Shown: positions 1 through 64,000 of the stretch, piece after piece
How positions within the stretch are numbered: the stretch's first letter is position 1
Layout: the number at the start of each line of letters is the position of its first letter
Source of the DNA: Bacteroidota bacterium
GTDB taxonomy: Bacteria; Bacteroidota; Bacteroidia; UKL13-3
Reading direction: 5' to 3'
Assembly (NCBI GenBank): GCA_027487835.1
Contig: JAIYCU010000020.1
Coordinates: forward strand, 136,970 to 200,969
DNA length: 64,000 nt
Made by a program: the position numbers and the translations under genes
The notes under the pieces: model-generated
The model's input: only the letters and a program-made list of their open reading frames with translations
Database searches by the model: none
What the model was told of the DNA's origin: nothing

Positions 1-1026
1 CAGCAAGTTGGAATTGGATGTGTTAATTCACCAGAAACTTTTAAGTGGTTAAGAAATGCCTTAGGTGTAAACGTTCAAATTTTTGATGATGAGGCGCAAG
101 CGCCGCTTATGACAAAATACACAGGTGGTGAGGTGCATAAGAGAAGAGCCATTTTGGCAATGAATATGAATGGGGGCGGTGGGGCTGAAATTTGGCAATT
201 CACGAGCAGAACACCTTCTGTTGGTCCCGCAATCAAAATTGGAGATTTAGGTATTAATGCCGTGAAGTTTAAGTCGACCAATCCCAAAATGTCTTATAGC
301 AATTCACAAGCTAAGGGTATAAAACTTTCAAGTATTGGGGTTGATCCAAAGGGTGATCAAAATTATATATTGGAAGACTTTGCAGGAAATTCCTACCAAG
401 TTGTAAAAGACCTTAGTTGGTTTAAATCGCAAAGTTTCATGCAAGGAGGCGCCTGCGGCGCCTTAATTGGTGTTAGTAACATGGACCTTTCAATCGCTTT
501 TTATCAAAATGGTTTAGGTATAAATAAGTTGATTTATGATGTTACCGGTACATTTGATGATCTTGGTGATGAAAATAAAGACAAAAAGTTTAGAAGAGCC
601 TTACTTAAGTTTAATAATCCTTTTACTGCTCCTTTTAGTAAACTTTTAGGCGATGTACAAATTGAACTTATCCAAAGCTTGGATAGAACCCCTAATAAAA
701 CATTTGAAAATAGGTTCTGGGGCGATTTAGGTTTTATTCATCTTTGCTTTGATGTGCCCGATCTTCATCGGTTAAAACTTAATTTAGAAAAGTTTAAATA
801 CCCGCTTACCGTCGACAGCGGAGATACATTTGACATGGGTGAATCAGGTGGAAGATTTGCATATGTTGAAGATCCAGATGGAACCCTCATTGAAATGGTT
901 GAAACCCATAAAGTGCCTATTTTAAAGAAGTTTAACTGGTTTTTAGATTTAAAGAAAAGAGGCCAACACAAACCATTACCCAATTGGATGCTAAGCCTCA
1001 TGGGTTTAAATAAAATAAAAGATTAA
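1..1026 (+). CDS. VOC (glyoxalase/dioxygenase-fold) protein, 5' end outside window
   Basis: The frame is open from base 1, so the true start lies upstream; 341 residues are visible. Two vicinal-oxygen-chelate-like modules can be made out. The first is cut by the window edge and runs to about residue 110. The second spans about residues 150-300, starting near 'GALIGVSNMDLSIAFYQNGL' and ending with 'YVEDPDGTLIEMVE', a typical VOC C-terminal strand with the metal-ligand Glu. 'FIHLCFDV' supplies a His-containing strand. VOC proteins are metal-dependent lyases, isomerases or ring-cleaving dioxygenases; the substrate cannot be told here. It is convergent with the acyltransferase gene three bases away. 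Confidence 0.75.
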   Translation, partial: QQVGIGCVNSPETFKWLRNALGVNVQIFDDEAQAPLMTKYTGGEVHKRRAILAMNMNGGGGAEIWQFTSRTPSVGPAIKIGDLGINAVKFKSTNPKMSYSNSQAKGIKLSSIGVDPKGDQNYILEDFAGNSYQVVKDLSWFKSQSFMQGGACGALIGVSNMDLSIAFYQNGLGINKLIYDVTGTFDDLGDENKDKKFRRALLKFNNPFTAPFSKLLGDVQIELIQSLDRTPNKTFENRFWGDLGFIHLCFDVPDLHRLKLNLEKFKYPLTVDSGDTFDMGESGGRFAYVEDPDGTLIEMVETHKVPILKKFNWFLDLKKRGQHKPLPNWMLSLMGLNKIKD

Positions 1027-1028
1027 GC

Positions 1029-1988
1029 TTAAAAAATTAGTTGGATCAACCCAAAAACAAGTAGCAGATACAAAGGCCATAGAAATAATAGCAAGCCAAA
1101 TATTACACTATCATGAAATAAGGCTTGTTTAAAAAGCTTTTGGGCTATAGCTCTACAAAAGGCATACAAGGGCCAAAATACAAGGGTATGCTTAATGTTT
1201 TTGTATTCTTTTGGTTTAAAATGTTGCGTTGAATCAAGGTTTAATGCTTCCAATATCTCTGGAACGTTCTTCTTTTCCCTAGCTAGTTTTTGTAATTGGG
1301 CCCTAAAATTTAGGTGTTCCTCACTATTGGGTTTCATATTTGGAAGTACAGGAATAAGTTTGGCTAAACTGTCAAAAACTTTTGTGTTAAATTCCCTTAC
1401 AAATTGAGCTTCATTTTCATGAATTTTGAATGAATTTTGCTCAATGACTTTGCCAATATTGACGAGGGTGACCTTGCCTTCTCCTTCATAATGTTCATAG
1501 GTGATACCAATTGGAATCACTACTAAATTCTTGCTATCGTTCTCACTTCTCCACGCTTTTAAGGCCAAACGAGCTAACCCTTTTCGCATAGGTCGTAAAT
1601 CCCAATTGTTTACTGATAAACCTTCTGCAAATAGAATTACCATTTTTCTTTGTACCAGAATATTTTGACATGCGTCAAAAGTGTCATTATTCTTACCCAA
1701 GTTTTCTTTGCCCTCACTCAACCTATAAATAGGTAACATGTTTAAAGAATGTAAAATAGGCCTAGTATAGTTATTATTAAAAGCATCTCCACGTGCTAAA
1801 ACATACGTTTCACGCTTAATATGAGCACCTACTACTATTGCATCCAAGAAAGAGTTTGGATGATTAAGTGCCAAAAGCACTGGCTTGTTTAATGGTATAT
1901 TTTCTTCACCACTAATTACAAGTTTATCAAAGAAAATTTTAGAAATTAACTTTGTATTGATTTTACAGAATGTATAAAATAATCCCAT
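1029..1988 (-). CDS. PlsC-like lysophospholipid acyltransferase family protein
   Basis: 319 residues. The acyltransferase signature is near residues 42-49 as 'NHPNSFLD', a His-x5-Asp form like that of GPAT/DHAPAT-type members rather than the common His-x4-Asp. 'FAEGLSVN' near residue 120 matches the second acyltransferase block (usually FPEGTRS). A hydrophobic C-terminal segment near residues 285-318 looks like a membrane anchor. Members transfer acyl groups to glycerol-phosphate or lysophospholipid in the inner membrane; the exact acceptor is not determined. The stop is 15 bases before the start of the downstream-lying aroE stop region, so both genes may share a minus-strand transcript. Confidence 0.8.
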   Translation of the reverse strand: MGLFYTFCKINTKLISKIFFDKLVISGEENIPLNKPVLLALNHPNSFLDAIVVGAHIKRETYVLARGDAFNNNYTRPILHSLNMLPIYRLSEGKENLGKNNDTFDACQNILVQRKMVILFAEGLSVNNWDLRPMRKGLARLALKAWRSENDSKNLVVIPIGITYEHYEGEGKVTLVNIGKVIEQNSFKIHENEAQFVREFNTKVFDSLAKLIPVLPNMKPNSEEHLNFRAQLQKLAREKKNVPEILEALNLDSTQHFKPKEYKNIKHTLVFWPLYAFCRAIAQKLFKQALFHDSVIFGLLLFLWPLYLLLVFGLIQLIF

Positions 1989-2003
1989 GCTTTACAATAG
2001 TAA

Positions 2004-2747
2004 TTATTGAAAATCATCCTGCCAAATTTCCCATGCATAATCGGCTTGAAGGTGCAGCATTTCTAAACCATTTGAAGTTTTAGCTCCCTGCTTTTTAGCG
2101 AGTTCAAGAAATTTGGTCTGTGCTGGTAAATATATTAAATCAAAACAATAATGCCAATCACTTATTGCATCATAAGGCAATTCAAGCAATTCTAATTCCT
2201 TTGGAAACATGCCAACTGGAGTAGTATTAATGATTAATTGGTGCTCCAATAAATGTCCATGTGTTAAATGCTGAATTGGTATTTCATCGGCTAATTTAGG
2301 TGCTCTTGCAGCTACTAAAAAGTTAATGCCTAATTGTATTAGTGCTGCCTTTACTGCCTTTGATGCACCCCCATTACCAATAATTAATGCCTTTTTGGGA
2401 GAAACCTCTTGAAGTAAATTTAATAGTGAATTTTTAAAGCCTAGAACATCTGTATTATAACCGATTCGTTTGTCATACTCAAATCTAATGCAATTAACTG
2501 CCCCACATAAGGCTGCCTCCTCACTTAACTGATGCAAATAAGGAATAATTTGTTCCTTATAGGGTCGTGTAACATTCATTCCTCTCAAAGTAGGTTGTGA
2601 GGCTATCCATTTATTAAGGCCCTTTAAATCTGGCAAGGAAAGATTTACATAGGTATGTGGCAATGCTAATGCTTTAAACTTTTTATTGAAATAATCTTGA
2701 GAAAATGAGTTCTCTAAAGGAAATCCAAGTAGGGCAAACAGTGACAT
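2004..2747 (-). CDS. aroE: shikimate dehydrogenase
   Basis: 247 residues, slightly short for the family (about 270) as is common in Bacteroidota. It reduces 3-dehydroshikimate to shikimate with NADPH in aromatic amino-acid synthesis. Visible motifs are the N-terminal substrate loop 'GFPLENSFSQ', 'NVTRPYKE' with the catalytic Lys, 'GYNTDVLGF' with the catalytic Asp, the nucleotide loop 'GNGGASKAV', 'NTTPVGM', and the C-terminal 'NGLEMLHLQADYAWEIW'. The usual His of the N-terminal loop (P-x-x-HS) is Asn here, a minor oddity. The ATG is followed at once by typical AroE sequence, so the start is secure. Confidence 0.93.
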   Translation of the reverse strand: MSLFALLGFPLENSFSQDYFNKKFKALALPHTYVNLSLPDLKGLNKWIASQPTLRGMNVTRPYKEQIIPYLHQLSEEAALCGAVNCIRFEYDKRIGYNTDVLGFKNSLLNLLQEVSPKKALIIGNGGASKAVKAALIQLGINFLVAARAPKLADEIPIQHLTHGHLLEHQLIINTTPVGMFPKELELLELPYDAISDWHYCFDLIYLPAQTKFLELAKKQGAKTSNGLEMLHLQADYAWEIWQDDFQ

Positions 2748-2812
2748 GATTCAAATGTAAAAAATTCCTTTTCAAAAAAAATGATAATTTTTAGATTAGT
2801 CTAAAAATTATT

Positions 2813-2842
2813 TTTGAATTTGCTAAAAATAGCACACCTTTG
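2813..2842 (+). promoter_or_regulatory. Predicted Bacteroidota-type promoter for the TonB receptor
   Basis: TTTG at 2813-2816 and CACCTTTG at 2835-2842 (one mismatch to TAnnTTTG) are 18 bases apart, near the TTTG-N19-TAnnTTTG consensus. The box ends only four bases before the GTG at 2847, which would make the mRNA nearly leaderless. Confidence 0.4.
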
Positions 2843-2846
2843 TAAA

Positions 2847-5102
2847 GTGAGAAAGTTCCTATATTTTGTGATAATAGTACTTCAGCCCCTATTTCCCAAG
2901 GCTCAAACTTGGGAATTAAAGGGCAAGGTAATGGCCAAAAACAAACCTTTGGCTTTTGCCTCTGTGGGAATTGCAGCCCTGGGAAAAGGTATTGTTACTA
3001 ACCAAGATGGGATGTTCTTATTGACGAATTTACCCCAAGGAAGGCATTTGGTAGAAGTCAGAATGATTGGCTACACAAATTTTAGTATTTGGGTTCAACC
3101 CGAAAAAAACAAAATGCCATTAGAAATTCAATTGGAAGCATTAAACCAAAGTTTAAAGGAAATTACAATTAGTGGTACCCTTTCAGAAACTACTAAATCC
3201 TCTTCGCCTATTGCTGTTGAAATTATTAGTAGTAAGTTTTTTCAAAAGAATCCAAATAATAATTTATTCGAATCCATCCAAATGGTTAATGGGGTTTTGC
3301 CAACCATGAACTGCAATGTTTGCAATACTGGAGATATTCAAATTAATGGATTAGATGGTCCATACACCCTTGTTTTAATAGATGGAATGCCCATTGTAAG
3401 CGCATTATCTACTGTTTACGGCCTCATGGGAATCCCAAATAGCATGATTGAAAAAGTTGAAGTGGTGAAAGGTCCGGCTGCCACATTATATGGTAGCGAG
3501 GCGGTAGGAGGATTGATTAATATTATTACAAAAAATGCTAACGCTGCACCAAGAATAAGCGTTGATTATTTTGGTACTTCTTATTTAGAACAAAATTTTG
3601 ACTTGGGTTTTTCGATTAAAAAGAAAAATACCAGTTATTTGATAAGCGCTAACTTGTTTAATTTTGATCAAAAAATTGATGTTAACAAGGATAATTTTAC
3701 AGATATAGCTTTGCAAAAAAGAGCCTCAATTTTTGGCAAAATGCAATGGCAGCGCAAAGAAAATAGGATAACTCAGCTTTCAATGCGTCTATTTAAAGAA
3801 AATAGAAATGGCGGAGAACTGCAATGGAATGAAAGCTATAGGGGAGGAGATAGTGTTTATGGTGAATCTGTTTTTACAGATAGAATTGAACTTATTGGTC
3901 TACATCCGTTTAAGGTTTTTAATCAATTATTAAGGTTTCAATTGTCATTTAATCTTCACAATCAAGATGCTGCTTATGGTAGTACCATTTATTTAGGAAA
4001 ACAGGCTACTGGTTTTGGACAATTGCTTTACAATAGAAATTTAGGAGCAAGGCACAAACTCCTTTTTGGCGCAGCTATGCGGTATTTGTGGTATGATGAT
4101 AATTCTGTAGCTACTTCAGATGGTTTCGGTTTGAACCAACCGGATATTAACTATTTACCAGGAGTTTTTGTGCAGGATGAAATTCAATTGGATGGATTAC
4201 AATCTCTTTTATTAGGGTTAAGGGTAGATTATAATGCGCGACATGGTTTAATTTACTCGCCTCGATTAAATTATAAGTTTGGTGAATTTAGGGGTCATAC
4301 TTTAAGATTAGGAATTGGCAATGGATTTAGAATTGTAAATTTATTTACAGAGGATCATGCTGCATTAACTGGCGCCAGACAATTAATCATTCAGGAAGCA
4401 TTGAGGCCAGAAAAAAGTTGGAATGTAAATCTTCAATATAGCAAATGGAAAGGCTTTGAAGGGGGCTTTGTTGAAGTTGATGCATCACTTTTTTACACCT
4501 ACTTTTCTAATAAAATTATTCCTGATTATGACACAGATCCAAACGCAATAATCTATCGAAATATCAATGATCATGCAGTTTCTAAAGGATTTAGTTTAAA
4601 CATTGAAGCCCAGTTTTCTAAACCTTTTAAATTAAATGCAGGCATAACCCTTATGCGTGTTTACGCCGTTACTGCCAAGCAAAATGCTACTCCAGAGCGC
4701 GTTAATCAAATTCATGCGCCAAATTTTTCGGGTGTGTTTGGTATGAGTTACAAGTTAAAGCATTTCTATAATATTAATATAGATTATACTGGTCAGGTTT
4801 ATGGCCCTATGCGTTTGCCTGTTTTGCCTAACGATTACAGACCAGAATATTCTCCTTGGTATACACTTCAAAATATTCAAATCAGTAAAACTTTTGCCAA
4901 ACGTTTGGAGGTTTATGCTGGTGTAAAAAATATCTTCAACTTTTTACCTAAAGATCCTATTATGCGTTGGTTCGATCCATTTGATAAAAATGTAAGTGAC
5001 CCTGTTGGAAATCCCAATGGATATACGTTTGACCCTACCTATAATTATGCGCCAATGATGGCTAGAAGAGTATTTGTAGGACTGCGTTATAACTTACGTT
5101 GA
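2847..5102 (+). CDS. TonB-dependent outer-membrane receptor with N-terminal regulatory-like domain
   Basis: About 751 residues from the GTG at 2847; an in-frame TTG at 2814 is the alternative. GTG gives a normal signal peptide, 'RKFLYFVIIVLQPLFPKAQ'. Next come a carboxypeptidase-D-regulatory-like beta-sandwich ('LKGKVMAKNKPLAFASVGI'), a plug domain with 'INGLDGPYTLVLIDGMPI' and 'VEVVKGPAATLYGSEAVGG', and a beta-barrel ending in '...FVGLRYNLR' with a barrel-type terminus. The family imports large or scarce nutrients such as siderophores, cobalamin, metal chelates or oligomers using TonB energy. A Cys pair, 'NCNVCNTGD', lies in the plug. The substrate is unknown and no SusD partner is present. 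The 3' end overlaps engB by 16 bases, tail to tail. Confidence 0.88.
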   Translation: MRKFLYFVIIVLQPLFPKAQTWELKGKVMAKNKPLAFASVGIAALGKGIVTNQDGMFLLTNLPQGRHLVEVRMIGYTNFSIWVQPEKNKMPLEIQLEALNQSLKEITISGTLSETTKSSSPIAVEIISSKFFQKNPNNNLFESIQMVNGVLPTMNCNVCNTGDIQINGLDGPYTLVLIDGMPIVSALSTVYGLMGIPNSMIEKVEVVKGPAATLYGSEAVGGLINIITKNANAAPRISVDYFGTSYLEQNFDLGFSIKKKNTSYLISANLFNFDQKIDVNKDNFTDIALQKRASIFGKMQWQRKENRITQLSMRLFKENRNGGELQWNESYRGGDSVYGESVFTDRIELIGLHPFKVFNQLLRFQLSFNLHNQDAAYGSTIYLGKQATGFGQLLYNRNLGARHKLLFGAAMRYLWYDDNSVATSDGFGLNQPDINYLPGVFVQDEIQLDGLQSLLLGLRVDYNARHGLIYSPRLNYKFGEFRGHTLRLGIGNGFRIVNLFTEDHAALTGARQLIIQEALRPEKSWNVNLQYSKWKGFEGGFVEVDASLFYTYFSNKIIPDYDTDPNAIIYRNINDHAVSKGFSLNIEAQFSKPFKLNAGITLMRVYAVTAKQNATPERVNQIHAPNFSGVFGMSYKLKHFYNINIDYTGQVYGPMRLPVLPNDYRPEYSPWYTLQNIQISKTFAKRLEVYAGVKNIFNFLPKDPIMRWFDPFDKNVSDPVGNPNGYTFDPTYNYAPMMARRVFVGLRYNLR

Positions 5103-5707
5103 AGGTCTTGATACCAACTTTTACTATGCTTAACAATGAATTTAAGCATTTCTTCTTTTCCTAACTTACTAACAGATGAGGTTTGGAAAATTGTAGGTAG
5201 TTCTTCCCAATTTTCGAGCAAAGTTGCTTCAAATTTTTTAATGTTTTCTTCTGCCTCAACTGCCTTTAATTTGTCGAGTTTTGTAAAAACGATGGAGAAT
5301 GGAATACCAGCTTCACCCAGTTGGTTAATAAAGGTAAGGTCCTTTTCTTGCGGTGGAATACGCGAATCAATTAGTACAAAAAGATTTACCAAATTTTCTC
5401 TGCTATTTAAATATTGCCAAAGACTTTTTTCCCAAGAGGTTCTGAGTGTTTTAGACCTTTTTGCATATCCATAACCGGGTAAATCTACAATATACCAATC
5501 TTCATTGATTAGAAAGTAGTTCATGGTAATGGTTTTCCCAGGCGTTGAACTGGTTCTGGCTAGTTCATTTCTTTGCAAAAGTGCGTTGATGAGAGAAGAT
5601 TTACCAACATTACTTCTACCAATAAAGGCATATTCAGGTAAATCACCTTTAGGACAATCTTTTAAGCTTGCGGCACTTAATGTAAATTTTGCAGATTCGA
5701 TAAGCAT
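5087..5707 (-). CDS. engB: ribosome biogenesis GTPase EngB/YsxC/YihA
   Basis: 206 residues, normal for the family. It is a TRAFAC GTPase required for late 50S subunit assembly. The G motifs are in order: G1 'GRSNVGKSS', G2 region 'SSTPGKT', G3 'DLPGYG', G4 'TKLD', and a Ser-rich G5 'TSSVSK'. A box reading TATCTTCG on the minus strand (5712-5719) ends four bases before the ATG, so the transcript may be leaderless. The DUF2256 gene lies just upstream on the same strand. The gene converges on and overlaps the TonB receptor by 16 bases. Confidence 0.96.
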   Translation of the reverse strand: MLIESAKFTLSAASLKDCPKGDLPEYAFIGRSNVGKSSLINALLQRNELARTSSTPGKTITMNYFLINEDWYIVDLPGYGYAKRSKTLRTSWEKSLWQYLNSRENLVNLFVLIDSRIPPQEKDLTFINQLGEAGIPFSIVFTKLDKLKAVEAEENIKKFEATLLENWEELPTIFQTSSVSKLGKEEMLKFIVKHSKSWYQDLQRKL

Positions 5708-5711
5708 GCCG

Positions 5712-5719
5712 CGAAGATA
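5712..5719 (-). promoter_or_regulatory. Predicted -7 box of engB
   Basis: TATCTTCG on the minus strand resembles TAnnTTTG with one change and sits four bases ahead of the engB start codon. The same octamer precedes menG/ubiE at 5948-5955. No clear -33 TTTG was seen. Confidence 0.35.
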
Positions 5720-5732
5720 GACATTTTAGTGG

Positions 5733-5864
5733 CTACTGCCTGCATTTTTGGCTGCAATACTTTACTGTGTCCCAATTAAGGGCCCATTTTTTTCTCCAGG
5801 TAAATGGTCGTTTACAGGTAAGACATACCTTTTCTGGAAGGTTTTGTTTTTTAATACCTCGCAT
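5733..5864 (-). CDS. small DUF2256-like zinc-ribbon protein
   Basis: A 43-residue protein starting at ATG 5864. It has '[15 protein letters not shown]' followed by '[14 protein letters not shown]' at the C-terminus. The C-x2-C and C-x3-C pairs around a Trp/Arg/Lys-rich core match the DUF2256 family as I know it, which is short, cytoplasmic and probably binds zinc; its function is not known. It is on the same strand as engB, 25 bases upstream of it. Its full match to the family pattern over such a short length makes it a real gene despite its size. Confidence 0.8.
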
Positions 5865-5947
5865 ACTTTATTAAAACAAAAATCCTTGTGATTGTTTTGT
5901 ATTATCTGAGGTTAGGTTCAAACCGAATTCTATTTATTTTTTTATAC

Positions 5948-5955
5948 TATCTTCG
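5948..5955 (+). promoter_or_regulatory. Predicted -7 box of menG/ubiE
   Basis: TATCTTCG, one change from TAnnTTTG, ends ten bases before ATG 5966. Its presence argues against using earlier in-frame start codons of the methyltransferase. One copy of the dispersed motif GGTTCAAACC (5915-5924) lies 24 bases upstream of the box. Confidence 0.35.
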
Positions 5956-5965
5956 CCCGCACACA

Positions 5966-6688
5966 ATGGAAATTAAACCCAATCAGAATTCTGAAAAAAG
6001 CAAAAGAGAGCAAGTTGAGGAAATGTTTAATAGCATTGCCCCTAAATATGACCTTTTAAACAGAGTACTTTCTTTAGGCATAGATAAAGGTTGGCGCAAA
6101 AAGGCAATTAAAATGCTTGAACCTATAAAGCCAAAATTTATTTTGGATGTTGCTACGGGTACAGGAGATTTAGCAATTGCCGCTATGAAACTTAATCCTG
6201 ATAAAATCATAGGTGCAGATATTGCGCAAGGAATGCTAGATATTGGAAAGGTAAAAAGTAAGCGTGCCGGTTTTGGCGAAAAAATTGAATTTATCAATGC
6301 TGATAGCGCGGCATTACCTTTTGCAGATAACACTTTTGACGCTATTACAGTAGCATTTGGTGTAAGGAATTTTCAACATTTAGATCAAGGCCTAGCGGAA
6401 ATGCAAAGGGTTTTAAAACCTGGTGGAAGGATGGTTGTACTTGAGTTTTCTAAACCTGCTGGTTTTCCCTTCAAACAATTTTATAATTTTTATTTTACTT
6501 ATATACTACCAGTGATTGGAAATCTGTTTAGTAAAAGTAGCAATGCTTACACCTATTTGCCTGAAAGCGTAAAACACTTTCCAGAGGGTGCCGCTTTTGC
6601 TGCTCATTTGGAAAAATGTAATTTTAAAAATATATTAGTAAACCCCTTAACATTCGGAACTTGCACACTATACACCGCCGACAAATAA
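5966..6688 (+). CDS. ubiE: demethylmenaquinone methyltransferase (UbiE/MenG)
   Basis: 240 residues from ATG 5966. This start gives the usual family N-terminus, 'KREQVEEMFNSIAPKYDLLN'. The protein methylates demethylmenaquinone to menaquinone; menaquinone is the expected quinone in Bacteroidota. The SAM-binding motif is 'LDVATGTGDLA', and the family signatures 'DNTFDAITVAFGVRNF' and 'LKPGGRMVVLEFSKP' are intact. The C-terminal 28 bases overlap the start of the porT-like gene, which suggests translational coupling. An open frame extends 78 bases upstream but crosses the predicted promoter. Confidence 0.93.
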   Translation: MEIKPNQNSEKSKREQVEEMFNSIAPKYDLLNRVLSLGIDKGWRKKAIKMLEPIKPKFILDVATGTGDLAIAAMKLNPDKIIGADIAQGMLDIGKVKSKRAGFGEKIEFINADSAALPFADNTFDAITVAFGVRNFQHLDQGLAEMQRVLKPGGRMVVLEFSKPAGFPFKQFYNFYFTYILPVIGNLFSKSSNAYTYLPESVKHFPEGAAFAAHLEKCNFKNILVNPLTFGTCTLYTADK

Positions 6689-7359
6689 CCGCTTTTCTGC
6701 TTTTGCTTTTTTTAGGATTGGCCAAATCTTGGGCTCAACCTAATCTAGAGCAATATGATAACCGTAGGTTGCACTTTGGTTTTACCTTGGCTACTAATTC
6801 TGGTAGGCTACACCTAGACATGAAAAATAGCCAATTCCCATACGACACATTAATGAATGTAGGGGTTAAGAATTTTCCAGGTATTGGTTTGGGGGGGATT
6901 GTTAACCTTCATCTTGGAAATAATTTAGATGTTCGCCTAATGGCACCTGTAATTTCTTTTGTCCAAAGAAATTTAATTTATGATTTTCCCAATGGTAGGA
7001 AAGAAGTAGAAATTGAATCCGCCTACTGTGATGCTTCCTTGTTACTAAAATATAAGTCGGATAGAAGAAAAAACTCACGAATCTATGTAATTGGTGGTGG
7101 TAGATTGAGCTATGATTTTGGTTCAACTATCAATAAAAATAGAGGTCTTCAAAGTCCAGTGGTTTCTCTTGTTCCCTTTACCTATGGCTGGGAAGTAGGC
7201 TTTGGAATTGATATGTATTTTGAATATTTTAAATTCTCACCAGAGATAAAATTGTGTAATACAATTGGTAATGCAATGCACAAAGATGGTTATATATTTA
7301 CTGATTTTATCGAGCGAATCAACCCTCAATTGATTCAAATTTCTTTTCATTTCGAGTAA
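6661..7359 (+). CDS. porT: PorT-like outer-membrane beta-barrel protein (type IX secretion)
   Basis: 232 residues from a TTG start inside the end of ubiE. No in-frame ATG preserves the signal peptide ('ITAFLLLLFLGLAKSWAQ'). The body shows PorT-family features: 'NRRLHFGFTLATNS' after the signal, 'LDVRLMAPVISFVQRNL', 'LLLKYKSDR', 'YVIGGGRLSYDF', 'GIDMYFEYFKFSPEIK', and a terminal beta strand ending in Phe-Glu. PorT (SprT) is an accessory outer-membrane component of the type IX secretion system, and I know the adjacency of ubiE and porT as recurrent in Bacteroidota. The TTG start is unusual and is inferred from the signal peptide. Confidence 0.82.
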   Translation: MHTIHRRQITAFLLLLFLGLAKSWAQPNLEQYDNRRLHFGFTLATNSGRLHLDMKNSQFPYDTLMNVGVKNFPGIGLGGIVNLHLGNNLDVRLMAPVISFVQRNLIYDFPNGRKEVEIESAYCDASLLLKYKSDRRKNSRIYVIGGGRLSYDFGSTINKNRGLQSPVVSLVPFTYGWEVGFGIDMYFEYFKFSPEIKLCNTIGNAMHKDGYIFTDFIERINPQLIQISFHFE

Positions 7360-7360
7360 G

Positions 7361-8479
7361 ATGAAGTTTGATTTAATAGCCAGCGATACGCAAAGCAAAG
7401 CAAGGGCAGGTAGTTTAACCACTGGCAGAGGCGTTATTGAAACGCCAATTTTTATGCCTGTGGGCACTCAGGCAACAGTTAAAGCGGTTAATCAGCATGA
7501 CCTTGACCAAAGGGTGAAGGCGCAAATTATTTTGGCAAATACCTACCATGTTTTCTTGCGTCCAGGTCTTGATGTTATTCATCAGGCGGGTGGGGTTCAT
7601 AAATTTATGAATTGGGATAAACCCATGCTCACTGATAGCGGCGGTTACCAAGTTTTTAGCTTAAGCGAAATTCGAAAAATACATGAAGAGGGCGTATATT
7701 TTAGATCACATTTAGATGGTGCTAAAATTTTCTTTACACCAGAAATTGCTACTGATATTCAGCGTACCATTGGCGCCGACATTTTTATGGCTTTTGATGA
7801 ATGTCCACCTTATCCTTGTGATGAGAAGTATGCAAAAACTTCAATGGAATTAACGCATAGATGGCTCACTCGTTGTGTTAATCGCTTTCATGAAACTGAA
7901 CCGTTATATGGGTTTGAGCAAAATTTGTTTCCTATCGTACAAGGAAGTATTTATCCTGAGTTACGGAAGATAAGTGCGAATTTTGTAGCGGAACAAAATA
8001 TGCAAGGAAATGCTATAGGCGGACTTAGCGTTGGAGAACCTGCCGAGCATATGTATGAAATGACTGAATTAGTATGCGATATTTTGCCGAAAGAAAAGCC
8101 AAGGTATTTAATGGGTGTTGGAACTCCAGAAAACATACTTACCTGCATATCTTTAGGGGTGGATATGTTTGATTGTGTAATGCCTACCCGAAACGCCAGA
8201 CATGGATACTTGTTTACCTCAAAAGGAATTATCAATATTAAGAATGAAAAATGGAAAACAGATTTTTCACCCATTGATGAGCAATTTACCCCAGAATATA
8301 GCAAAGCCTACCTAAGACACTTGATTAGATGCAATGAAATTCTTGGCTTTAGCATAGCCAGCTTGCAAAACTTGAGTTTTTATATGTGGCTAGTAGGAGA
8401 GGCTAGAAAACATATTATTGCTGGAGATTTTTCTAGTTGGAAAAAGCAAATTTTACCAATTATCACCCACAAATTGTAA
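7361..8479 (+). CDS. tgt: queuine/preQ1 tRNA-guanine transglycosylase
   Basis: 372 residues. It exchanges guanine 34 of GUN-anticodon tRNAs for preQ1. Visible are 'LANTYHVFLRPG', 'DSGGYQVFS' with the catalytic Asp, 'FDECPPYP', 'NAIGGLSVGEP', 'MGVGTPENIL', and 'FDCVMPTRNARHG' with the nucleophilic Asp. The zinc site of canonical Tgt (C-x-C-x2-C before RAYLRHL) is missing: the stretch reads 'DFSPIDEQFTPEYSKAYLRHL'. I recall this Cys-less form from other Bacteroidota, so it is probably lineage variation and not decay. It starts one base after porT and one base before the Lpt permease gene, forming an operon-like run. Confidence 0.95.
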   Translation: MKFDLIASDTQSKARAGSLTTGRGVIETPIFMPVGTQATVKAVNQHDLDQRVKAQIILANTYHVFLRPGLDVIHQAGGVHKFMNWDKPMLTDSGGYQVFSLSEIRKIHEEGVYFRSHLDGAKIFFTPEIATDIQRTIGADIFMAFDECPPYPCDEKYAKTSMELTHRWLTRCVNRFHETEPLYGFEQNLFPIVQGSIYPELRKISANFVAEQNMQGNAIGGLSVGEPAEHMYEMTELVCDILPKEKPRYLMGVGTPENILTCISLGVDMFDCVMPTRNARHGYLFTSKGIINIKNEKWKTDFSPIDEQFTPEYSKAYLRHLIRCNEILGFSIASLQNLSFYMWLVGEARKHIIAGDFSSWKKQILPIITHKL

Positions 8480-8480
8480 A

Positions 8481-9584
8481 ATGGAAAAATTGTATCAATT
8501 GTTGGGTATTGGCATCATCGATAGGTATATCATCAAAAAATACCTGCAAACCTTTTTCTATTCTGTTTTACTATTTACTTTCATTGCTATCTTTATCGAT
8601 ATCAGTGAGAAAATGGATGATTTTATTAAAAATAAACCACCTTTAAACGTGCTTATTTTTGATTATTATATTTGGTTTATCCCGTATTTTATGGGCTTGT
8701 TTAGTTCTGTATTTATTTTTTTATCTACACTTTTTTTTAATTCTAAATTAGCCCAAAATACAGAAATAATCGCCATCCTTAATAGTGGTTTAAGCTACAG
8801 AAGATTTTTAAAACCTTACCTTATTGGTGCTTCTTTCTTATTTGTGATCTTTCTAATTCTCAATACCCAATTTTTGCCTATTGCAGATAAGTACCGACTT
8901 AAATTTGAGGATGATTGGATACATGATAATGAGCCAACCCAAAACAATAATATTTACAATATGCTCAACGATTCCAATATGATACATATGGAATCTTTCA
9001 ATTATGTAGATAGTTCAGGGTTTAATTTTAACCTTGAAAGCTTCTCAAATGGTAAACTAATCCAAAGGACTTATGCAAATAAACTTACTTGGAACCGTCA
9101 AAAGCAATCTTGGACATTAGAAGGGTACACGCAAAGAATTTTTAGCAACCAAAGAGAATATATTCTTCGTGGGACCAAATTAGATACCTCATTTAATTTA
9201 AGACCCGATGAATTTTTTGAGAAATCAAAAAAAGTGTCATCAATGACAAACCCTGAACTTAATGAATATATTCGTAAGGAAGCCGAAAAGGGAAACCCTA
9301 AAGTCAATTTATTTAAGGTAGAACTTTACAAAAGAATTGTCATTCCCATTGCCTTTTTTATTCTAACTATCCTTGCGGTGGCGGTAAGCAGCGGGAAAAG
9401 TAGGGGAGGTGTTGGTTATCATTTGGGCATAGGTATTATATTAACTTTCGTTTATTTATTGTTGATCCAAGTGTTTAATACAGCTGGAAATACAGGCGTA
9501 TTACCTGCTTGGATAGCAGTTTGGATTCCGCCAGTTTTGTTCTCTATTATTGCTTTATTTATGCTAAAGAGGGCCCCTAAATGA
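8481..9584 (+). CDS. LptF/LptG-family lipopolysaccharide export permease (YjgP/YjgQ)
   Basis: 367 residues from ATG 8481, one base after tgt. The N-terminus 'IIDRYIIKKYLQTFFYSVLLFTFIA' is the classic YjgP/YjgQ opening. Transmembrane segments lie near residues 17-37, 58-80 and 100-120, and three more are C-terminal of a periplasmic beta-jellyroll region (about 140-270). These proteins form the membrane part of the LptBFG ABC transporter that extracts LPS from the inner membrane. F and G cannot be told apart by eye. An earlier in-frame start inside tgt is less likely because it adds an uncharacteristic extension. Confidence 0.9.
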   Translation: MEKLYQLLGIGIIDRYIIKKYLQTFFYSVLLFTFIAIFIDISEKMDDFIKNKPPLNVLIFDYYIWFIPYFMGLFSSVFIFLSTLFFNSKLAQNTEIIAILNSGLSYRRFLKPYLIGASFLFVIFLILNTQFLPIADKYRLKFEDDWIHDNEPTQNNNIYNMLNDSNMIHMESFNYVDSSGFNFNLESFSNGKLIQRTYANKLTWNRQKQSWTLEGYTQRIFSNQREYILRGTKLDTSFNLRPDEFFEKSKKVSSMTNPELNEYIRKEAEKGNPKVNLFKVELYKRIVIPIAFFILTILAVAVSSGKSRGGVGYHLGIGIILTFVYLLLIQVFNTAGNTGVLPAWIAVWIPPVLFSIIALFMLKRAPK

Positions 9585-10465
9585 GCGCAAAAAGCAGCAA
9601 CTTTAAAAAGTATCTACTCCTGCACTTCATAATTCTATTATGGGGCTTTACTCCAGTACTTGGTAAATTAATAAGTTTTCAAGCCTTAGATTTGGTTTGG
9701 TGGCGATTGTTCTTTGCAGGGATTAGTCTTTTTTTATACTTAAGATGGAAAGGTGTCTCTCTTAAAATTGATCGTAAAAATTTATTTTACTTATTGGGAT
9801 GGGGCTTTGTTGTAGGCATACATTGGTTTTGTTTTTATCATGCCATTAAAGTTTCAAATGTAAGCATGGCCATGGCTGGCTTTAGCACTATTACTTTATT
9901 TGCATCCATTTTACAACCCATTATACTAAAGCGTAAATTCTTTTGGGGTGATATTTTTTACGGCATGGTTATCATTGGCGCTTTGGTGGTAATTTTACAA
10001 TTTGAAAGTATGCATTACAAAGGGGTTATTTATGGCGCATTAGCAGCCTTAACAGGCGCCATGTTTGGCATTTATAATGGTAAATTGATTACCAAGCATC
10101 TCGCAGGTACAATCACTTTCTATGAATTCTTGGGTGCCTTTTTTACCATCACCTTTATCCAAGCCTTTCAAGGAAAAATGTTGAGTATTCCCATTCCTGC
10201 TGGTATAGATTTAGTTGCTTTGTTAGTTCTAAGTTTGGTTTGTACAACGCTTGCTTTTACCCTCAGCGTTGAAATATTAAAAGATATAGATCCCTTAACA
10301 GTTATAATTACCAATAACCTAGAGTTGGTGTATGGCGTTGTCTTTTCCTTATGGTTGTTCGGTTCAAGCGAATTGATGAGCCATGGATTTTATATTGGAG
10401 CAAGTATCCTGCTAGTAGCGGTATTTAGCTATCCAATTTTTAAAAGTCGTTTTTATAAAGCTTAA
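9581..10465 (+). CDS. EamA/DMT-family permease
   Basis: 294 residues with about ten hydrophobic helices in two repeated EamA halves. The first half opens 'LLLHFIILLWGFTPVLGKLI' and the second begins near residue 145 ('VIYGALAALTGAMFGIYNGK'). DMT permeases export or import small metabolites; no substrate can be assigned. The start overlaps the Lpt permease stop by four bases (ATGA), which indicates translational coupling. The 3' end shares TTAA with the convergent lpxK stop. Confidence 0.88.
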   Translation: MSAKSSNFKKYLLLHFIILLWGFTPVLGKLISFQALDLVWWRLFFAGISLFLYLRWKGVSLKIDRKNLFYLLGWGFVVGIHWFCFYHAIKVSNVSMAMAGFSTITLFASILQPIILKRKFFWGDIFYGMVIIGALVVILQFESMHYKGVIYGALAALTGAMFGIYNGKLITKHLAGTITFYEFLGAFFTITFIQAFQGKMLSIPIPAGIDLVALLVLSLVCTTLAFTLSVEILKDIDPLTVIITNNLELVYGVVFSLWLFGSSELMSHGFYIGASILLVAVFSYPIFKSRFYKA

Positions 10466-11568
10466 TTCTTTGCTTTCATTTGCTCTATTTGGAAGCAAAT
10501 CATTTCCCTAAACTTTTCCTCCTCGCCAAAAAGAAGTTGAGGTTTAATATCCATGCTAAATATTGGGAGTTGTTTAAAACTTTCGGGTAAGGGAACAGAA
10601 AGCAATTTGCTTCTATCTTTAGCTGTGGTTATAATGATTTTATCTTGATCTTCAATGAGCTCAAATCGCTCAGTTAAATCTTGAATTTCTCTTTCAGCAA
10701 GCAAGTGATGGTCGGCATAGGTTTTATGTTTTATTGACCCAAAATTTCCTTTTAAGTGGTCATAAAATGGTGTAGGATTTGCTATGCTTGCGAACGCTAA
10801 TAATGCTGTTTTTTTATTGTAATTATGGGTTGAACCAAATATTGGAAGGGGATCGCTGTAGTTTAATGAGCTAAAAAATACACTTTGATGGTCTTTTGGT
10901 TTTATATCCGCCTTTATTTTATGAGCTTCATTCAAAGTTAGGTCAGGTTTACATTTTGTAACAATAATTATATCGGCCCTTTTAGCTGCAGCCCTATATT
11001 CTCTTAAATAGCCAGATGGGAATAAAAAGTCCTTGTAATAGGGCCTTTCAAAATCAGTTAGTAAAATATTGAGTCCACATTGCAACTGCCTATGCTGAAA
11101 AGCATCGTCTAATAATACAAGTTCTGTTTCTGGCGCGTCAAATAACAGATTTGGTATGCCCAAAACCCTATTCTCGCAAACGCCAACAGCCACATTGGGA
11201 TTGCCCAAGAAAATTTGAAACGGCTCATCACCAATAAGCAAGGCACTGCTTTCTTCGCCAGCAAATAAATACCCTTGTGTCTTTCTTCCATAGCCCCTGC
11301 TCATAACAGCGATCTTATACTTTTTTTGAAGTAAATCTATTAGGTATTCAACATGGGGTGTTTTGCCTGTCCCTCCAAAAGCCAAGTTACCTATACATAT
11401 TGTTGGGATATCAAATTGTGTAGGAGCTACTATTTTTGTATTATAAATATGATTGCGTAAACGCAACACCAATTCATACAAGAAGGCAATTGGCAATAAG
11501 ATTAGTTGAATAAATTTCAGCACAATTTTTTTCTGCAAAATGAACTTTTTAAACAATTTTTGGTGCAC
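10462..11568 (-). CDS. lpxK: tetraacyldisaccharide 4'-kinase
   Basis: 368 residues. It phosphorylates the 4' position of the lipid A disaccharide precursor at the inner membrane. An N-terminal hydrophobic segment (about 15-35, 'FIQLILLPIAFLYELVL') precedes 'PTICIGNLAFGGTGKTPHV', which contains the Walker A loop. 'VLLDDAFQHRQL' is the LpxK signature with catalytic Asp residues, and 'DADHH'-type sequence appears as 'YADHH'. It agrees with a Gram-negative outer membrane containing lipid A and complements the Kdo-sugar locus at 44-50 kb. It overlaps the convergent DMT gene by four bases. Confidence 0.94.
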   Translation of the reverse strand: MHQKLFKKFILQKKIVLKFIQLILLPIAFLYELVLRLRNHIYNTKIVAPTQFDIPTICIGNLAFGGTGKTPHVEYLIDLLQKKYKIAVMSRGYGRKTQGYLFAGEESSALLIGDEPFQIFLGNPNVAVGVCENRVLGIPNLLFDAPETELVLLDDAFQHRQLQCGLNILLTDFERPYYKDFLFPSGYLREYRAAAKRADIIIVTKCKPDLTLNEAHKIKADIKPKDHQSVFFSSLNYSDPLPIFGSTHNYNKKTALLAFASIANPTPFYDHLKGNFGSIKHKTYADHHLLAEREIQDLTERFELIEDQDKIIITTAKDRSKLLSVPLPESFKQLPIFSMDIKPQLLFGEEEKFREMICFQIEQMKAKN

Positions 11569-11698
11569 ATAAAATAGGATTGTACTCTAAACACCTCATT
11601 TTGCGTTTATTAGGAAATGACAATGTCAAATCATATTTTTGTAGCAACCTGCTATAAAGTGATTGGTTAAAATAGTTTGACTCTTTTTAATATATTGA

Positions 11699-12955
11699 AT
11701 GGTTAGAATACTTGCACTATTTACGTTTGTACTCCTAAACTTAGGAGTTTTTGCACAGCCATTGGCAAGTGGCATTGCACCTTCGGCAAATGAGGCTGCT
11801 ATAGCCAGAATAGATAGTGCTACCTTAAACTTACGCAACAAACTTTACACCTTTGTAGATCCAGGTGAATTAAACATTTATGGATTTGATCTGCGAGATA
11901 TCCCAGTATATTCTGATTCAGTAATTGCGCTTAGGCTCAGTTTGTTAGAAACTGAAATACCCTTAGAATATAATGCCCAAGTAAGGTCGTATATAGATTT
12001 GTATGCCAATAGAAGACGTGGATTAATTAGCAAAGTGCTTAGCACTTCTCAATTCTATTTTCCCATTTTTGAGGAGGTATTCGACCGCGAAAATGTGCCA
12101 ATGGAATTTAAGTATTTGGCTGTAATAGAAAGTGCGTTAAATCAAAAAGCAATTTCGCCTGTAGGAGCTGCGGGTTTATGGCAATTTATGCCAGCAACAG
12201 GTAGAATGTACGGCCTGCGTACCGATAACTATTTTGACGATAGAAAAGATATAATAAAGTCAACAGAAGCCGCGGTAGAATATTTTAAAAATTCTTATCG
12301 TATTTATAATGATTGGTTGTTGGTTATTGCCTCATATAATTGTGGTCCAGGTAATGTAAATAAAGCCATTAAAAGGGCTGGAGGGAAAAAGGGAATTTGG
12401 GAAATTATGCCTTACCTACCAAAAGAAACGCGAGGGTATGTGCCAGCCTTTATTGCGGCCGTATATGTTATGAATTACGCAAGTGAACACAATATTTATC
12501 CTGCACAAAATTCAATGTACTTGCATTTAGATACGGTGATTGTAGATAACCATATTTCTATTCAGAAATTGGCAATGGCTATTCAAAGTACCCCAGAAGA
12601 AATACGCTTGCTTAATCCATCCTTAAAGAAAGGAATTATTCCTTTTAATCCCAATGGTGTGGTTCTTACCTTGCCTTACCATCAAGCTGTTAGAGTGGCT
12701 GCCTTGCGGGCAGATACTAGCTTTCAATCTCAGGTTAATGAGCAATGGTTAGCTTTAAGCACCAAGGAGAAGTCGGTTCAAACCGCACCTACTAATAAGG
12801 TAGTTTATAAAGTGCGTGCAGGAGACAACTTAGCAAAAATTGCTAAAAAGCACGATGTAAGTGTGGCTGAACTAAAGAAATGGAACAAAAAAACCATTAA
12901 AGGCGGCAAAGTTAATAAAGGTCAAAAAATCAATATTTATCCAAATAGAGCTTAG
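11699..12955 (+). CDS. MltD-like lytic transglycosylase with LysM domain
   Basis: 418 residues with a signal peptide ending 'LGVFAQ'. The SLT (goose-lysozyme-like) domain covers about residues 125-260. It contains 'VIESALNQKAISPVGAAGLWQFMP' split around the catalytic Glu of 'ESALN', then 'ASYNCGPGNVNKA' and 'RGYVPAFIAAVYV'. One LysM peptidoglycan-binding repeat is at the C-terminus ('YKVRAGDNLAKIAKKH'). The protein cleaves murein to 1,6-anhydro products in the periplasm. A TATTTTTG box at 11634-11641 could be its -7 element. One GGTTCAAACC motif (12775-12784) falls in the Ser/Lys-rich linker before LysM. The stop is shared over four bases with the convergent gene. Confidence 0.92.
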   Translation: MVRILALFTFVLLNLGVFAQPLASGIAPSANEAAIARIDSATLNLRNKLYTFVDPGELNIYGFDLRDIPVYSDSVIALRLSLLETEIPLEYNAQVRSYIDLYANRRRGLISKVLSTSQFYFPIFEEVFDRENVPMEFKYLAVIESALNQKAISPVGAAGLWQFMPATGRMYGLRTDNYFDDRKDIIKSTEAAVEYFKNSYRIYNDWLLVIASYNCGPGNVNKAIKRAGGKKGIWEIMPYLPKETRGYVPAFIAAVYVMNYASEHNIYPAQNSMYLHLDTVIVDNHISIQKLAMAIQSTPEEIRLLNPSLKKGIIPFNPNGVVLTLPYHQAVRVAALRADTSFQSQVNEQWLALSTKEKSVQTAPTNKVVYKVRAGDNLAKIAKKHDVSVAELKKWNKKTIKGGKVNKGQKINIYPNRA

Positions 12956-14151
12956 TTAAATTTACCACAATGACAAACCGCTAAACTGCCGTCAGTCATT
13001 TCTGTAAAGAAAAAATAATCATCTCCGCCTTCTAATATTCCAAAGGTTTTTCTTAATGTTTCAATTTGCGTTGGAAATTGTCTTTTGGTAAAATTTGCCT
13101 GCTTAATTTCCAAAGATTTCAAATACCTTTTAAACTCAGATTTCTGGTAAGGCATGGTGCAAACTACCTTTAAAGTCCTGCCCATAAATTCTTTTGGTTC
13201 AAACCGAGCCATACCGAAAATACCTGAAACACCCCAAGTTTCAATCCCTTTCGCGCTCAAATACTCCTTTGATAAACTTGATTTTACTAGGGTGTTATGC
13301 GTTTCGAAAAAGTACAAATCATCTGTAATATTGGGTTCAAGAATTGTATTTGCATTGGGCCATTTCAAAAAGGTTTCGTTTTGATCCAACACATAAGCAA
13401 CAATACTAACTTTACCAGAATAGGCTGGTATTATTTCTGCTAGAATTTCTTTGACCTCTCCTTTATAGCCTATTATAGAAAGCTCTTTTAAATGATTTAG
13501 ATTTTTGCATAAGTAGCTAATATCAGCCATGGGCGAGAGTTTTAGCAGAATTCTTTTGCCAATACTTAACAAATGCTTCTCTAATTCAGGGTAGGAGGGA
13601 CTACCACCTTCAAGTGAGTAATCTTTCCCTGTGGGGTTTCGCCTATCAGCATCCAAATATATTAAATCAAATTCTTTGGAGTGGTTTTGATTGATAAATT
13701 CTTGTGCTGTTTTGTCAATTCGATTAATGTTAGAAGATCCAAGCTTTCGAAAATTTTCTCTTACCAAAATATTAAGGTCATTATCTGGGTCGAGTGAGGT
13801 TATAAATTCAAAAGATTTTGAAAAAGCCCAATCATCTACCCCCAAACCACCACTAAGATCAAGTAAATTTTTGCCTGAGAAAAGATTAGATTTAAAAAGT
13901 GCAGTGGCTTCGCTACTGCATTGTTCAAAGCCTTTTGGGCTGAACCAACAATAGTTTTTACAAAATGTGGGAAGTTTGTTTTTTGCCTTATGATATAAGT
14001 TTAATTGATTGGCGAGTAGGCCTTTTAGAAAAATTGTAGTACTTTTGTCACGTAATAAAAATTTATCTCCATCCAAGTGTTTGTTTTGGGTCAAAAAACT
14101 TTCCAAATCAAAGTCTTGTAATAGGATGTCAATTTTGTTCGTTGGATTCAA
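12952..14151 (-). CDS. class I SAM-dependent methyltransferase with THUMP-like C-terminus
   Basis: 399 residues. The SAM loop 'LLDLSGGLGVDDWAFS' is at about residue 95, followed by 'SLDPDNDL' (motif II acid) and 'FDLIYLDADRR' (motif IV). The C-terminal third resembles the THUMP-like domain of Bacteroidota methyltransferases related to P. gingivalis PG_1098, which I recall as having this architecture. The substrate is unknown; a tRNA or rRNA target is only an inference from the THUMP-like part. The GGTTCAAACC motif at 13196-13205 encodes 'RFEP' in this gene's frame. Confidence 0.75.
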   Translation of the reverse strand: MNPTNKIDILLQDFDLESFLTQNKHLDGDKFLLRDKSTTIFLKGLLANQLNLYHKAKNKLPTFCKNYCWFSPKGFEQCSSEATALFKSNLFSGKNLLDLSGGLGVDDWAFSKSFEFITSLDPDNDLNILVRENFRKLGSSNINRIDKTAQEFINQNHSKEFDLIYLDADRRNPTGKDYSLEGGSPSYPELEKHLLSIGKRILLKLSPMADISYLCKNLNHLKELSIIGYKGEVKEILAEIIPAYSGKVSIVAYVLDQNETFLKWPNANTILEPNITDDLYFFETHNTLVKSSLSKEYLSAKGIETWGVSGIFGMARFEPKEFMGRTLKVVCTMPYQKSEFKRYLKSLEIKQANFTKRQFPTQIETLRKTFGILEGGDDYFFFTEMTDGSLAVCHCGKFN

Positions 14152-14169
14152 TAGTTAAATTTTAATATT

Positions 14170-14283
14170 ATGAAAAAGTTATTGGTTTTATTAGCTGCCT
14201 TTTGCTTACTTAGCTTAGTCTCATGTAAAAGCACTTGTCCTAAGTTTTCGCTGCCGGTTCCTTCTATTCAATCAATTTTTTAA
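14170..14283 (+). CDS. tiny lipoprotein, function unknown
   Basis: A 37-residue frame starting at ATG 14170: 'MKKLLVLLAAFCLLSLVSC' followed by about 18 mature residues (KSTCPKF...). The positively charged start, hydrophobic core and lipobox LVSC are a complete lipoprotein signal, so the product is probably a membrane-anchored micro-lipoprotein. It begins 18 bases after the divergent methyltransferase start and its last 12 bases overlap the convergent OsmC gene. No family is recognised. It is supported only by the signal sequence and its position. Confidence 0.5.
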   Translation: MKKLLVLLAAFCLLSLVSCKSTCPKFSLPVPSIQSIF

Positions 14284-14685
14284 GTATTCAATCTGAACAT
14301 CCTGCACCAAATCTGGGTGTAGGCTTTTAGCAACAGGACAATTAAGCCCAGCTTTTGTTAGGGCTTGTTTTTGTTCTTCTGTTAAATTATTATCTGGAAC
14401 TATCATTTTTATAATGACCTTACTAATTCGTCTAGGTCCAATTCCCATTACTTTAGTAACTTCGGCAAAGGTGCCATCTATGTTTACCTTAAGTTCGTTT
14501 GCCTCTATTCCCATTATTGTTATCATACAATTTGCCAAAGCTGTTGCAACCAAGTCGGTGGGTGAAAACGTTTCTCCTTTTCCATGGTTATCTATAGGAG
14601 CATCAGTTAGTATTTCTGTGTTAGATTTTAGGTGAGTTGAAACACATCTTAAATCTCCTTTGTAAAGAACGCGTGATGTTGACAT
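14272..14685 (-). CDS. OsmC/Ohr-family peroxiredoxin-like protein
   Basis: 137 residues from ATG 14685; an upstream in-frame ATG would add an unusual eight residues. The two family cysteines are in 'ALANCMITIMG' and 'AGLNCPVAKSL'. OsmC proteins reduce organic hydroperoxides by a Cys-based mechanism in the cytoplasm. Sequences such as 'DNHGKGETFSPTDLVATAL' and the terminal 'VQIEYLKN' fit the YhfA/OsmC-like branch. A second OsmC paralog is at 55450-55872. The 5' end overlaps the possible start of the divergent gene at 14676. Confidence 0.88.
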   Translation of the reverse strand: MSTSRVLYKGDLRCVSTHLKSNTEILTDAPIDNHGKGETFSPTDLVATALANCMITIMGIEANELKVNIDGTFAEVTKVMGIGPRRISKVIIKMIVPDNNLTEEQKQALTKAGLNCPVAKSLHPDLVQDVQIEYLKN

Positions 14686-15473
14686 ATTTTTTCTTATTTT
14701 TGGAAACAAAGTTAAACAACTTGCTAAAGTCTTATCGCATATTTTTTTTGTTTATTGGACTATTGCCTTCCTTAAAGGGCTTGGCTCAAAATAATCCAAT
14801 TACTGCTCCTCAACTTATGTATACGCGCAGTGATGTTTTTGGAATAAATCGAAATTCATTTATGGGTACAGGCTTGTATTATCGATTGGGTTGGCATAAA
14901 ACTGGGAAAGAGCAAAACCATTGGGAAATTGAATTTGCAAGGGTAAAGCACCCAAAAGAAGTTAGGCGTCAAGGTTTTTCTGACAACCCAAATCAATATA
15001 CTTTTGGCAAACTTAATACCGCATTTTTTATGCGTAATACCTTGGGTCAAACCATTGTAATCACTGAACGACCTTATAAAAATGCCATTGGGTTTAATTT
15101 TGTTTATTCTTTAGGCATTACTACTGCCATACTTAAACCTCAATATTTAGAAATCTATTATCCTGATGATAATATTAGAAATACAGGGTATTTAGTTTCA
15201 GAAAGATATGATCCTTCTAAACACACAGATATTTATAGAATCTATGGTAAATCTTCTTTTATGAGTGGTTTATCTGGCACACAATTACAAGTTGGCTTTG
15301 GGGGTAAGGCTGGTTTTCAGGTTGATTGGGCAGAGTATTCAGACGAAATAAGAGGCATTGAGGCAGGAATAACCGTTGATGGTTTTTTAAAAAATGTGCC
15401 AATTATGGCCAAGGCAAATAACAACATGTTTTACGGATTTTATTTAGCATATAACTGGGGAAATAAAAAATGA
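14676..15473 (+). CDS. outer-membrane-type protein of unknown function
   Basis: 265 residues from ATG 14676. TTG 14700 and TTG 14721 are alternatives that avoid overlapping the divergent OsmC start. Any of them keeps the signal peptide '[20 protein letters not shown]'. The mature part is rich in alternating aromatic beta strands ('[14 protein letters not shown]', '[12 protein letters not shown]', '[12 protein letters not shown]') and looks like a small beta-barrel. No family is recognised. It ends with a four-base overlap into lipA (ATGA), so it is probably cotranscribed with it; that pairing gives no obvious functional clue. Confidence 0.65.
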
Positions 15474-16336
15474 TTGAATTACCGGTTCTTGGGGAAGAAA
15501 AAGTTAAGAAGCCTTCTTGGCTAAAGGTAAAGTTGCCAACTGGTGAGAATTATAGAAAAGTTAGAAAGCTGGTTGATGAGCATAAATTGCATACCATTTG
15601 TGAAAGTGGTAATTGTCCTAATATGGGGGAATGCTGGGGGGCTGGTACCGCCACTTTTATGATACTTGGAAACACTTGTACAAGGAGTTGTTCTTTTTGC
15701 GCCGTAGCTACTGGTAGAGCTAATAGTTATGATTTAGATGAACCTAGGCGCGTGGCAGAAGCTGTAAAACTTATGAGTGTTAAACATGCAGTTATTACTT
15801 CTGTTAATAGAGATGAATTGCCAGATAAAGGGGCTAAAGTTTGGGCCGATACTATTCGCTTAGTTAAGCAAGAGAGTCCAGGTACAACAATGGAAACACT
15901 TATCCCAGATTTTATGACACATTGGGATTTATTGTATCAAGTTATTGATGAGAGACCAGAAGTTGTTTCTCATAATATGGAAACAGTTAAGCGTTTATAT
16001 CGAAGAGTTAGGCCACAAGCCAAATATGAAAGAAGTTTGGCTCAAATTAAACTTACCAAAGAGCGGGGTCGCAGAACTAAAAGTGGAGTAATGCTAGGAT
16101 TGGGAGAAACTGAAGCAGAGGTATTAGAAGTGATGCAAGATTTAGTGGCGCATGGTTGTGATGTGCTTACCCTAGGGCAATATCTTCAGCCTACTAAAAT
16201 GCATTTAAATGTAGAGGAGTTTATTACGCCAGAGCAATTTGACTACTATAAAATGGCTGGTATGGAAATGGGTTTTAAATATGTCGAATCTGGTGCATTG
16301 GTGCGTTCTAGTTACCATGCTGAAAAACATGTTTAA
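15470..16336 (+). CDS. lipA: lipoyl synthase
   Basis: 288 residues. This radical-SAM enzyme inserts two sulfurs into octanoyl groups on lipoyl domains. It carries the auxiliary cluster motif C-x4-C-x5-C ('[12 protein letters not shown]'), the radical SAM motif 'CTRSCSFC', '[12 protein letters not shown]', and the C-terminal '[11 protein letters not shown]' with the Ser ligand of the auxiliary cluster. The length is typical. Translation is probably coupled to the preceding beta-barrel gene by a four-base overlap. A strong bidirectional terminator follows. Confidence 0.97.
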
Positions 16337-16355
16337 CACCAAGTTAATAAAATAA

Positions 16356-16391
16356 AAAAAGCCCTGAAAGTTTATAATTTCAGGGCTTTTT
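16356..16391. terminator. Bidirectional intrinsic terminator between lipA and hppA
   Basis: The arms AAAAAGCCCTGAAA and TTTCAGGGCTTTTT pair over 14 bases around an eight-base loop, with A and T runs on both sides. It serves the two convergent genes. Confidence 0.9.
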
Positions 16392-16399
16392 AGTTAAAT

Positions 16400-18757
16400 T
16401 TAGTGCTGGTGACCTTCATGTTCATCATGATGTTCATGATTACTTTCAGTCTCAAGTTTTTCTTCACGCATTTTTAGGCAATGTTCTTTTTGCTCAGAAG
16501 TACATCCCATACTATCGCAATAGGCTGCGCATGCTTCTTTTGTCATGCTCGTGCACTTATCCATATCGCAAGCACCCATATCCATTCCTGGTGCACAGCA
16601 TTCAGTTTTATGACCATTCACAATTCCTTCTGCTTTAGCATTGTCACTGCCATTTACAGCAATGTATGGAGCAATAACCAAAGAAACGATAGACATTAAC
16701 TTAATTAAAATATTCATTGAAGGACCCGAAGTATCCTTAAATGGATCTCCAACGGTATCTCCAGTAACTGAAGCTTTGTGTGGTTCAGATTTTTTATAGA
16801 ACATTTCTCCATTAATCATAACTCCTTTTTCAAAAGACTTTTTAGCATTATCCCAAGCTCCACCAGCATTTGATTGGAAAATTCCCATTAAAACACCAGA
16901 AACAGTTACACCTGCGAGCATACCACCGAGCACTTCTGGTCCAAATACAAACCCTACAAGTACTGGGCTGATTAAAGCAATTGCACCAGGTAGCATCATT
17001 TCTCTTAAAGATGCTTTGGTAGAAATTGCCACACATTTTTCATATTCTGGTTTTGCTTTATATTCCATAATGCCTGGAATTTCGCGAAACTGGCGACGTA
17101 CTTCTTGAACCATATCCATTGCCGCTTTACCCACCGCTTGAATACATAAAGCAGAGAATATGAAAGGAATCATACCGCCCACAAATAAACCAGCCAAAAC
17201 ATTGGCTTTATAAATATCAATTGCATCAATACCTGCAATACCCACAAATGCCGCAAACAATGCCAATGAAGTTAATGCTGCAGATGCAATTGCAAACCCT
17301 TTTCCTGTAGCAGCCGTGGTATTTCCTACTGCATCTAAGTTATCTGTACGTTCGCGTACTTCTGGTGGTAATTGACTCATTTCTGCGATACCACCTGCAT
17401 TATCTGCAATTGGACCAAATGCATCAATTGCTAATTGCATAGCAGTGGTTGCCATCATACCCGCTGCCGCAATTGCCACACCGTATAATCCAGCAAAATA
17501 ATAAGATGCCATAATTCCACCTGCTAATGTTAGAATAGGAATAACTGTTGATTTCATACCAACAGAAAGTCCACCAATAATATTGGTTGCATGTCCAGTA
17601 GAAGATTGTTGAATGATAGATAATACAGGAGCCTTACCCATGGCAGTATAATATTCTGTAACTATACTCATGATAGCACCTACAACTGTACCAACAATAA
17701 TGGCATAGAATACATTTAATTTAGAAAATTCATATCCACGGAGGTTTAATGTTTCAGGCAACATATAATCAACAATGAAATAAGAAGCAATTACTGTAAG
17801 TAACATCGATGACCAATTTCCTAAATTCAAGGCGTTTTGAACATTTGCCTTATCGTCCTTAATGGTAACAAACCAAGTTCCAACGATAGAGAAAATAATC
17901 CCCAAACCACAAATTACCATTGGCAATAGGATAGGAGATAAGCCTCCATAGTTATCTGTTACTTTTATTTCTTGACCCAAAACCATGGTTGCAAGGATGG
18001 TTGCTACATAGGAGCCAAATAAATCGGCACCCATTCCGGCCACATCCCCAACGTTATCACCAACATTATCTGCAATGGTAGCTGGGTTGCGCACATCATC
18101 CTCTGGAATTCCAGCTTCAACTTTACCTACTAAATCGGCACCAACATCAGCAGCTTTGGTATAAATACCGCCACCTACACGAGCAAATAAAGCAATAGAT
18201 TCAGCACCTAATGAAAATCCAGTTAATACTTCTATAGCGGTAATTACTGTGTTTTCACCCAAGTCGGCAAAAACTTGAAGAAATGCAATAAACAAACCGC
18301 CTAAACCCAAAACTGCTAAACCTGCAACGCCAAGTCCCATAACAGTACCACCTGTAAAAGAAACTTTTAAAGCTTGCTTTAAACTGGTACGTGCCGCTTG
18401 TGTGGTTCTAACATTTGCTTTGGTGGCTACTTTCATTCCAATATATCCAGCGGTGGCAGAAAAAACTGCTCCAATGATAAATGAAATAGAAATAATCCAA
18501 CTTGAATGGATGGCTTTTCCATTCACTTCATGAATAGTTCCAGAATAAGCTAATAAAGCAGCTGCAAATGCTACAAATATGCCTAATACTTTCCATTCTG
18601 CTTTTAAAAAAGCCATTGCTCCATCTGCGATGTAACCCGCTAATTCTTGCATTTTTTCATCACCGGCATCCTGCTTGGTAACCCAAGCACTTTTTACAGC
18701 CATTACAATTAAGCCAACTACCCCAAGGGCAGGCACTAGGTAAATCAATTCACTCAT
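16400..18757 (-). CDS. hppA: membrane-bound ion-translocating pyrophosphatase with Cys/His-rich tail
   Basis: 785 residues from the ATG at 18757, which gives the usual membrane start '[15 protein letters not shown]'. It couples pyrophosphate hydrolysis to H+ or Na+ transport. Core signatures are '[18 protein letters not shown]', '[20 protein letters not shown]', and '[20 protein letters not shown]'. '[10 protein letters not shown]' with Ala at the position that is Lys in K+-independent enzymes suggests a K+-dependent form; the pumped ion cannot be settled by eye. The last 70 or so residues are unusual: '[18 protein letters not shown]', further Cys, then '[12 protein letters not shown]'. This looks like a soluble metal-binding extension. 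A TATTTTTG box (18793-18800, minus) lies 35 bases upstream. Confidence 0.95.
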
Positions 18758-18792
18758 ATTTTTTCTTATAAATGGTATTTCTGTTAAGTGGG

Positions 18793-18800
18793 CAAAAATA
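18793..18800 (-). promoter_or_regulatory. Predicted -7 box of hppA
   Basis: TATTTTTG on the minus strand matches TAnnTTTG exactly and is 35 bases ahead of the hppA start. No good -33 TTTG at the right distance was found. Confidence 0.35.
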
Positions 18801-18900
18801 GGGATTGTAGGCAATTTTGTATAATAAAATTGTAATTAGTTAAGTTTCCTTATTTTCAGGTGTTTAATTGTTTTTCGTAATTGCAGGTAAACCAACCATT

Positions 18901-19689
18901 ATGAAAACCTCGACGATTTTATTTGCCCTTTCAGGCTTATTTTCAATTTTTAAGGCACCAGCACAAAATATTGCAAATTTTCAATCCTTTGAATCAGCTA
19001 TGTTAGGTTCTGCTTCTGCAATACCTAAAGGCTTAAGTTCTTTTCTTCAAAATCCAGCTGCGGCCGGGTTTAGCCCAACTACTGGCTTTGCTTTTTTTCA
19101 ACATAATTGGTTGTCTATTCCTAGCCTTAACGCAAATTGCCTGTCTTTTAAACATGGCGAAAAAATAAAAAAGGCTTATGCCTTGGCGCAGGCTGGCTCT
19201 AGTTTTTTTAGGCTGTTAAGTGCCCAATTCGCATTGGCAAATCAAATAGGTAAATCAGTTTCACTAGGCGTTTCGATTTCTATAAATGCAATACCATCAG
19301 ATGAAAACGTTACATACTTAATACCTGAAATGGCAATTGGGGTATGTTGGAAACCTGCCTCCAGTTGGGAGATTGGTTTTGTGAATTTTAATCCAATGCA
19401 GGCGCAGCAACGCTTAAATCTAGCTTTTACTTGGCGTGCAAGCCCAAATTTTGAATGGAGTTTTTCAGTTCAAAAACAAGGTCAGCATCCGCAAACTTTT
19501 CAAGCGGGTATGCGCTACCAATTAAGACCTACCTACTTATTTTATAGTAGTTTTAGAACTTCACCGTATTTAGGTGCCTTTGGATTCGAATTTCCTTGTA
19601 AGAAAGTTAATCTCGGAATTGGTTCGAAGTTCCTTGCAATGGAGGGTTTACAAGGATGTTTTTCCCTCACCTATCCATTAGTTAAATGA
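18901..19689 (+). CDS. predicted secreted or outer-membrane protein, function unknown
   Basis: 262 residues from ATG 18901. A longer frame exists, but this start gives a clean signal peptide ('TSTILFALSGLFSIFKAPAQ'). The mature part has 'FLQNPAAAGF' near the N-terminus, a pattern seen in PorV/PorQ-type barrels where an early Asn-Pro-Ala segment follows the signal, then many amphipathic beta strands. It has no domain I can name with confidence. The stop is one base before the next start, so it is probably cotranscribed with the large beta-barrel gene downstream. Confidence 0.65.
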   Translation: MKTSTILFALSGLFSIFKAPAQNIANFQSFESAMLGSASAIPKGLSSFLQNPAAAGFSPTTGFAFFQHNWLSIPSLNANCLSFKHGEKIKKAYALAQAGSSFFRLLSAQFALANQIGKSVSLGVSISINAIPSDENVTYLIPEMAIGVCWKPASSWEIGFVNFNPMQAQQRLNLAFTWRASPNFEWSFSVQKQGQHPQTFQAGMRYQLRPTYLFYSSFRTSPYLGAFGFEFPCKKVNLGIGSKFLAMEGLQGCFSLTYPLVK

Positions 19690-19690
19690 T

Positions 19691-21607
19691 ATGATTAGGA
19701 GTTTATTTTTTATCTTTTTTATCTTCATATCAATTTCTTTATTGGGTCAAACCGAAATAGAAAAAACAGTTTGGTGGCAGAATTACTTAGAGCGACAAGC
19801 AGAAATTGATGCTAGCTTAGAATTATCTGAAGGGTCTCAATTGCTTTTGGAATTGAAACAGCATCCTATCGTTTTAGATTCAACCACTATAGATAAGCTA
19901 TTTTTTCTAGACATATCTGAAAAAGCATCTTTATTAGCGCATCTTGGGAAATTTGGAAAGTTGGTTTCAATTTACGAATTGCAGGCTATTGAAGGGGTTT
20001 CGGCAGAGTTATGTTTAATTCTTGCTGGATTGATAAAAATTCATTCTTTGCAAATTCAAGAGGAGCCTTACTCTGATTGGATTAAAAATGGGCATCATGA
20101 GGCTTTGGTTCAAACCGAATTAAACTTGCAAAAAGCGAAGGCCTACCTTAAAAATGAATCTGGGAATTCGCATTATTTGGGGAATAGAAATAGAACAGTT
20201 TTGCGTTATAGATTCAATTATAAACAACAACTTTACTATGGTTTAAGCTTTGAAAAAGATGCAGGGGAGCAATTTGGAACTGCTAATTTTTTAACAGGTC
20301 ACTTGTTTTATGCGGGTAAAGGCAGGCTAAAAACACTTGCGTTTGGCGATTTTCAAGCTGTATTTGGATTGGGACTAACACTTGCCAGCAGAGCGCCATT
20401 GGGCAAAGGTGCTCAGGTCTTTCAAACCAGTGGAACAATAAACGGGATTCGACCCTATAGGGCTTTAGGCGAGTTTGGTTTTATGCGCGGGGCAGCCCTA
20501 AGTTTTCAATTAAAGCCTTTTTCCCTAGATTTATTGTTGTCGGGTTTAAGCGATAATGGAAATGGACTATTTAGGACGCCTGCCGAAATTAAAAAACGTA
20601 ATCAAACTAAAAATTATCTTTTAGGTATGCACATTAGTAAAAGTAACCGTTCACTCCAATATGGATTGATTTTTACCATGCATTGGCAAGCTTCTACTTT
20701 AAAGTCTTGGGTTGAACCCAATTTTAGGCACGGTATATATGTAAAAAGAAATATTGGAAGTGCTTTAATGTCGGCCGAACTAAGTGGAAGTTACAAATCG
20801 ATTAATGCCTTAGTTCAAGCGTTAATTCCCTTGCACAGTAAAATAGATTATATGCTTTTAGGCAGAAGATATGCGCCAAATGAAGGTCCTATTTTTGTGG
20901 GTGCTTGGAGTGAATTTTCTGGGACAAGAAATGAGATAGGTTTATACCAAGCTTTATTGGTGAAGCCTAGCAGAAAACTTCAATTTAGTTTTTACCAAGA
21001 TGTTTTTGCCGCCAATAAACCTAGATACCAGAAGGAGCTTAGTGCTAAAGGGACAGATTGGATGTTAAGTGCCCAATTAAAACTTACTAAAACTACCCAA
21101 TGGGAATTGAGGATGTATACAAAATATTTTCACAAGGATATAAATGAAGGTGCAAGGCTTTTAAATTCAATAGATTACCAAAAAAGACAAGTAAGGTTAC
21201 AAGTAAATACCCAAGCGCTAAAGACACTTGGAATAAAAGCTCGCTTTGATTATAATCAATGGCAAACACAAGAAGGAACTGGTTTTTTTGTAGAGTCTAA
21301 TTGGAAAAGCCCCACACATAAATGGAGCTTAACTGCCAGATATATGACTTTCCAAAGCGCGCATGATGAAACTCGGGTATATGCTTTAGAAAAAGACTTA
21401 CCTTATCAATATTCACTTGGTTCATTTAATGGAGTTGGCGCCCGTGTTTATTTTTTACTTCATTATCAATTTTCTAGCATCTGGAATGTGCATATCAAAA
21501 TAGGTCATTTGGTTCAAGCGGATGGAGATTCACCAGGCTCTGGTTGGGATGAGTTAATAACCAATCAATTAACTGATTTTTCATTTCAGTTAAGGGCACA
21601 ATGGTAA
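19691..21607 (+). CDS. helix-hairpin-helix plus beta-barrel outer-membrane-type protein
   Basis: 638 residues with a signal peptide ending 'SLLGQ'. Residues about 60-115 ('LDSTTIDKLFFLDISEKASLLAHLGKFGKLVSIYELQAIEG' in part) resemble the ComEA-like helix-hairpin-helix fold. The remaining 500 residues are repeated aromatic beta strands typical of an outer-membrane barrel, ending 'FSFQLRAQW'. Proteins of this layout occur in Bacteroidota with no firmly assigned role. GGTTCAAACC at 20107-20116 encodes 'LVQTE' here. It follows the preceding gene by one base. Confidence 0.65.
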   Translation: MIRSLFFIFFIFISISLLGQTEIEKTVWWQNYLERQAEIDASLELSEGSQLLLELKQHPIVLDSTTIDKLFFLDISEKASLLAHLGKFGKLVSIYELQAIEGVSAELCLILAGLIKIHSLQIQEEPYSDWIKNGHHEALVQTELNLQKAKAYLKNESGNSHYLGNRNRTVLRYRFNYKQQLYYGLSFEKDAGEQFGTANFLTGHLFYAGKGRLKTLAFGDFQAVFGLGLTLASRAPLGKGAQVFQTSGTINGIRPYRALGEFGFMRGAALSFQLKPFSLDLLLSGLSDNGNGLFRTPAEIKKRNQTKNYLLGMHISKSNRSLQYGLIFTMHWQASTLKSWVEPNFRHGIYVKRNIGSALMSAELSGSYKSINALVQALIPLHSKIDYMLLGRRYAPNEGPIFVGAWSEFSGTRNEIGLYQALLVKPSRKLQFSFYQDVFAANKPRYQKELSAKGTDWMLSAQLKLTKTTQWELRMYTKYFHKDINEGARLLNSIDYQKRQVRLQVNTQALKTLGIKARFDYNQWQTQEGTGFFVESNWKSPTHKWSLTARYMTFQSAHDETRVYALEKDLPYQYSLGSFNGVGARVYFLLHYQFSSIWNVHIKIGHLVQADGDSPGSGWDELITNQLTDFSFQLRAQW

Positions 21608-21621
21608 AATTTACAAAGGTG

Positions 21622-21638
21622 CACAAGTGGCACTTGTG
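21622..21638. repeat. Perfect inverted repeat, possible operator
   Basis: CACAAGTG and CACTTGTG form a perfect 8-1-8 dyad. It overlaps the putative -33 element of the downstream gene, so a repressor or activator site is plausible. With only one base between the arms and no T run, it is a poor terminator. Confidence 0.5.
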
Positions 21639-21663
21639 TTTCCTAATGATTAACTTATTTTTG
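21633..21663 (+). promoter_or_regulatory. Predicted promoter of the alpha-oxoamine synthase gene
   Basis: CTTG (21633-21636, three of four bases of TTTG), a 19-base spacer and TATTTTTG (21656-21663, an exact TAnnTTTG) match the Bacteroidota promoter layout. It ends 19 bases before the ATG. Confidence 0.55.
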
Positions 21664-21682
21664 CCTCATTATTTAAAATAAA

Positions 21683-22936
21683 ATGGATTTATTCGAAAAA
21701 CTTAGCAAGAAGGTTGGCCCATTAGGTCAGTATGCAGATGATGCTTACGGATATTACATGTTTCCTAAACTGGAAGGAGAAATTGGTCCAATGATGAACT
21801 TTAGAGGCATGGAAATGCTAAACTGGAGTTTAAATAATTATTTAGGATTAGCCAACCATCCAGAGGTTAGGCAAGCAGACCAAGAGGCCACTGCCAATTT
21901 TGGATTGGCGTATCCGATGGGTGCTAGAATGATGAGTGGTAATTCTACCTACCATGAGCAATTGGATAGAGAATTGGCGGCTTTTGAAATGAAAGAAGAT
22001 GCCGTATTATTAAATTATGGATACCAAGGGATGGTAAGTACCATAGATGCTTTAGTAGATAGACATGATGTAATTGTATATGATGCCGAAAGTCATGCTT
22101 GTATTGTAGATGGCGTGCGATTACACATGGGTAAGCGTTTTGTCTATGAGCATAATGACATGGCTAGCCTTGAAAAGCAATTACAACGTGCAACCAGAAT
22201 TACTGAAGAAACTGGCGGTGCGATTTTAGTTATTACAGAAGGCGTTTTTGGAATGACAGGTGCACAAGGTAATTTAAAAGGGATTGTTGAACTTAAGTCG
22301 AAATACAAATTCAGACTATTTGTAGATGATGCACATGGGTTTGGAACCTTAGGGAAAACCGGAGCAGGCGCTGGTGAAGAGCAAGGGGTTCAAGACCAAA
22401 TTGATATTTATTTTGGAACCTTTGCCAAATCAATGGCTTTGATAGGTGGTTTTATAGCCTCTAACAAAGAAGTTGTTAAATTCTTGCGCTATAATTTACG
22501 TTCTCAAATTTATGCAAAGTCTGTTCCTATGCCAATTGTAATAGGTGCGCTTAAGCGACTTGATTTAATCCGTAAACATCCGGAATATAAAGAAAGACTT
22601 TGGACCATTGTAAATGCTTTACAAAAAGGATTACGTGAACAAGGTTTTGATTTAGGTAGAACAAGTAGTTGTGTTACTCCTGTAATTATGCATGGAACAG
22701 TTGCAGAATCTACCGCAGTGGTGCATGATTTAAGAGAGAATTATAAAATTTTCTGTTCGGTAGTGGTTTATCCTGTTATTCCTAAAGGCATGATCCTATT
22801 AAGGTTAATTCCAACTGCAGTGCATAACTTAGATCAGGTTGAAAGAACCATTAAAGCTTTTACAGAGATTCGCGAAAAGCTGAATGCTGGAGCTTACAAA
22901 ATGGATAAGGTAATTGGAATGGCTGAAAAAATTTAA
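21683..22936 (+). CDS. PLP-dependent alpha-oxoamine synthase family protein
   Basis: 417 residues. The family condenses an amino acid with an acyl-CoA: serine palmitoyltransferase, 8-amino-7-oxononanoate synthase, 2-amino-3-ketobutyrate ligase. Visible are 'NNYLGLANHPEV', 'GARMMSGNSTYHEQLE'-like sequence (here HEQLDRE), 'DAESHACIVDG', 'VDDAHGFGTLG' with the PLP-contacting Asp and His, and 'GTFAKSMALIGGF' with the Schiff-base Lys. Its N-terminus and 'NWSLNNYLG' are like a Bacteroidota subgroup usually annotated only generically. A sphingolipid-related acyltransfer role is plausible but not shown; no other sphingolipid or biotin gene is nearby. It has its own promoter. Confidence 0.85.
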   Translation: MDLFEKLSKKVGPLGQYADDAYGYYMFPKLEGEIGPMMNFRGMEMLNWSLNNYLGLANHPEVRQADQEATANFGLAYPMGARMMSGNSTYHEQLDRELAAFEMKEDAVLLNYGYQGMVSTIDALVDRHDVIVYDAESHACIVDGVRLHMGKRFVYEHNDMASLEKQLQRATRITEETGGAILVITEGVFGMTGAQGNLKGIVELKSKYKFRLFVDDAHGFGTLGKTGAGAGEEQGVQDQIDIYFGTFAKSMALIGGFIASNKEVVKFLRYNLRSQIYAKSVPMPIVIGALKRLDLIRKHPEYKERLWTIVNALQKGLREQGFDLGRTSSCVTPVIMHGTVAESTAVVHDLRENYKIFCSVVVYPVIPKGMILLRLIPTAVHNLDQVERTIKAFTEIREKLNAGAYKMDKVIGMAEKI

Positions 22937-23030
22937 GATTTTATTTAAAATATTTTTAACCAAATTTGTTTGTCAGGAAGGGTGCTTTTTCGGTACAATA
23001 ATTGACTAACTCAATTATAAATTTAAAATC

Positions 23031-23495
23031 ATGAAAGTAAAAGTTTTGTTAGCAGTAATGGCATTTGTTGCTGTTACCGCATTTAAGGCAGACAATGCCG
23101 AGGTAAAGTGGTTGGATTTTAATGAAGGCTACGCGCAAGCTAAGAAGAAAAATAAAATCATGTTGGTAGATGTTTATACAGAATGGTGCGGCTGGTGTAA
23201 AAAAATGGATAGAGATGCTTACGCAAAACCAGCTATTTCAGCTTTAGTTAATAGTGATTTTATCCCTGTTAAGTTTAATCCTGAAATCACCAATGTTACC
23301 TATAGCTTTGAGGGGAAGAATTATACAGGTGAACAATTAGCAGGTGTAATAAGTAATTACCAAATTAGTGGATACCCTACAACTATTTTTATTTATCCAA
23401 AGCAGAAAAAATCTGAAGTTGTGGTTGGCTATAAAAATGCAGAGCAAATGGCGCCAATTTTAGCTGAAATGAAAAAGAAGTTTTACGGAAAATAA
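23031..23495 (+). CDS. secreted thioredoxin-fold protein
   Basis: 154 residues. A signal peptide, 'VKVLLAVMAFVAVTAFKAD', is followed by a thioredoxin-like domain with the active site 'EWCGWCKKMD' and the cis-Pro segment 'ISGYPTTIF'. The redox motif CGWC and the 'FIPVKFNPE' region resemble DUF255/thioredoxin_7-type periplasmic oxidoreductases. It probably acts on protein disulfides in the periplasm. The gene is followed by a strong terminator shared with the convergent small membrane protein. Confidence 0.85.
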   Translation: MKVKVLLAVMAFVAVTAFKADNAEVKWLDFNEGYAQAKKKNKIMLVDVYTEWCGWCKKMDRDAYAKPAISALVNSDFIPVKFNPEITNVTYSFEGKNYTGEQLAGVISNYQISGYPTTIFIYPKQKKSEVVVGYKNAEQMAPILAEMKKKFYGK

Positions 23496-23518
23496 TATTT
23501 TTCAGTAAAGATAATTTA

Positions 23519-23553
23519 AGCAATAAAGGCGCCCGAAGGGCGCCTTTATTGCT
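23519..23553. terminator. Strong bidirectional intrinsic terminator
   Basis: A 16-base perfect stem, AGCAATAAAGGCGCCC paired with GGGCGCCTTTATTGCT, surrounds a GAA loop. The run of T after it is short. It lies between convergent genes. Confidence 0.9.
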
Positions 23554-23554
23554 T

Positions 23555-23794
23555 TTAGCCTATAGCCTTATATAAACCAAAAATGATCATGGCTGAACCC
23601 AAAGAGGTAAATCCATACAATACTATTTCAAAGACAGAATCTGAAAGTGGAGTAAACAACGCAATTAAGCCACTAATTAATAAAGTTAAAGCGCCCAACA
23701 GAATAATATGGAAGCCCATTTTAGTTCTATTAGCCAAGACTTCTTTACGTTGCATTTCTGAATCATTAGAAATAGCTTTTTCAGTGTTTTCCAT
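23555..23794 (-). CDS. small two-helix membrane protein
   Basis: 79 residues. A charged N-terminal stretch of about 27 residues is followed by two hydrophobic helices (about 28-47 and 55-76), and the protein ends 'GLYKAIG'. No family is recognised. The short distance (44 bases) behind the sigma-54 activator gene on the same strand and the terminator immediately after it support a real last gene of that transcript. Function unknown. Confidence 0.65.
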   Translation of the reverse strand: MENTEKAISNDSEMQRKEVLANRTKMGFHIILLGALTLLISGLIALFTPLSDSVFEIVLYGFTSLGSAMIIFGLYKAIG

Positions 23795-23838
23795 TACACT
23801 AAAATAGTGAATACTTTCAAAAATTCAAGCGTTTACAT

Positions 23839-25080
23839 TTACTCAAGGTCGTATTGTTTGATTTTTCTATAGAGTGTCCGTTCCGAAATTCCTAATTCAT
23901 TTGCGGCTCTTTTGCGTTTGCCATTGTGCTTTTTCAGGGATTTCCTGATTAACTCTATTTCTTTATCTTCTAAACTTAAAGATTCAGGCTCTGGGTTGGC
24001 CTCTGTTATATCAATGTACTGAGAATTTGAAGAACTTGGTGTAGGCTGCGGCACAATTGGAACAAACGTGCTTTGCATATTAGGCATCGTTGCATCCTCT
24101 CTTTTGATGATTTGGGCAAAATTATTATTATGCTCTGGATTTGTCATTGGATTATTACCCTGCATCATATCAAATACGATGGTTTTTAAATCGCTTAAAT
24201 CCTTACGCAAATCATAAAGTACTTTGTAAAAAATATCTCTTTCACTCATTGTTTCAGTACCATTTTGGTTTGAACCAATTAACATTGGTAATGAGGTTTT
24301 TTCTGGTGGTAATACCCTAGCTAACTCTTTGCCATTTACTATTTTGTCTTCATCTAAAACAGATAATTGCTCGGCAATGTTTTTAAGCTGTCTGATATTA
24401 CCTGGCCAACTATAACTTACTAATATTTGCAATGCATCGGATTCTAAAACAACAGGTTTACTTCTATATTTTTCAGCAAAATCGGCACTAAATTTTCTAA
24501 ATAATAAATGGATATCTTCTTTACGCTCTCTTAATGGTGGTACCTTAATGGGCACAGTTGAAAGTCTATAATATAAATCTTCTCTAAACTTTCCTCTATT
24601 GGCTAAGTCTAATAAATCACGGTGTGTTGCGGCTACAATTCTCACATCCGTTTTTTGAACTTTGCTTGAACCTACCTTGATAAACTCGCCACTTTCTAGT
24701 ATTCGCAATAAACGACTTTGCGTTTCGAGTGGTAATTCTCCAATTTCATCCAAAAAGATTGTGCCACCGCTTACCGTTTCAAAATATCCTTTCCTTAAAT
24801 CATGGGCACCTGTAAAGGCGCCTTTTTCATGACCAAATAGCTCACTATCAATTGTGCCTTCCGGAATTGCACCACAATTAACAGCAATAAAAGGCCCGTG
24901 TTTTCTAGCGCTCAAAGCATGAATGATTTTTGAAAATGCTTCTTTACCCACACCACTTTCACCATTAATTAAAACGGTAATGTCTGTTGCCGCAACCTTT
25001 ACTGCAGTTTCTAATGCTATATTTAATAAGGGCGAAGTGCCTATGATTTCAAATCGTTGTTTTATTTCTTGAATATTCAT
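23839..25080 (-). CDS. sigma-54-dependent transcriptional activator
   Basis: 413 residues. The protein begins directly with the AAA+ domain, with no N-terminal receiver, GAF or PAS sensor. Walker A is '[12 protein letters not shown]', the sigma-54 contact loop is 'GAFTGAH', Walker B is '[12 protein letters not shown]', and the arginine-finger region is 'FREDLYYRL'. A C-terminal Fis-type HTH ('[20 protein letters not shown]') binds DNA. A Gln/Pro/Ser linker lies between. It activates RpoN-dependent promoters; targets are not visible. In Bacteroidota this type of gene often lies next to miaB. Without a sensor domain, its control must come from expression level or a partner such as the adjacent membrane protein (inference). 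Confidence 0.93.
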
Positions 25081-25081
25081 A

Positions 25082-26377
25082 TTAATAAAATTCTCTACTG
25101 TAAATAATAGGTATGCCTAATAAGCCTTTTCTCATGTCATATTCTATGCCATTAAAAAAATTATGCTTGTTTACTGGCGTTTTGTCAAAACTTTCAAAGG
25201 TTCTTGCATTCGGATAATCCATCAAATAATCATCTCTTAGAATGAAGGTAACAGGGTTGCTTCTTTCCCTATTAAGGTAAGATTCGCTTAAGTAATAGGT
25301 GATAATTTCATGCTTATTTTTTTGTGCCGTACCAGGCAAACTCCCAAAGTTGTTTAGGGTGATTAGAAAGGTGATTAAACATGGAACATATCCCAAAAAG
25401 CAATTTAAAAACACCACCCAATATTGGTCGAATATCCCAATCGATTTTAGTGGTTTATAAAGTAAAAGTGAAAAAATTAGGCTACAAACAGATGCAAACA
25501 AAAATAAATCACTTACATGTATCAGCAATTTGTCGAGCTGAAAAAACATTACTAACGGACATAGGGTCAAACCGAAAAAACTAAAATTATATAACCAATG
25601 CCAACTTTTATATTTAAAGTGGATGGGCACTTGCTTAGGTAACTTGCTTATTATTTTTAGTTTAGATAATTGCTCTTTGTCATATTTATAATCCTCAAAT
25701 GAATTGGCGGGATCTTGTTTTAATAGCAAGCATAAATGAGCATAAGTGGTTGGCAAATCTTTTTTTAATATCTCTGGTCTTTCAAAAAATAACTCCACAC
25801 ATTGCGAAAAAACATAACTTAAATCTTCAGAGTTCTCATTGAATCGCTGGTATTCTGAACCATTTGCTTTTAACTCACATTCGTTTTTTATAATCTCAAA
25901 CCAAGTGTCTATATACGATCCAAAATGCAAATCATATTGTTTGCCATTAAAAACAGTCCTTAATAAAGCAAGAGCATATTGCGCCAAACTAACACTTCTG
26001 CCAAATTGTGGATGCAAATGGTCAAACGCAAAATGCTCCCAACTCAAGGCAATTATTTTTGTATTGTAAGTTGACCCTTTTACCAATTCACCTGATTTGG
26101 GCAATGCAAACGCAGCAGGGTGGAGGTGAATATATTCATATCCGTAAAGCCAATACTCTTTTAAGCCAAAAGTGAGTTGAACCAAATTGGCAATTACTAA
26201 AACCTTTATATCTTCTGTTATTTCTAAGCCTTCTTTCCCAATAATATCAACATTATGGTAGATTGAATTTACTCTTTTAATGAAACGTAGTTTGGCCTTA
26301 TGACTCAAATTTCTATAATACAAATGATAATTGTCTAGAAATGCACTCCACGTATCAAAAAAGAGTTTATCTGCCAT
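25082..26377 (-). CDS. MtfA-like (M90) protein lacking the HExxH motif, with C-terminal membrane segments
   Basis: 431 residues. The first 170 or so follow the MtfA/DUF980 pattern: '[19 protein letters not shown]', '[11 protein letters not shown]', and '[13 protein letters not shown]'. Where active MtfA has the zinc motif (xHEFAHxL), this protein reads '[12 protein letters not shown]', so both zinc His and the catalytic Glu are gone. Residues about 265-350 hold three hydrophobic helices. It is therefore probably a non-catalytic, membrane-bound relative. It ends one base before the sigma-54 activator start, and that coupling suggests a regulatory role (inference). I am confident of the MtfA resemblance but not of the function. 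Confidence 0.7.
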
Positions 26378-26405
26378 TATTTTTTACATTTTTAAACCCT
26401 GTTAT

Positions 26406-27788
26406 TTATGAAAAGCTTGCTAACTCAATTGCCTTTCCAATTAAGCTAGTTTGGGTAGCACTTTCTACTAATACTTTCACATATTGCCCCTTCTCGTAAT
26501 GCTCTTTTGGAAAAATAACTACACTGTTTTGGTCGTTTCGCCCTCTTAATGAGGCGTCTGATTTTTTTGAAAAGCCTTCAATTAGAACAAATTGTATACT
26601 TCCAACTTTTTCTTGGTTCAACGCCAAACTATTCTTGTGTTGAACCTCAATAACTTCTTGCAAACGTTTTAATTTAACATCAGCAGGTATATCATCTTTA
26701 TACCTTCTTGCGGCAAGTGTCCCTGGCCTCTCGCTGTATTGGTACATAAATGCAAAATTAAATTTGCCATAGTCCATCATAGAAACTGTATCTAAATGTT
26801 CTTCTTCTGTTTCTGAACAGAATCCTGTAATTACATCCGTTGAAATGCCACAATCAGGAATAACCTCCCTAATTTTATCTAACCTTTGTTTGAACCATTC
26901 TCTGTCATAAGTTCTGTTCATCATTTCTAAAACACGGCTATTTCCACTTTGTAAAGGGAAATGTATATAGTTGCAGATATTGTTATACTTTTTAATAGTA
27001 TACAAAACCTCATCTGTAATGTCTTTTGGATGCGAACTTACAAACCGTATGCGAAGGTCTTTAGCTACAAGGGCTACCTTTTCTAATAATTGTGCAAAAT
27101 TACAAATAAGGTTTCCCAGTTCATCTTCTTCTTTATAAGAATCAACATTTTGACCTAGTAAAGTTACCTCTTTATACCCTTGATTATATAAGTCTTGTGC
27201 CTCTTTTACGATAGATTCTGAAGGTCTACTGCGCTCGCGGCCTCTGGTAAAAGGCACCACGCAAAACGAACACATATTGTCACAACCTCGCATGATACTA
27301 ATAAAGGCATTAATGCCATTAGAGCTTAATCTTACAGGTGTGATTTCTGCATATGTTTCTTCCCTAGACAACAAAACATTCACGGCTTTATGTCCTTCCT
27401 CTACTTGTGCAATTAACTGGGGGATATCACGGTAGGCATCAGGCCCAACTACAATATCAATTACTTGTTCCTTTTCTAAAAGTTGTGTTTTTAAACGCTC
27501 TGCCATGCACCCTAAAACGCCCACAATCATCCCTGGATTTGTTTTCTTTTGATGCTTTATTTCTTTAAGTCTACCCCAAACATGGGCCTCAGCATTATCC
27601 CGTATTGAACATGTATTAACAAAAACTACATCTGCTTCTTTAATATCTTGGGTTGTTTTAAATCCTTTATCTGCCATTATTGATGCTACAATCTCGCTAT
27701 CAGCTAAATTCATGGCGCATCCATATGTTTCAATGTATAAATTTCTTGTTGCTTTTTCTGGTGCCTTATCGGCTACAACTCCTCGCAT
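26406..27788 (-). CDS. miaB: tRNA i6A37 methylthiotransferase
   Basis: 460 residues. The enzyme adds the 2-methylthio group to i6A37 of tRNAs reading U-starting codons. The N-terminal MTTase domain has '[12 protein letters not shown]', '[11 protein letters not shown]' and '[10 protein letters not shown]', supplying the three Cys of the auxiliary cluster. The radical SAM motif is '[19 protein letters not shown]', and a TRAM domain closes the protein. 'CSIRDNAE' is the MiaB-specific form. The start at ATG 27788 follows an AT-rich leader. Confidence 0.96.
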
Positions 27789-27961
27789 AAATTATTATCT
27801 TTTTTAGTCTTGCGAATATAGATTTTTTTCTGACAGTATGTCAGGCAAAAATTTAAAATCAACTTTAAGATTTTCTAAAAAAGATTTGTTCAATCCCAAA
27901 ACTAAGATATACTTTGAAGTAACATTTTTATTTGCGCAGATTACACTTAATTTTGACCAGT

Positions 27962-28864
27962 ATGAAAGTATTAATTACCGGAAGCAATGGCCTATTAGGC
28001 CAAAAATTGATTGAAAGGTATCAATCTACCCCCGAGGTTCAACTTATTGCCACCGCAAGAGGGGCAGATAGGTTTCCAAACCAACAAGGATATGTTTACG
28101 AAAGTTTAGATATTACTGTGGAAAGTGAGGTTAATGAAATTGTAGCTAAGCATAAGCCTGCAGTAATTATTAACACTGCTGCCATGACCAATGTGGATGC
28201 ATGCGAAAGTGATAAGGAAGGTTGTGATAACTTGAACGTTAACTCAGTTCAATATTTAATTAATGCCTGCAATTTAAATAAGGTGCATTTGGTACACTTG
28301 AGTACAGACTTTATTTTTAATGGTACGCACGGACCAGTAACTGAGGAGGAGGAGCCTTCTCCATTAAGTTATTATGGTCATTCTAAATGGAAGGCTGAAC
28401 AATTGGTAATGGCACAAGCCAATAGTTGGGCAATTGCAAGAACCGTTTTAGTATATGGTATTGTAAGCGATATGAGCAGAAGCAATATCGTATTATGGGC
28501 AAAAGGGGCATTAGAAGCTGGTAAACCCATTAATGTGGTTTCAGACCAATTTAGAACCCCAACCTTAGCAGAAGATTTGGCCCAAGGCTGTGCTTTAATT
28601 GCAGCGCAAAAAGCCCAAGGTGTTTTTAATATTAGTGGTAAAGATTTTATGAGTATTTTTGATTTGGTTTATAAGGTTGCCACTTTCTGGAATTTGGATA
28701 AATCCTTGCTCACTATTTCTACAAGTGAAGGGATAAAACAACCTGCCAAACGACCGCCAATTACAGGTTTTATTTTAGACAAAGCCATCAAAGAATTAGG
28801 GTATAACCCGCATTCTTTTGAGCAAGGCTTGGCCCTTTTAGATCAACAATTGAATCAAAAATAA
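27962..28864 (+). CDS. RmlD-like dTDP-4-dehydrorhamnose reductase family protein
   Basis: 300 residues from ATG 27962, which places the Rossmann loop 'VLITGSNGLLGQKL' at residue 3; an earlier in-frame start would bury it. The SDR catalytic pair is 'YYGHSKWKAE', with 'LSTDFIFNG' supplying the Ser/Thr. RmlD proteins reduce dTDP-4-keto-6-deoxymannose to dTDP-rhamnose, but close relatives act on other sugars and no rmlABC is seen in the window, so the substrate is left open. It probably begins an operon with the 52-residue membrane protein and the ComEA-like gene. Confidence 0.85.
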   Translation: MKVLITGSNGLLGQKLIERYQSTPEVQLIATARGADRFPNQQGYVYESLDITVESEVNEIVAKHKPAVIINTAAMTNVDACESDKEGCDNLNVNSVQYLINACNLNKVHLVHLSTDFIFNGTHGPVTEEEEPSPLSYYGHSKWKAEQLVMAQANSWAIARTVLVYGIVSDMSRSNIVLWAKGALEAGKPINVVSDQFRTPTLAEDLAQGCALIAAQKAQGVFNISGKDFMSIFDLVYKVATFWNLDKSLLTISTSEGIKQPAKRPPITGFILDKAIKELGYNPHSFEQGLALLDQQLNQK

Positions 28865-28865
28865 T

Positions 28866-29024
28866 ATGTTTTTTATACTTTCAGAACCTGCCCCAGCGGG
28901 CTTTATGTTTTGGTTTTTAACCGAACTTTTTTTTGCTGCGGTGGTGGTGGCTTTATTGTATTTTTTTATAATTAAAAATCCTAAAATAAATCCAAGAGAA
29001 AGAAAGGATGAAGAGGAGGATTAA
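28866..29024 (+). CDS. small single-helix membrane protein
   Basis: 52 residues: a short N-terminus, one hydrophobic helix of about 26 residues ('WFLTELFFAAVVVALLYFFI'), and a charged C-terminus ending 'RERKDEEED'. It starts one base after the rmlD-like stop and its last 17 bases overlap the start of the ComEA-like gene, an arrangement expected of a translated, coupled gene. No family is recognised. Its role is unknown. Confidence 0.55.
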   Translation: MFFILSEPAPAGFMFWFLTELFFAAVVVALLYFFIIKNPKINPRERKDEEED

Positions 29025-29730
29025 CAAACTAATTAGGACCTACCTTTTCTTTACCCAACAAGAACAAAAAGGCATTAGAAATCTGCTCTATCTTTTGTCA
29101 TTTTTGTTATTGGCTAGTTTTATTTTTAAACGGTTTGAACCAAGACCAACCCTTCAACTCGATTATCATTACTTGGCTACAATAGAAGAATCTATTCAAA
29201 ATAATGATACTGAGAGATATCGCAAATTCAAGCCTAAAACATATAAGCCTTGGGTTCGAACCGAAAAGAAAAGAAGTTTCTTTACCGAACAAAATAACTA
29301 TAAACCAAAGGAGTTAGTAATCCTTGATATTAATACAGCAGATAGCGCAAGTTGGGTTGCATTGCCTGGTATTGGTCCCACACTTGCTAGCAGGATTATT
29401 ACATTTCGCAAATCCTTAGGTGGTTTTTTTAGTGTCGACCAGCTAGCTGAGGTATATGGGTTTAAGGAGGATTTATTGTATGATTTAAATGGAAAACTCC
29501 AACTTAATCCTGCTTCTCACCAACGCATCCAATTAAACCAAATTGATTTTAAAACCTTATCTGCGCATCCCTATTTTAAATTTACACTGTCAAAAGCAAT
29601 TGTTAATTTTAGGAAGCAACATGGGCCTTTTCATCAACTAGAAGACCTTAAACAAATAAAAATTGTTAACGATAGTATTTACCAAAAAATACTGCCTTAT
29701 ATCAGCATAAATAGCGCGGATTCAGAATGA
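29008..29730 (+). CDS. ComEA-like helix-hairpin-helix protein
   Basis: 240 residues. An N-terminal hydrophobic helix ('LLYLLSFLLLASFIF', about 23-40) anchors or exports the protein. Two HhH modules follow. One is 'DINTADSASWVALPGIGPTLASRII' (given here as its two halves around GIGP). The second, 'LNQIDFKTLSAHPYF...', is degenerate. ComEA-type proteins bind incoming DNA during natural competence, although many HhH paralogs have other roles. The gene holds GGTTTGAACC (29132-29141) and the fully palindromic GGTTCGAACC (29253-29262). It overlaps the preceding small gene by 17 bases. Confidence 0.8.
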   Translation: MKRRINKLIRTYLFFTQQEQKGIRNLLYLLSFLLLASFIFKRFEPRPTLQLDYHYLATIEESIQNNDTERYRKFKPKTYKPWVRTEKKRSFFTEQNNYKPKELVILDINTADSASWVALPGIGPTLASRIITFRKSLGGFFSVDQLAEVYGFKEDLLYDLNGKLQLNPASHQRIQLNQIDFKTLSAHPYFKFTLSKAIVNFRKQHGPFHQLEDLKQIKIVNDSIYQKILPYISINSADSE

Positions 29731-29847
29731 TAGTCTGTTTAAACTAATTTTAAATTATTTGGTTTATAAATTGGCAATGGCACTTTACAAAAAATCTAAT
29801 ATACTTGTATCGATAACCCAATCAAACACTTTAAAGAATTAGTTTCT

Positions 29848-30990
29848 ATGATGAATTTTGAACAAACTGAAAATCAGATAATGATCGCCCAAATGGTTAG
29901 AGATTTTGCTGAGAAACATATTAGGCCCAATGTAATGGAGTGGGACGAAGCGCAATATTTTCCTAAGGAAGCCTTCAAAGAAATGGGTAAATTAGGTTTA
30001 TTAGGCGTTTTGGTTCCTGAAAATTATGGAGGAGCTGGTTTTGGATATTTTGAATATGTTACAGCAATAGTAGAATTAGCAAAGGTTTGCGGTTCGGTTG
30101 GTTTAAGCATGGCTGCACACAATAGTTTATGTACAGGCCATATAATGTATTTTGGAAACGAAACGCAAAAGTCAAAATGGTTACCAAAGCTAGCAAGTGG
30201 AGATTGGATTGGAGCTTGGGGATTAACTGAAGCCAATACAGGTTCTGATGCCATGCGCATGCAATGTGTGGCTAAAAAGGACGGAAATCATTGGGTGCTT
30301 AATGGTACAAAAAATTGGATTACGCACGGGTTAACGGGAGATGTGGCCCTAGTATTGGCTAGAACAGGAGAATTATTAGATAGCAATGGTATTACTGCTT
30401 TTGTGGTGGAAAGAGGCACACCAGGATTTAAAGGCGGAAAAAAGGAAAATAAATTAGGGATGCGAGCCAGTGAAACTGCTGAACTTATTTTTGAGGATTG
30501 CAGAATCCCAGAAGAGAATATTCTAGGAAACGTGGGTGATGGTTTTAAACAGGCGATGAAAATTTTGGATGGAGGAAGAATTTCTATTGCTGCGCTCTCA
30601 TTAGGTATTGCAAAAGGTGCATATGAAGCAGCTCTAAAATACTCAAAAGAACGCCAACAATTTGGTCAGCCTATTAGTAATTTTCAAGGAATTGCCTTTA
30701 AAATTGCAGATATGGCCACCCGCATAGAAGCTTCTGAGCTATTAATTATGCAGGCTGCAGATAGAAAAAATAAAAATCTGTCTGTTAATAAAGAAGGTGC
30801 AATGGCTAAATATTATGCCAGCGAGGTGGCTGTTTGGGCTTCAACCGAAGCCGTTCAAATTTTTGGAGGTTACGGGTATACAAAAGATTTTCCTGTAGAG
30901 AAGTTTTACCGCGATTCTAAACTTTGTACCATTGGAGAGGGAACAAGCGAAATACAGAAATTAGTGATTTCTCGCGCCGTTCTAAAATGA
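29848..30990 (+). CDS. acyl-CoA dehydrogenase
   Basis: 380 residues (the second codon is also ATG). It oxidises acyl-CoA at the alpha-beta bond with FAD, passing electrons to ETF. Signatures are 'GAWGLTEANTGSDA', 'WVLNGTKNWITHG', 'KLGMRASETAELIFEDC', 'QFGQPISNFQGI', 'QIFGGYGYTKDFPVEKFYRD' and 'IGEGTSEIQ'; the Glu of the last motif is the likely catalytic base. Short- or branched-chain substrates are most likely from the sequence type, but the exact one is open. The stop overlaps the glycosyltransferase start (ATGA). Confidence 0.94.
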   Translation: MMNFEQTENQIMIAQMVRDFAEKHIRPNVMEWDEAQYFPKEAFKEMGKLGLLGVLVPENYGGAGFGYFEYVTAIVELAKVCGSVGLSMAAHNSLCTGHIMYFGNETQKSKWLPKLASGDWIGAWGLTEANTGSDAMRMQCVAKKDGNHWVLNGTKNWITHGLTGDVALVLARTGELLDSNGITAFVVERGTPGFKGGKKENKLGMRASETAELIFEDCRIPEENILGNVGDGFKQAMKILDGGRISIAALSLGIAKGAYEAALKYSKERQQFGQPISNFQGIAFKIADMATRIEASELLIMQAADRKNKNLSVNKEGAMAKYYASEVAVWASTEAVQIFGGYGYTKDFPVEKFYRDSKLCTIGEGTSEIQKLVISRAVLK

Positions 30991-32132
30991 TAATTTGCCA
31001 CTTTTCTACTGTACATCATGTTTGGGATACACGCGTTTTTTATAGAGAATGTGTATCCTTGGCCACTCGGCACCAAGTAACATTAATTGCAATAGGAGAA
31101 AAAAGTGGTCTTATAAATGGCGTAAAAATCATTGGGATTTCCAAACCTAAGTCGTTCTTGCATCGATTCACGTTAACTGCTTTTAAAGTATTTAAAGAAG
31201 CCCTGTATGCAGACGCAAATCTTTATCATATACATGATGCCGAGATGATTCCATATGGAATTGTTTTGGCATTATCTGGTAAAAAGGTAGTTTATGATAT
31301 TCATGAAAATACCTACCATGATATTTTACTTAAACCTTGGGTCAAGCCTTACCTTAAAAATGCAGCGGCCAAGTCATACAATTTACTACTCAAGTTTGCA
31401 AAGCAGTTTTTGCACTTTATAGTGGTTGTGGCCCATCCTCGTTTTCTTCCAGCCTTTTTTGTAAAGGAAGAAGAGTGCACTATTGTGCAAAATTTTGCAG
31501 ATACGCAACAATTAATGCCTTATAGAATTTTAAACAGGGAGTTGTTGCCTTCCAATGAAATCTTTTATATTGGTATGATACGCGATATGTATTATGAGGT
31601 AGATGAACTTTTGCATGCGCTTTATCATTTGAAGAAAAACGGTTTGCTCGTAAAGCTACATTTAATAGGGTATTTTGGCGCAAAAGCAAAACAAGGTTTT
31701 TCACATCTTCCTTTTTGGGAAGAAATAAAGGAGCAAGTGACGCTGTATGGCCGTTTAGAAATGTCTGCCGCATATGAAATTTCTAAAAAGTGTAAAATTG
31801 GGGTTTGTCTAAAAAACCAACCTTCAGAAATGTTGGTGAGCCACGAAAGAAAGTTATTTGAATACATGGCTATTGGTTTGCCTTCAATTTTTGCCAATAC
31901 ACATATTTATAAAGAGTTAAATGATGAAACCGACATCGGTATAAATGTAGATTTAACCTCTTCAGAAGCCATTGCCTCAGCCATTTCACTCATGCTAAGC
32001 AATGGTTTTGGTTTGAACCAAAAGGCCCTAAATGCCGCAAATGCCAGTGATTATAAGTATAACTGGCATGCTGATTTAGAAAAATTATTTAAGTGCTATG
32101 AAGGTTTGGTTCAAACCGAAACCTTAAAATAA
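30987..32132 (+). CDS. GT4-like glycosyltransferase
   Basis: 381 residues from ATG 30987, which overlaps the acyl-CoA dehydrogenase stop by four bases. GT-B fold features: an N-terminal 'HFSTVHHVWDTRVFYRE', 'YHIHDAEMIPYG', 'VYDIHENTY', and C-terminal 'CLKNQPSEMLVSHERKLFEYMAIGLPSIFA' (split here in the middle), whose Glu and 'EYMAIGLP' are the nucleotide-sugar site. Probably involved in surface polysaccharide synthesis; acceptor unknown. Two copies of the dispersed motif lie near its end, at 32010-32019 and 32108-32117. It is followed by a strong terminator. Confidence 0.82.
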   Translation: MIICHFSTVHHVWDTRVFYRECVSLATRHQVTLIAIGEKSGLINGVKIIGISKPKSFLHRFTLTAFKVFKEALYADANLYHIHDAEMIPYGIVLALSGKKVVYDIHENTYHDILLKPWVKPYLKNAAAKSYNLLLKFAKQFLHFIVVVAHPRFLPAFFVKEEECTIVQNFADTQQLMPYRILNRELLPSNEIFYIGMIRDMYYEVDELLHALYHLKKNGLLVKLHLIGYFGAKAKQGFSHLPFWEEIKEQVTLYGRLEMSAAYEISKKCKIGVCLKNQPSEMLVSHERKLFEYMAIGLPSIFANTHIYKELNDETDIGINVDLTSSEAIASAISLMLSNGFGLNQKALNAANASDYKYNWHADLEKLFKCYEGLVQTETLK

Positions 32133-32155
32133 GCTGATGAAAAAAAATATGAAAT

Positions 32156-32191
32156 AAAAAAGGGCGGTTTCATTTGAAACCGCCCTTTTTT
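32156..32191. terminator. Bidirectional intrinsic terminator
   Basis: The arms AAAAAAGGGCGGTTTCA and TGAAACCGCCCTTTTTT pair perfectly over 17 bases around a two-base centre. It is placed between the convergent glycosyltransferase and S46 peptidase genes. Confidence 0.92.
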
Positions 32192-32208
32192 ATTTTTAAT
32201 AGGTATTA

Positions 32209-34362
32209 TTATTTTACTAAAGTCATTTCATTAACAATGTGAGGAGCTCCACCTAATTTGTCTATTAAGAAAAGTACATAACGAACATCTACATTGATGG
32301 TGCGTTTATATTTCTCATCAAATACAATATCCCCACTCATCGCTTCCCAATTGCCGTCAAAGGCCAATCCAATAAGTCGTCCTTCACCATCAATAACTGG
32401 AGAGCCACTATTGCCACCTGTAATGTCATTATTCGTAATAAAAGCTACTGGCATTTTACCATTTTCCATTTGGTATTGGCCAAAGTCTTTAGCGTTGTAT
32501 AGGTCAATTAATTTTTGAGGTACTTGAAATTCGAAATCCTTAGGATTATATTTTTCCATAACCCCGTCAAGTGTGGTTTGGAATGTGAACTTAACCGCGT
32601 CTTTTGGTTCATAGGCTTGAACCGAACCAAAAGTTAAGCGAAGGGAAGAATTTGCATCTGGATAAAAGGTTTTATCTGGCATCATTTCCATTAAGCCTTT
32701 TATGTAGCCGCGCGATTCTGGTCCCATTGCAACATTAAATGCATCAATTTTAGGCTTATAATTAGTTATGTAATGATCATAGAAGGATTTTACCATAGCA
32801 AAACATGGGTCTGCCATTAATTTCTTATGATCTGGTTTTGCCAAAAATGCTTCGAATTTTTCCTTGCTGGCAAAGAAACTTTTTGCATAAACCATGGCGG
32901 CAAATGCGTTAAATTTCTCAGTATTGGTTTTTCCTTTTGATTTTAAAATAACTGCCATATAGGCTGGATGTTGCTCAACAGGGATGTTATTATAATACAT
33001 CTCTAAAATTTGAGACAATATTTTTTCATCAGCACTTGGGAAAAAAGAAGCATAAAATTCTTCTGCATTTGCTTTTGCAGCTGCAATAGATTTTCTAGCG
33101 CCTGCTGTATCCGAATTATTATTGGCAGCCTTTTCATATGCAAACATACTTGAGGCTAAGCCATTCATAGAAACGCCTAAGATGCCCTCGCCTAAATAAG
33201 TTCTTTGTAGCGCTATAGGCCTATAATCAACATATGCTTTTTCTACATTGGCTAGTAAATTTTCATATTCTGGTTTACCATTTGCAAAACTGGCAAACTT
33301 GGACTCAAGGTCTTTTTTATAACCATACACATTAAGGCGTTTCAATTGTTCTGTTTGACCAATAAAGTATTTCCAATAATTAGCGATAGAGGCGTAATCT
33401 GCCGATAGTTTTAAACGGTCGGCTTCACTTTTATCCATTACTTCTTTCCAAGCTTTTAACCTAATGTCTCTAAGATTTACAATTGTTGGATTAATTTTTT
33501 CGGTAGCTAATTCAATTCCTTGGGAAAATTCGTAACGATTAGTTCTTCCTGGGAAGCCATAAATCATTGCATAATCACCTTCCTTAACACCTTTCATGCT
33601 TACAGGTAAATGATGCTTAGGCTTAAAAGGAACATTATCTGCTGCATATGATGCTGCCTCATTGTTTTTATTTACATAAATGCGAAACATTGAAAAGTCG
33701 CCAGTATGACGAGGCCACATCCAATTATCTGCGTCACCCCCAAATTTCCCAACGCTTTGAGGCGGTGTTCCTACTAAACGTATATCCGTATATTTTTGGA
33801 AAACAAATAAGTAAAAGGCGTTCCCTTTAAACATTTCACGCATTTGGGCATCATAGCTGGTGCCTTTTTTTGCTTCATCTGTGATTTTCTTAAATACTTC
33901 TTGCATCTTAGCAGGTCTGTCTTTTTCCGCAACTCCTTTAAGTTCGGCCAATACTCTATCTGTCATGTCTTCCATGCGAACTACAATAGAAACCCACATG
34001 CCTGGAATTGGCTTTTCTTCTCCATTATTTTTAGCCCAAAAACCATTGTCTAAAATATTATCACCTGGAACAGATTTGGTGGCAATGGCGTCATACCCAC
34101 AATGGTGATTCGTTAAAACTAATCCTTGAGAGGAAATGATTTCTCCTGTACACCCTCCGTTAAACCAAACAATAGCATCTTTTAAAGAACTATTGTTAAC
34201 ATCATACAATTGTTCTGGTGTTAACTTTAAACCTTTGGCTTTCATTTGCTCATAATTGTATTTTTTGAGCAACATCGGAAGCCACATTCCTTCATCTGCT
34301 TTTACGTTTGTGCTGCTTAAAAGCAAAACTAAAGCAGTTAATGTGTAAATATATTTCTTCAT
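32209..34362 (-). CDS. S46-family dipeptidyl-peptidase (DPP7/DPP11 type)
   Basis: 717 residues from ATG 34362, which opens a clean signal peptide ('KKYIYTLTALVLLLSSTNVKA'). This periplasmic serine exopeptidase releases N-terminal dipeptides. The catalytic His is in 'LTNHHCGYDAI', Asp in 'DNWMWPRHTGDFSMFRIY', and Ser in 'GGNSGSPVIDGEGRL'. The residue after 'LAFD' is Gly ('FDGNWE'), the form I associate with DPP7 (hydrophobic P1) rather than the Arg of DPP11 (Asp/Glu P1); this is an inference. S46 peptidases are characteristic of peptide-using Bacteroidota. A second ATG 18 bases upstream would add six residues before the signal. Confidence 0.93.
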   Translation of the reverse strand: MKKYIYTLTALVLLLSSTNVKADEGMWLPMLLKKYNYEQMKAKGLKLTPEQLYDVNNSSLKDAIVWFNGGCTGEIISSQGLVLTNHHCGYDAIATKSVPGDNILDNGFWAKNNGEEKPIPGMWVSIVVRMEDMTDRVLAELKGVAEKDRPAKMQEVFKKITDEAKKGTSYDAQMREMFKGNAFYLFVFQKYTDIRLVGTPPQSVGKFGGDADNWMWPRHTGDFSMFRIYVNKNNEAASYAADNVPFKPKHHLPVSMKGVKEGDYAMIYGFPGRTNRYEFSQGIELATEKINPTIVNLRDIRLKAWKEVMDKSEADRLKLSADYASIANYWKYFIGQTEQLKRLNVYGYKKDLESKFASFANGKPEYENLLANVEKAYVDYRPIALQRTYLGEGILGVSMNGLASSMFAYEKAANNNSDTAGARKSIAAAKANAEEFYASFFPSADEKILSQILEMYYNNIPVEQHPAYMAVILKSKGKTNTEKFNAFAAMVYAKSFFASKEKFEAFLAKPDHKKLMADPCFAMVKSFYDHYITNYKPKIDAFNVAMGPESRGYIKGLMEMMPDKTFYPDANSSLRLTFGSVQAYEPKDAVKFTFQTTLDGVMEKYNPKDFEFQVPQKLIDLYNAKDFGQYQMENGKMPVAFITNNDITGGNSGSPVIDGEGRLIGLAFDGNWEAMSGDIVFDEKYKRTINVDVRYVLFLIDKLGGAPHIVNEMTLVK

Positions 34363-34489
34363 AAATAAAAATTTGCGCATGCAATCTACTTATCTTATAG
34401 TTGTTTCTGAATTTTTTTTTTATAAAAGGCAAAAATCAACTTAACTTTACTTTAACAAATACTTAATATTGTAATGAATTTCCTCAATG

Positions 34490-34497
34490 TAAATTTG
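34490..34497 (+). promoter_or_regulatory. Predicted -7 box of the Pit transporter gene
   Basis: TAAATTTG matches TAnnTTTG exactly and ends five bases before ATG 34503. ATTG at 34468-34471, 18 bases upstream, is a three-of-four match to the -33 element. The transcript would be leaderless or nearly so. Confidence 0.45.
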
Positions 34498-34502
34498 CGA
34501 TA

Positions 34503-35912
34503 ATGCAATTATTTGGACTCGACACCTCGCTCACACTTTTATTATTGCTGTGCTTGTTTGCAGCAGCAGCATTTGAATTTATCAATGGTTTTCATGATAC
34601 AGCCAATGCAGTAGCCACTGTAATTTATACTAATTCTTTAAAACCTTGGATTGCGGTTATTTGGAGTGGCATTTGGAATGCAATTGGCGTATTTGCTGGC
34701 GGTATTGCGGTTGCCATGGGAATTACCACCTTATTGCCTCCTGAGCTTTTGCTTGATACCGATATTTACCACAATGTTGCCTTAATTCTTGCCCTACTTC
34801 TAACTGCGATTTTATGGAATTTAGGCACTTGGTATTTTGGCATTCCTTGCTCTAGCTCCCATACTTTAATTGGTTCTATTATTGGTGTTGGTTTGGCTTT
34901 TTCATTTATTGCTATTGATAAATCGCATACTTATGTAAATTGGGGTAAAGCCTCAGACATTGGATTATCACTTTTACTTTCACCCTTGTTAGGTTTTAGT
35001 TTAGCCATCTTATTAATGTACATTATGAGACAGGTGGTTAAGAATCGTATTATTTTTAAGGAACCTGCTAGTAATGCGCCACCACCGTTTTGGATTCGCT
35101 TAATTTTGTTATTGACCTGCACTGGGGTGAGTTTTTCGCATGGTTCAAATGATGGTCAAAAGGGAGTTGGTTTAGTTATGCTAATCCTAATTGCTATTGT
35201 ACCTGGCTATTTTACATTAGATATTTCTAAAACTGCCGATGAGTATAGGGAACTTTCTGCTGAGGTCATCTCAATCTTGGAAAAGGTGAATCCAGAAGAA
35301 CTTACATCTGAAGAACGTTTTGAGTTCAATAATACCATGTCTCTTTTACATGAGTTTGATTCGGTTGTTAAGAATGATAGAGCTTTTGTTGATTATTCAA
35401 AAACTGAAAAATTGGCTATCCGAAAAGACATGCTTTTACTTGGGAAATCGGTTAAGACATTAGTAGATAGCAAAAATATAAGCTTAAGTGCAGTTAATAA
35501 AATTAGGCTTAAAAAGAAGGTTGCCGCATTAAAATCAATAACTGATTATGCGCCAATGTGGGTTATCTTCCTCATTTCGATTAGCCTGGGTCTTGGAACA
35601 ATGATTGGTTGGAAACGAATAGTTAAAACTATCGGTGAGAAAATCGGCAAGCAACATTTAACCTATGCACAAGGGGCAAGTGCCGAAATTGTTGCTGCTT
35701 CTACAATTGGCTTTTCAACTTGGTTGGGTTTACCTGTTAGTACCACCCATGTTCTATCTTCTGGTATTGCTGGGAGCATGGTGGCTAGTAAGGGAATAAA
35801 AAATCTTCAAGCAAAAACTATTAAAAGCATAGCTATTGCTTGGTTACTAACGCTTCCCGTTTGTGTGTTGGTTTCTGGATTGTTGTTTTTATTGTTTAGG
35901 AGCATTTTGTAA
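34503..35912 (+). CDS. inorganic phosphate transporter, Pit family
   Basis: 469 residues. A low-affinity, ion-coupled phosphate permease of the inner membrane. The duplicated PHO4 signature is present: 'EFINGFHDTANAVATVIYT' and 'GVSFSHGSNDGQKGVGLV', plus 'STIGFSTWLGLPVSTTHVLSSGIAGSMVA'. About ten helices surround a charged cytoplasmic insert (about residues 240-345) that is rich in Glu and Lys. No PhoU-like gene (DUF47) is adjacent, although Pit genes are often paired with one. The last 24 bases overlap the convergent PBP-like gene. Confidence 0.94.
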   Translation: MQLFGLDTSLTLLLLLCLFAAAAFEFINGFHDTANAVATVIYTNSLKPWIAVIWSGIWNAIGVFAGGIAVAMGITTLLPPELLLDTDIYHNVALILALLLTAILWNLGTWYFGIPCSSSHTLIGSIIGVGLAFSFIAIDKSHTYVNWGKASDIGLSLLLSPLLGFSLAILLMYIMRQVVKNRIIFKEPASNAPPPFWIRLILLLTCTGVSFSHGSNDGQKGVGLVMLILIAIVPGYFTLDISKTADEYRELSAEVISILEKVNPEELTSEERFEFNNTMSLLHEFDSVVKNDRAFVDYSKTEKLAIRKDMLLLGKSVKTLVDSKNISLSAVNKIRLKKKVAALKSITDYAPMWVIFLISISLGLGTMIGWKRIVKTIGEKIGKQHLTYAQGASAEIVAASTIGFSTWLGLPVSTTHVLSSGIAGSMVASKGIKNLQAKTIKSIAIAWLLTLPVCVLVSGLLFLLFRSIL

Positions 35913-37037
35913 TTTACGTTTTATCGTATTCTCCTCAATATACAATTGGTTCAAGCCAACATTTTGTTGACTGAATAATTCCCCTTTCTTTTTTATCTCG
36001 AAATAATTATTTAGTACACTGCGAGGTTTAAGCTCTACTATTTTTTCCATTTCGCCATGTAGTTCATTGTAAGCTGTAATAAAGTAAACAGCCTGCTCAA
36101 ATCCGTTAATTGCAAATTCACTTGGCTCTGTGAAATATCTCTCTCTGTATTGTTCAAGAAAAGATTTTACAAGCGTGTCTGAAAAATCTATATAAAATGG
36201 ACTCACAATATTTAAGTTAATGGCTTGCCATTGTGCTAAATTAATGGCATTAAATTCTAATATCTTTCGGTTGGTCCAAGCTTGAATATTTAAAAATTGC
36301 GAACTATCAGCTAAATAGCGAATTGTATTGTTTACTAAAAATTCATTTTCACTGGCAATTACTACATGGTTTTGTGCACCTAATTTATAATGATTTTGGT
36401 ATTCCAGGTATTTCGAAATATCTAAAGTTTTTATGCTAAACTCTTTGTATTTAGATTTTAGGGCTATAAACTGCTTGCTTAGCAATACATCATTAGAACC
36501 TTTGCCTGTTAGGATGACAAGGTTTACATTATTGGTTCCTTTACCTTTAATTGATTCTAAGATATAACTGGCATAGTACTTTAAATCTGGATAGGCAGAA
36601 ATCAAATAAGGATCATTGATTGAGGATTTTGTAAGAGTCATTAAAGGGGAGATATGATATACCTTATATTTATTGGCAAATTCACAAATTATTTGGTTTC
36701 CAGCCATCATTACTGGGCCAAAAATCAAATCGCAATTTTGAACTTCCTTTTTTTCAAGAATTCTCTTAAATGTTAGGGTGTCAAGTTTGGTGTCATATAC
36801 CAATAATTCAACTGGAATCTTGAGTTTGGATAGACTATCAATAGCTAGGGAAAATCCTTCAAAATATTGCCTGCAAGCTTCACTTACGGCTGCATTTTTA
36901 TGTTTAGGATTTTCGTAAACCTCTTTGGCTGAAAATGGCAATATAAGGCCAACTTGAATTGTATCTTGGCTTTCTTGCGCCCAAACGGCACAAAACCCAA
37001 GGAAGTACCAAACAAAAAAAATAGCTTTTTTTAACAT
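35889..37037 (-). CDS. periplasmic-binding-protein-like (type I) secreted protein
   Basis: 382 residues from ATG 37037; the signal peptide is 'KKAIFFVWYFLGFCAVWAQ'. The fold resembles type I periplasmic binding proteins (Leu/Ile/Val-type ABC receptors): 'IQVGLILPFSAKEVYEN' at the mature N-terminus, 'YFEGFSLAIDSL', 'LIFGPVMMAGNQII', and 'FAINGFEQAVYFI'. In Bacteroidota such domains are usually part of LysM-containing cell-envelope proteins; here LysM is absent. No ABC permease genes are near, so transport is not implied. It starts one base after guaA and is probably cotranscribed. Ligand unknown. Confidence 0.7.
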   Translation of the reverse strand: MLKKAIFFVWYFLGFCAVWAQESQDTIQVGLILPFSAKEVYENPKHKNAAVSEACRQYFEGFSLAIDSLSKLKIPVELLVYDTKLDTLTFKRILEKKEVQNCDLIFGPVMMAGNQIICEFANKYKVYHISPLMTLTKSSINDPYLISAYPDLKYYASYILESIKGKGTNNVNLVILTGKGSNDVLLSKQFIALKSKYKEFSIKTLDISKYLEYQNHYKLGAQNHVVIASENEFLVNNTIRYLADSSQFLNIQAWTNRKILEFNAINLAQWQAINLNIVSPFYIDFSDTLVKSFLEQYRERYFTEPSEFAINGFEQAVYFITAYNELHGEMEKIVELKPRSVLNNYFEIKKKGELFSQQNVGLNQLYIEENTIKRKLQNAPKQ

Positions 37038-37038
37038 A

Positions 37039-38565
37039 TTATTCCCATTCAATAGTCGCTGGTGGTTTACTGCTAATATCATAAACAACGCGATTTATTC
37101 CTTTTACTTCATTTATAATTCTATTTGCAACCAATCCCAAGAAGTCGTGAGGTAAATGGCAAAAATCTGCCGTCATACCATCTACCGAGGTTACGGCCCT
37201 TAAGCAAATTACATGCTCATAGGTTCTTTCATCACCCATTACTCCAACAGATTGAATAGGAAGAAAGATAGCCCCTGCCTGCCATACATTCCGGTAATGT
37301 CCTTTATCTTTTAATTCATTAATAAAAATTGAATCTGCCTCTTGCAATATTCTAATTTTATCATGTGTAATATCACCTAATATTCTAATAGCCAATCCAG
37401 GACCAGGAAAGGGATGCCTTTGTAGAATAATATTATCTATGCCTAAAGCTGCACCTACATTTCTTACTTCATCTTTAAACAGCATTCTTAGTGGCTCTAC
37501 AATTTTTAAATTCATTTTTTCTGGAAGGCCGCCAACATTGTGGTGTGACTTAATTGTTGCAGAAGGACCTTTAACACTTACACTTTCAATTACGTCTGGA
37601 TAAATTGTGCCTTGAGCCAACCATTTTACATTGCCAACTTTATTTGCTTCTTCATCAAAAACTTCAATAAATACGCGTCCAATTGTTTTTCTTTTTTGTT
37701 CTGGATCACTAATACCTTTTAAGGCATCCACAAAACGCTCTTTGGCATCTACACCAATTACATTTAGACCCATATTTTCGTAAGCATGCAATACTTGTTC
37801 AAACTCGTTTTTACGCAAGAGTCCGTTGTCTATAAATATACCAGTTAGGTTTGACCCAATTGCCTCTTTTAAAAGCACCGCTGCAACAGATGAATCTACC
37901 CCACCAGAAAGACCAAGAATTACTTTATCGTTCCCAAGTTTTTCTTTTAAATCTTTTGTAGTGTTTTCAATAAAATGAGCTGGATTCCAGTTTTGTTTAA
38001 GTTTCGCAATTTTAGCTATAAAATTATGCAACAAGGTTTTACCGTCTATGCTATGGGTTACCTCTGGATGAAACTGAATGGCGTAAGTTTCTTCATCCTT
38101 TATTTTAAAAGCAGCTACTTTAACTGATTCTGTGCTGGCAATAATATCAAAATGGGAAGGAATATCTTGAATGGTATCCCCATGGCTCATCCAAACCTGG
38201 CTGCCCAATTCAATACCTTCAAATAAAGTATTCTCTGAAACAACAGTTAGGTTAGCTCTTCCATATTCCCTAATTTTACTTGGTACCACAAAGCCACCAT
38301 TTTGATTGGCTAATAGCTGCGCACCATAGCAAACGCCTAACAAAGGAAGTTTACCTCTATAAGGAGTTAAATCTACATTTGGTAAAATGCCATCGTTTAC
38401 ACTGTATGGGCTACCACTTAGGATTACGGCTTTGGTATTTTCATCCAAGGCCGGAATATGCGTGCAAGGGTGAATCTCAGAATATACATTTAATTCTCTG
38501 AGTCTGCGGGCTATCAATTGGGTATATTGCGACCCGAAATCGAGGATAAGGACTTTTTCTTCCAT
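37039..38565 (-). CDS. guaA: GMP synthase (glutamine-hydrolysing)
   Basis: 508 residues from ATG 38565, which gives the normal start '[20 protein letters not shown]'. The class I glutaminase has the nucleophile in '[10 protein letters not shown]' and 'FHPEVTHS'. The ATP-pyrophosphatase has '[15 protein letters not shown]'. The dimerisation domain ends 'PPATIEWE', the family C-terminus. It converts XMP to GMP. An earlier in-frame ATG at 38586 would add seven residues not seen in the family. It probably shares a transcript with the downstream PBP-like gene. Confidence 0.98.
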
Positions 38566-38621
38566 AAATATGGTTGCGAATTTCAATATTTTTTGGGAGA
38601 AATTTAGATTGCAAAATTATT

Positions 38622-39584
38622 ATGTTAAAATCCATTGAGTTTAATGATTGGTTAATTGCCAAGAAACACTTGCCATTATTAGATGCGAGGAGCGAAGGAG
38701 AGTATGATTGGGGACATATTCCAAATGCTATTTCCTTTCCTGTGCTTAACAATGAAGAAAGAAAATTGGTTGGAACTAGTTATAAAAAAGAAGGCCATGA
38801 GGCTGCTGTCCTTTTAGGTTACAAGTTGGTTGGGCCAAAATTTCATGATTACATCAAAAAAGCTTGGCAACAAATTCCTAAAGGAGAAATTGTAGTTCAT
38901 TGCTGGCGTGGGGGCTTAAGAAGTAGGATAATGGGCGACCTACTTTCCACGGCTGGTTATCAAGTTTATCAGTTAAAAGGTGGTTATAAAGTGTATAGAA
39001 ATTATGTACTTAATTCTTTTGAAACTCCCTTTAAATTTAAAGTATTGACAGGTTTTACTGGTTCAGGAAAAAGTGAAAATTTGGAGAAAATGGAAAAAGA
39101 AGGTTTGCAAGTGCTTCACTTAGAAAGGTTAGCCAACCATAAAGGGTCTGCCTTTGGTTCACTTGGTCTTGGCGAACAACCTGGGCAAGAAATGTTTGAA
39201 AATAATTTGTGTGAAACCTTATCTGGGTTCAACCCCAATACAGAAATTTGGACCGAAGATGAAAGTAGAAAAATAGGAAAATTGGTGCAACCATTGCCAC
39301 TTTTTGAATCAATACGAAATGGAGAATTTACTTTTTTAACTACTCCATTTGAAGACCGAGTTAAAAATATCATGCATAATTATGGTTGTTTTGAACCTGA
39401 AAAACTAATAGAAATTACGCTTAAGTTAAAAAAGAGAATGGGCGATTTAGAGAATAGGAACGCAATTGAATTTTTGGTTCAAAACGAAATAGAAAATTGG
39501 GCAATAGCCATGCTTAATCATTATGATAAACAATACAGGTATAGTCTAAGTCTGCGGCCTAATCTTAGTCACTTTATAAAATAA
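38622..39584 (+). CDS. selU: tRNA 2-selenouridine synthase
   Basis: 320 residues from ATG 38622. This enzyme (also MnmH/YbbB) replaces sulfur by selenium in wobble 2-thiouridine via a geranylated intermediate. An N-terminal rhodanese domain has 'LLDARSEGEYDWGHIPNA' and the active Cys in 'VHCWRGGLRS'. The C-terminal P-loop is 'LTGFTGSGKSE'. 'GSAFGSLG' is a further family block. Activity requires selenophosphate; selD is not in the window, so selenium use by the organism is an inference. It is divergent from guaA. Confidence 0.92.
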   Translation: MLKSIEFNDWLIAKKHLPLLDARSEGEYDWGHIPNAISFPVLNNEERKLVGTSYKKEGHEAAVLLGYKLVGPKFHDYIKKAWQQIPKGEIVVHCWRGGLRSRIMGDLLSTAGYQVYQLKGGYKVYRNYVLNSFETPFKFKVLTGFTGSGKSENLEKMEKEGLQVLHLERLANHKGSAFGSLGLGEQPGQEMFENNLCETLSGFNPNTEIWTEDESRKIGKLVQPLPLFESIRNGEFTFLTTPFEDRVKNIMHNYGCFEPEKLIEITLKLKKRMGDLENRNAIEFLVQNEIENWAIAMLNHYDKQYRYSLSLRPNLSHFIK

Positions 39585-39616
39585 AAAAGGCGGAAGTAAT
39601 TAACTCCCGCCTTTAT
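39584..39616. terminator. Bidirectional intrinsic terminator
   Basis: AAAGGCGG and CCGCCTTT pair around a 13-base loop with A and T runs on the flanks. It serves selU and the convergent first LruC gene. Confidence 0.8.
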
Positions 39617-39632
39617 TAAAATCTTGATTAGA

Positions 39633-41150
39633 TTATTTTATACCTTCTAGGTAGATCAATAATTTGTTTTCTCTAAAGCCTTTATCAGCATCGTACCAGT
39701 TTTCATATTCTTGACCTTCGCTCTTTGCCCAATCAGCCAACTTTGGATAACCAGTTAAGATATCTTGTTTTTCTACCATGTGAGGTATTAAACCTTCAAC
39801 TTTAATTGCAAAAGGTAAATTGTTTTTAGTTTTGTAATAAGTTCCTTTTTCAGGATTAGAGTAATCTACACCCGTTCCGAATAATTTTTTAGAAGCTAAA
39901 TTAGTTGGTGCATAGTCAGGTAAATGAACCTCTACCTCTCTTTGACCATTCACAATGATATAAGGATTTAATTTTAGATCTTTAACTTCAATCGCAAATT
40001 CTTTGTCAGTATTAAATTCAACTGTAACTTCTACGGTTTCTGGCTTTACAAATGGACCTTCTGGGTTTACATTGATTCCGCTTCCACCAGCTGATTTAAG
40101 TACAGAAGAAGTTTTATCAAAAATAATGATGTTGGCAAAATCTTGGTTTTGTTCTGAACCTACTTCATTGAGTTCAATCCACTTTGAAGTGCCAAGTACA
40201 CTGCCATTTACCATGTTAAGCCTAATTGGACTTAATCCATCAAATTGTACTGCAAATCCATTGTCAAAACTTGCTCCTACTGCGTTTAATTGGGTTGTGA
40301 TAATTACTTCTACCACATTATTATTTGCATTTGTAATTGCTTTTGCTTGATAAATGGCAACAAAGTCATTAAAATCATAGTCACCAGTTGCAGGCCAAAG
40401 ATCTTCAAACATCAAAGTAGAAGGAGTGGCATTTGGAATTTGAACGATATAGGCTTTTTCTTTATCTTCTGGAAAAGCATCATCTGCATCTGCCACACCA
40501 TCTCCATCTTTGTCTAAAATTTGAACTTGTGGTAAGCAACTGTTGAGAGGATCGGCAAAATAGGTACTTGGTATAGTCAAATCATCTAACATGATTCTAG
40601 AATTTCCTCCACTTCCCGCTAAGCTTATCATTATTTTATAGGGTACAGAAGAATTTGCAATTGCAGCAGGTATTGGGATACTTAAATTATTAACTGTTGT
40701 GTTAATAGTTGTAAAATCGTAAACATTAAATTCAACCCTTGTACCTTCCTTAGCAGAATTGCCAGTTACTGCATCATAAGGCAAATATGCAATATGGACT
40801 TTTCTAACAGTACCATTACTTGCAGTTAGTTTAGCTTTTAAGGTTATGTTTCCAGAACCAGGTTTTATCCAAGGCGACTTTATCCAAAAAGAGGTAACCA
40901 ATAAACTTGTTGCCTGACCACTTTGGGCAGAATAGAAATTAGAAATAGCGCCAATATCTGTATAAGATACACCTCCAAATGTCCAACAATTTGCAATGTC
41001 ATAGTTCCTTCTATCTGTAGCTCCTCTGCTGCCTCCATTGTTGATAGGAGAGGAACTTGTTTCGCAATTCAAAATTGGAAGTGCTGTTTGCGCATGTATG
41101 TTGGCTGTTATGAACAAACCAGCTACAATTGATAATAATAGTTTTTTCAT
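39633..41150 (-). CDS. secreted LruC-domain protein, copy 1
   Basis: 505 residues with a signal peptide 'KKLLLSIVAGLFITANIHAQ'. The N-terminal 200 residues form a beta-rich domain. It is followed by a calcium-type loop, 'DKDGDGVADADDAFPEDKEKA', like thrombospondin type-3 or EF-like repeats (first 19 residues carry the Asp pattern). The LruC/DUF4842 domain begins 'FEDLWPATGDYDFNDFV' and continues to about residue 410, with 'LNPYIIV..REVEVHLPDYAPT'. The C-terminus is conserved with copy 2. Probably a surface or secreted calcium-binding protein; no function is established. It lies 19 bases after its partner lipoprotein gene. Confidence 0.8.
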   Translation of the reverse strand: MKKLLLSIVAGLFITANIHAQTALPILNCETSSSPINNGGSRGATDRRNYDIANCWTFGGVSYTDIGAISNFYSAQSGQATSLLVTSFWIKSPWIKPGSGNITLKAKLTASNGTVRKVHIAYLPYDAVTGNSAKEGTRVEFNVYDFTTINTTVNNLSIPIPAAIANSSVPYKIMISLAGSGGNSRIMLDDLTIPSTYFADPLNSCLPQVQILDKDGDGVADADDAFPEDKEKAYIVQIPNATPSTLMFEDLWPATGDYDFNDFVAIYQAKAITNANNNVVEVIITTQLNAVGASFDNGFAVQFDGLSPIRLNMVNGSVLGTSKWIELNEVGSEQNQDFANIIIFDKTSSVLKSAGGSGINVNPEGPFVKPETVEVTVEFNTDKEFAIEVKDLKLNPYIIVNGQREVEVHLPDYAPTNLASKKLFGTGVDYSNPEKGTYYKTKNNLPFAIKVEGLIPHMVEKQDILTGYPKLADWAKSEGQEYENWYDADKGFRENKLLIYLEGIK

Positions 41151-41169
41151 TTTATAAGCTATGTGTTTT

Positions 41170-41577
41170 TTAGTCAGCTAAAGTTGGAAGAATGTCAAAT
41201 GAAATAGCAGAAACATTTGTGCTATAGATTTTACTAACTGCTCCGTATTTAACAACTATGTTACTCATGTTTGTTGGAACCGCTAATTTTGTTTGAAAGT
41301 TTGATGACATGTCTTGCGTTCCAGCATAAAATACAATCTTACCATCTTCGCTGCTAATGGTCAAAGTTGTTTTCACAGGCTGAATTGTAGGAATTCCTAC
41401 ATAATTAAATGTAAGCTCATTTGTGGTTTTCCAATCAAAATTTTCTGAGGTTTTGATTTCGTTAAATTTTTTGGCACTAGAACCAGTAATAGGTAGATCT
41501 TGGTTTTCGTTCATTTGTTTTTTGCAAGAGCTTAAGCTAACCAATGCAATGAAGGAAATGATGATGAAGTTTTTCAT
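41170..41577 (-). CDS. small lipoprotein of LruC cassette, copy 1
   Basis: 135 residues. The signal ends in the lipobox 'VSLSSC' followed by Lys-Lys. The mature chain has 'FDWKTTNELTFNYVG' and 'KIVFYAGTQ', a beta-sandwich that resembles the domain preceding the LruC domain in fused LruC lipoproteins I know from other Bacteroidota. Here it is a separate gene 19 bases upstream of LruC copy 1. It is almost identical to copy 2 (43334-43741) after the signal peptide, with roughly a dozen substitutions. Probably anchored in the outer membrane and may dock the secreted LruC partner (inference). Confidence 0.7.
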   Translation of the reverse strand: MKNFIIISFIALVSLSSCKKQMNENQDLPITGSSAKKFNEIKTSENFDWKTTNELTFNYVGIPTIQPVKTTLTISSEDGKIVFYAGTQDMSSNFQTKLAVPTNMSNIVVKYGAVSKIYSTNVSAISFDILPTLAD

Positions 41578-41762
41578 TTTTGAAATTGTTTCTTGTTTTG
41601 TTTTATAAGTTACAAATCAAATGCCGTTTATAAATTTCATATTTTTATTTTGTAAGTACTTGATATGCAATGTATAATGATTCTATTTTTTTATTCTTAG
41701 TTTTTAGTTTTGTTTCGTTTTGAACCAAAAATGGAAATAAAGGAATGATTTTTTATTTCAAT

Positions 41763-41798
41763 AAAAAAGGCGAAAGTAGCTAAACTTTCGCCTTTTTT
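41763..41798 (-). terminator. Intrinsic terminator of LruC cassette 2
   Basis: AAAAAAGGCGAAAGT pairs with ACTTTCGCCTTTTTT over 15 bases around a six-base loop. It follows the stop of the second LruC gene, so each cassette ends in its own terminator and is a separate transcription unit. Confidence 0.88.
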
Positions 41799-41820
41799 AA
41801 TGTTTAAATGATAGAGTTTA

Positions 41821-43314
41821 TTATTTAACTCCTTCTAAATAGATAAGCAATTTATTTTGTCTAAAACCTTCACTTGCATTATACCAGTTTGCATATTCTT
41901 TTCCTTCGCTTGCAGCCCAATCAGCCAATTTAGGGTAACCAGATAAAATATCTTGTTTCTCTATCATGTGAGGAACTAAACCTTCCACTTTAATGGCAAA
42001 AGGAAGGTTGTTTTTAGTTTTATAATAAACGCCTTTTTCGAAGTTTGAATTGTCTTTTTCAGTACCAAAAAACTTCTTGTTAGCTAAACCAGTTGGTGCA
42101 TAATCAGGTAAATGAACTTCAATTTCTCTGTTTTGATTTACAATGATATAAGGATTTAATTTAAGATCTTTTATTTCAATAGCAGATTCTTTTGCGGTAT
42201 TAAAAGCAATGGTAACAGTTACTTTTTCTGAGTTAACAAAAGGACCTTCTGGATTCACATTAATACCACTTCCGCCAACGCCTGGGAACAATGCTCTTGC
42301 TTGATCAAATACCAAGATGTTTAGAAAGTCTTGTCCAGCTTCAGTTCCGTTATCATTAAAAGTGCTGTACTTAGAATTGTTGGTAATATTGCCTTTTACG
42401 CTTTGAACTAAATCTGGTTTAAGTCCATCAAATTGAACTGCAAAACCGTTGTTATAACTTGCACCAATTGCCATTACATTAGAAGTTATTTTAACTTCAA
42501 CCACTTTATTATCTGCATTTGTAATTGCAACTGCATCATAGGCAGCAACAAAGTCATTAAAATCATAATCACCAGTTGCAGGCCAAAGGTCTTCAAACAT
42601 TAAAGTTGAAGCAGAGGCATTAGGTACTTGAACATTATAAGCTCTATCTTTATCTTCAGGATATTCATCTAAATTATCTGCTACACCATCGCCATCTTTG
42701 TCTAAAATTTGAACTTGTGGTAAGCAATTGTTTGCAGGGTCTGCAAAATAGGTTCCAGGTACTGATATATCATCTACAATTAATCTAGAGCCTGAATTTC
42801 CGCCCACTCCTACCAAACTAATCATAACCTTATAAGGTACAGTTGAATTAGCAATTGCTGCTGGAATAGCAAACGATAGGTTTTGTGAAGTTGTAGGAAA
42901 GGGGCTTGAATAACTGATTGAATCGAATCGTACCAATGTTCCTTCCTTTATATTGCCTGGGTCTGCTGCATTGTGAGGAATATAGGATAAAATAATACGT
43001 CTGATTGATCCGGCAGTAGAAGATTGATTTTTATATTTTAGAGTAATATTTCCAGATCCTGGTTTGATCCAAGGTGTTTTGATCCAACAAGCTCCAATAG
43101 ATGGGTTTGAAGGTGAATTACTAAGAATTGACCAGCTACCAGTGATTGGTAGTCCAGTTGCATTTGTGTATGAGGCTGATCCAAAAGACCAGCAATTGGC
43201 TTGCTCTAAACTTCTGTTGCCAGATTCTGCATTCAAAATTGGAAGTGCAGTTTGTGCATGTGTATTGGCTGTTATCAACAAACCAGTTACAATTGATAAT
43301 AATAGTTTTTTCAT
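41821..43314 (-). CDS. secreted LruC-domain protein, copy 2
   Basis: 497 residues with nearly the same signal peptide as copy 1 ('KKLLLSIVTGLLITANTHAQ'). The order of parts is the same: a beta-rich N-terminal domain, a calcium-type loop 'DKDGDGVADNLDEYPEDKDR', the LruC domain from 'FEDLWPATGDYDFNDFV', and a conserved C-terminus ending 'NKLLIYLEGVK'. The N-terminal 200 residues differ much more from copy 1 than the rest does. The gene follows its lipoprotein partner by 19 bases. The role is unknown; secretion and calcium binding are inferred from the sequence. Confidence 0.8.
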   Translation of the reverse strand: MKKLLLSIVTGLLITANTHAQTALPILNAESGNRSLEQANCWSFGSASYTNATGLPITGSWSILSNSPSNPSIGACWIKTPWIKPGSGNITLKYKNQSSTAGSIRRIILSYIPHNAADPGNIKEGTLVRFDSISYSSPFPTTSQNLSFAIPAAIANSTVPYKVMISLVGVGGNSGSRLIVDDISVPGTYFADPANNCLPQVQILDKDGDGVADNLDEYPEDKDRAYNVQVPNASASTLMFEDLWPATGDYDFNDFVAAYDAVAITNADNKVVEVKITSNVMAIGASYNNGFAVQFDGLKPDLVQSVKGNITNNSKYSTFNDNGTEAGQDFLNILVFDQARALFPGVGGSGINVNPEGPFVNSEKVTVTIAFNTAKESAIEIKDLKLNPYIIVNQNREIEVHLPDYAPTGLANKKFFGTEKDNSNFEKGVYYKTKNNLPFAIKVEGLVPHMIEKQDILSGYPKLADWAASEGKEYANWYNASEGFRQNKLLIYLEGVK

Positions 43315-43333
43315 TTTATGGATAGTTTGTTTT

Positions 43334-43741
43334 TTAGTCTACTAAAGTTGGAAGGATGTCAAATGAAATAATAGAAACATTTGTGTTGTAGGTTTTGCTA
43401 ACTGCGCCGTATTTAACAACTAGGTTACTCATGTTTGTTGGAACCACCAATTTTGTTTGAAAGTTTGATGACATGTCTTGTGTTCCAGCATAAAATACAA
43501 TCTTACCGTCTTCGCTGCTAATGGTCAAAGTTGTTTTCACAGGCTGAATTGTAGGAATTCCTACATAATTAAAGGTAAGCTCATTAGTGGTTTTCCAATC
43601 AAATTTTTCTGAAGTTTTGATTTCGTTAAATTTTTTGGCACTAGATCCATTATTAGGTAGATCTTGGTTTTCGTTCATTTGTTTTTTGCAAGAGGTTAAA
43701 CCTATCAATGCAAATACGGATAAAATAATTAAGTTTTTCAT
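43334..43741 (-). CDS. small lipoprotein of LruC cassette, copy 2
   Basis: 135 residues from ATG 43741, which gives the lipoprotein signal 'KNLIILSVFALIGLTSCKKQ'; upstream in-frame ATGs would bury it. The lipobox is LTSC. The mature part closely matches copy 1, including 'GTQDMSSNFQTKL' and a terminal 'SFDILPTLVD'. It forms a 408-base direct repeat with 41170-41577, 2164 bases away. It heads the second cassette, upstream of which lies the AT-rich divergent intergenic region. Confidence 0.7.
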   Translation of the reverse strand: MKNLIILSVFALIGLTSCKKQMNENQDLPNNGSSAKKFNEIKTSEKFDWKTTNELTFNYVGIPTIQPVKTTLTISSEDGKIVFYAGTQDMSSNFQTKLVVPTNMSNLVVKYGAVSKTYNTNVSIISFDILPTLVD

Positions 43742-44074
43742 AAATGTTGTTTTTAGTTTCATGCTGTATTCCAATTAATATACCAGTTTTATGTTTTTAT
43801 AAATTCATATATAATTCCCAGTTAATCAGAATTTTGAAATATTAGACTTAAATATTAAAAGATTTTTTTTGTTTCATTTTGGGTCTGAATATTCAGAATG
43901 GGTTTATTGAAACTGCTTTTATTTGCCTTTTTTTTTTTTTTTTCTTAAGTAATTTCAAATATATAATTAATGATAGTGATAATTCTATACATCCTTAAAA
44001 TTGTTTGAACTAATATGAATTGAAAAGCCAATATATTGAACAGGTTTAATTAAAATTATTGGAATAAAAATCTG
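43742..44074. other. AT-rich divergent intergenic region
   Basis: Together with the promoter at 44075-44106 this is a 384-base gap between the LruC cassette and kdnA, read outward on both sides. No open frame with coding character was seen. It holds a 16-T run (43928-43943) and otherwise AT-rich sequence. No convincing promoter was found for the minus-strand cassette. Confidence 0.6.
43928..43943. repeat. Homopolymer of 16 T
   Basis: An uninterrupted T16 tract lies almost midway between the divergent starts at 43741 and 44126. Such tracts slip during replication and could vary promoter spacing, or may simply be intrinsic curvature. Its length may also be miscalled in sequencing. Confidence 0.8.
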
Positions 44075-44106
44075 TTTCGCTTATACTTGACTAAATTGTA
44101 CTTTTG
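44075..44106 (+). promoter_or_regulatory. Predicted promoter of the kdnA-kdnB-kdsA operon
   Basis: TTTC (44075-44078), a 20-base spacer and TACTTTTG (44099-44106, exact TAnnTTTG) give a near-consensus Bacteroidota promoter. The box ends 19 bases before the kdnA ATG. Confidence 0.55.
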
Positions 44107-44125
44107 TAATCTATTTTCATAATTT

Positions 44126-45331
44126 ATGGCAGGAACAGAATTTTATGGCGCCGAAGAGCGCAAAGAAATTAATGATGTATTAGAAACAGGCATCTTTTTT
44201 AGATATAACCACGATCATCTTCGTAATAATATTTGGAAAGCCAAAGAGTTTGAGGCCGAGGTGGCTAAATTGGTAGGTGCAAAATATGCACATGCGGTTT
44301 CAAGTGGTTCTACTGCGGTTTCTTGTGCCCTTGCGGCGGCAGGAATTGGTGCTGGTGATGAAGTAATCGTTCCTCCCTTTACTTATATTGCTTCTGTAGA
44401 AGCCGTTATTTTTGCAGGCGCTTTACCTGTTTTTGCAGAAGTTGATGAAACTTTATGCCTTAGTGCAGCGGGAATTAAAAAGGCCATTACGCCAAAAACC
44501 AAAGCAATACTCCTAGTACATATGTGCGGCCAAATGGCACAAATGGACGAAATCATGCAAGTGGTAAAGGACCATAACCTTGTTTTAGTTGAAGATGCTG
44601 GTCAGGCAATGGCTGCAAGCTATAAAGGCATTAGCACTGGGCTTTTTGGGAAAACTGGTTGCTATAGTTTCGACTTTTTTAAAATTGCTACCGCAGGCGA
44701 AGGTGGCGTGATGGTAACTAACGATGAAGTTGCCTATAAATTAGCAGATAATTTTGCAGACCACGGACATGATCATATTGGTTCAAACCGAGGCATGGAA
44801 AACCATCCTGTGGTAGGCTTTAACTATAGAATTTCAGAATTACACGCAGCCATTGGCTTGGTTCAAACCCGCCGTGTGCCTATGATTAGAGAGAAAAATA
44901 ACTTGCATAAAAAATACATGATGCAAGAACTTGGTAAAGTTCCTGGAGTTTCATTTGCTAGCATTCCAGATGAAAATGGGGATTCTGCTACCTTCCTTAA
45001 TATGTTTTTGCCAAATACCCAGGCCGCACAAAAAGTAGTGGATGCCTTTAATGCCAATGGGGTAGGTGGTTTTAATTATTGGTTCACCAATATGTACCAT
45101 TTTATAAACCAATGGAATCATATTAAAGAAGGTCACGTTGCTGCTAAAACAAATGTTCAATTGCTAGGTGCTCCGCAAGACTATAAAAATTTAGATTTGC
45201 CAAAGACCCAAGAAACAATTGGACGATTAATTTCTTTTGGTATTCGTGCTAGCTGGACTGAAGATGAACTTAAAGAACTTGTTTCCAAAATGACTGCAAG
45301 CATAAACCAAGCTATGTCATTAACAGCCTAA
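44126..45331 (+). CDS. kdnA: Kdo8N aminotransferase KdnA (DegT/DnrJ/EryC1 family)
   Basis: 401 residues. A PLP-dependent sugar aminotransferase: 'SSGSTAVSCALAAAGIGAGDEV', 'VPPFTYIASVEAVI', 'LVEDAGQAMAASYKG', and 'SFDFFKIATAGEGG' with the Schiff-base Lys (first motif quoted in part is 'SSGSTAVSCALAA'). KdnA of Shewanella converts 8-oxo-Kdo to 8-amino-3,8-dideoxy-octulosonate using glutamate. The assignment rests on the neighbouring KdnB-type dehydrogenase and kdsA as well as on sequence. Two GGTTCAAACC copies lie in it (44780, 44860), in different codon phases. It is first in a tight operon. Confidence 0.85.
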   Translation: MAGTEFYGAEERKEINDVLETGIFFRYNHDHLRNNIWKAKEFEAEVAKLVGAKYAHAVSSGSTAVSCALAAAGIGAGDEVIVPPFTYIASVEAVIFAGALPVFAEVDETLCLSAAGIKKAITPKTKAILLVHMCGQMAQMDEIMQVVKDHNLVLVEDAGQAMAASYKGISTGLFGKTGCYSFDFFKIATAGEGGVMVTNDEVAYKLADNFADHGHDHIGSNRGMENHPVVGFNYRISELHAAIGLVQTRRVPMIREKNNLHKKYMMQELGKVPGVSFASIPDENGDSATFLNMFLPNTQAAQKVVDAFNANGVGGFNYWFTNMYHFINQWNHIKEGHVAAKTNVQLLGAPQDYKNLDLPKTQETIGRLISFGIRASWTEDELKELVSKMTASINQAMSLTA

Positions 45332-45340
45332 AATTTAACT

Positions 45341-46423
45341 ATGGCACATAAGAATTTTAAATCGATAGAAAAAACAGTATTTGGTAGAGGGAGTTTTGCC
45401 CAATTGGCTGAAATTGTAGCACCCATTAGAGAAAGAAATCAACAGTATTTTGTATATGTTGTAGACCAATATTTTAAAGGGAAGACACTTGAAAGCCAAT
45501 TACAGGCGCAGCCAGAGGATTTGATTTATTTTATTGATGTTGACCCGAATGAGCCAACAACAGAGCAAATTGACCAATTACGTGATGAGATTTTAGCCAA
45601 TAAGGGACTTCCTAGCGGACTCATTGGTATTGGTGGAGGTAGCATAATGGATATTGCTAAGGCCTTGGCTTTGATGTTAACCAATGAAGGGTCATCTGTT
45701 CAGTATCAAGGTTTGAACCTAATAAAAAAGCCTGGTATTTATCACCTAGGAGTGCCTACTATTTCTGGAACTGGTGCAGAATGCAGTATGACCGCGGTAT
45801 TAACAGGCCCTGAGAAAAAGTTGGGATTAAAGTGCGATTGGACCATTTTTGATCAAGTTATTTTAGACTCTGAATTAACAGCTTCTGTGCCTACCGACAA
45901 ATGGTTTTATACTGGAATGGATACTTTTATTCATTGCATTGAAAGTAGAGATGGCATGCTAAATAATGCCTACAGCTTTGCTTATGGAGAGCAATCCTTG
46001 AAATTGTGTAGAGAGGTTTACCTAGGCGAAAATGCTGGAAGAAGCGCAGAGAATGATGATAAACTTATGGTGGCTTCTTTGATGGGTGGATTAAGTTTAA
46101 CCTATTCTGAAGTAGGTGTTTGCCACGCACTTAGCTATGGTTTAAGCAAAATTTTTGGCGAGAAACATTGTTATGCCAATTGCCTTGCATTTCAGCATTT
46201 AGGCGATTATTACCCAGAAGGAGTTGATGAATTTAAAACTATGTTGAAACAGCATGGCGTAAGCTTACCACAAGGTTTAAGTAAGGCATGGACAGAAGTT
46301 GAAATAACCGCCATGGCTCAGGTTGCTTATAATTTGCCGCATATGTGGAACCATGCCATTGGCACAGATTGGAAAGAAAAGATTACTTTAGACACGATTA
46401 AAGATTTATTTAGAAGATTGTAA
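45341..46423 (+). CDS. kdnB: Kdo 8-oxidase KdnB (iron-type alcohol dehydrogenase)
   Basis: 360 residues. It belongs to the group III metal-dependent alcohol dehydrogenase fold: 'IGIGGGSIMDIAKALALM' binds the dinucleotide, 'PTISGTGAECSMTAVL' follows, and metal ligands are expected in 'MDTFIHCIES', 'GVCHALSYGL' and 'GEKHCYANCL'. KdnB of Shewanella oxidises Kdo at C8. The close pairing with kdnA (nine bases) and kdsA (one base downstream) makes this much likelier than a glycerol or butanol dehydrogenase. It carries one dispersed motif at 45710. Confidence 0.86.
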   Translation: MAHKNFKSIEKTVFGRGSFAQLAEIVAPIRERNQQYFVYVVDQYFKGKTLESQLQAQPEDLIYFIDVDPNEPTTEQIDQLRDEILANKGLPSGLIGIGGGSIMDIAKALALMLTNEGSSVQYQGLNLIKKPGIYHLGVPTISGTGAECSMTAVLTGPEKKLGLKCDWTIFDQVILDSELTASVPTDKWFYTGMDTFIHCIESRDGMLNNAYSFAYGEQSLKLCREVYLGENAGRSAENDDKLMVASLMGGLSLTYSEVGVCHALSYGLSKIFGEKHCYANCLAFQHLGDYYPEGVDEFKTMLKQHGVSLPQGLSKAWTEVEITAMAQVAYNLPHMWNHAIGTDWKEKITLDTIKDLFRRL

Positions 46424-46424
46424 C

Positions 46425-47255
46425 ATGACAAAAATTGTAAAAGTTGGTGATATCGACTGTGGTTCGGATGAATTATTTTTAATTTCTGGACCTTGTGTAA
46501 TTGAAGATGAAATGATTATGATGAAAACCGCAGAAAAGCTTAAAGAAGTTTCTGAGCGTTTAAACATCAAGTTGATTTATAAATCATCGTTTCAAAAGGA
46601 TAACCGTAGTAGTTTAAAATACTATGATGGTCCTGGTTTAGCAGCAGGTGTTAAGTTGTTGGCAAAAATTCGTGAGCAATTTGGATTCCCTATCCTTACA
46701 GATGTTCATTACCCAGACCAAGCTACTGCGGCAGGTGAGGTGGTAGATGTACTCCAAATACCCGCTTATTTATGTATGCAAAGTACCTTACTGGTTGCAG
46801 CTGCAAAAACCAATAAAGTGGTGAATATTAAACATGGTCAATTTTTGGCGCCAGACAACATGAAGCACCCTGTTGCCAAATGCGTTGAAAGTGGAAACGA
46901 CCAAGTGATTTTAACAGAACGTGGTTATACTTTTGGGTACAATGATTTAATTGTTGACCCTAGAAGTTTCTATCATTTAAGAAATATTGGATATCCAGTT
47001 GTGTTCGACGTTACCCATTGCGTTCGTAAATATGGCACTCCAAGCGCTGACCCAAATGGCGGCGCACGTGAATTTTTACCTGTTTTAAGCAGAGCAGGTG
47101 TTGCTTCCGGAATTGATGGAATTTTTATTGAAACCCACCCAGAGCCTTCAAAAGCTTTGTGTGATGCCGCCTCTCAATTGTGTGTATATGATTTAGAAGA
47201 ATTTTTAAAACCTTTGATTGAATTGCATCAAGTAGAATTAAAATATCGCAAATAA
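46425..47255 (+). CDS. kdsA: 3-deoxy-8-phosphooctulonate (Kdo-8-P) synthase
   Basis: 276 residues. It condenses phosphoenolpyruvate with arabinose 5-phosphate. 'ISGPCVIED' has the Cys that marks the metal-dependent class (Asn in the E. coli class). The other metal ligands are seen as His in 'FDVTHCVRK', Glu in 'FIETHPEP' and Asp in 'KALCDAA'. 'YKSSFQKDNRSS', 'KHGQFLAPDNM' and 'LTERGYTFGYNDLIVD' are further family blocks. It starts one base after kdnB and ends one base before the next gene, so all are probably one transcript. Product feeds Kdo and then Kdo8N synthesis. Confidence 0.95.
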   Translation: MTKIVKVGDIDCGSDELFLISGPCVIEDEMIMMKTAEKLKEVSERLNIKLIYKSSFQKDNRSSLKYYDGPGLAAGVKLLAKIREQFGFPILTDVHYPDQATAAGEVVDVLQIPAYLCMQSTLLVAAAKTNKVVNIKHGQFLAPDNMKHPVAKCVESGNDQVILTERGYTFGYNDLIVDPRSFYHLRNIGYPVVFDVTHCVRKYGTPSADPNGGAREFLPVLSRAGVASGIDGIFIETHPEPSKALCDAASQLCVYDLEEFLKPLIELHQVELKYRK

Positions 47256-47256
47256 C

Positions 47257-47925
47257 ATGAAAACAAAATTTAACATCCTCAGCATTGCTTTTTTATGCTT
47301 AATGTTGGTTCAAACCAACCTTTCTTTTGCCCAATACGAGCGACCAAGATCTGCTGAAAATTCAAATGAGAAAAAGGCAAATACCTTTTTTAGCATAGGG
47401 TCTGGTGCAAATTACAAATATGGCTTAATTGGGTTTGGTTTAGGAATGATGATAAATGAAAATGTGCTTGGAGAACTAACTTTAGGTGTTGGCGGTTATG
47501 GATTCAAAAGTGGGGTAAACATGGTATTTAATGCTGGTTTAAATAAAAAATGGCGTCCAACTTTGGGTTTTGCAAGAGCATCTGGGTTTCAGGATTTTGA
47601 AACTGAAGTTGAAGTTGTTTACAATTTAAATACCCTTAAAACAGACGCTTTAATTGACTTGCCGGCTGCTTATGTGTTAACACCAGGATTTCAACGAATA
47701 TTTAAATTTAGAAATGGGAGCAGTTTTGCCATTGATTTAGGAGTTGCTATCTCACTCAATAATTTTAAACCTTCCTTTTCAGAGTCTGCCATTAAATTAG
47801 AAGGTTTTATAGTACCCACCAATCAAGTAACATTTAGTGCTTCCCAGGAAACTTTCTTTAATGTGATAGGGCCATCTGGCCTTAGTTTAGGGTTAAGTTA
47901 CAATTTTGGGCTAGGTTTGAAATAG
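47257..47925 (+). CDS. small outer-membrane beta-barrel-type protein
   Basis: 222 residues with a signal peptide ending 'QTNLSFAQ'. Alternating hydrophobic strands rich in Gly ('YGLIGFGLGMMINE', 'GLSLGLSYNFGLGLK') suggest an eight-strand barrel. No family is recognised. It begins one base after kdsA, so it is in the Kdo8N operon, and may act at the outer membrane (inference). GGTTCAAACC (47307-47316) is placed within the signal peptide coding sequence and encodes 'LVQTN'. Confidence 0.65.
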   Translation: MKTKFNILSIAFLCLMLVQTNLSFAQYERPRSAENSNEKKANTFFSIGSGANYKYGLIGFGLGMMINENVLGELTLGVGGYGFKSGVNMVFNAGLNKKWRPTLGFARASGFQDFETEVEVVYNLNTLKTDALIDLPAAYVLTPGFQRIFKFRNGSSFAIDLGVAISLNNFKPSFSESAIKLEGFIVPTNQVTFSASQETFFNVIGPSGLSLGLSYNFGLGLK

Positions 47926-47952
47926 GGAATGTAAAAAATTGCCTTAAAAGAT

Positions 47953-47960
47953 TATTTTTG
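47953..47960 (+). promoter_or_regulatory. Possible -7 box ahead of the transaldolase/CBS gene
   Basis: TATTTTTG matches TAnnTTTG and is 31 bases before ATG 47992. No clear -33 element was seen, so a separate promoter is only possible. Confidence 0.3.
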
Positions 47961-47991
47961 CCCTCATTCTTATACAGACTAATAGATTAAA

Positions 47992-49002
47992 ATGGAATTA
48001 TACTTAGATTCAGCAAACCTAAAAGAAATTGAAGAAGCCTTTAAATTGGGTATTTTAAATGGCTTAACCACTACTCCTACCTTTATGCAACGTGAAGGCA
48101 TTACCGATGTAGATGGAATGATTATAAAGCTTTCTAAAATTGTACCTGTACTTCAGATTGAAGCTTTGGGAGATACTGCCGAGGATGTATTAGCGGAAGC
48201 TAAAAGACAATTGGCTTTGGGTTTAGACCCTACCAAAACAGTGTTTAAAATTCCTGTTTCATTAGAAGGCGTTAGGGCTTGTCGTTTGCTAAGAAACGAA
48301 GGCTTACTTGTAAACGTTCATTTGGTTTACACTTTACAACAAGCTTATATGGCCATGCACGCAGGAGCCACTTATGTTTGTCCTTTGGTTGGTCGTTTGC
48401 AAGATCAAGGTCATGATGCCTTGGATTTAGTGGCTCAAATTGTAGATGCAGTAAACGATTATGGGTATGATACAAAGGTGATGTTCTCTTCGGTTAGAAA
48501 TGTGGAGCACGTTAGAAATGCCTTAAACTTGGGAGTGCATACCATTACTGTTCCTTTGAAAATATTAAAGCAGTTAACCGAAAATCATTTTACTACGGTA
48601 GGAACTGAGCAATTTATTCATGATACCCGTTTAATGACGGTTAAAGTGCGTGAAGCCATTAATGGCATCAATCCTTTAGTGAGTGCAGATACAACTTTAG
48701 TAGATGCCATTATAAAAATGACTGAGTATGGATTTGGCGCCATTACTATTGTTAATGCAGATGGAAGTTTAAAAGGGGTATTTACCGACGGTGATTTACG
48801 TCGCAAAATTCAAACAGATGGAAGAGATGTTTTGAGTAAGAAGATGTCTGATTTTACCTTTGCCGATGCCAAATCTGTGGAAGCAGGCGCATTGTTAAAT
48901 GATGCTGCACAAATTTTAAAAGCTACTAAAGTTGATACCTTATTGGTAACAGAAAACGGCAAGCCAATAGGCATGTTAGATATTCAAGATTTAGAAGCTT
49001 AA
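47992..49002 (+). CDS. transaldolase-family protein fused to a KdsD-type CBS pair
   Basis: 336 residues. Residues 1-215 or so are a TalC/FSA-like (beta-alpha)8 barrel: start 'MELYLDSANLKEIEEA', Schiff-base Lys in 'VFKIPVSLEG', 'ATYVCPLVGRLQDQGHDA', 'FSSVRNVEHVRNA'. Active-site neighbours differ from usual members: TTNP is 'TTTP', and the 'NVTLVFS'-type block is 'NVHLVYT'. Residues about 220-336 are two CBS motifs with 'GVFTDGDLRRKI' and 'LLVTENGKPIGMLDIQDL', closely like the CBS pair of KdsD. KdsD is SIS plus CBS; here the SIS part is replaced by an aldolase. Supply of arabinose 5-phosphate to KdsA is a fair inference, unproven. Possible own promoter; followed by a terminator. Confidence 0.8.
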   Translation: MELYLDSANLKEIEEAFKLGILNGLTTTPTFMQREGITDVDGMIIKLSKIVPVLQIEALGDTAEDVLAEAKRQLALGLDPTKTVFKIPVSLEGVRACRLLRNEGLLVNVHLVYTLQQAYMAMHAGATYVCPLVGRLQDQGHDALDLVAQIVDAVNDYGYDTKVMFSSVRNVEHVRNALNLGVHTITVPLKILKQLTENHFTTVGTEQFIHDTRLMTVKVREAINGINPLVSADTTLVDAIIKMTEYGFGAITIVNADGSLKGVFTDGDLRRKIQTDGRDVLSKKMSDFTFADAKSVEAGALLNDAAQILKATKVDTLLVTENGKPIGMLDIQDLEA

Positions 49003-49018
49003 TTAGATTTTTAAATAG

Positions 49019-49046
49019 AAAAAAGCCGCTTCGAGCGGCTTTTTTT
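49019..49046 (+). terminator. Intrinsic terminator after the transaldolase/CBS gene
   Basis: AAAAAAGCCGCT and AGCGGCTTTTTT pair around a TCG loop, followed by T. It is only 12 bases before the next gene, so the HAD gene downstream needs read-through or its own promoter. Confidence 0.88.
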
Positions 49047-49057
49047 ATAAAATAACC

Positions 49058-49771
49058 ATGAGTAATAATATTCAAACTATTTTCGAAAATTTAGGTGGCC
49101 AATTTTGTACGCCTGTCTCTCAATTGACTGAGCGTTTGGCTACCATCAAAGCTTTTGTGTATGATTGGGACGGCGTGTTTAACAATGCTGTAAAAAACGA
49201 AAATAAAAGCAGTAATTTTAATGAAGCAGACAGCATGGGAACCAATATGCTTCGGTTCAGCCATTACCTTAAAACCCAACAATTACCCAAAACAGCCATT
49301 ATTTCTGGAGAGAAAAATGAGTTTGCCTTTTACTTTTCTGAAAGAGAACATTTTGATGCTTGTTATTATAAGGTTCCTAATAAGATTATTGCCCTAGACC
49401 ATTTTTGTGAGCAGCATAATTTAAAACGCGAAGAAGTTTGCTATACTTTTGATGATGTGCTGGATTTGAGCATTGCTGCCGTTTGTGGTCTAAGGATAAT
49501 GATTAACAGAAAAGCAAATCCGCTGTTTAAAAATTACTTAGTAAAAAACCAATTGGCTGATTACATCACGGCTGCTGAAAGTGGCAATTTCGCAGTAAGA
49601 GAAGCGTCTGAATTATTAATGGGTTTGAACCAAAATTATGATGACTGTATGGATGAACGTAAAGACTTTTCTGAGTTATATCGCAAGTATTTAGCCGAAA
49701 GACAAGCCCAAGAAACACACTTTTTTAACATCGAAAATGAAAGCGTCAAAGAAGTCGCTCGTCCTGCTTAG
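49058..49771 (+). CDS. HAD-superfamily phosphatase, KdsC-like
   Basis: 237 residues, longer than typical KdsC (about 180). HAD motif I is 'VYDWDGVFNNAV' with the nucleophile and acid Asp pair, motif II 'TAIISGEKN' with the Ser, a Lys in 'VPNKIIALDHF', and motif IV 'YTFDDVLDL'. After motif I, 'NFNEADSMGTNML' aligns with the KdsC segment FNVRDGxGIxxL. KdsC removes the 8-phosphate of Kdo-8-P, the step after KdsA. The C-terminal 50 residues are extra and charged. Another sugar-phosphate substrate is possible. It is four bases into a convergent overlap with ppk1. Confidence 0.72.
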   Translation: MSNNIQTIFENLGGQFCTPVSQLTERLATIKAFVYDWDGVFNNAVKNENKSSNFNEADSMGTNMLRFSHYLKTQQLPKTAIISGEKNEFAFYFSEREHFDACYYKVPNKIIALDHFCEQHNLKREEVCYTFDDVLDLSIAAVCGLRIMINRKANPLFKNYLVKNQLADYITAAESGNFAVREASELLMGLNQNYDDCMDERKDFSELYRKYLAERQAQETHFFNIENESVKEVARPA

Positions 49772-51849
49772 TCTTTTGACTTTAGGTAATTGTAAGAGGC
49801 CTGTTGAGAACCATCCAATGAGGCGCCCGGCTGGTTATTGTTCATATATAGCGTATCGTTAACGCCGTCAATTTTTCTTGCCTTGGCCTTGTCGTTCCAT
49901 TGAAGGTTTAAAACATCAATAACGGTTTGTTTGGCTTCCTTGTCATAAATTGGAAACGCACATTCTACCCGGTTGGTTAAATTTCTTGTCATCCAATCTG
50001 CCGAAGCCAAGTACACTTTTTCTTGACCATCATTGCCAAAAACATAAATGCGTGCATGCTCCAAATACCGATCTATAATACTTATTACTTGTATGTTTTC
50101 GCTGCTGTTTTTTATGCCTGGAACTAAACAACAAATTCCGCGCACAATGAGCTTTATCTGCACGCCCGCATTGCTTGCATCATAAAGTTTTTTAATCACA
50201 TCAAAATCCACCAAAGAATTCATTTTAGCAATAATCCATGCTTTTTTACCTTGTTTGGCAATGCTAATTTCTTTGTCGATGAGTTCCAGAAATTGCTTTT
50301 TCATAAATTCTGGTGCAATCAGTAAATGCTGGTAAGGTCCTCTTCTGAGGTTGGCAAACAAGAAATCGGCCAACCAATCTACTTCCACAGTAAGCCTACT
50401 GTCCTTGGTAAATAAGCAAAAATCGCTATACAATTTTGCGGTAAAGCCATTGTAATTGCCAGTAGAAAGGTGGGCATATCTAACGGTTTTACCTTCTTCT
50501 TTGCGGTAAATTAAGCAGATTTTTGCATGCACTTTCTGCCCCGGCTTTCCAAAATGAACTTGTGCGCCAGCTTCTTGTAATTGATTGGTCCAGTAAATAT
50601 TTGATTCTTCATCAAACCTTGCCTGAAGCTCCATAAGAACAATAACCTTCTTCCCATTTTTTACCGCATTGATAAGTGCATTTACAACATTACTGTTTTT
50701 TGCCACACGGTATAAGGTAATGAAAATGGTGGTTACTTTAGGGTCAATCGCCGCTTCTCTTAAGAATCGAATGAGGTAATCAAAACTTTGATAAGGCATA
50801 TGCAAAAGCACATCCTTTTTAGAAATTGCATCAAAGGTAAGCTGGGTATCTTCAAACGCTTTCACAGGTATTGGAGGCAGCGCTTGATGGTAAAATTCAG
50901 GCTTCGAAATTTTAGGGAAGTCCATAAAATCTTTGAAGTTATGGTAACGGCTTCCCGGGATAAGATTCACATTTCTTAAATCCAGTTTTTTAATGAGCAA
51001 TTCCAACATGTCTTTAGGCATGGCTTCATCATAAACAAAACGGGTTGGAATGCCTTTAGAGCGCTGTTTCAAGCTCTTTTGAAGCTTGTCTAAAATGTTT
51101 ACTTGGTAATCGTTCTCATCCCTGCTTATCTCATATTCGGCATCCCTTGTTATCTTAATAATATATCCCTCAAAAGAGGAATAATCAAAAATAGAGAAAA
51201 TGCGTTTTAGGTTAAGACGAATGATGTCTTCGAGTAATACAATATGAATATCATTTTGGGTAAGTGGCAGCGAATAAAATCGGCTAATGATATTGGTTGG
51301 AACCTCAATGATGGCATGCTTAGGGGCCATGCCACTCAGGCTTTGTTTCATTCTAACCGCTAGGTAAATGCTTCGATCTTTTAAGTGTGGAATGTATTTT
51401 AGTTCATCTATAACCACTGGGAACAGCTGGTTAAGCACATTGGCCTTAAAGTATTCTCTAATTAGGTCTCGTTCTACCTCGGTAACTTGCGCCTCATTCA
51501 TTAAAAAAATGCCATTTCTATTGAGTTCAGGCAATAAAATTTGATCGTAGATTTCGTTGAACTTGTTTTGTAAAACCAATACATTTCGTTGGATTTCTGC
51601 CAACACTTCATCTGGGGAGTTTTGATATTCTGAAATGGCCTTTTTGCTATTTACTCGCTGCAAACGCCTAATTTGGGCTACGCGTACCCTAAAAAATTCG
51701 TCTAGGTTGGAAGAAAAAATGGCCAAGAATTTTATGCGTTCCATCAATGGGTTGCTCGCATTTTCTGCCTCTTGCAATACCCTTTCATTGAAACTAAGCC
51801 AACTGATTTCTCTATCTTTAAATAAATGTCCTTTTCGGTCTTTTATCAT
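49768..51849 (-). CDS. ppk1: polyphosphate kinase 1
   Basis: 693 residues, the normal length. It makes polyphosphate from ATP. 'REISWLSFNERVLQEA' is the standard N-terminus. The phospholipase-D-like catalytic part has the autophosphorylated His region 'GQKVHAKICLIYR' and 'HLSTGNYNG', followed by 'SADWMTRNLTNRVE'. 'ELQARFDEESNIYW' contributes Arg/Asp contacts. It is membrane associated. The C-terminus is extended by a short Asn/Gln-rich tail. No ppx is adjacent. It overlaps the HAD gene by four bases, tail to tail (shared TTAG). Confidence 0.97.
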   Translation of the reverse strand: MIKDRKGHLFKDREISWLSFNERVLQEAENASNPLMERIKFLAIFSSNLDEFFRVRVAQIRRLQRVNSKKAISEYQNSPDEVLAEIQRNVLVLQNKFNEIYDQILLPELNRNGIFLMNEAQVTEVERDLIREYFKANVLNQLFPVVIDELKYIPHLKDRSIYLAVRMKQSLSGMAPKHAIIEVPTNIISRFYSLPLTQNDIHIVLLEDIIRLNLKRIFSIFDYSSFEGYIIKITRDAEYEISRDENDYQVNILDKLQKSLKQRSKGIPTRFVYDEAMPKDMLELLIKKLDLRNVNLIPGSRYHNFKDFMDFPKISKPEFYHQALPPIPVKAFEDTQLTFDAISKKDVLLHMPYQSFDYLIRFLREAAIDPKVTTIFITLYRVAKNSNVVNALINAVKNGKKVIVLMELQARFDEESNIYWTNQLQEAGAQVHFGKPGQKVHAKICLIYRKEEGKTVRYAHLSTGNYNGFTAKLYSDFCLFTKDSRLTVEVDWLADFLFANLRRGPYQHLLIAPEFMKKQFLELIDKEISIAKQGKKAWIIAKMNSLVDFDVIKKLYDASNAGVQIKLIVRGICCLVPGIKNSSENIQVISIIDRYLEHARIYVFGNDGQEKVYLASADWMTRNLTNRVECAFPIYDKEAKQTVIDVLNLQWNDKAKARKIDGVNDTLYMNNNQPGASLDGSQQASYNYLKSKD

Positions 51850-52381
51850 CTGTTACAAAGCTAAGCTTATAAACCACTTTTTGCAATCTAGGTAAGTTTT
51901 TGTAATTATTAAATTATTGTTAAGGGTTGGTTTGAACCGAAGCAAGCCCAAAATAATATGCTTTACATTTTAAAGAATCAGATAAAATCCTATTAGAATG
52001 ACTAGCTTAGGATATATATTTAATATTTCAGTTGTCTAAAATTGTATCTATTGCTGTACATTAAACTAAGCGACTTTCAGTTTTTTTTATTTTGGGAATC
52101 AAAAAGCTAATAACCTTACAAAAGCAAATGGCATAATTAAGTTTCAAAAAATCAAAAATGCAGATTTGAAATTTTGGTCAGCCTACAAATAGTCTAAAAT
52201 AGATTTGCATTTTTTAGGTATTTAAGCCTTAGAAAAAAAATGTGGTCGAAGAATTTGCGTTTTTTGCAAAAAAGTTAAAAGGCCATTTGTAATTTTCAAT
52301 AAATCCTAACTATTTCTGTCATGGTATTTGAAATTGGGTTCAACATAAACATTTGTTTAACCCTTCATTTAAATAACAATT
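51850..52381. other. 532-base AT-rich intergenic region
   Basis: No open frame with coding character was found. It contains one dispersed motif, GGTTTGAACCGAAG, starting at 51929. It also has a nine-base inverted repeat AAAAATGCA/TGCATTTTT (52154-52162 and 52206-52214) and a 14-base palindrome TTTTTTGCAAAAAA (52260-52273). These could be operator or structured-RNA elements of the HTH gene downstream. Confidence 0.5.
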
Positions 52382-52609
52382 ATGTTACTACCTTACAGGA
52401 TTAGAAGAATTAGAGAGGCGCATAATCTTACACAAGAAGACGCCGCATTCAATTGTGGAATTAGCGCATCGGCTTACGGTCAAATAGAAAGAAACGCGCA
52501 TAAATCAACTTATGAAACATTGATGAGAATAGCTGATGCTTTGAATGTTTCATTCCACTTTTTAGTCGATATCAACAATGCTCAATTTACTGAAAAAAAC
52601 AAGTTATAG
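52382..52609 (+). CDS. XRE-type HTH regulator
   Basis: 75 residues, almost all a Cro/C1-type helix-turn-helix: 'IRRIREAHNLTQEDAAFNCGISASAYGQIERN', of which 'LTQEDAAFNCGISASAYGQIE' is the two-helix core (quoted in part). A short acidic tail follows, with no sensor domain. It binds DNA, presumably as a dimer. The palindromes in the 5' region might be its own sites (inference). A diverged paralog follows directly. Confidence 0.85.
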   Translation: MLLPYRIRRIREAHNLTQEDAAFNCGISASAYGQIERNAHKSTYETLMRIADALNVSFHFLVDINNAQFTEKNKL

Positions 52610-52665
52610 CTTGTTGATTGATATTCCTAAGCAATTTATTGTTGTATATTATTTATTACCCAAAA

Positions 52666-52845
52666 ATGGCTAGAGAACTAAAACAAAGTATCAGAAAAAT
52701 TAGAGAGTTAAATAATTTAACTCAGGAAGAGGTTGACTCAAAATGCGGAATGAGTGCTTCTGCTTCTGGCCAAATAGCAAGAAATCCAACAAAATCGTCT
52801 CTTCAGGAAATGATTATCAATGCGTTGCTTCGGATATTAGATTAG
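52666..52845 (+). CDS. degenerate XRE-type HTH paralog
   Basis: 59 residues from ATG 52666. The helix-turn-helix is like that of the preceding gene ('LTQEEVDSKCGMSASASGQIARN'; the last part is diverged). The conserved Tyr and Glu of the paralog's 'AYGQIERN' are Ser and Ala here, and the C-terminus stops early ('ALLRILD'). It looks like a tandem duplicate that is truncated or decaying, though the frame is still open. It may no longer bind the same sites. Confidence 0.55.
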   Translation: MARELKQSIRKIRELNNLTQEEVDSKCGMSASASGQIARNPTKSSLQEMIINALLRILD

Positions 52846-52957
52846 AGGGATTCATTATTATAGATAGCTTTTGAAATTCTATTTATTTTAATATTATTGA
52901 TTAAACTTTAAAATTTAACAATTAAGATTTCATCATAACACATAATAAATTAAAAAC

Positions 52958-53356
52958 ATGACACAAAAAACTTCAAACGCATTTGTAGCAGCCTCATGGG
53001 TTGCTCTTGGTGCAGGCATGATTGGCTATTTAATTGGACTGTGGCGAGCAGAAATGCTGCTAAATGAAAAAGGCTACTACTTTACTGTCCTAATGTTTGG
53101 ATTATTTTCGGTTATTTCTTTGCAAAAAAGTGTGAGGGATAGATTAGAAAATTATCCAGTTACAGATTTGTACTATGGGCTATGTTGGTTTGCTACAATC
53201 CTTTCTATTGCTTTACTTGTTATTGGCTTGTGGAATGCAACCTTATTGCCGAGTGAAAAAGGTTTTTATGCATTTGCCTTTTTACTAGGTATGTTTGGTG
53301 CTATTGCTGTTCAAAAAAACACCCGAGATAACCAACAAATCGAAAAAGAACAATAG
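52958..53356 (+). CDS. YiaA/YiaB-family inner membrane protein
   Basis: 132 residues made of two repeated YiaAB two-helix units. Each has the pattern 'GLWxAExxLxEKGYY', seen as '[19 protein letters not shown]' and '[19 protein letters not shown]'. Each is followed by '[12 protein letters not shown]' or '[14 protein letters not shown]'. This is a close match to E. coli YiaA. The function is not known; the family is linked loosely to envelope stress. The short C-terminal tail is charged. It stands alone between the HTH genes and the cyclase. Confidence 0.9.
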
Positions 53357-53499
53357 AAACTGATTTCCTATTTTTATAATACCTTAGTAGTATGGAATTA
53401 ATTCCATACTACTAAGTGAAAGATTAATAGAACTTAATAATGAATTTTATTTTCATAAATTTTGCTCTAATTTAAGTATCCTATATAAATTTCAATTTT

Positions 53500-55434
53500 A
53501 TGAAAACAAGGATAACTTATGCTCTATTTGTTATTTTGGTTTTAGCTAATAACATATTAAATGGCAATCCCATTATTCAAAATGGGGAAGCCAATTTTAC
53601 GGATATCAACTTTTCTAATAGAGGACTTTACCCACTTAATGGAGAATGGCTTTTTTATGAAGGCGTTTTTTTAGGCACCCAAAGAAACACTAATCTTGAT
53701 ATAAATATAATGCCTATTGAGGTGCCTAATGAATGGAGCAGATTTGAAATGCAAAAAATTAAAAAGGGCATTGGTTTTGGAACTTATGCTTTGTTGATCA
53801 AAAAAAAACCTCAAGAAGAACTTGTTTTATTGCTTAAAGATATTGGAAGTGCTTATAAAGTTTGGATCAACAAAATACCTATATTTTCTTGTGGTGAAAT
53901 AGGAACAGATGCAGCTCAAAGTCGCCCTCAATTTTGCCAACAAAATATTAATTTACCTAAAGATACAAATCAAGTCCTTTTATGGATTGAAGTGAGTAAT
54001 TTTCATCAGGTACGTGGTGGGATTTTGCAAAGTCCAGAATTACTAATATCCCGCCAAATTGGCTTAAAGCAAGAACGAGATGCCCTCTACCGTTATTTTT
54101 GTTTTGGAATTCTTTTTGTAATTGGCCTTTATCATATTGGGCTTTGGGGTTTAAACAGAAATGATATCTCCTCCTTATTGTTTGGCTTATTCTGCTTAAT
54201 ACTACTCAATTTTTTTACTTTTAGAAGTAGATTAGTTTATAGATTTTATCCTGATTTTTCTTGGGAATTAGGCAACCAAATAGAATACATATCACAAATT
54301 ATATCAATTCCTTTGTTTTATGTTTTCTTTTATCATTCATTTAAAAGATATTTCTGGAGATTTTTTAAAGTGTTTGCCATTGCATTTAGTTTACTCGCTT
54401 CCATATTTGTACTATTAACCCCACCATTATATTTCACTCATATCTTAACCTTTATTCACGTAATTTTACTAATTTATATTCCAGCAGTTCTTATAGGTTT
54501 AATCAATTCTTTAAAAAACAAAGAGCCTGGTGCACGTATACTTTTAGTTGGTTTTAGTATATTTATGGTAGCATTAATAAATGATATCTTGCATGTTCAA
54601 AACATCATTCATACCAACAACGTAATCATTTTTGGGGTAATAGGATTTATTTTATGCCAAGCTTATTTTCTTGCTTATAACAGTAATCAATCTAGACTTA
54701 AGAATATTGATTTATCAAATAGTTTATTAGAATTAAACAATAGCCTAAGCAGATTTATACCTCAGAATTTTATTGATTTAATGGGTAAAAGTAATATCAC
54801 TGAAATTTCATTGGGCAATTGCACAGAGCAAGAAATGACCATTATGTTTAGTGATATCCGCTCTTTTACTACCATTTCTGAACAACTTTCCTCCGGAGAA
54901 TCATTTCGGTTTATAAATGATTATTTGCAAGTAATGGGGCCTATTATTAAATCTAATAATGGCTTTATAGACAAATACATTGGCGATGGTATTATGGCTT
55001 TGTTTCCAAATCACCCAAATGATGCCGTTAATGCTTCTTTAGAAATGATGGCTGCTCTTCAAAAGTTTAATTTATTAAATATTGCTTTGAATAAACCGCA
55101 GATTGCTATTGGAATAGGTTTACATTATGGAACAGTTGTTTTAGGCACTGTAGGCGAACCTGATAGAATGGATACAACAGTAATTTCCGATGCAGTTAAT
55201 CTAGCAGCGCGAATAGAATCACTTACAAAGCAATACCTAGTCTCTGTAATCATTAGTGGAGAAGCCTTTGATAAACTAAGCAATTCATTGGCTGGTTTAT
55301 GCAATTTTATTGGGAAGGCTACTGTAAAAGGCAAAACAATAGAAACAAAATTGTACCAGGTTAATTATAACGAGAAAGCACAAAATACTGAGCCTTCTTT
55401 TTCAAAATTAATTAACGAAGAGGTGGCTTACTAA
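53500..55434 (+). CDS. membrane class III adenylate/guanylate cyclase with 7TMR-DISM sensor
   Basis: 644 residues. Signal peptide (about 1-23), then an extracytoplasmic jelly-roll (7TMR-DISMED2-like; 'NGEWLFYEGVFLG', 'LLLKDIGSAYKVWINK'). Seven membrane helices lie at about 195-395. The catalytic CHD domain (about 440-620) has 'IMFSDIRSFTTISEQL' with metal Asp, 'YIGDGIMALFP' with the second Asp, and 'VISDAVNLAARIE'. 'IDKYIGDG' keeps the Lys of the substrate-selecting pair, favouring ATP over GTP (inference). It senses an outside ligand, perhaps a carbohydrate, to make a cyclic nucleotide. No effector gene is visible in the window. Confidence 0.88.
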   Translation: MKTRITYALFVILVLANNILNGNPIIQNGEANFTDINFSNRGLYPLNGEWLFYEGVFLGTQRNTNLDINIMPIEVPNEWSRFEMQKIKKGIGFGTYALLIKKKPQEELVLLLKDIGSAYKVWINKIPIFSCGEIGTDAAQSRPQFCQQNINLPKDTNQVLLWIEVSNFHQVRGGILQSPELLISRQIGLKQERDALYRYFCFGILFVIGLYHIGLWGLNRNDISSLLFGLFCLILLNFFTFRSRLVYRFYPDFSWELGNQIEYISQIISIPLFYVFFYHSFKRYFWRFFKVFAIAFSLLASIFVLLTPPLYFTHILTFIHVILLIYIPAVLIGLINSLKNKEPGARILLVGFSIFMVALINDILHVQNIIHTNNVIIFGVIGFILCQAYFLAYNSNQSRLKNIDLSNSLLELNNSLSRFIPQNFIDLMGKSNITEISLGNCTEQEMTIMFSDIRSFTTISEQLSSGESFRFINDYLQVMGPIIKSNNGFIDKYIGDGIMALFPNHPNDAVNASLEMMAALQKFNLLNIALNKPQIAIGIGLHYGTVVLGTVGEPDRMDTTVISDAVNLAARIESLTKQYLVSVIISGEAFDKLSNSLAGLCNFIGKATVKGKTIETKLYQVNYNEKAQNTEPSFSKLINEEVAY

Positions 55435-55449
55435 ATATTTAAGGAAAAA

Positions 55450-55872
55450 CTACAAATATTCAATCCGCGCAACAATTGGACAAACCATGGCCAACATAGC
55501 GCTTACACCACAATACTTATCTTTGGATAAGCTTACTGCTTTCTCCATTTTATCTCTATCATCCGCTGCAATTTTTATCTTGTAGGACATTCTAATTTCA
55601 GTGTAAATGCGAGGATGCTCGTCTCTTAAGTCGGCTTCTACATGCACACTAAAATCGCTAAAGTTAACATGCATTTTGTTAAGTAAAGATACCACATCCA
55701 TACCTGTGCAGCCTCCCAAAGAAGTGAGGAGCAGGGGCTTTGGACTAGGGCCAGAATCCTTACCACCACCAGCCTCTGTAGTGTCAATGGTAATGTGGTG
55801 CCCGCCATTAATTTCGCTCACAAATTGCATTCCCGAAGTATATCGGGTATTTGCTTGATGTAATGTTGCCAT
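55450..55872 (-). CDS. OsmC-family protein, last gene of the ArsR-linked operon
   Basis: 140 residues. The family Cys residues are in 'SLGGCTGMDVVSLL' and 'DKYCGVSAMLA'. 'SPKPLLLTSLGG' is typical of the OsmC/YhfA group that reduces organic or sulfur-containing peroxides. It is last in a run with a rhodanese (10 bases upstream), thioredoxin, DUF6132 and an ArsR-type gene, so a role in persulfide or hydroperoxide handling is likely (inference). Confidence 0.88.
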   Translation of the reverse strand: MATLHQANTRYTSGMQFVSEINGGHHITIDTTEAGGGKDSGPSPKPLLLTSLGGCTGMDVVSLLNKMHVNFSDFSVHVEADLRDEHPRIYTEIRMSYKIKIAADDRDKMEKAVSLSKDKYCGVSAMLAMVCPIVARIEYL

Positions 55873-55882
55873 AACTTTTTGC

Positions 55883-56185
55883 TTATTTTAAACTTGCCCA
55901 ACTTCCACCATTGAAGGCTTTTACCCCATTTTGATTTAAGTAGCTGGTGGCTTGAGAACTTCTCATGCCGCTGGCGCATACGCAAACCACTTCTTTGTTA
56001 AGTTTTTTAATAGCGTTAAGTTGACCCGATAGTTTATTTAAAGGAATGTTTTTTGAACCTTTAACATGGCCGCCAGCATACTCGCCTTCGCTGCGCACAT
56101 CAATAATTACGGCACCATTTGCCAAAGCTGTTTTCATTTCTTCGTTGGATTTACCCCCAAAAAGGTTTTTTAAAAAGTCCATCAT
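55883..56185 (-). CDS. rhodanese-domain protein
   Basis: 100 residues, a single rhodanese domain: 'VIDVRSEGEYAGGHVKGSKNIPL', quoted here to 'GSKNI', and the active Cys in 'VCVCASGMRSSQA'. Single-domain rhodaneses carry sulfane sulfur between donors and acceptors. The loop after the nucleophile (CASGMRS) is of the small, thiosulfate- or persulfide-transfer type. It is 24 bases after trxA in the minus-strand operon. Confidence 0.9.
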   Translation of the reverse strand: MMDFLKNLFGGKSNEEMKTALANGAVIIDVRSEGEYAGGHVKGSKNIPLNKLSGQLNAIKKLNKEVVCVCASGMRSSQATSYLNQNGVKAFNGGSWASLK

Positions 56186-56209
56186 TTTATTTTTTTTATT
56201 ATGAAATAA

Positions 56210-56512
56210 TTAGTTTCCTGTGGCAGATTTGATAATGTTGACCAATTGCCCTGTTGGTACTACACCTGACTGACGCCAAAGTGTTTGTCCTTTTTTAAAT
56301 AACATAAGTGTTGGTACACCTTGAATTTGGTAAAAGGCTGCCGCTTGCGGATTTTTATCTACATCCACTTTGATAATTTTTACATTTTCGCCCAATTCTG
56401 CTGCGGTTTCTTTTAAAATTGGCGCCATCATTTTGCATGGCCCACACCATTCAGCGCTAAAATCTACCAATACCGGAGTGTCTCCGTTTATTAATGTTTC
56501 AAAACTATTCAT
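56210..56512 (-). CDS. trxA: thioredoxin
   Basis: 100 residues, a classic thioredoxin with active site 'AEWCGPCKMMAP' and cis-Pro 'IQGVPTLMLF'. It has no signal peptide, so it is cytoplasmic. Its position between a DUF6132 gene (four bases upstream) and a rhodanese suggests that it reduces the rhodanese or persulfides formed by this operon (inference). Confidence 0.93.
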   Translation of the reverse strand: MNSFETLINGDTPVLVDFSAEWCGPCKMMAPILKETAAELGENVKIIKVDVDKNPQAAAFYQIQGVPTLMLFKKGQTLWRQSGVVPTGQLVNIIKSATGN

Positions 56513-56516
56513 GTGT

Positions 56517-56732
56517 TTAAAGTTTATTTTCTTTTTCTGTTTTTTTAGTTGCTAAATCTTTTGCGGTATCTGCTAATAAGCCGCCCATAAATACACCATA
56601 TAAAGTGCTGTTTACTGGGTTAGAGGTAATGGCGCAAGTTCCATTGGCACAACCAACAAAATAATAGTAGGCATACCCAGCAAGTGCACCCACTACAGCG
56701 CCAACGGCGATAAAAACTATTCTTTTATTCAT
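56517..56732 (-). CDS. DUF6132-like small membrane protein
   Basis: 71 residues. An N-terminal helix ('IVFIAVGAVVGALAGYAYYYFVG', here two runs) is followed by 'GCANGTCAITSNPVNSTLYGVFMGGLLAD'. The paired Cys in 'GCANGTCAI' are outside the helix and are typical of the DUF6132 proteins I know, found next to rhodanese/thioredoxin genes. It is perhaps part of sulfur uptake or transfer across the membrane (inference). It heads the operon behind operator-like site 56753-56772. Confidence 0.75.
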   Translation of the reverse strand: MNKRIVFIAVGAVVGALAGYAYYYFVGCANGTCAITSNPVNSTLYGVFMGGLLADTAKDLATKKTEKENKL

Positions 56733-56752
56733 TTCTTTGTCTTAATATTAAA

Positions 56753-56772
56753 ATATGAACATTTAAACATAT
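56753..56772. promoter_or_regulatory. Second ArsR-type operator-like dyad
   Basis: ATATG-AACATTTAAA-CATAT has the same half-sites and spacing as the dyad upstream of the arsR gene (57100-57119), and both continue with AACAT after the left half. It sits 20 bases before the DUF6132 start, where a repressor would block the downstream genes. Confidence 0.6.
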
Positions 56773-56790
56773 ATAACTTATAAAAAAAAA

Positions 56791-57084
56791 TCACATTTGG
56801 CAATTGCACTTTTCTATGCAATCTAAAACAGAGCCTAAATTGAGTTCTTTTAATTTATAATAAGCCGAGGTACCCACTTTTCTTACTTCTAGCAAACCCT
56901 TCATCTTCATATTAATTAAATGGTGCGAAAGCAATGATTGCTCGCATCCTGTTTTTTCCATTAGCTCATTTACGGTGAGTTCTGGGTGCAATTGCAATTC
57001 GCCAATTACTGCCAAACGCGTTGGATGTGCAATCGTTTTTAAGATGAAAGCTGCCTTTTCTAACTTGTGTTTATCTGGTCTCAT
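56791..57084 (-). CDS. ArsR/SmtB-family transcription regulator
   Basis: 97 residues from ATG 57084. A winged HTH: 'AHPTRLAVIGELQ' and recognition helix 'GCEQSLLSHHLINMKMKGLLE'. Candidate sensing Cys are in 'TGCEQS' and at the C-terminus, 'DCIEKCNCQM', where three Cys cluster. Some ArsR proteins (BigR/SqrR) sense persulfides through Cys pairs; metal sensing is the alternative. The operator-like dyad in its own promoter spacer and a matching one before the downstream operon indicate autorepression and control of the sulfur genes. Confidence 0.88.
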   Translation of the reverse strand: MRPDKHKLEKAAFILKTIAHPTRLAVIGELQLHPELTVNELMEKTGCEQSLLSHHLINMKMKGLLEVRKVGTSAYYKLKELNLGSVLDCIEKCNCQM

Positions 57085-57094
57085 TTTTCGTTTA

Positions 57095-57125
57095 CAAATA
57101 TATGAACATACATTCATATAACAAG
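57095..57125 (-). promoter_or_regulatory. Predicted promoter of the arsR operon
   Basis: On the minus strand CTTG (57122-57125), a spacer of exactly 19 bases, and TATATTTG (57095-57102, an exact TAnnTTTG) match the Bacteroidota promoter. The ATG is 10 bases downstream. The dyad at 57100-57119 fills the spacer. Confidence 0.7.
57100..57119. promoter_or_regulatory. Operator-like dyad inside the arsR promoter
   Basis: ATATG-AACATACATT-CATAT; the perfect dyad is TATATGAA-N6-TTCATATA (57099-57120). It occupies the -33/-7 spacer of the promoter, the classic place for an ArsR repressor site. The other site, 56753-56772, matches it in half-sites and spacing. Confidence 0.75.
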
Positions 57126-57152
57126 ATTATTTTTTTATTTCTTTTCTAACTG

Positions 57153-57160
57153 CACCTTTG
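57153..57160 (+). promoter_or_regulatory. Predicted -7 box of the glycosyltransferase
   Basis: CACCTTTG, one mismatch to TAnnTTTG, ends five bases before ATG 57166. The transcript would be leaderless. The same octamer precedes the TonB receptor gene at 2835-2842. Confidence 0.4.
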
Positions 57161-57165
57161 CGCAG

Positions 57166-58284
57166 ATGTATATAGGCTTTGATGCAAAGCGGGTTTTTAA
57201 TAACCGCACGGGTTTGGGTAATTATAGCAGAATTTTGCTAAGTGATTTACATGCCCTAAATGCACCGCTGCAAATGGCTTTGTTTACACCAAAGGTTACG
57301 CTTGAACCCAATTTTTTGGCGCACCAAGCAAAAGTAAAGCGTGTGTTGCCAAAGCCTGCCTTCAAGCATTTTGGGAGTATTTGGCGCAGCTATCAATTAG
57401 CTGCAGAGGCAAAGGCATTGAACCTTGATGTGTTTCATGGATTGAGCAATGAATTGCCGCAAGGCTTAGAGAAGTATAAAATACCTTCGGTTGTAACCAT
57501 TCATGATTTAATTTTTTTAGAACGTCCGGCCTTATATGCTGCAACCGATAGGCTAATTTATAGGCATAAGTTTGAGCAAGCCTGCAAAAAAGCCAATTTG
57601 ATTTTGGCCACCAGTGAGGCTACTAAGCAAGACATTTTAAAGCATTTTAAAATTAGCGAGCAAAAAATAGAGGTCTTGTACCAAGATTGTGATAATGGTT
57701 TTGCCCAAATCTTTTCTGCACAAGAAACACAAATGGTACTATCACAATTTGGCATTCAAATGCCTTTTATTTTAAGTGTAGGTACCTTAGAGAGACGCAA
57801 AAATCACTTAAGTTTATTAAAGGCTTATCATCAAGCCAAGCTTTTTAACCATACCTTAGTTTTGGTTGGGAAGCGCGCCGATGCTGCACCGGCCATTGAT
57901 GCGTATATAGCACAGCATAAGTTGCAAGCACATGTTCTCATCATTGAAGGAATTACCTTACACCAGCTTCAAGTGCTTTATAAAGCTGCCCATGTATTTG
58001 CTTATATCAGTGAAATAGAAGGATTTGGTATTCCGATTTTAGAGGCCATGAAAGCGGGCATTCCAAGCCTCTGCTCCAATGTATCCTCCATGCCAGAAGT
58101 AGGAGGGGATGCAGTTTTACTAGTAAATCCCTTAGAGATTTCAGAAATAAAATCGGCATTATCAGAGTTGGTTCAAACCGAAACCACCCGAAAACAATTA
58201 ATAGAAAGGATGCCAATGCAAGTGGAAAAGTTTAACGGAAAAAATATTGCCAAGCGTTTACTTTCCTTGTATGAGTCGCTCTAA
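57166..58284 (+). CDS. GT4-family glycosyltransferase
   Basis: 372 residues. GT-B fold: N-terminal 'IGFDAKRVFNNRTGLGNYSR', 'VFHGLSNELP', 'VVTIHDLIFL', then 'ILSVGTLERRKNHLSLLKAY' and the nucleotide-sugar signature 'EIEGFGIPILEAMKAGIPSLCS' (EIEGFGIPILEAM quoted as the core). This closely follows the mannosyltransferase-like RfaB group. It probably builds a surface polysaccharide; substrate unknown. The dispersed motif at 58170-58179 encodes 'LVQTE' in its C-terminus. Confidence 0.88.
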   Translation: MYIGFDAKRVFNNRTGLGNYSRILLSDLHALNAPLQMALFTPKVTLEPNFLAHQAKVKRVLPKPAFKHFGSIWRSYQLAAEAKALNLDVFHGLSNELPQGLEKYKIPSVVTIHDLIFLERPALYAATDRLIYRHKFEQACKKANLILATSEATKQDILKHFKISEQKIEVLYQDCDNGFAQIFSAQETQMVLSQFGIQMPFILSVGTLERRKNHLSLLKAYHQAKLFNHTLVLVGKRADAAPAIDAYIAQHKLQAHVLIIEGITLHQLQVLYKAAHVFAYISEIEGFGIPILEAMKAGIPSLCSNVSSMPEVGGDAVLLVNPLEISEIKSALSELVQTETTRKQLIERMPMQVEKFNGKNIAKRLLSLYESL

Positions 58285-58299
58285 ATTCTATTAATCACT

Positions 58300-58307
58300 T
58301 ACCTTTG
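58300..58307 (+). promoter_or_regulatory. Predicted -7 box of cca
   Basis: TACCTTTG is an exact TAnnTTTG and ends four bases before the GTG start at 58312. No -33 element at the right distance was seen. Confidence 0.4.
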
Positions 58308-58311
58308 CGAC

Positions 58312-59727
58312 GTGTTGATTGAACTAAAAGACCCAATATTTAAAAAATTAGTAAGCCTTGCCAAGGCTAAACAAATAAAAGCTTATGTGGTAGGAGGTTT
58401 TGTTAGGGATTTATTGTTGAACCGACCTTCTAAAGACATAGACATTGTGGTGCTAGGAGATGGCGTAGACTTTGCCCACGACTTTGCACAATTAGTGCCC
58501 CAAAAAACTGATTTTGCAGTATTTAAAACCTATGGTACAGCCATGGTTAAAACACCAGAGTGGGAAATAGAATTTGTGGGTGCCCGCAAAGAAAGTTATG
58601 TAAAGGAAAGTAGGAAGCCTGATGTGCTGCCCGGCACTTTATCTGACGACCAAAAACGCCGTGATTTTACCATTAATGCCTTGGCTATTTCTTTAAATGA
58701 AGCTGATTTATTTGAATTAATTGACCCATTTAATGGTGTTGCTGATTTAGAAAACAAACTCTTACGCACGCCATTGGAGCCGGGAATAACCTTTGATGAT
58801 GACCCGCTGCGCATGATGCGTGCCATTAGGTTTGCTACCCAATTGCAGTTTAGCATTCATGTTCAAACCTATGAAGCATTGTATGCATTTGCGCCACGTT
58901 TGCAAATTGTATCGCAAGAGCGCATCATCGATGAATTTAATAAAATATTGGGTAGCAAAAAGCCTTCTATTGGTTTGCAAATGCTGCATGAAACTGGCTT
59001 GTTAAAACTGTTTTTTCCAGAATTACATACCATGGAAGGGATTGAAATAGTGAATAAAAAGGCCCATAAAGATAATTTTATTCATACCTTAAAAGTGGTA
59101 GACAATATTTGCAAAGAAACTGATAACTTATGGTTGCGTTGGGCTACGTTGCTGCATGATATTGGTAAACCTGCTACCAAAAGGTATATAGTAGAGCAAG
59201 GCGGTTGGACCTTTCACGGTCATGAAGAACGAGGTGCCAGAATGGTTGCTAAAATATTTAGAAACCTTAAACTGCCCCTTAACGAGAAAATGAAATACGT
59301 TGAAAAGCTGGTCTCTTTACATCATAGGCCAAAAGTATTGGCAGAGGAGGGTGTTACCGATGCCGCAATTAGAAGGTTAATTGTAGATGCAGGAGATGAT
59401 TTGGATGATTTGTTTACTTTGTGTAGGGCCGACATGACCAGCAGGTTTCCAGAGAAAATAGCCTTGTTTAGGTCTAAATTAGCCAAAGTGCAAGATTTGG
59501 TAAAGGAAGTAGAAGAGCGTGATACCTTGCGCAATTGGCAACCTCCAGTTAGCGGCGAAGATATTATGGCTTATTTTAACCTAAAGCCAAACAAAACCGT
59601 TGGCCTCATAAAAGTTGAAATTAGGGAAGCTATTTTGGATGGTAAAATTCAAAACAACAAAGCAGAAGCCCTCGCTTTAATGGATGAAATTGGAACACGA
59701 TTGGGATTAAAAAAGCAAGAATCTTAA
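58312..59727 (+). CDS. cca: CCA-adding tRNA nucleotidyltransferase with HD domain
   Basis: 471 residues from a GTG start. Class II nucleotidyltransferase: 'VVGGFVRDLLLNRPSKDIDIVV' (core 'GGFVRDLLL' and 'DIDIVV' with two catalytic Asp), 'RRDFTINALAI', and 'DPLRMMRAIRFA'. The C-terminal HD domain has 'TLLHDIGKPATK' and 'HGHEERGA'. It adds or repairs the 3' CCA of tRNAs; the HD domain may cleave 2',3'-cyclic ends. No earlier in-frame ATG fits, and GTG lies just after the predicted -7 box. Confidence 0.95.
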   Translation: MLIELKDPIFKKLVSLAKAKQIKAYVVGGFVRDLLLNRPSKDIDIVVLGDGVDFAHDFAQLVPQKTDFAVFKTYGTAMVKTPEWEIEFVGARKESYVKESRKPDVLPGTLSDDQKRRDFTINALAISLNEADLFELIDPFNGVADLENKLLRTPLEPGITFDDDPLRMMRAIRFATQLQFSIHVQTYEALYAFAPRLQIVSQERIIDEFNKILGSKKPSIGLQMLHETGLLKLFFPELHTMEGIEIVNKKAHKDNFIHTLKVVDNICKETDNLWLRWATLLHDIGKPATKRYIVEQGGWTFHGHEERGARMVAKIFRNLKLPLNEKMKYVEKLVSLHHRPKVLAEEGVTDAAIRRLIVDAGDDLDDLFTLCRADMTSRFPEKIALFRSKLAKVQDLVKEVEERDTLRNWQPPVSGEDIMAYFNLKPNKTVGLIKVEIREAILDGKIQNNKAEALALMDEIGTRLGLKKQES

Positions 59728-59760
59728 GTATATTAGCAACGTAGTTAATTGTATTTTAAA

Positions 59761-60963
59761 ATGAGTATGGCTAAATTTGATTATATCATTATTGGTGGGG
59801 GCGTAGTTGGCTTGGCAACTGCTTGGCAAATGTTAAAGAGCAAGCCGGGTTTAAAGCTTGCTATTATTGAAAAAGAAGAGGCATTGGCGGCCCATCAAAC
59901 AGGGCACAATAGTGGCGTAATTCATAGTGGAATTTATTATAAACCGGGCAGTTTAAAAGCTAAGAATTGTATTAACGGTTACAATCTTTTATTGAATTTT
60001 TGCAATACCTATGAGGTGCCTTATGAATTGTGTGGTAAGTTAATTGTGGCCACCAGCGAACAAGAAATCCCAGAGCTTGATAAATTATACCAACGTGGTT
60101 TAGAAAACGGTTTGAACCAAATAAGCATGATTAGTCAGGCTGAGGCCAATGAAATTGAACCGCACTTGAAAGTGGTAAAAGGCATTAAAGTGCCTTATAC
60201 GGGCATTATAGATTATACCGAAGTTTGTTTAAAGCTTGGGCATTTGGTGCAAGATTTAGGAGGGCAAATATTTTTAGGTCATAAAGTTGAAGACATTATT
60301 TTGAGCGCTAATGAAGTGCATATTGTTACGGCTCAAAGAACCTTTGAAACGGCCAAGTACATTAATTGTGCAGGTTTATATTGTGATAAAATTGCAGGCT
60401 TCACGCAGTCTAACATGGATACCAAAATTATTCCGTTTAGGGGCGAGTATTTTATGTTGAAGCCAGAAAAAAGGAGCCTAGTAAAACATTTAATTTATCC
60501 AGTTCCTGATCCAAACTTTCCATTTTTGGGCGTTCATTTTACGCGCATGATTGGCGGTGGGGTAGAGGCGGGTCCAAATGCGGTGTTTGCCTTTAAAAGG
60601 GAAGGCTATCACATGTGGGATGTGGATGTAGCAGAAATGTTTGAATCTTTGGCTTGGCCAGGGTTTAGAAAAGTAATGGCCAAATATTATAAAACGGGCT
60701 TGGGAGAATTTTACCGTTCTTTTTCAAAAGCAGCTTTTACAAAAGCCTTGCAAAAGTTGGTGCCAGAAATTCAAGAAGACGATTTAATACCAGCTGAAGC
60801 TGGCGTTAGGGCACAGGCTTGCGATAAGTTTGGCGGTTTGTTGGATGATTTTAAAATTATTCATGAGCGACAAGCCATTCATATTTTAAATGCCCCTTCA
60901 CCGGCGGCAACGTCTAGTTTGAGTATAGGTTCAACCATAGCCAATATGGCACTAAAATCATAA
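59761..60963 (+). CDS. lhgO: L-2-hydroxyglutarate oxidase/dehydrogenase
   Basis: 400 residues from ATG 59761 (an ATG six bases on is equivalent). FAD-dependent DAO-fold enzyme with N-terminal 'DYIIIGGGVVGLATAW', 'QTGHNSGVIHSGIYYKPGSLKA' (quoted in part: 'GHNSGVIHSGIYY'), 'VPYTGIIDYTEV', 'RGEYFML' and 'GGGVEAGPNAVFAFKREGY'. It oxidises L-2-hydroxyglutarate to 2-oxoglutarate and passes electrons to the quinone pool. Next gene starts two bases after its stop. Confidence 0.9.
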   Translation: MSMAKFDYIIIGGGVVGLATAWQMLKSKPGLKLAIIEKEEALAAHQTGHNSGVIHSGIYYKPGSLKAKNCINGYNLLLNFCNTYEVPYELCGKLIVATSEQEIPELDKLYQRGLENGLNQISMISQAEANEIEPHLKVVKGIKVPYTGIIDYTEVCLKLGHLVQDLGGQIFLGHKVEDIILSANEVHIVTAQRTFETAKYINCAGLYCDKIAGFTQSNMDTKIIPFRGEYFMLKPEKRSLVKHLIYPVPDPNFPFLGVHFTRMIGGGVEAGPNAVFAFKREGYHMWDVDVAEMFESLAWPGFRKVMAKYYKTGLGEFYRSFSKAAFTKALQKLVPEIQEDDLIPAEAGVRAQACDKFGGLLDDFKIIHERQAIHILNAPSPAATSSLSIGSTIANMALKS

Positions 60964-60965
60964 AC

Positions 60966-61376
60966 ATGTTTATATCAGAATGTCAAATTAGGGTGCGCTA
61001 TGCAGAAACAGACCAAATGGGTTATGTGTATTATGGCAATTATGCCCAATATTTTGAAGTAGCTAGGGTAGAAGCCCTTAGACAAATGGGATTAAGTTAT
61101 AAAATGTTTGAAGACAGTGGCACTATGATGCCTGTTTTGCAACTCAATTGCAGGTACAAGAAACCCGCTAAATATGATGATTTGCTAACCATAAGAACTT
61201 CTATTAAAGAGATGCCCGGCACAAGGATGTTTTTCTTTTATGAAGTATTTAATGAGGCCAATGTATTGCTACATGAAGGCGAAACCACTTTGGTGTTTAT
61301 TGACATGAAAAGCAATCGCCCTGTAAGTTGCCCCGCAATGTTGGCTCAAAAATTAGCGCCATTTTTTAACGCATGA
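60966..61376 (+). CDS. YbgC-type 4HBT acyl-CoA thioesterase
   Basis: 136 residues, hot-dog fold. 'VRYAETDQMGYVYYGNYAQYFEVARVE' is the signature; the catalytic Asp is in 'AETDQMG'. The His of canonical YbgC (VYHxNY) is Tyr here, a change I recall in other Bacteroidota. It hydrolyses acyl-CoA esters in the cytoplasm; chain preference unknown. Its end overlaps the YihY gene by four bases (ATGA). Confidence 0.9.
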   Translation: MFISECQIRVRYAETDQMGYVYYGNYAQYFEVARVEALRQMGLSYKMFEDSGTMMPVLQLNCRYKKPAKYDDLLTIRTSIKEMPGTRMFFFYEVFNEANVLLHEGETTLVFIDMKSNRPVSCPAMLAQKLAPFFNA

Positions 61377-62371
61377 AAACAGAAAAATACCTTTTGTTGA
61401 AACCCGTTAAATGGGTTGTTAGAAAAACAACGGACATGAGTATGCCCGGCAACAAAGAGGTATCGGTATATGCAGTGCTTGAATTTTTTATAAGAAATAT
61501 TGGTAAAAGTGAGTTAAACCTGAGGGCTTCGGCGTTGTCATTTACCTTTTTCTTGGCTCTGTTTCCAACGGTTATTTTCTTTTTTACACTCATTGCTTAT
61601 TTGCCTTTGAGCTATAGTCCAGATGAAATTTTGTTTTTTATTGCAGAGTCAATACCTAAGAGTGTATACGAAACCATCCAAGAAACCTTAAACGATATCC
61701 TCAAAAACCAACGAGGAGGCTTATTGTCATTGGGTTTTGTATCGGCCATGTATTTTTCTACCAATGGGTTTCACACCTTGATGAATTTACTCAATAAATA
61801 CAGTCATATTCAGGAGAGTCGACCATTTTGGAAACAGCGAATTGTTGCCATTGGCTTGGCCTTTTTTATTACTTTGCTTATCATGTTTTCAGTTTTAATG
61901 GTAACAACTGGCACTATCCTTATTTCTTATTTGGAGAAGGTAAAATATTTTCCATCGGACATTGTACCCTTTTTGATTTCTGGTTTTAATATCTTAATTG
62001 TAGGGCTCATTGTTATTGGAATTGTAAGCGCCATTTATTACATAGCACCAGCTAAAAGGCCCAACTGGAATTTTCTTTCTACGGGTTCCTTATCTGCTAC
62101 CATCATTATTTTGATTACCACCTATGGGTTTTCTCAGTATGTAAATAATTTCAATTCTTACAATAAGGTGTATGGTTCTATTGGGGCTTTAATTGTAATT
62201 ATGATGTTGATTTATATTAATACTTTTATTCTATTGATTGGATACGATTTAAACGTGGCAGTGGATCAAGCCATGAACCAAGCTAGAAAAAATGCTAAAT
62301 CTAGGGATAAGGAAAATAAAATTATCTATATCAACGAAGCGGCAGCAGAAAATATCATTGAAAATAAATAA
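61373..62371 (+). CDS. YihY/BrkB-family inner membrane protein
   Basis: 332 residues. Six hydrophobic helices from about residue 55 to 300, with the family blocks 'LRASALSFTFFLALFPTVIFF', 'TNGFHTLMNLLNKYSH', 'APAKRPNWNFLSTGSL', and 'VYGSIGALIVIMMLIYINTFILLIG' (quoted in part). The end is a charged tail. Formerly called ribonuclease BN in error, the family is of unknown function. It overlaps the thioesterase stop by four bases and is probably cotranscribed with it. Confidence 0.92.
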   Translation: MKTEKYLLLKPVKWVVRKTTDMSMPGNKEVSVYAVLEFFIRNIGKSELNLRASALSFTFFLALFPTVIFFFTLIAYLPLSYSPDEILFFIAESIPKSVYETIQETLNDILKNQRGGLLSLGFVSAMYFSTNGFHTLMNLLNKYSHIQESRPFWKQRIVAIGLAFFITLLIMFSVLMVTTGTILISYLEKVKYFPSDIVPFLISGFNILIVGLIVIGIVSAIYYIAPAKRPNWNFLSTGSLSATIIILITTYGFSQYVNNFNSYNKVYGSIGALIVIMMLIYINTFILLIGYDLNVAVDQAMNQARKNAKSRDKENKIIYINEAAAENIIENK

Positions 62372-62408
62372 GGCTGTTTTAAATCATTTTTTGGTGATGG
62401 GCGTTTAG

Positions 62409-62416
62409 TAATTTTG
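62409..62416 (+). promoter_or_regulatory. Predicted -7 box of the NMT1-like gene
   Basis: TAATTTTG is an exact TAnnTTTG and ends six bases before ATG 62423. It overlaps the earlier in-frame TTG at 62414, so ATG is the better start. Confidence 0.4.
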
Positions 62417-62422
62417 GAAGCC

Positions 62423-63322
62423 ATGTTAGAACAACAAAGTATGAAAAAAGTAGTGCGCGTGGGCGGTGTTCCAGAGCACTTTAACCTTGCTTGGCATTTG
62501 GCCAACGAAAACGGGTTATTTTCTGAAAAAGGAATTGAAATTATTTGGAAAGATGTGCCAGGTGGCACAGGCGCTATGTGCAATGCTTTGCGGGCTGGAG
62601 AATTAGATATTGCAGTAACCTTAACTGAAGGTATTGTAGCCGATATTATTGCAGGAAATCCTGCTAAAATTGTGCAATTTTATGTGAACTCACCCTTGCG
62701 ATGGGGTATTTACACCAGTATTCATAACCCAATTCAATCCTTAAGCGAAATTGAAGGAAAGAAATACGCCATTAGTAGGTATAAGTCGGGCTCACATTTA
62801 ATGTCGTTTGTAAATGCTCGAAACTTGGGATTTAAAATAAACCCCGAAACAGATTTTGTGGTAGTAGGAAATATGGAAGGTGCCCGCAAATCTTTGGCTG
62901 CTTTAGAAACCGATGTTTTTATGTGGGAAAAGTTTATGACCAAGCCTTTGGTAGATGGTGGTGAGTTTAGATTTTTAGGAGAATGTAGCACTCCTTGGCC
63001 TTGCTTTGCCGTTGTAGCTACAGACCAACTCATTGCACAAAACCCAGATTTGTTAAAGCAAGTTTTGGCCATTGTGAACCAAGCTTGCTATAACCTAAAA
63101 TACCATGAGCAAGAGGCCATTCAAATGGTAGCTTGGCGTTATAATTTGAAGTTAGAAGATGCAAAGCAATGGTTTAGCGAACTAGAATACAGTTATTCTG
63201 AGGAAATAGATGAAATTCAAATGATGGGTATTCTTAATGAGCTTAAGTCCTTAGGCATAATACAAGAGCTACCCATGTTAGAAAAGGTTTGTTTTGAACC
63301 AAACTTACTTGAGAATGTTTAG
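62423..63322 (+). CDS. NMT1/THI5-like substrate-binding-protein-fold protein without signal peptide
   Basis: 299 residues from ATG 62423 (ATG 62441 is possible). Type II periplasmic-binding fold of the NMT1/SsuA group: 'FNLAWHLANENGLFSEKGIEI', 'GTGAMCNALRAGELDIAVT', 'SHLMSFVNARNLGF', 'FVVVGNMEGARKSLAA'. The usual secretion signal and lipobox are missing: the sequence begins with the fold itself ('KKVVRVGGVP'). No ABC permease or ATPase is adjacent. It may be a cytoplasmic enzyme or sensor of the family; ligand unknown. The gene stands alone. Confidence 0.78.
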   Translation: MLEQQSMKKVVRVGGVPEHFNLAWHLANENGLFSEKGIEIIWKDVPGGTGAMCNALRAGELDIAVTLTEGIVADIIAGNPAKIVQFYVNSPLRWGIYTSIHNPIQSLSEIEGKKYAISRYKSGSHLMSFVNARNLGFKINPETDFVVVGNMEGARKSLAALETDVFMWEKFMTKPLVDGGEFRFLGECSTPWPCFAVVATDQLIAQNPDLLKQVLAIVNQACYNLKYHEQEAIQMVAWRYNLKLEDAKQWFSELEYSYSEEIDEIQMMGILNELKSLGIIQELPMLEKVCFEPNLLENV

Positions 63323-63352
63323 TTGAATCTCAATTTTGGAAAGCAATTTTAT

Positions 63353-63838
63353 TTAGTTGTCTTTTTCATTTTCTGAATTTTCTGATGGAACTATCGCTCC
63401 ATTCGAAATTTCTGTATGTCTAATTTGGCCGCCCAAATAGCCTGTTCTTGCAACCAATCCAAAGCTGATAATAGAAATAAATAAAATGAAATAGGCAATG
63501 GTTCCTATCCACAAAGATTTTCTATATGTTAAGAATAATCCCAGTATGGAAGCAAAGCCAAGAATGATCAATGATATCAACGCAAATAGTGCAAATTCCT
63601 CATGCGTCTTTATGGTGGCTTCAACAACGCCCTGTATATTCTCCACTGTCTCTTCTGCTGCTTCGCCTGTTAAATAAGCGATTGAAGCACCTATTGCAGA
63701 CAATAAAAAAACATAATAAGCCGCTATAATTGTTTGATTGCTTTTTACGCCAATGCCATGTAGTAAAACAAGTCCACCTAATAGAGAACCAAAAATTGGG
63801 AGGTGGGTTATTAATAAGTGAATGTGAGTTTGGTTCAT
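63353..63838 (-). CDS. four-helix membrane protein, DUF2231-like
   Basis: 161 residues with four hydrophobic helices (about 10-28, 38-56, 82-104, 110-130) and His residues in 'HIHLLITHLPIFGSLLGG' and 'IKTHEEFALFA', which could bind haem or metal as in DUF2231-type proteins. The C-terminus is short and charged. No adjacent partner identifies its role. It is convergent with the NMT1-like gene, 30 bases away. Confidence 0.7.
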   Translation of the reverse strand: MNQTHIHLLITHLPIFGSLLGGLVLLHGIGVKSNQTIIAAYYVFLLSAIGASIAYLTGEAAEETVENIQGVVEATIKTHEEFALFALISLIILGFASILGLFLTYRKSLWIGTIAYFILFISIISFGLVARTGYLGGQIRHTEISNGAIVPSENSENEKDN

Positions 63839-63847
63839 GATAAAGTG

Positions 63848-64000
63848 TTATTCAAATACATTAAATTTTTCTCTGTCAGTTAATGAAAAGTCGCAATGCT
63901 TAGGCGCACTCGTATAGGTATTACCACAAGTGGGGCAAACAAAATATTTGGAAGGTAAACTGTTTAAGGTATTACTGTTAATATCACCCAAGGCTTGTTC
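63848..64000 (-). CDS. rubrerythrin, C-terminal fragment at window edge
   Basis: 50 residues are visible; the gene starts beyond base 64000. The end reads 'YFVCPTCGNTYTSAPKHCDFSLTDREKFNVFE' (core 'FVCPTCGNTY'). This is a rubredoxin-like C-terminus of rubrerythrin. The first C-x2-C is intact, but the second pair is 'HCDFS', with one Cys. I recall similar forms in Bacteroidota. Rubrerythrin reduces hydrogen peroxide in the cytoplasm. It is 10 bases downstream of the membrane protein's start and may be its upstream operon partner. Confidence 0.7.
   Translation of the reverse strand, partial: EQALGDINSNTLNSLPSKYFVCPTCGNTYTSAPKHCDFSLTDREKFNVFE

What the first reader, a model, noticed from the sequence alone, without database searches (positions are those of the whole stretch)
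47992..49002. Transaldolase-family barrel fused to a KdsD-like CBS pair in a Kdo locus
KdsD, which makes arabinose 5-phosphate for KdsA, is normally SIS plus two CBS motifs. Here the CBS pair ('VFTDGDLRRK', 'GKPIGMLDIQDL') is attached to a fructose-6-phosphate-aldolase-like barrel beside kdsA. The Schiff-base Lys is kept ('FKIPV'), but the usual TTNP is TTTP and nearby residues differ, pointing to altered specificity. FSA-type enzymes can add glycolaldehyde to glyceraldehyde 3-phosphate, giving arabinose 5-phosphate. A non-orthologous KdsD replacement is thus plausible.
Basis: partly seen in the sequence, partly recalled or inferred. Interest (0 to 1): 0.8.

Follow-up and report, generated by a model that had tools for sequence, protein, structure and literature searches.

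The report
Transaldolase-CBS enzyme replacing KdsD
In one branch of Bacteroidota the usual enzyme that makes arabinose 5-phosphate, the first building block of the endotoxin sugar Kdo, is missing, and an unrelated transaldolase-like enzyme carrying the same kind of CBS regulatory tail sits beside the Kdo genes and most likely does its job, probably by different chemistry.

Summary
ORF 47992-49002 is a 336-aa protein: a transaldolase/FSA barrel fused to a CBS pair whose closest relatives are the CBS pairs of arabinose-5-phosphate (A5P) isomerases. It lies in a Kdo8N locus (KdnA, KdnB, KdsA, KdsC-like).

The host genome (99.9% complete) has no KdsD. In a 395-genome phylum sample all six fusion carriers have kdsA and none has KdsD, while 277 of 282 other kdsA genomes have KdsD. 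Within the host's family (64 genomes): 34 fusion, 21 KdsD, never both. One complete genome is a natural swap: the same KdnA-KdnB-KdsA-KdsC-KdsB cluster without the fusion, plus an ordinary KdsD.

Barrel residues that contact the donor in classical transaldolases are fixed to new identities in 86/86 fusions (N28T, T110H, S130C, F132L); Schiff-base Lys86 and two phosphate-binding arginines are kept.

Not shown: the reaction itself. Glycolaldehyde + glyceraldehyde 3-phosphate (known for E. coli FsaA) is favoured; C2-epimerisation of ribose 5-phosphate is the main rival. The partner KdsA is also remodelled (KANRS to KDNRS, R120M), which is unexplained.

The parts
47992..49002 (+). TAL-CBS fusion protein, 336 aa; proposed arabinose-5-phosphate-forming enzyme
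47992..48636 (+). transaldolase/FSA barrel (residues 1-215)
   Evidence: Pfam TAL_FSA 4.4e-36; model superposes on 3r8r/3s0c, Z 30, rmsd 1.4-1.5 over 211-215 residues
48637..48999 (+). CBS pair of KdsD/KpsF type (residues 216-336), proposed feedback sensor
   Evidence: model best matches 4o9k, Z 17.8, rmsd 1.5 over 120 residues
48247..48249 (+). codon of Schiff-base Lys86
   Evidence: aligned with the Schiff-base Lys of solved transaldolases; invariant in 86/86 fusions
48073..48075 (+). codon of Thr28 (Asn in transaldolases and FSA; N35 of TalB)
   Evidence: T in 86/86 fusions, N in 24/24 stand-alone homologues
48319..48321 (+). codon of His110 (Thr elsewhere; T156 of TalB)
   Evidence: H in 86/86, T in 24/24
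48379..48387 (+). codons of Cys130-Pro-Leu132 (Ser-Pro-Phe elsewhere; S176/F178 of TalB)
   Evidence: C130 and L132 fixed in 86/86, S and F in 24/24
46425..47255 (+). KdsA': Kdo8P synthase with remodelled substrate motifs (KDNRSS, PAYLCMQ, IKHGQF)
44126..45331 (+). KdnA, Kdo8N aminotransferase
   Evidence: 5k8b 4e-130 over residues 1-390
45341..46423 (+). KdnB, Kdo 8-oxidase
   Evidence: 5k8c 8e-121 over the full length
49058..49771 (+). divergent KdsC-like HAD phosphatase (KdsC')
   Evidence: NF007019 53 bits, under its cut-off of 208; best PDB match is KdsC 7t35, 2e-7; near the fusion in 46 of 62 well-bounded loci

Best explanation
The protein is a functional replacement of KdsD: it supplies D-arabinose 5-phosphate (A5P) to the KdsA next door. 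A substrate aldehyde forms a Schiff base with Lys86 of the barrel. The pocket for the donor's C1 hydroxymethyl group has been rebuilt (N28T, S130C, T110H, F132L) while both phosphate-binding arginines (R135, R169) are kept, so that the enzyme makes an aldose phosphate rather than a ketose phosphate. The favoured reaction is aldol addition of glycolaldehyde to D-glyceraldehyde 3-phosphate; the D-threo stereochemistry of this enzyme family gives exactly D-arabinose 5-phosphate. The KdsD-type CBS pair probably senses the end product (CMP-Kdo or CMP-Kdo8N) and throttles the first committed step. Shown here: architecture, conserved active-site remodelling, gene neighbourhood, mutual exclusion with KdsD, and one natural swap with KdsD. 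Inferred: that A5P is the product. Guessed: which two substrates, and CBS feedback. The confidence given is for 'makes A5P in place of KdsD'; of it about 0.45 goes to the glycolaldehyde route and 0.25 to the first rival below.
For: Own genome lacks KdsD. Phylum sample of 395: 6 fusion genomes, all kdsA+, 0 with KdsD; 277 of 282 other kdsA+ genomes have KdsD, Fisher p = 6e-10 (genomes are related, so p is indicative). Within the host's class in that sample the kdsA+ KdsD- set is exactly the fusion set (5 of 5). Own family: 34 fusion, 21 KdsD, 0 both, and five genomes of one genus (g172) with neither also lack kdsA. 48 of 50 further fusion genomes have no KdsD, 49 have kdsA. Swap: G249, one contig, 99% complete, has KdnA-KdnB-KdsA'-KdsC'-KdsB without the fusion and a canonical KdsD beside a recQ-like gene; its KdsA' groups with that of fusion carrier G190 inside the fusion-linked clade. 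Cluster: 51 of 62 well-bounded loci have a Kdo gene on the same strand within 5 kb. Active site: fixed differences, 86/86 against 24/24. Chemistry precedent: E. coli FsaA makes only A5P from glycolaldehyde and glyceraldehyde 3-phosphate (PMC9947464); a transaldolase has been crystallised as a covalent complex with A5P (3upb). CBS pair: A5P-isomerase type. The six fusion carriers of the phylum sample each also hold a separate stand-alone homologue (2-3 matches each), so the fusion is not the housekeeping transaldolase.
Against: No activity data exist. No source of glycolaldehyde in the needed amount was identified; folate synthesis releases some, probably too little (general knowledge). Two metagenome-assembled genomes (G433, G434) carry both fusion and KdsD, and G434 also has a second, canonical kdsA, so mixing of genomes is possible there. 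Five kdsA+ genomes of the phylum sample (G023, G200, G272, G303, G358) and G477 of the order sample have neither enzyme; some are incomplete or fragmented. Replacing T110, a classical catalytic position, by His could mean chemistry other than aldol addition. KdsA' itself is altered at A5P-site motifs.
Confidence: 0.76

Rival explanations
1. The protein replaces KdsD but does not use free glycolaldehyde: it converts ribose 5-phosphate (or ribulose 5-phosphate) into A5P. Lys86 would form a Schiff base with the aldose C1; His110 would act as a base, and C2 would be inverted either by deprotonation and reprotonation or by retro-aldol/aldol without release of the glycolaldehyde unit.
For: Removes the glycolaldehyde supply problem; TalB F178Y makes both ribose 5-phosphate and A5P from the same two substrates, so the scaffold tolerates both C2 epimers (PMC9947464). 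His in place of Thr110 in 86/86. All genomic evidence for KdsD replacement applies equally.
Against: No member of the family known to me is an epimerase; the retained E57/K86/N108 set looks like aldol chemistry.
Confidence: 0.25
2. The enzyme makes a different aldose phosphate, and the remodelled KdsA' turns it into a Kdo analogue.
For: KdsA' has invariant changes at substrate motifs (A61D, R120M, K139H in E. coli numbering) and the clade stem is very long (1.22); in the own family KdsA' and the fusion occur together (33 of 34).
Against: G249 runs the same KdsA'-KdsC'-KdsB-KdnAB set with an ordinary KdsD and no fusion, which implies that KdsA' takes A5P. KdnA and KdnB are clear relatives of Kdo-acting enzymes. 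KdsA' still passes the Kdo8P synthase cut-off.
Confidence: 0.12
3. It is an ordinary transaldolase or FSA that gained a CBS regulator and lies in the Kdo cluster by chance or loose pathway linkage; A5P comes from an unknown isomerase.
For: Fold and Schiff-base Lys are those of transaldolases.
Against: Donor-site residues are replaced in every member; the genomes keep a separate stand-alone homologue; mutual exclusion with KdsD and linkage to kdsA would be unexplained.
Confidence: 0.06

Closest known systems
KdsD / KpsF / GutQ, arabinose-5-phosphate isomerase (SIS + CBS pair; TIGR00393)
   Same: CBS pair of the same type with the VFTDGDLRR motif; genome partner of kdsA; mutually exclusive with it, hence same proposed product
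   Different: catalytic domain is a transaldolase barrel, not SIS; chemistry would be Schiff-base, not enediol isomerisation
Fructose-6-phosphate aldolase / TalC transaldolase (TIGR00875; E. coli FsaA, T. acidophilum and B. subtilis TAL)
   Same: barrel fold (rmsd 1.4-1.5), Lys86, Asp6, Glu57, Asn108, Arg135, Arg169; E. coli FsaA can make A5P from glycolaldehyde and glyceraldehyde 3-phosphate
   Different: Thr28, His110, Cys130, Leu132 in place of Asn, Thr, Ser, Phe; CBS pair fused; scores far below the FSA equivalog cut-off; lies in a Kdo locus
Synthetic 'Ara5P aldolase' step of the glycolaldehyde assimilation pathway (FsaA, TalB F178Y; PMC9947464)
   Same: proposed reaction
   Different: there an engineered use of a promiscuous enzyme; here a natural, dedicated and regulated enzyme is proposed
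Kdo8N genes kdnA/kdnB of Shewanella (5k8b, 5k8c)
   Same: clear relatives lie in the same cluster in the window and in many other loci
   Different: the fusion is also found beside kdsA without adjacent kdnAB on the same strand (L040, L042, L121, L125, L146), so it goes with Kdo synthesis itself

Membership tests
FSA/TalC transaldolase family (TIGR00875 equivalog) | score above the curated cut-off (245.95 bits) | tested here: not met
   165.9 bits
FSA/TalC transaldolase family (TIGR00875 equivalog) | TAL/FSA barrel with Schiff-base Lys | tested here: met
   Pfam TAL_FSA 4.4e-36, Lys86 invariant, fold Z 30
FSA/TalC transaldolase family (TIGR00875 equivalog) | TTNP motif, catalytic Thr110, donor-site Ser/Ala130 and Phe/Tyr132 | tested here: not met
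   T28, H110, C130, L132 in 86/86 fusions
FSA/TalC transaldolase family (TIGR00875 equivalog) | aldolase or transaldolase activity | not testable with these tools
   needs purified protein
KdsD/KpsF/GutQ A5P isomerase (TIGR00393) | SIS catalytic domain | tested here: not met
   no SIS match; TIGR00393 aligns only over its CBS part, positions 153-267
KdsD/KpsF/GutQ A5P isomerase (TIGR00393) | C-terminal CBS pair of A5P-isomerase type | tested here: met
KdsD/KpsF/GutQ A5P isomerase (TIGR00393) | makes A5P for KdsA | not testable with these tools
   supported indirectly by mutual exclusion and the G249 swap
Kdo8N biosynthesis locus | KdnA aminotransferase and KdnB dehydrogenase relatives | tested here: met
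   5k8b 4e-130, 5k8c 8e-121
Kdo8P synthase KdsA (46425-47255) | score above curated cut-off | tested here: met
   TIGR01362 330 against 314; NF003543 346 against 242
Kdo8P synthase KdsA (46425-47255) | KANR[ST] and PAFLxRQ motifs | tested here: not met
   KDNRSS and PAYLCMQ; the A-to-D, F-to-Y and R-to-M changes are invariant in 55 fusion-linked KdsA

The most novel reading that the evidence does not exclude
A natural, dedicated and feedback-regulated arabinose-5-phosphate aldolase: Kdo is built from a C2 unit plus triose phosphate by C-C bond formation, in place of isomerisation of ribulose 5-phosphate, and the whole KdsA'-KdsC' module has co-evolved with it.
Probability: 0.45. Interest if true: 0.85.

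Novelty: new variant of a known kind. Interest (0 to 1): 0.74.

Why it matters
A5P formation is the entry step to Kdo, the sugar that links lipid A to the LPS core. A second, unrelated enzyme for this step would fill a hole in the LPS pathway of many uncultured Bacteroidota, would explain kdsA genomes without KdsD, and would show that a CBS regulator of KdsD type can be joined to a different catalytic fold serving the same pathway step. If the chemistry is the glycolaldehyde aldol addition, it would also be a naturally dedicated 'Ara5P aldolase', the kind of enzyme that synthetic glycolaldehyde-assimilation work has asked for (PMC9947464). It is directly testable with one purified protein.

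Tried and rejected
A stand-alone SIS-only A5P isomerase in the host (as in Bacteroides fragilis, from memory): the only single-SIS protein, at G000:C21, is GmhA-like by motif, and the rest are GlmS, MurQ and PGI/PMI-like. Domain fusion by sequencing error: excluded by 86 intact homologues. 'Fusion serves only Kdo8N': rejected as far as adjacency goes, since some fusion-kdsA loci have no adjacent kdnAB (L040, L042, L121, L125, L146); kdnAB elsewhere in those genomes was not tested. Looking for a recurrent glycolaldehyde-producing gene near the fusion: the recurrent neighbours were kdsA, kdsC-like, kdnA, kdnB, kdsB, a waaA-like gene and lineage-specific genes; nothing obvious. Literature searches for A5P isomerase, KdsD or CMP-Kdo together with transaldolase, CBS or an alternative Kdo route found nothing in the open library, which is not exhaustive. 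CMP-Kdo contacts in 4o9k could not be checked residue by residue; the printed title is cut at 'in complex wi', and that the ligand is CMP-Kdo is from memory. Roles given to TalB N35, T156, S176, F178, R181, R228 and to E. coli KdsA R120 are from general knowledge, partly echoed by PDB mutant entries.

Full report
WHAT IS THERE. The ORF 47992-49002 encodes 336 aa. Residues 3-201 are a transaldolase/fructose-6-phosphate aldolase barrel (Pfam 4.4e-36) and the part from about residue 216 to the end holds two CBS motifs. A predicted structure has mean pLDDT 92.7 and pTM 0.73; its barrel superposes on B. subtilis and T. acidophilum transaldolases (Z about 30, rmsd 1.4-1.5, 211-215 residues). The CBS pair alone (pLDDT 88.8) matches best the CBS pair of the M. 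capsulatus A5P isomerase, 4o9k (Z 17.8, rmsd 1.5, 120 residues), with two other A5P isomerases at ranks 2 and 4; Z differences under 1 are ties. By sequence the three best solved CBS chains are all A5P isomerases, KpsF is the best NCBIfam CBS match by a wide margin, and in a tree the fusion CBS pairs lie beside KdsD CBS pairs and not with the few other CBS pairs included, such as the IMP dehydrogenase one (short alignment, rough support).

THE LOCUS. Upstream lie KdnA (44126-45331; 5k8b), KdnB (45341-46423; 5k8c) and KdsA (46425-47255); downstream lies a divergent KdsC-like phosphatase (49058-49771). So the locus makes Kdo8N. In 85 fusion loci the recurrent neighbours are KdsA, KdsC-like, KdnA, KdnB, KdsB and a waaA-like gene. 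Of 62 loci with at least 4 kb of DNA on both sides, 51 have a Kdo gene on the same strand within 5 kb, KdsA in 39 and the KdsC-like gene in 46. The 222-aa ORF between kdsA and the fusion occurs only in close relatives.

MISSING KdsD. The own genome (99.92% complete) has no protein over the KpsF/GutQ cut-off; its SIS proteins are GlmS, MurQ, a GmhA-like and a PGI/PMI-like protein. In 395 genomes of the phylum, full-length fusions occur in six (60-78% identity to the window protein, apart from the window itself; the next best homologues are stand-alone barrels at about 37%). kdsA occurs in 288 and KdsD in 283. All six fusion genomes are kdsA+ and KdsD-. Of the other 282 kdsA+ genomes 277 have KdsD (p = 6e-10, not corrected for relatedness). 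In the host's class the kdsA+ KdsD- genomes are exactly the five fusion carriers. In the host's order as held (64 genomes, one family) 34 carry the fusion, 21 KdsD, none both. Genus g172 has neither and also lacks kdsA. Fifty further fusion genomes: 49 with kdsA, 48 without KdsD.

THE NATURAL SWAP. G249 (7.0 Mb, one contig, 99% complete) carries KdnA-KdnB-KdsA'-KdsC'-KdsB in the usual order, but the fusion that normally sits between KdsA and KdsC is absent, and a normal KdsD lies elsewhere beside a recQ-like gene. Its KdsA groups with that of G190, a fusion carrier of the same family (support 99/79), inside the fusion-linked KdsA clade (100/100). This is the strongest argument that the fusion and KdsD do the same job and that the product is A5P; it rests on one genome.

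ACTIVE SITE. In 86 fusions against 24 stand-alone homologues from the phylum, D6, E57, K86, N108, R135, S167 and R169 are kept in both sets, while position 28 is T (N), 110 H (T), 130 C (S), 132 L (F), 137 Q (D) and 166 S (A), each without exception. Positions 28, 110, 130 and 132 correspond to N35, T156, S176 and F178 of TalB (correspondence from motifs and general knowledge; TalB mutants at all four positions are in the PDB). N35 and S176 hold the C1 hydroxyl of dihydroxyacetone in TalB (general knowledge), so their joint loss fits a donor without that group, such as glycolaldehyde. Both phosphate-binding arginines remain, which fits a phosphorylated substrate.

CHEMISTRY. E. coli FsaA adds glycolaldehyde to glyceraldehyde 3-phosphate and forms only A5P, while TalB F178Y also gives ribose 5-phosphate (PMC9947464). 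A transaldolase has been solved in covalent complex with A5P (3upb). The scaffold can therefore form and bind the product. What feeds it is open: free glycolaldehyde is scarce in most cells (general knowledge), so C2-epimerisation of ribose 5-phosphate through the same Schiff base is a serious rival.

AN UNEXPECTED FINDING. The KdsA next to the fusion is itself remodelled: KANR[ST] reads KDNRSS, PAFLxRQ reads PAYLxMQ, and KKGQF reads KHGQF; the key residues are invariant in 55 fusion-linked KdsA and absent from 17 canonical ones of the phylum. The lost Arg is R120 of E. coli and R106 of A. aeolicus, which reaches A5P phosphate from the neighbouring subunit (general knowledge; an A. aeolicus variant with Gly at this position has been crystallised). 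KdsC is divergent too. Since G249 runs this KdsA with a normal KdsD, the simplest reading is that KdsA' still uses A5P, but a changed substrate cannot be excluded.

VERDICT. The reaction is not shown. By family rules the protein is neither an FSA equivalog nor a KdsD; it most likely works in place of a KdsD.

Noticed in passing
window 46425-47255; L039, L040, L042, L043, L208, L209: KdsA linked to the fusion has invariant substitutions in normally fixed substrate motifs (KDNRSS, PAYLxMQ, IKHGQF) and a very long clade stem (1.22); functional meaning unknown.
   Followed up: partly
window 49058-49771: KdsC-like phosphatase is strongly diverged (FVYDWDGVFN, 53 bits against a cut-off of 208) and travels with the fusion; its substrate may differ.
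   Followed up: partly
window 49018-49047: Terminator-like hairpin (AAAAAAGCCGCTTCGAGCGGCTTTTTTT) between the fusion and the KdsC-like gene, suggesting separate transcription units.
   Followed up: no
window 39633-43774: Two tandem copies of a two-gene module on the minus strand: a DUF4842 protein of about 500 aa plus a small lipoprotein-like protein; similar pairs lie near the fusion in several relatives (groups 13 and 14).
   Followed up: no
window 53500-55434: 7TMR-DISM sensor fused to an adenylate/guanylate cyclase domain.
   Followed up: no
L131, L109: Fusion loci in assemblies labelled Azovibrio restrictus and Candidatus Saccharibacteria; the L131 KdsA sits among Bacteroidota in the tree and L109 has the same type of fusion, so these are probably mislabelled or contaminated bins.
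   Followed up: partly
G412, G431, G441: Fusion genomes with a second, canonical-type kdsA but no KdsD; mixed bins or two Kdo systems.
   Followed up: no
G463-G467 (genus g172): A genus in the host's family with no kdsA, KdsD or fusion, apparently without Kdo.
   Followed up: no
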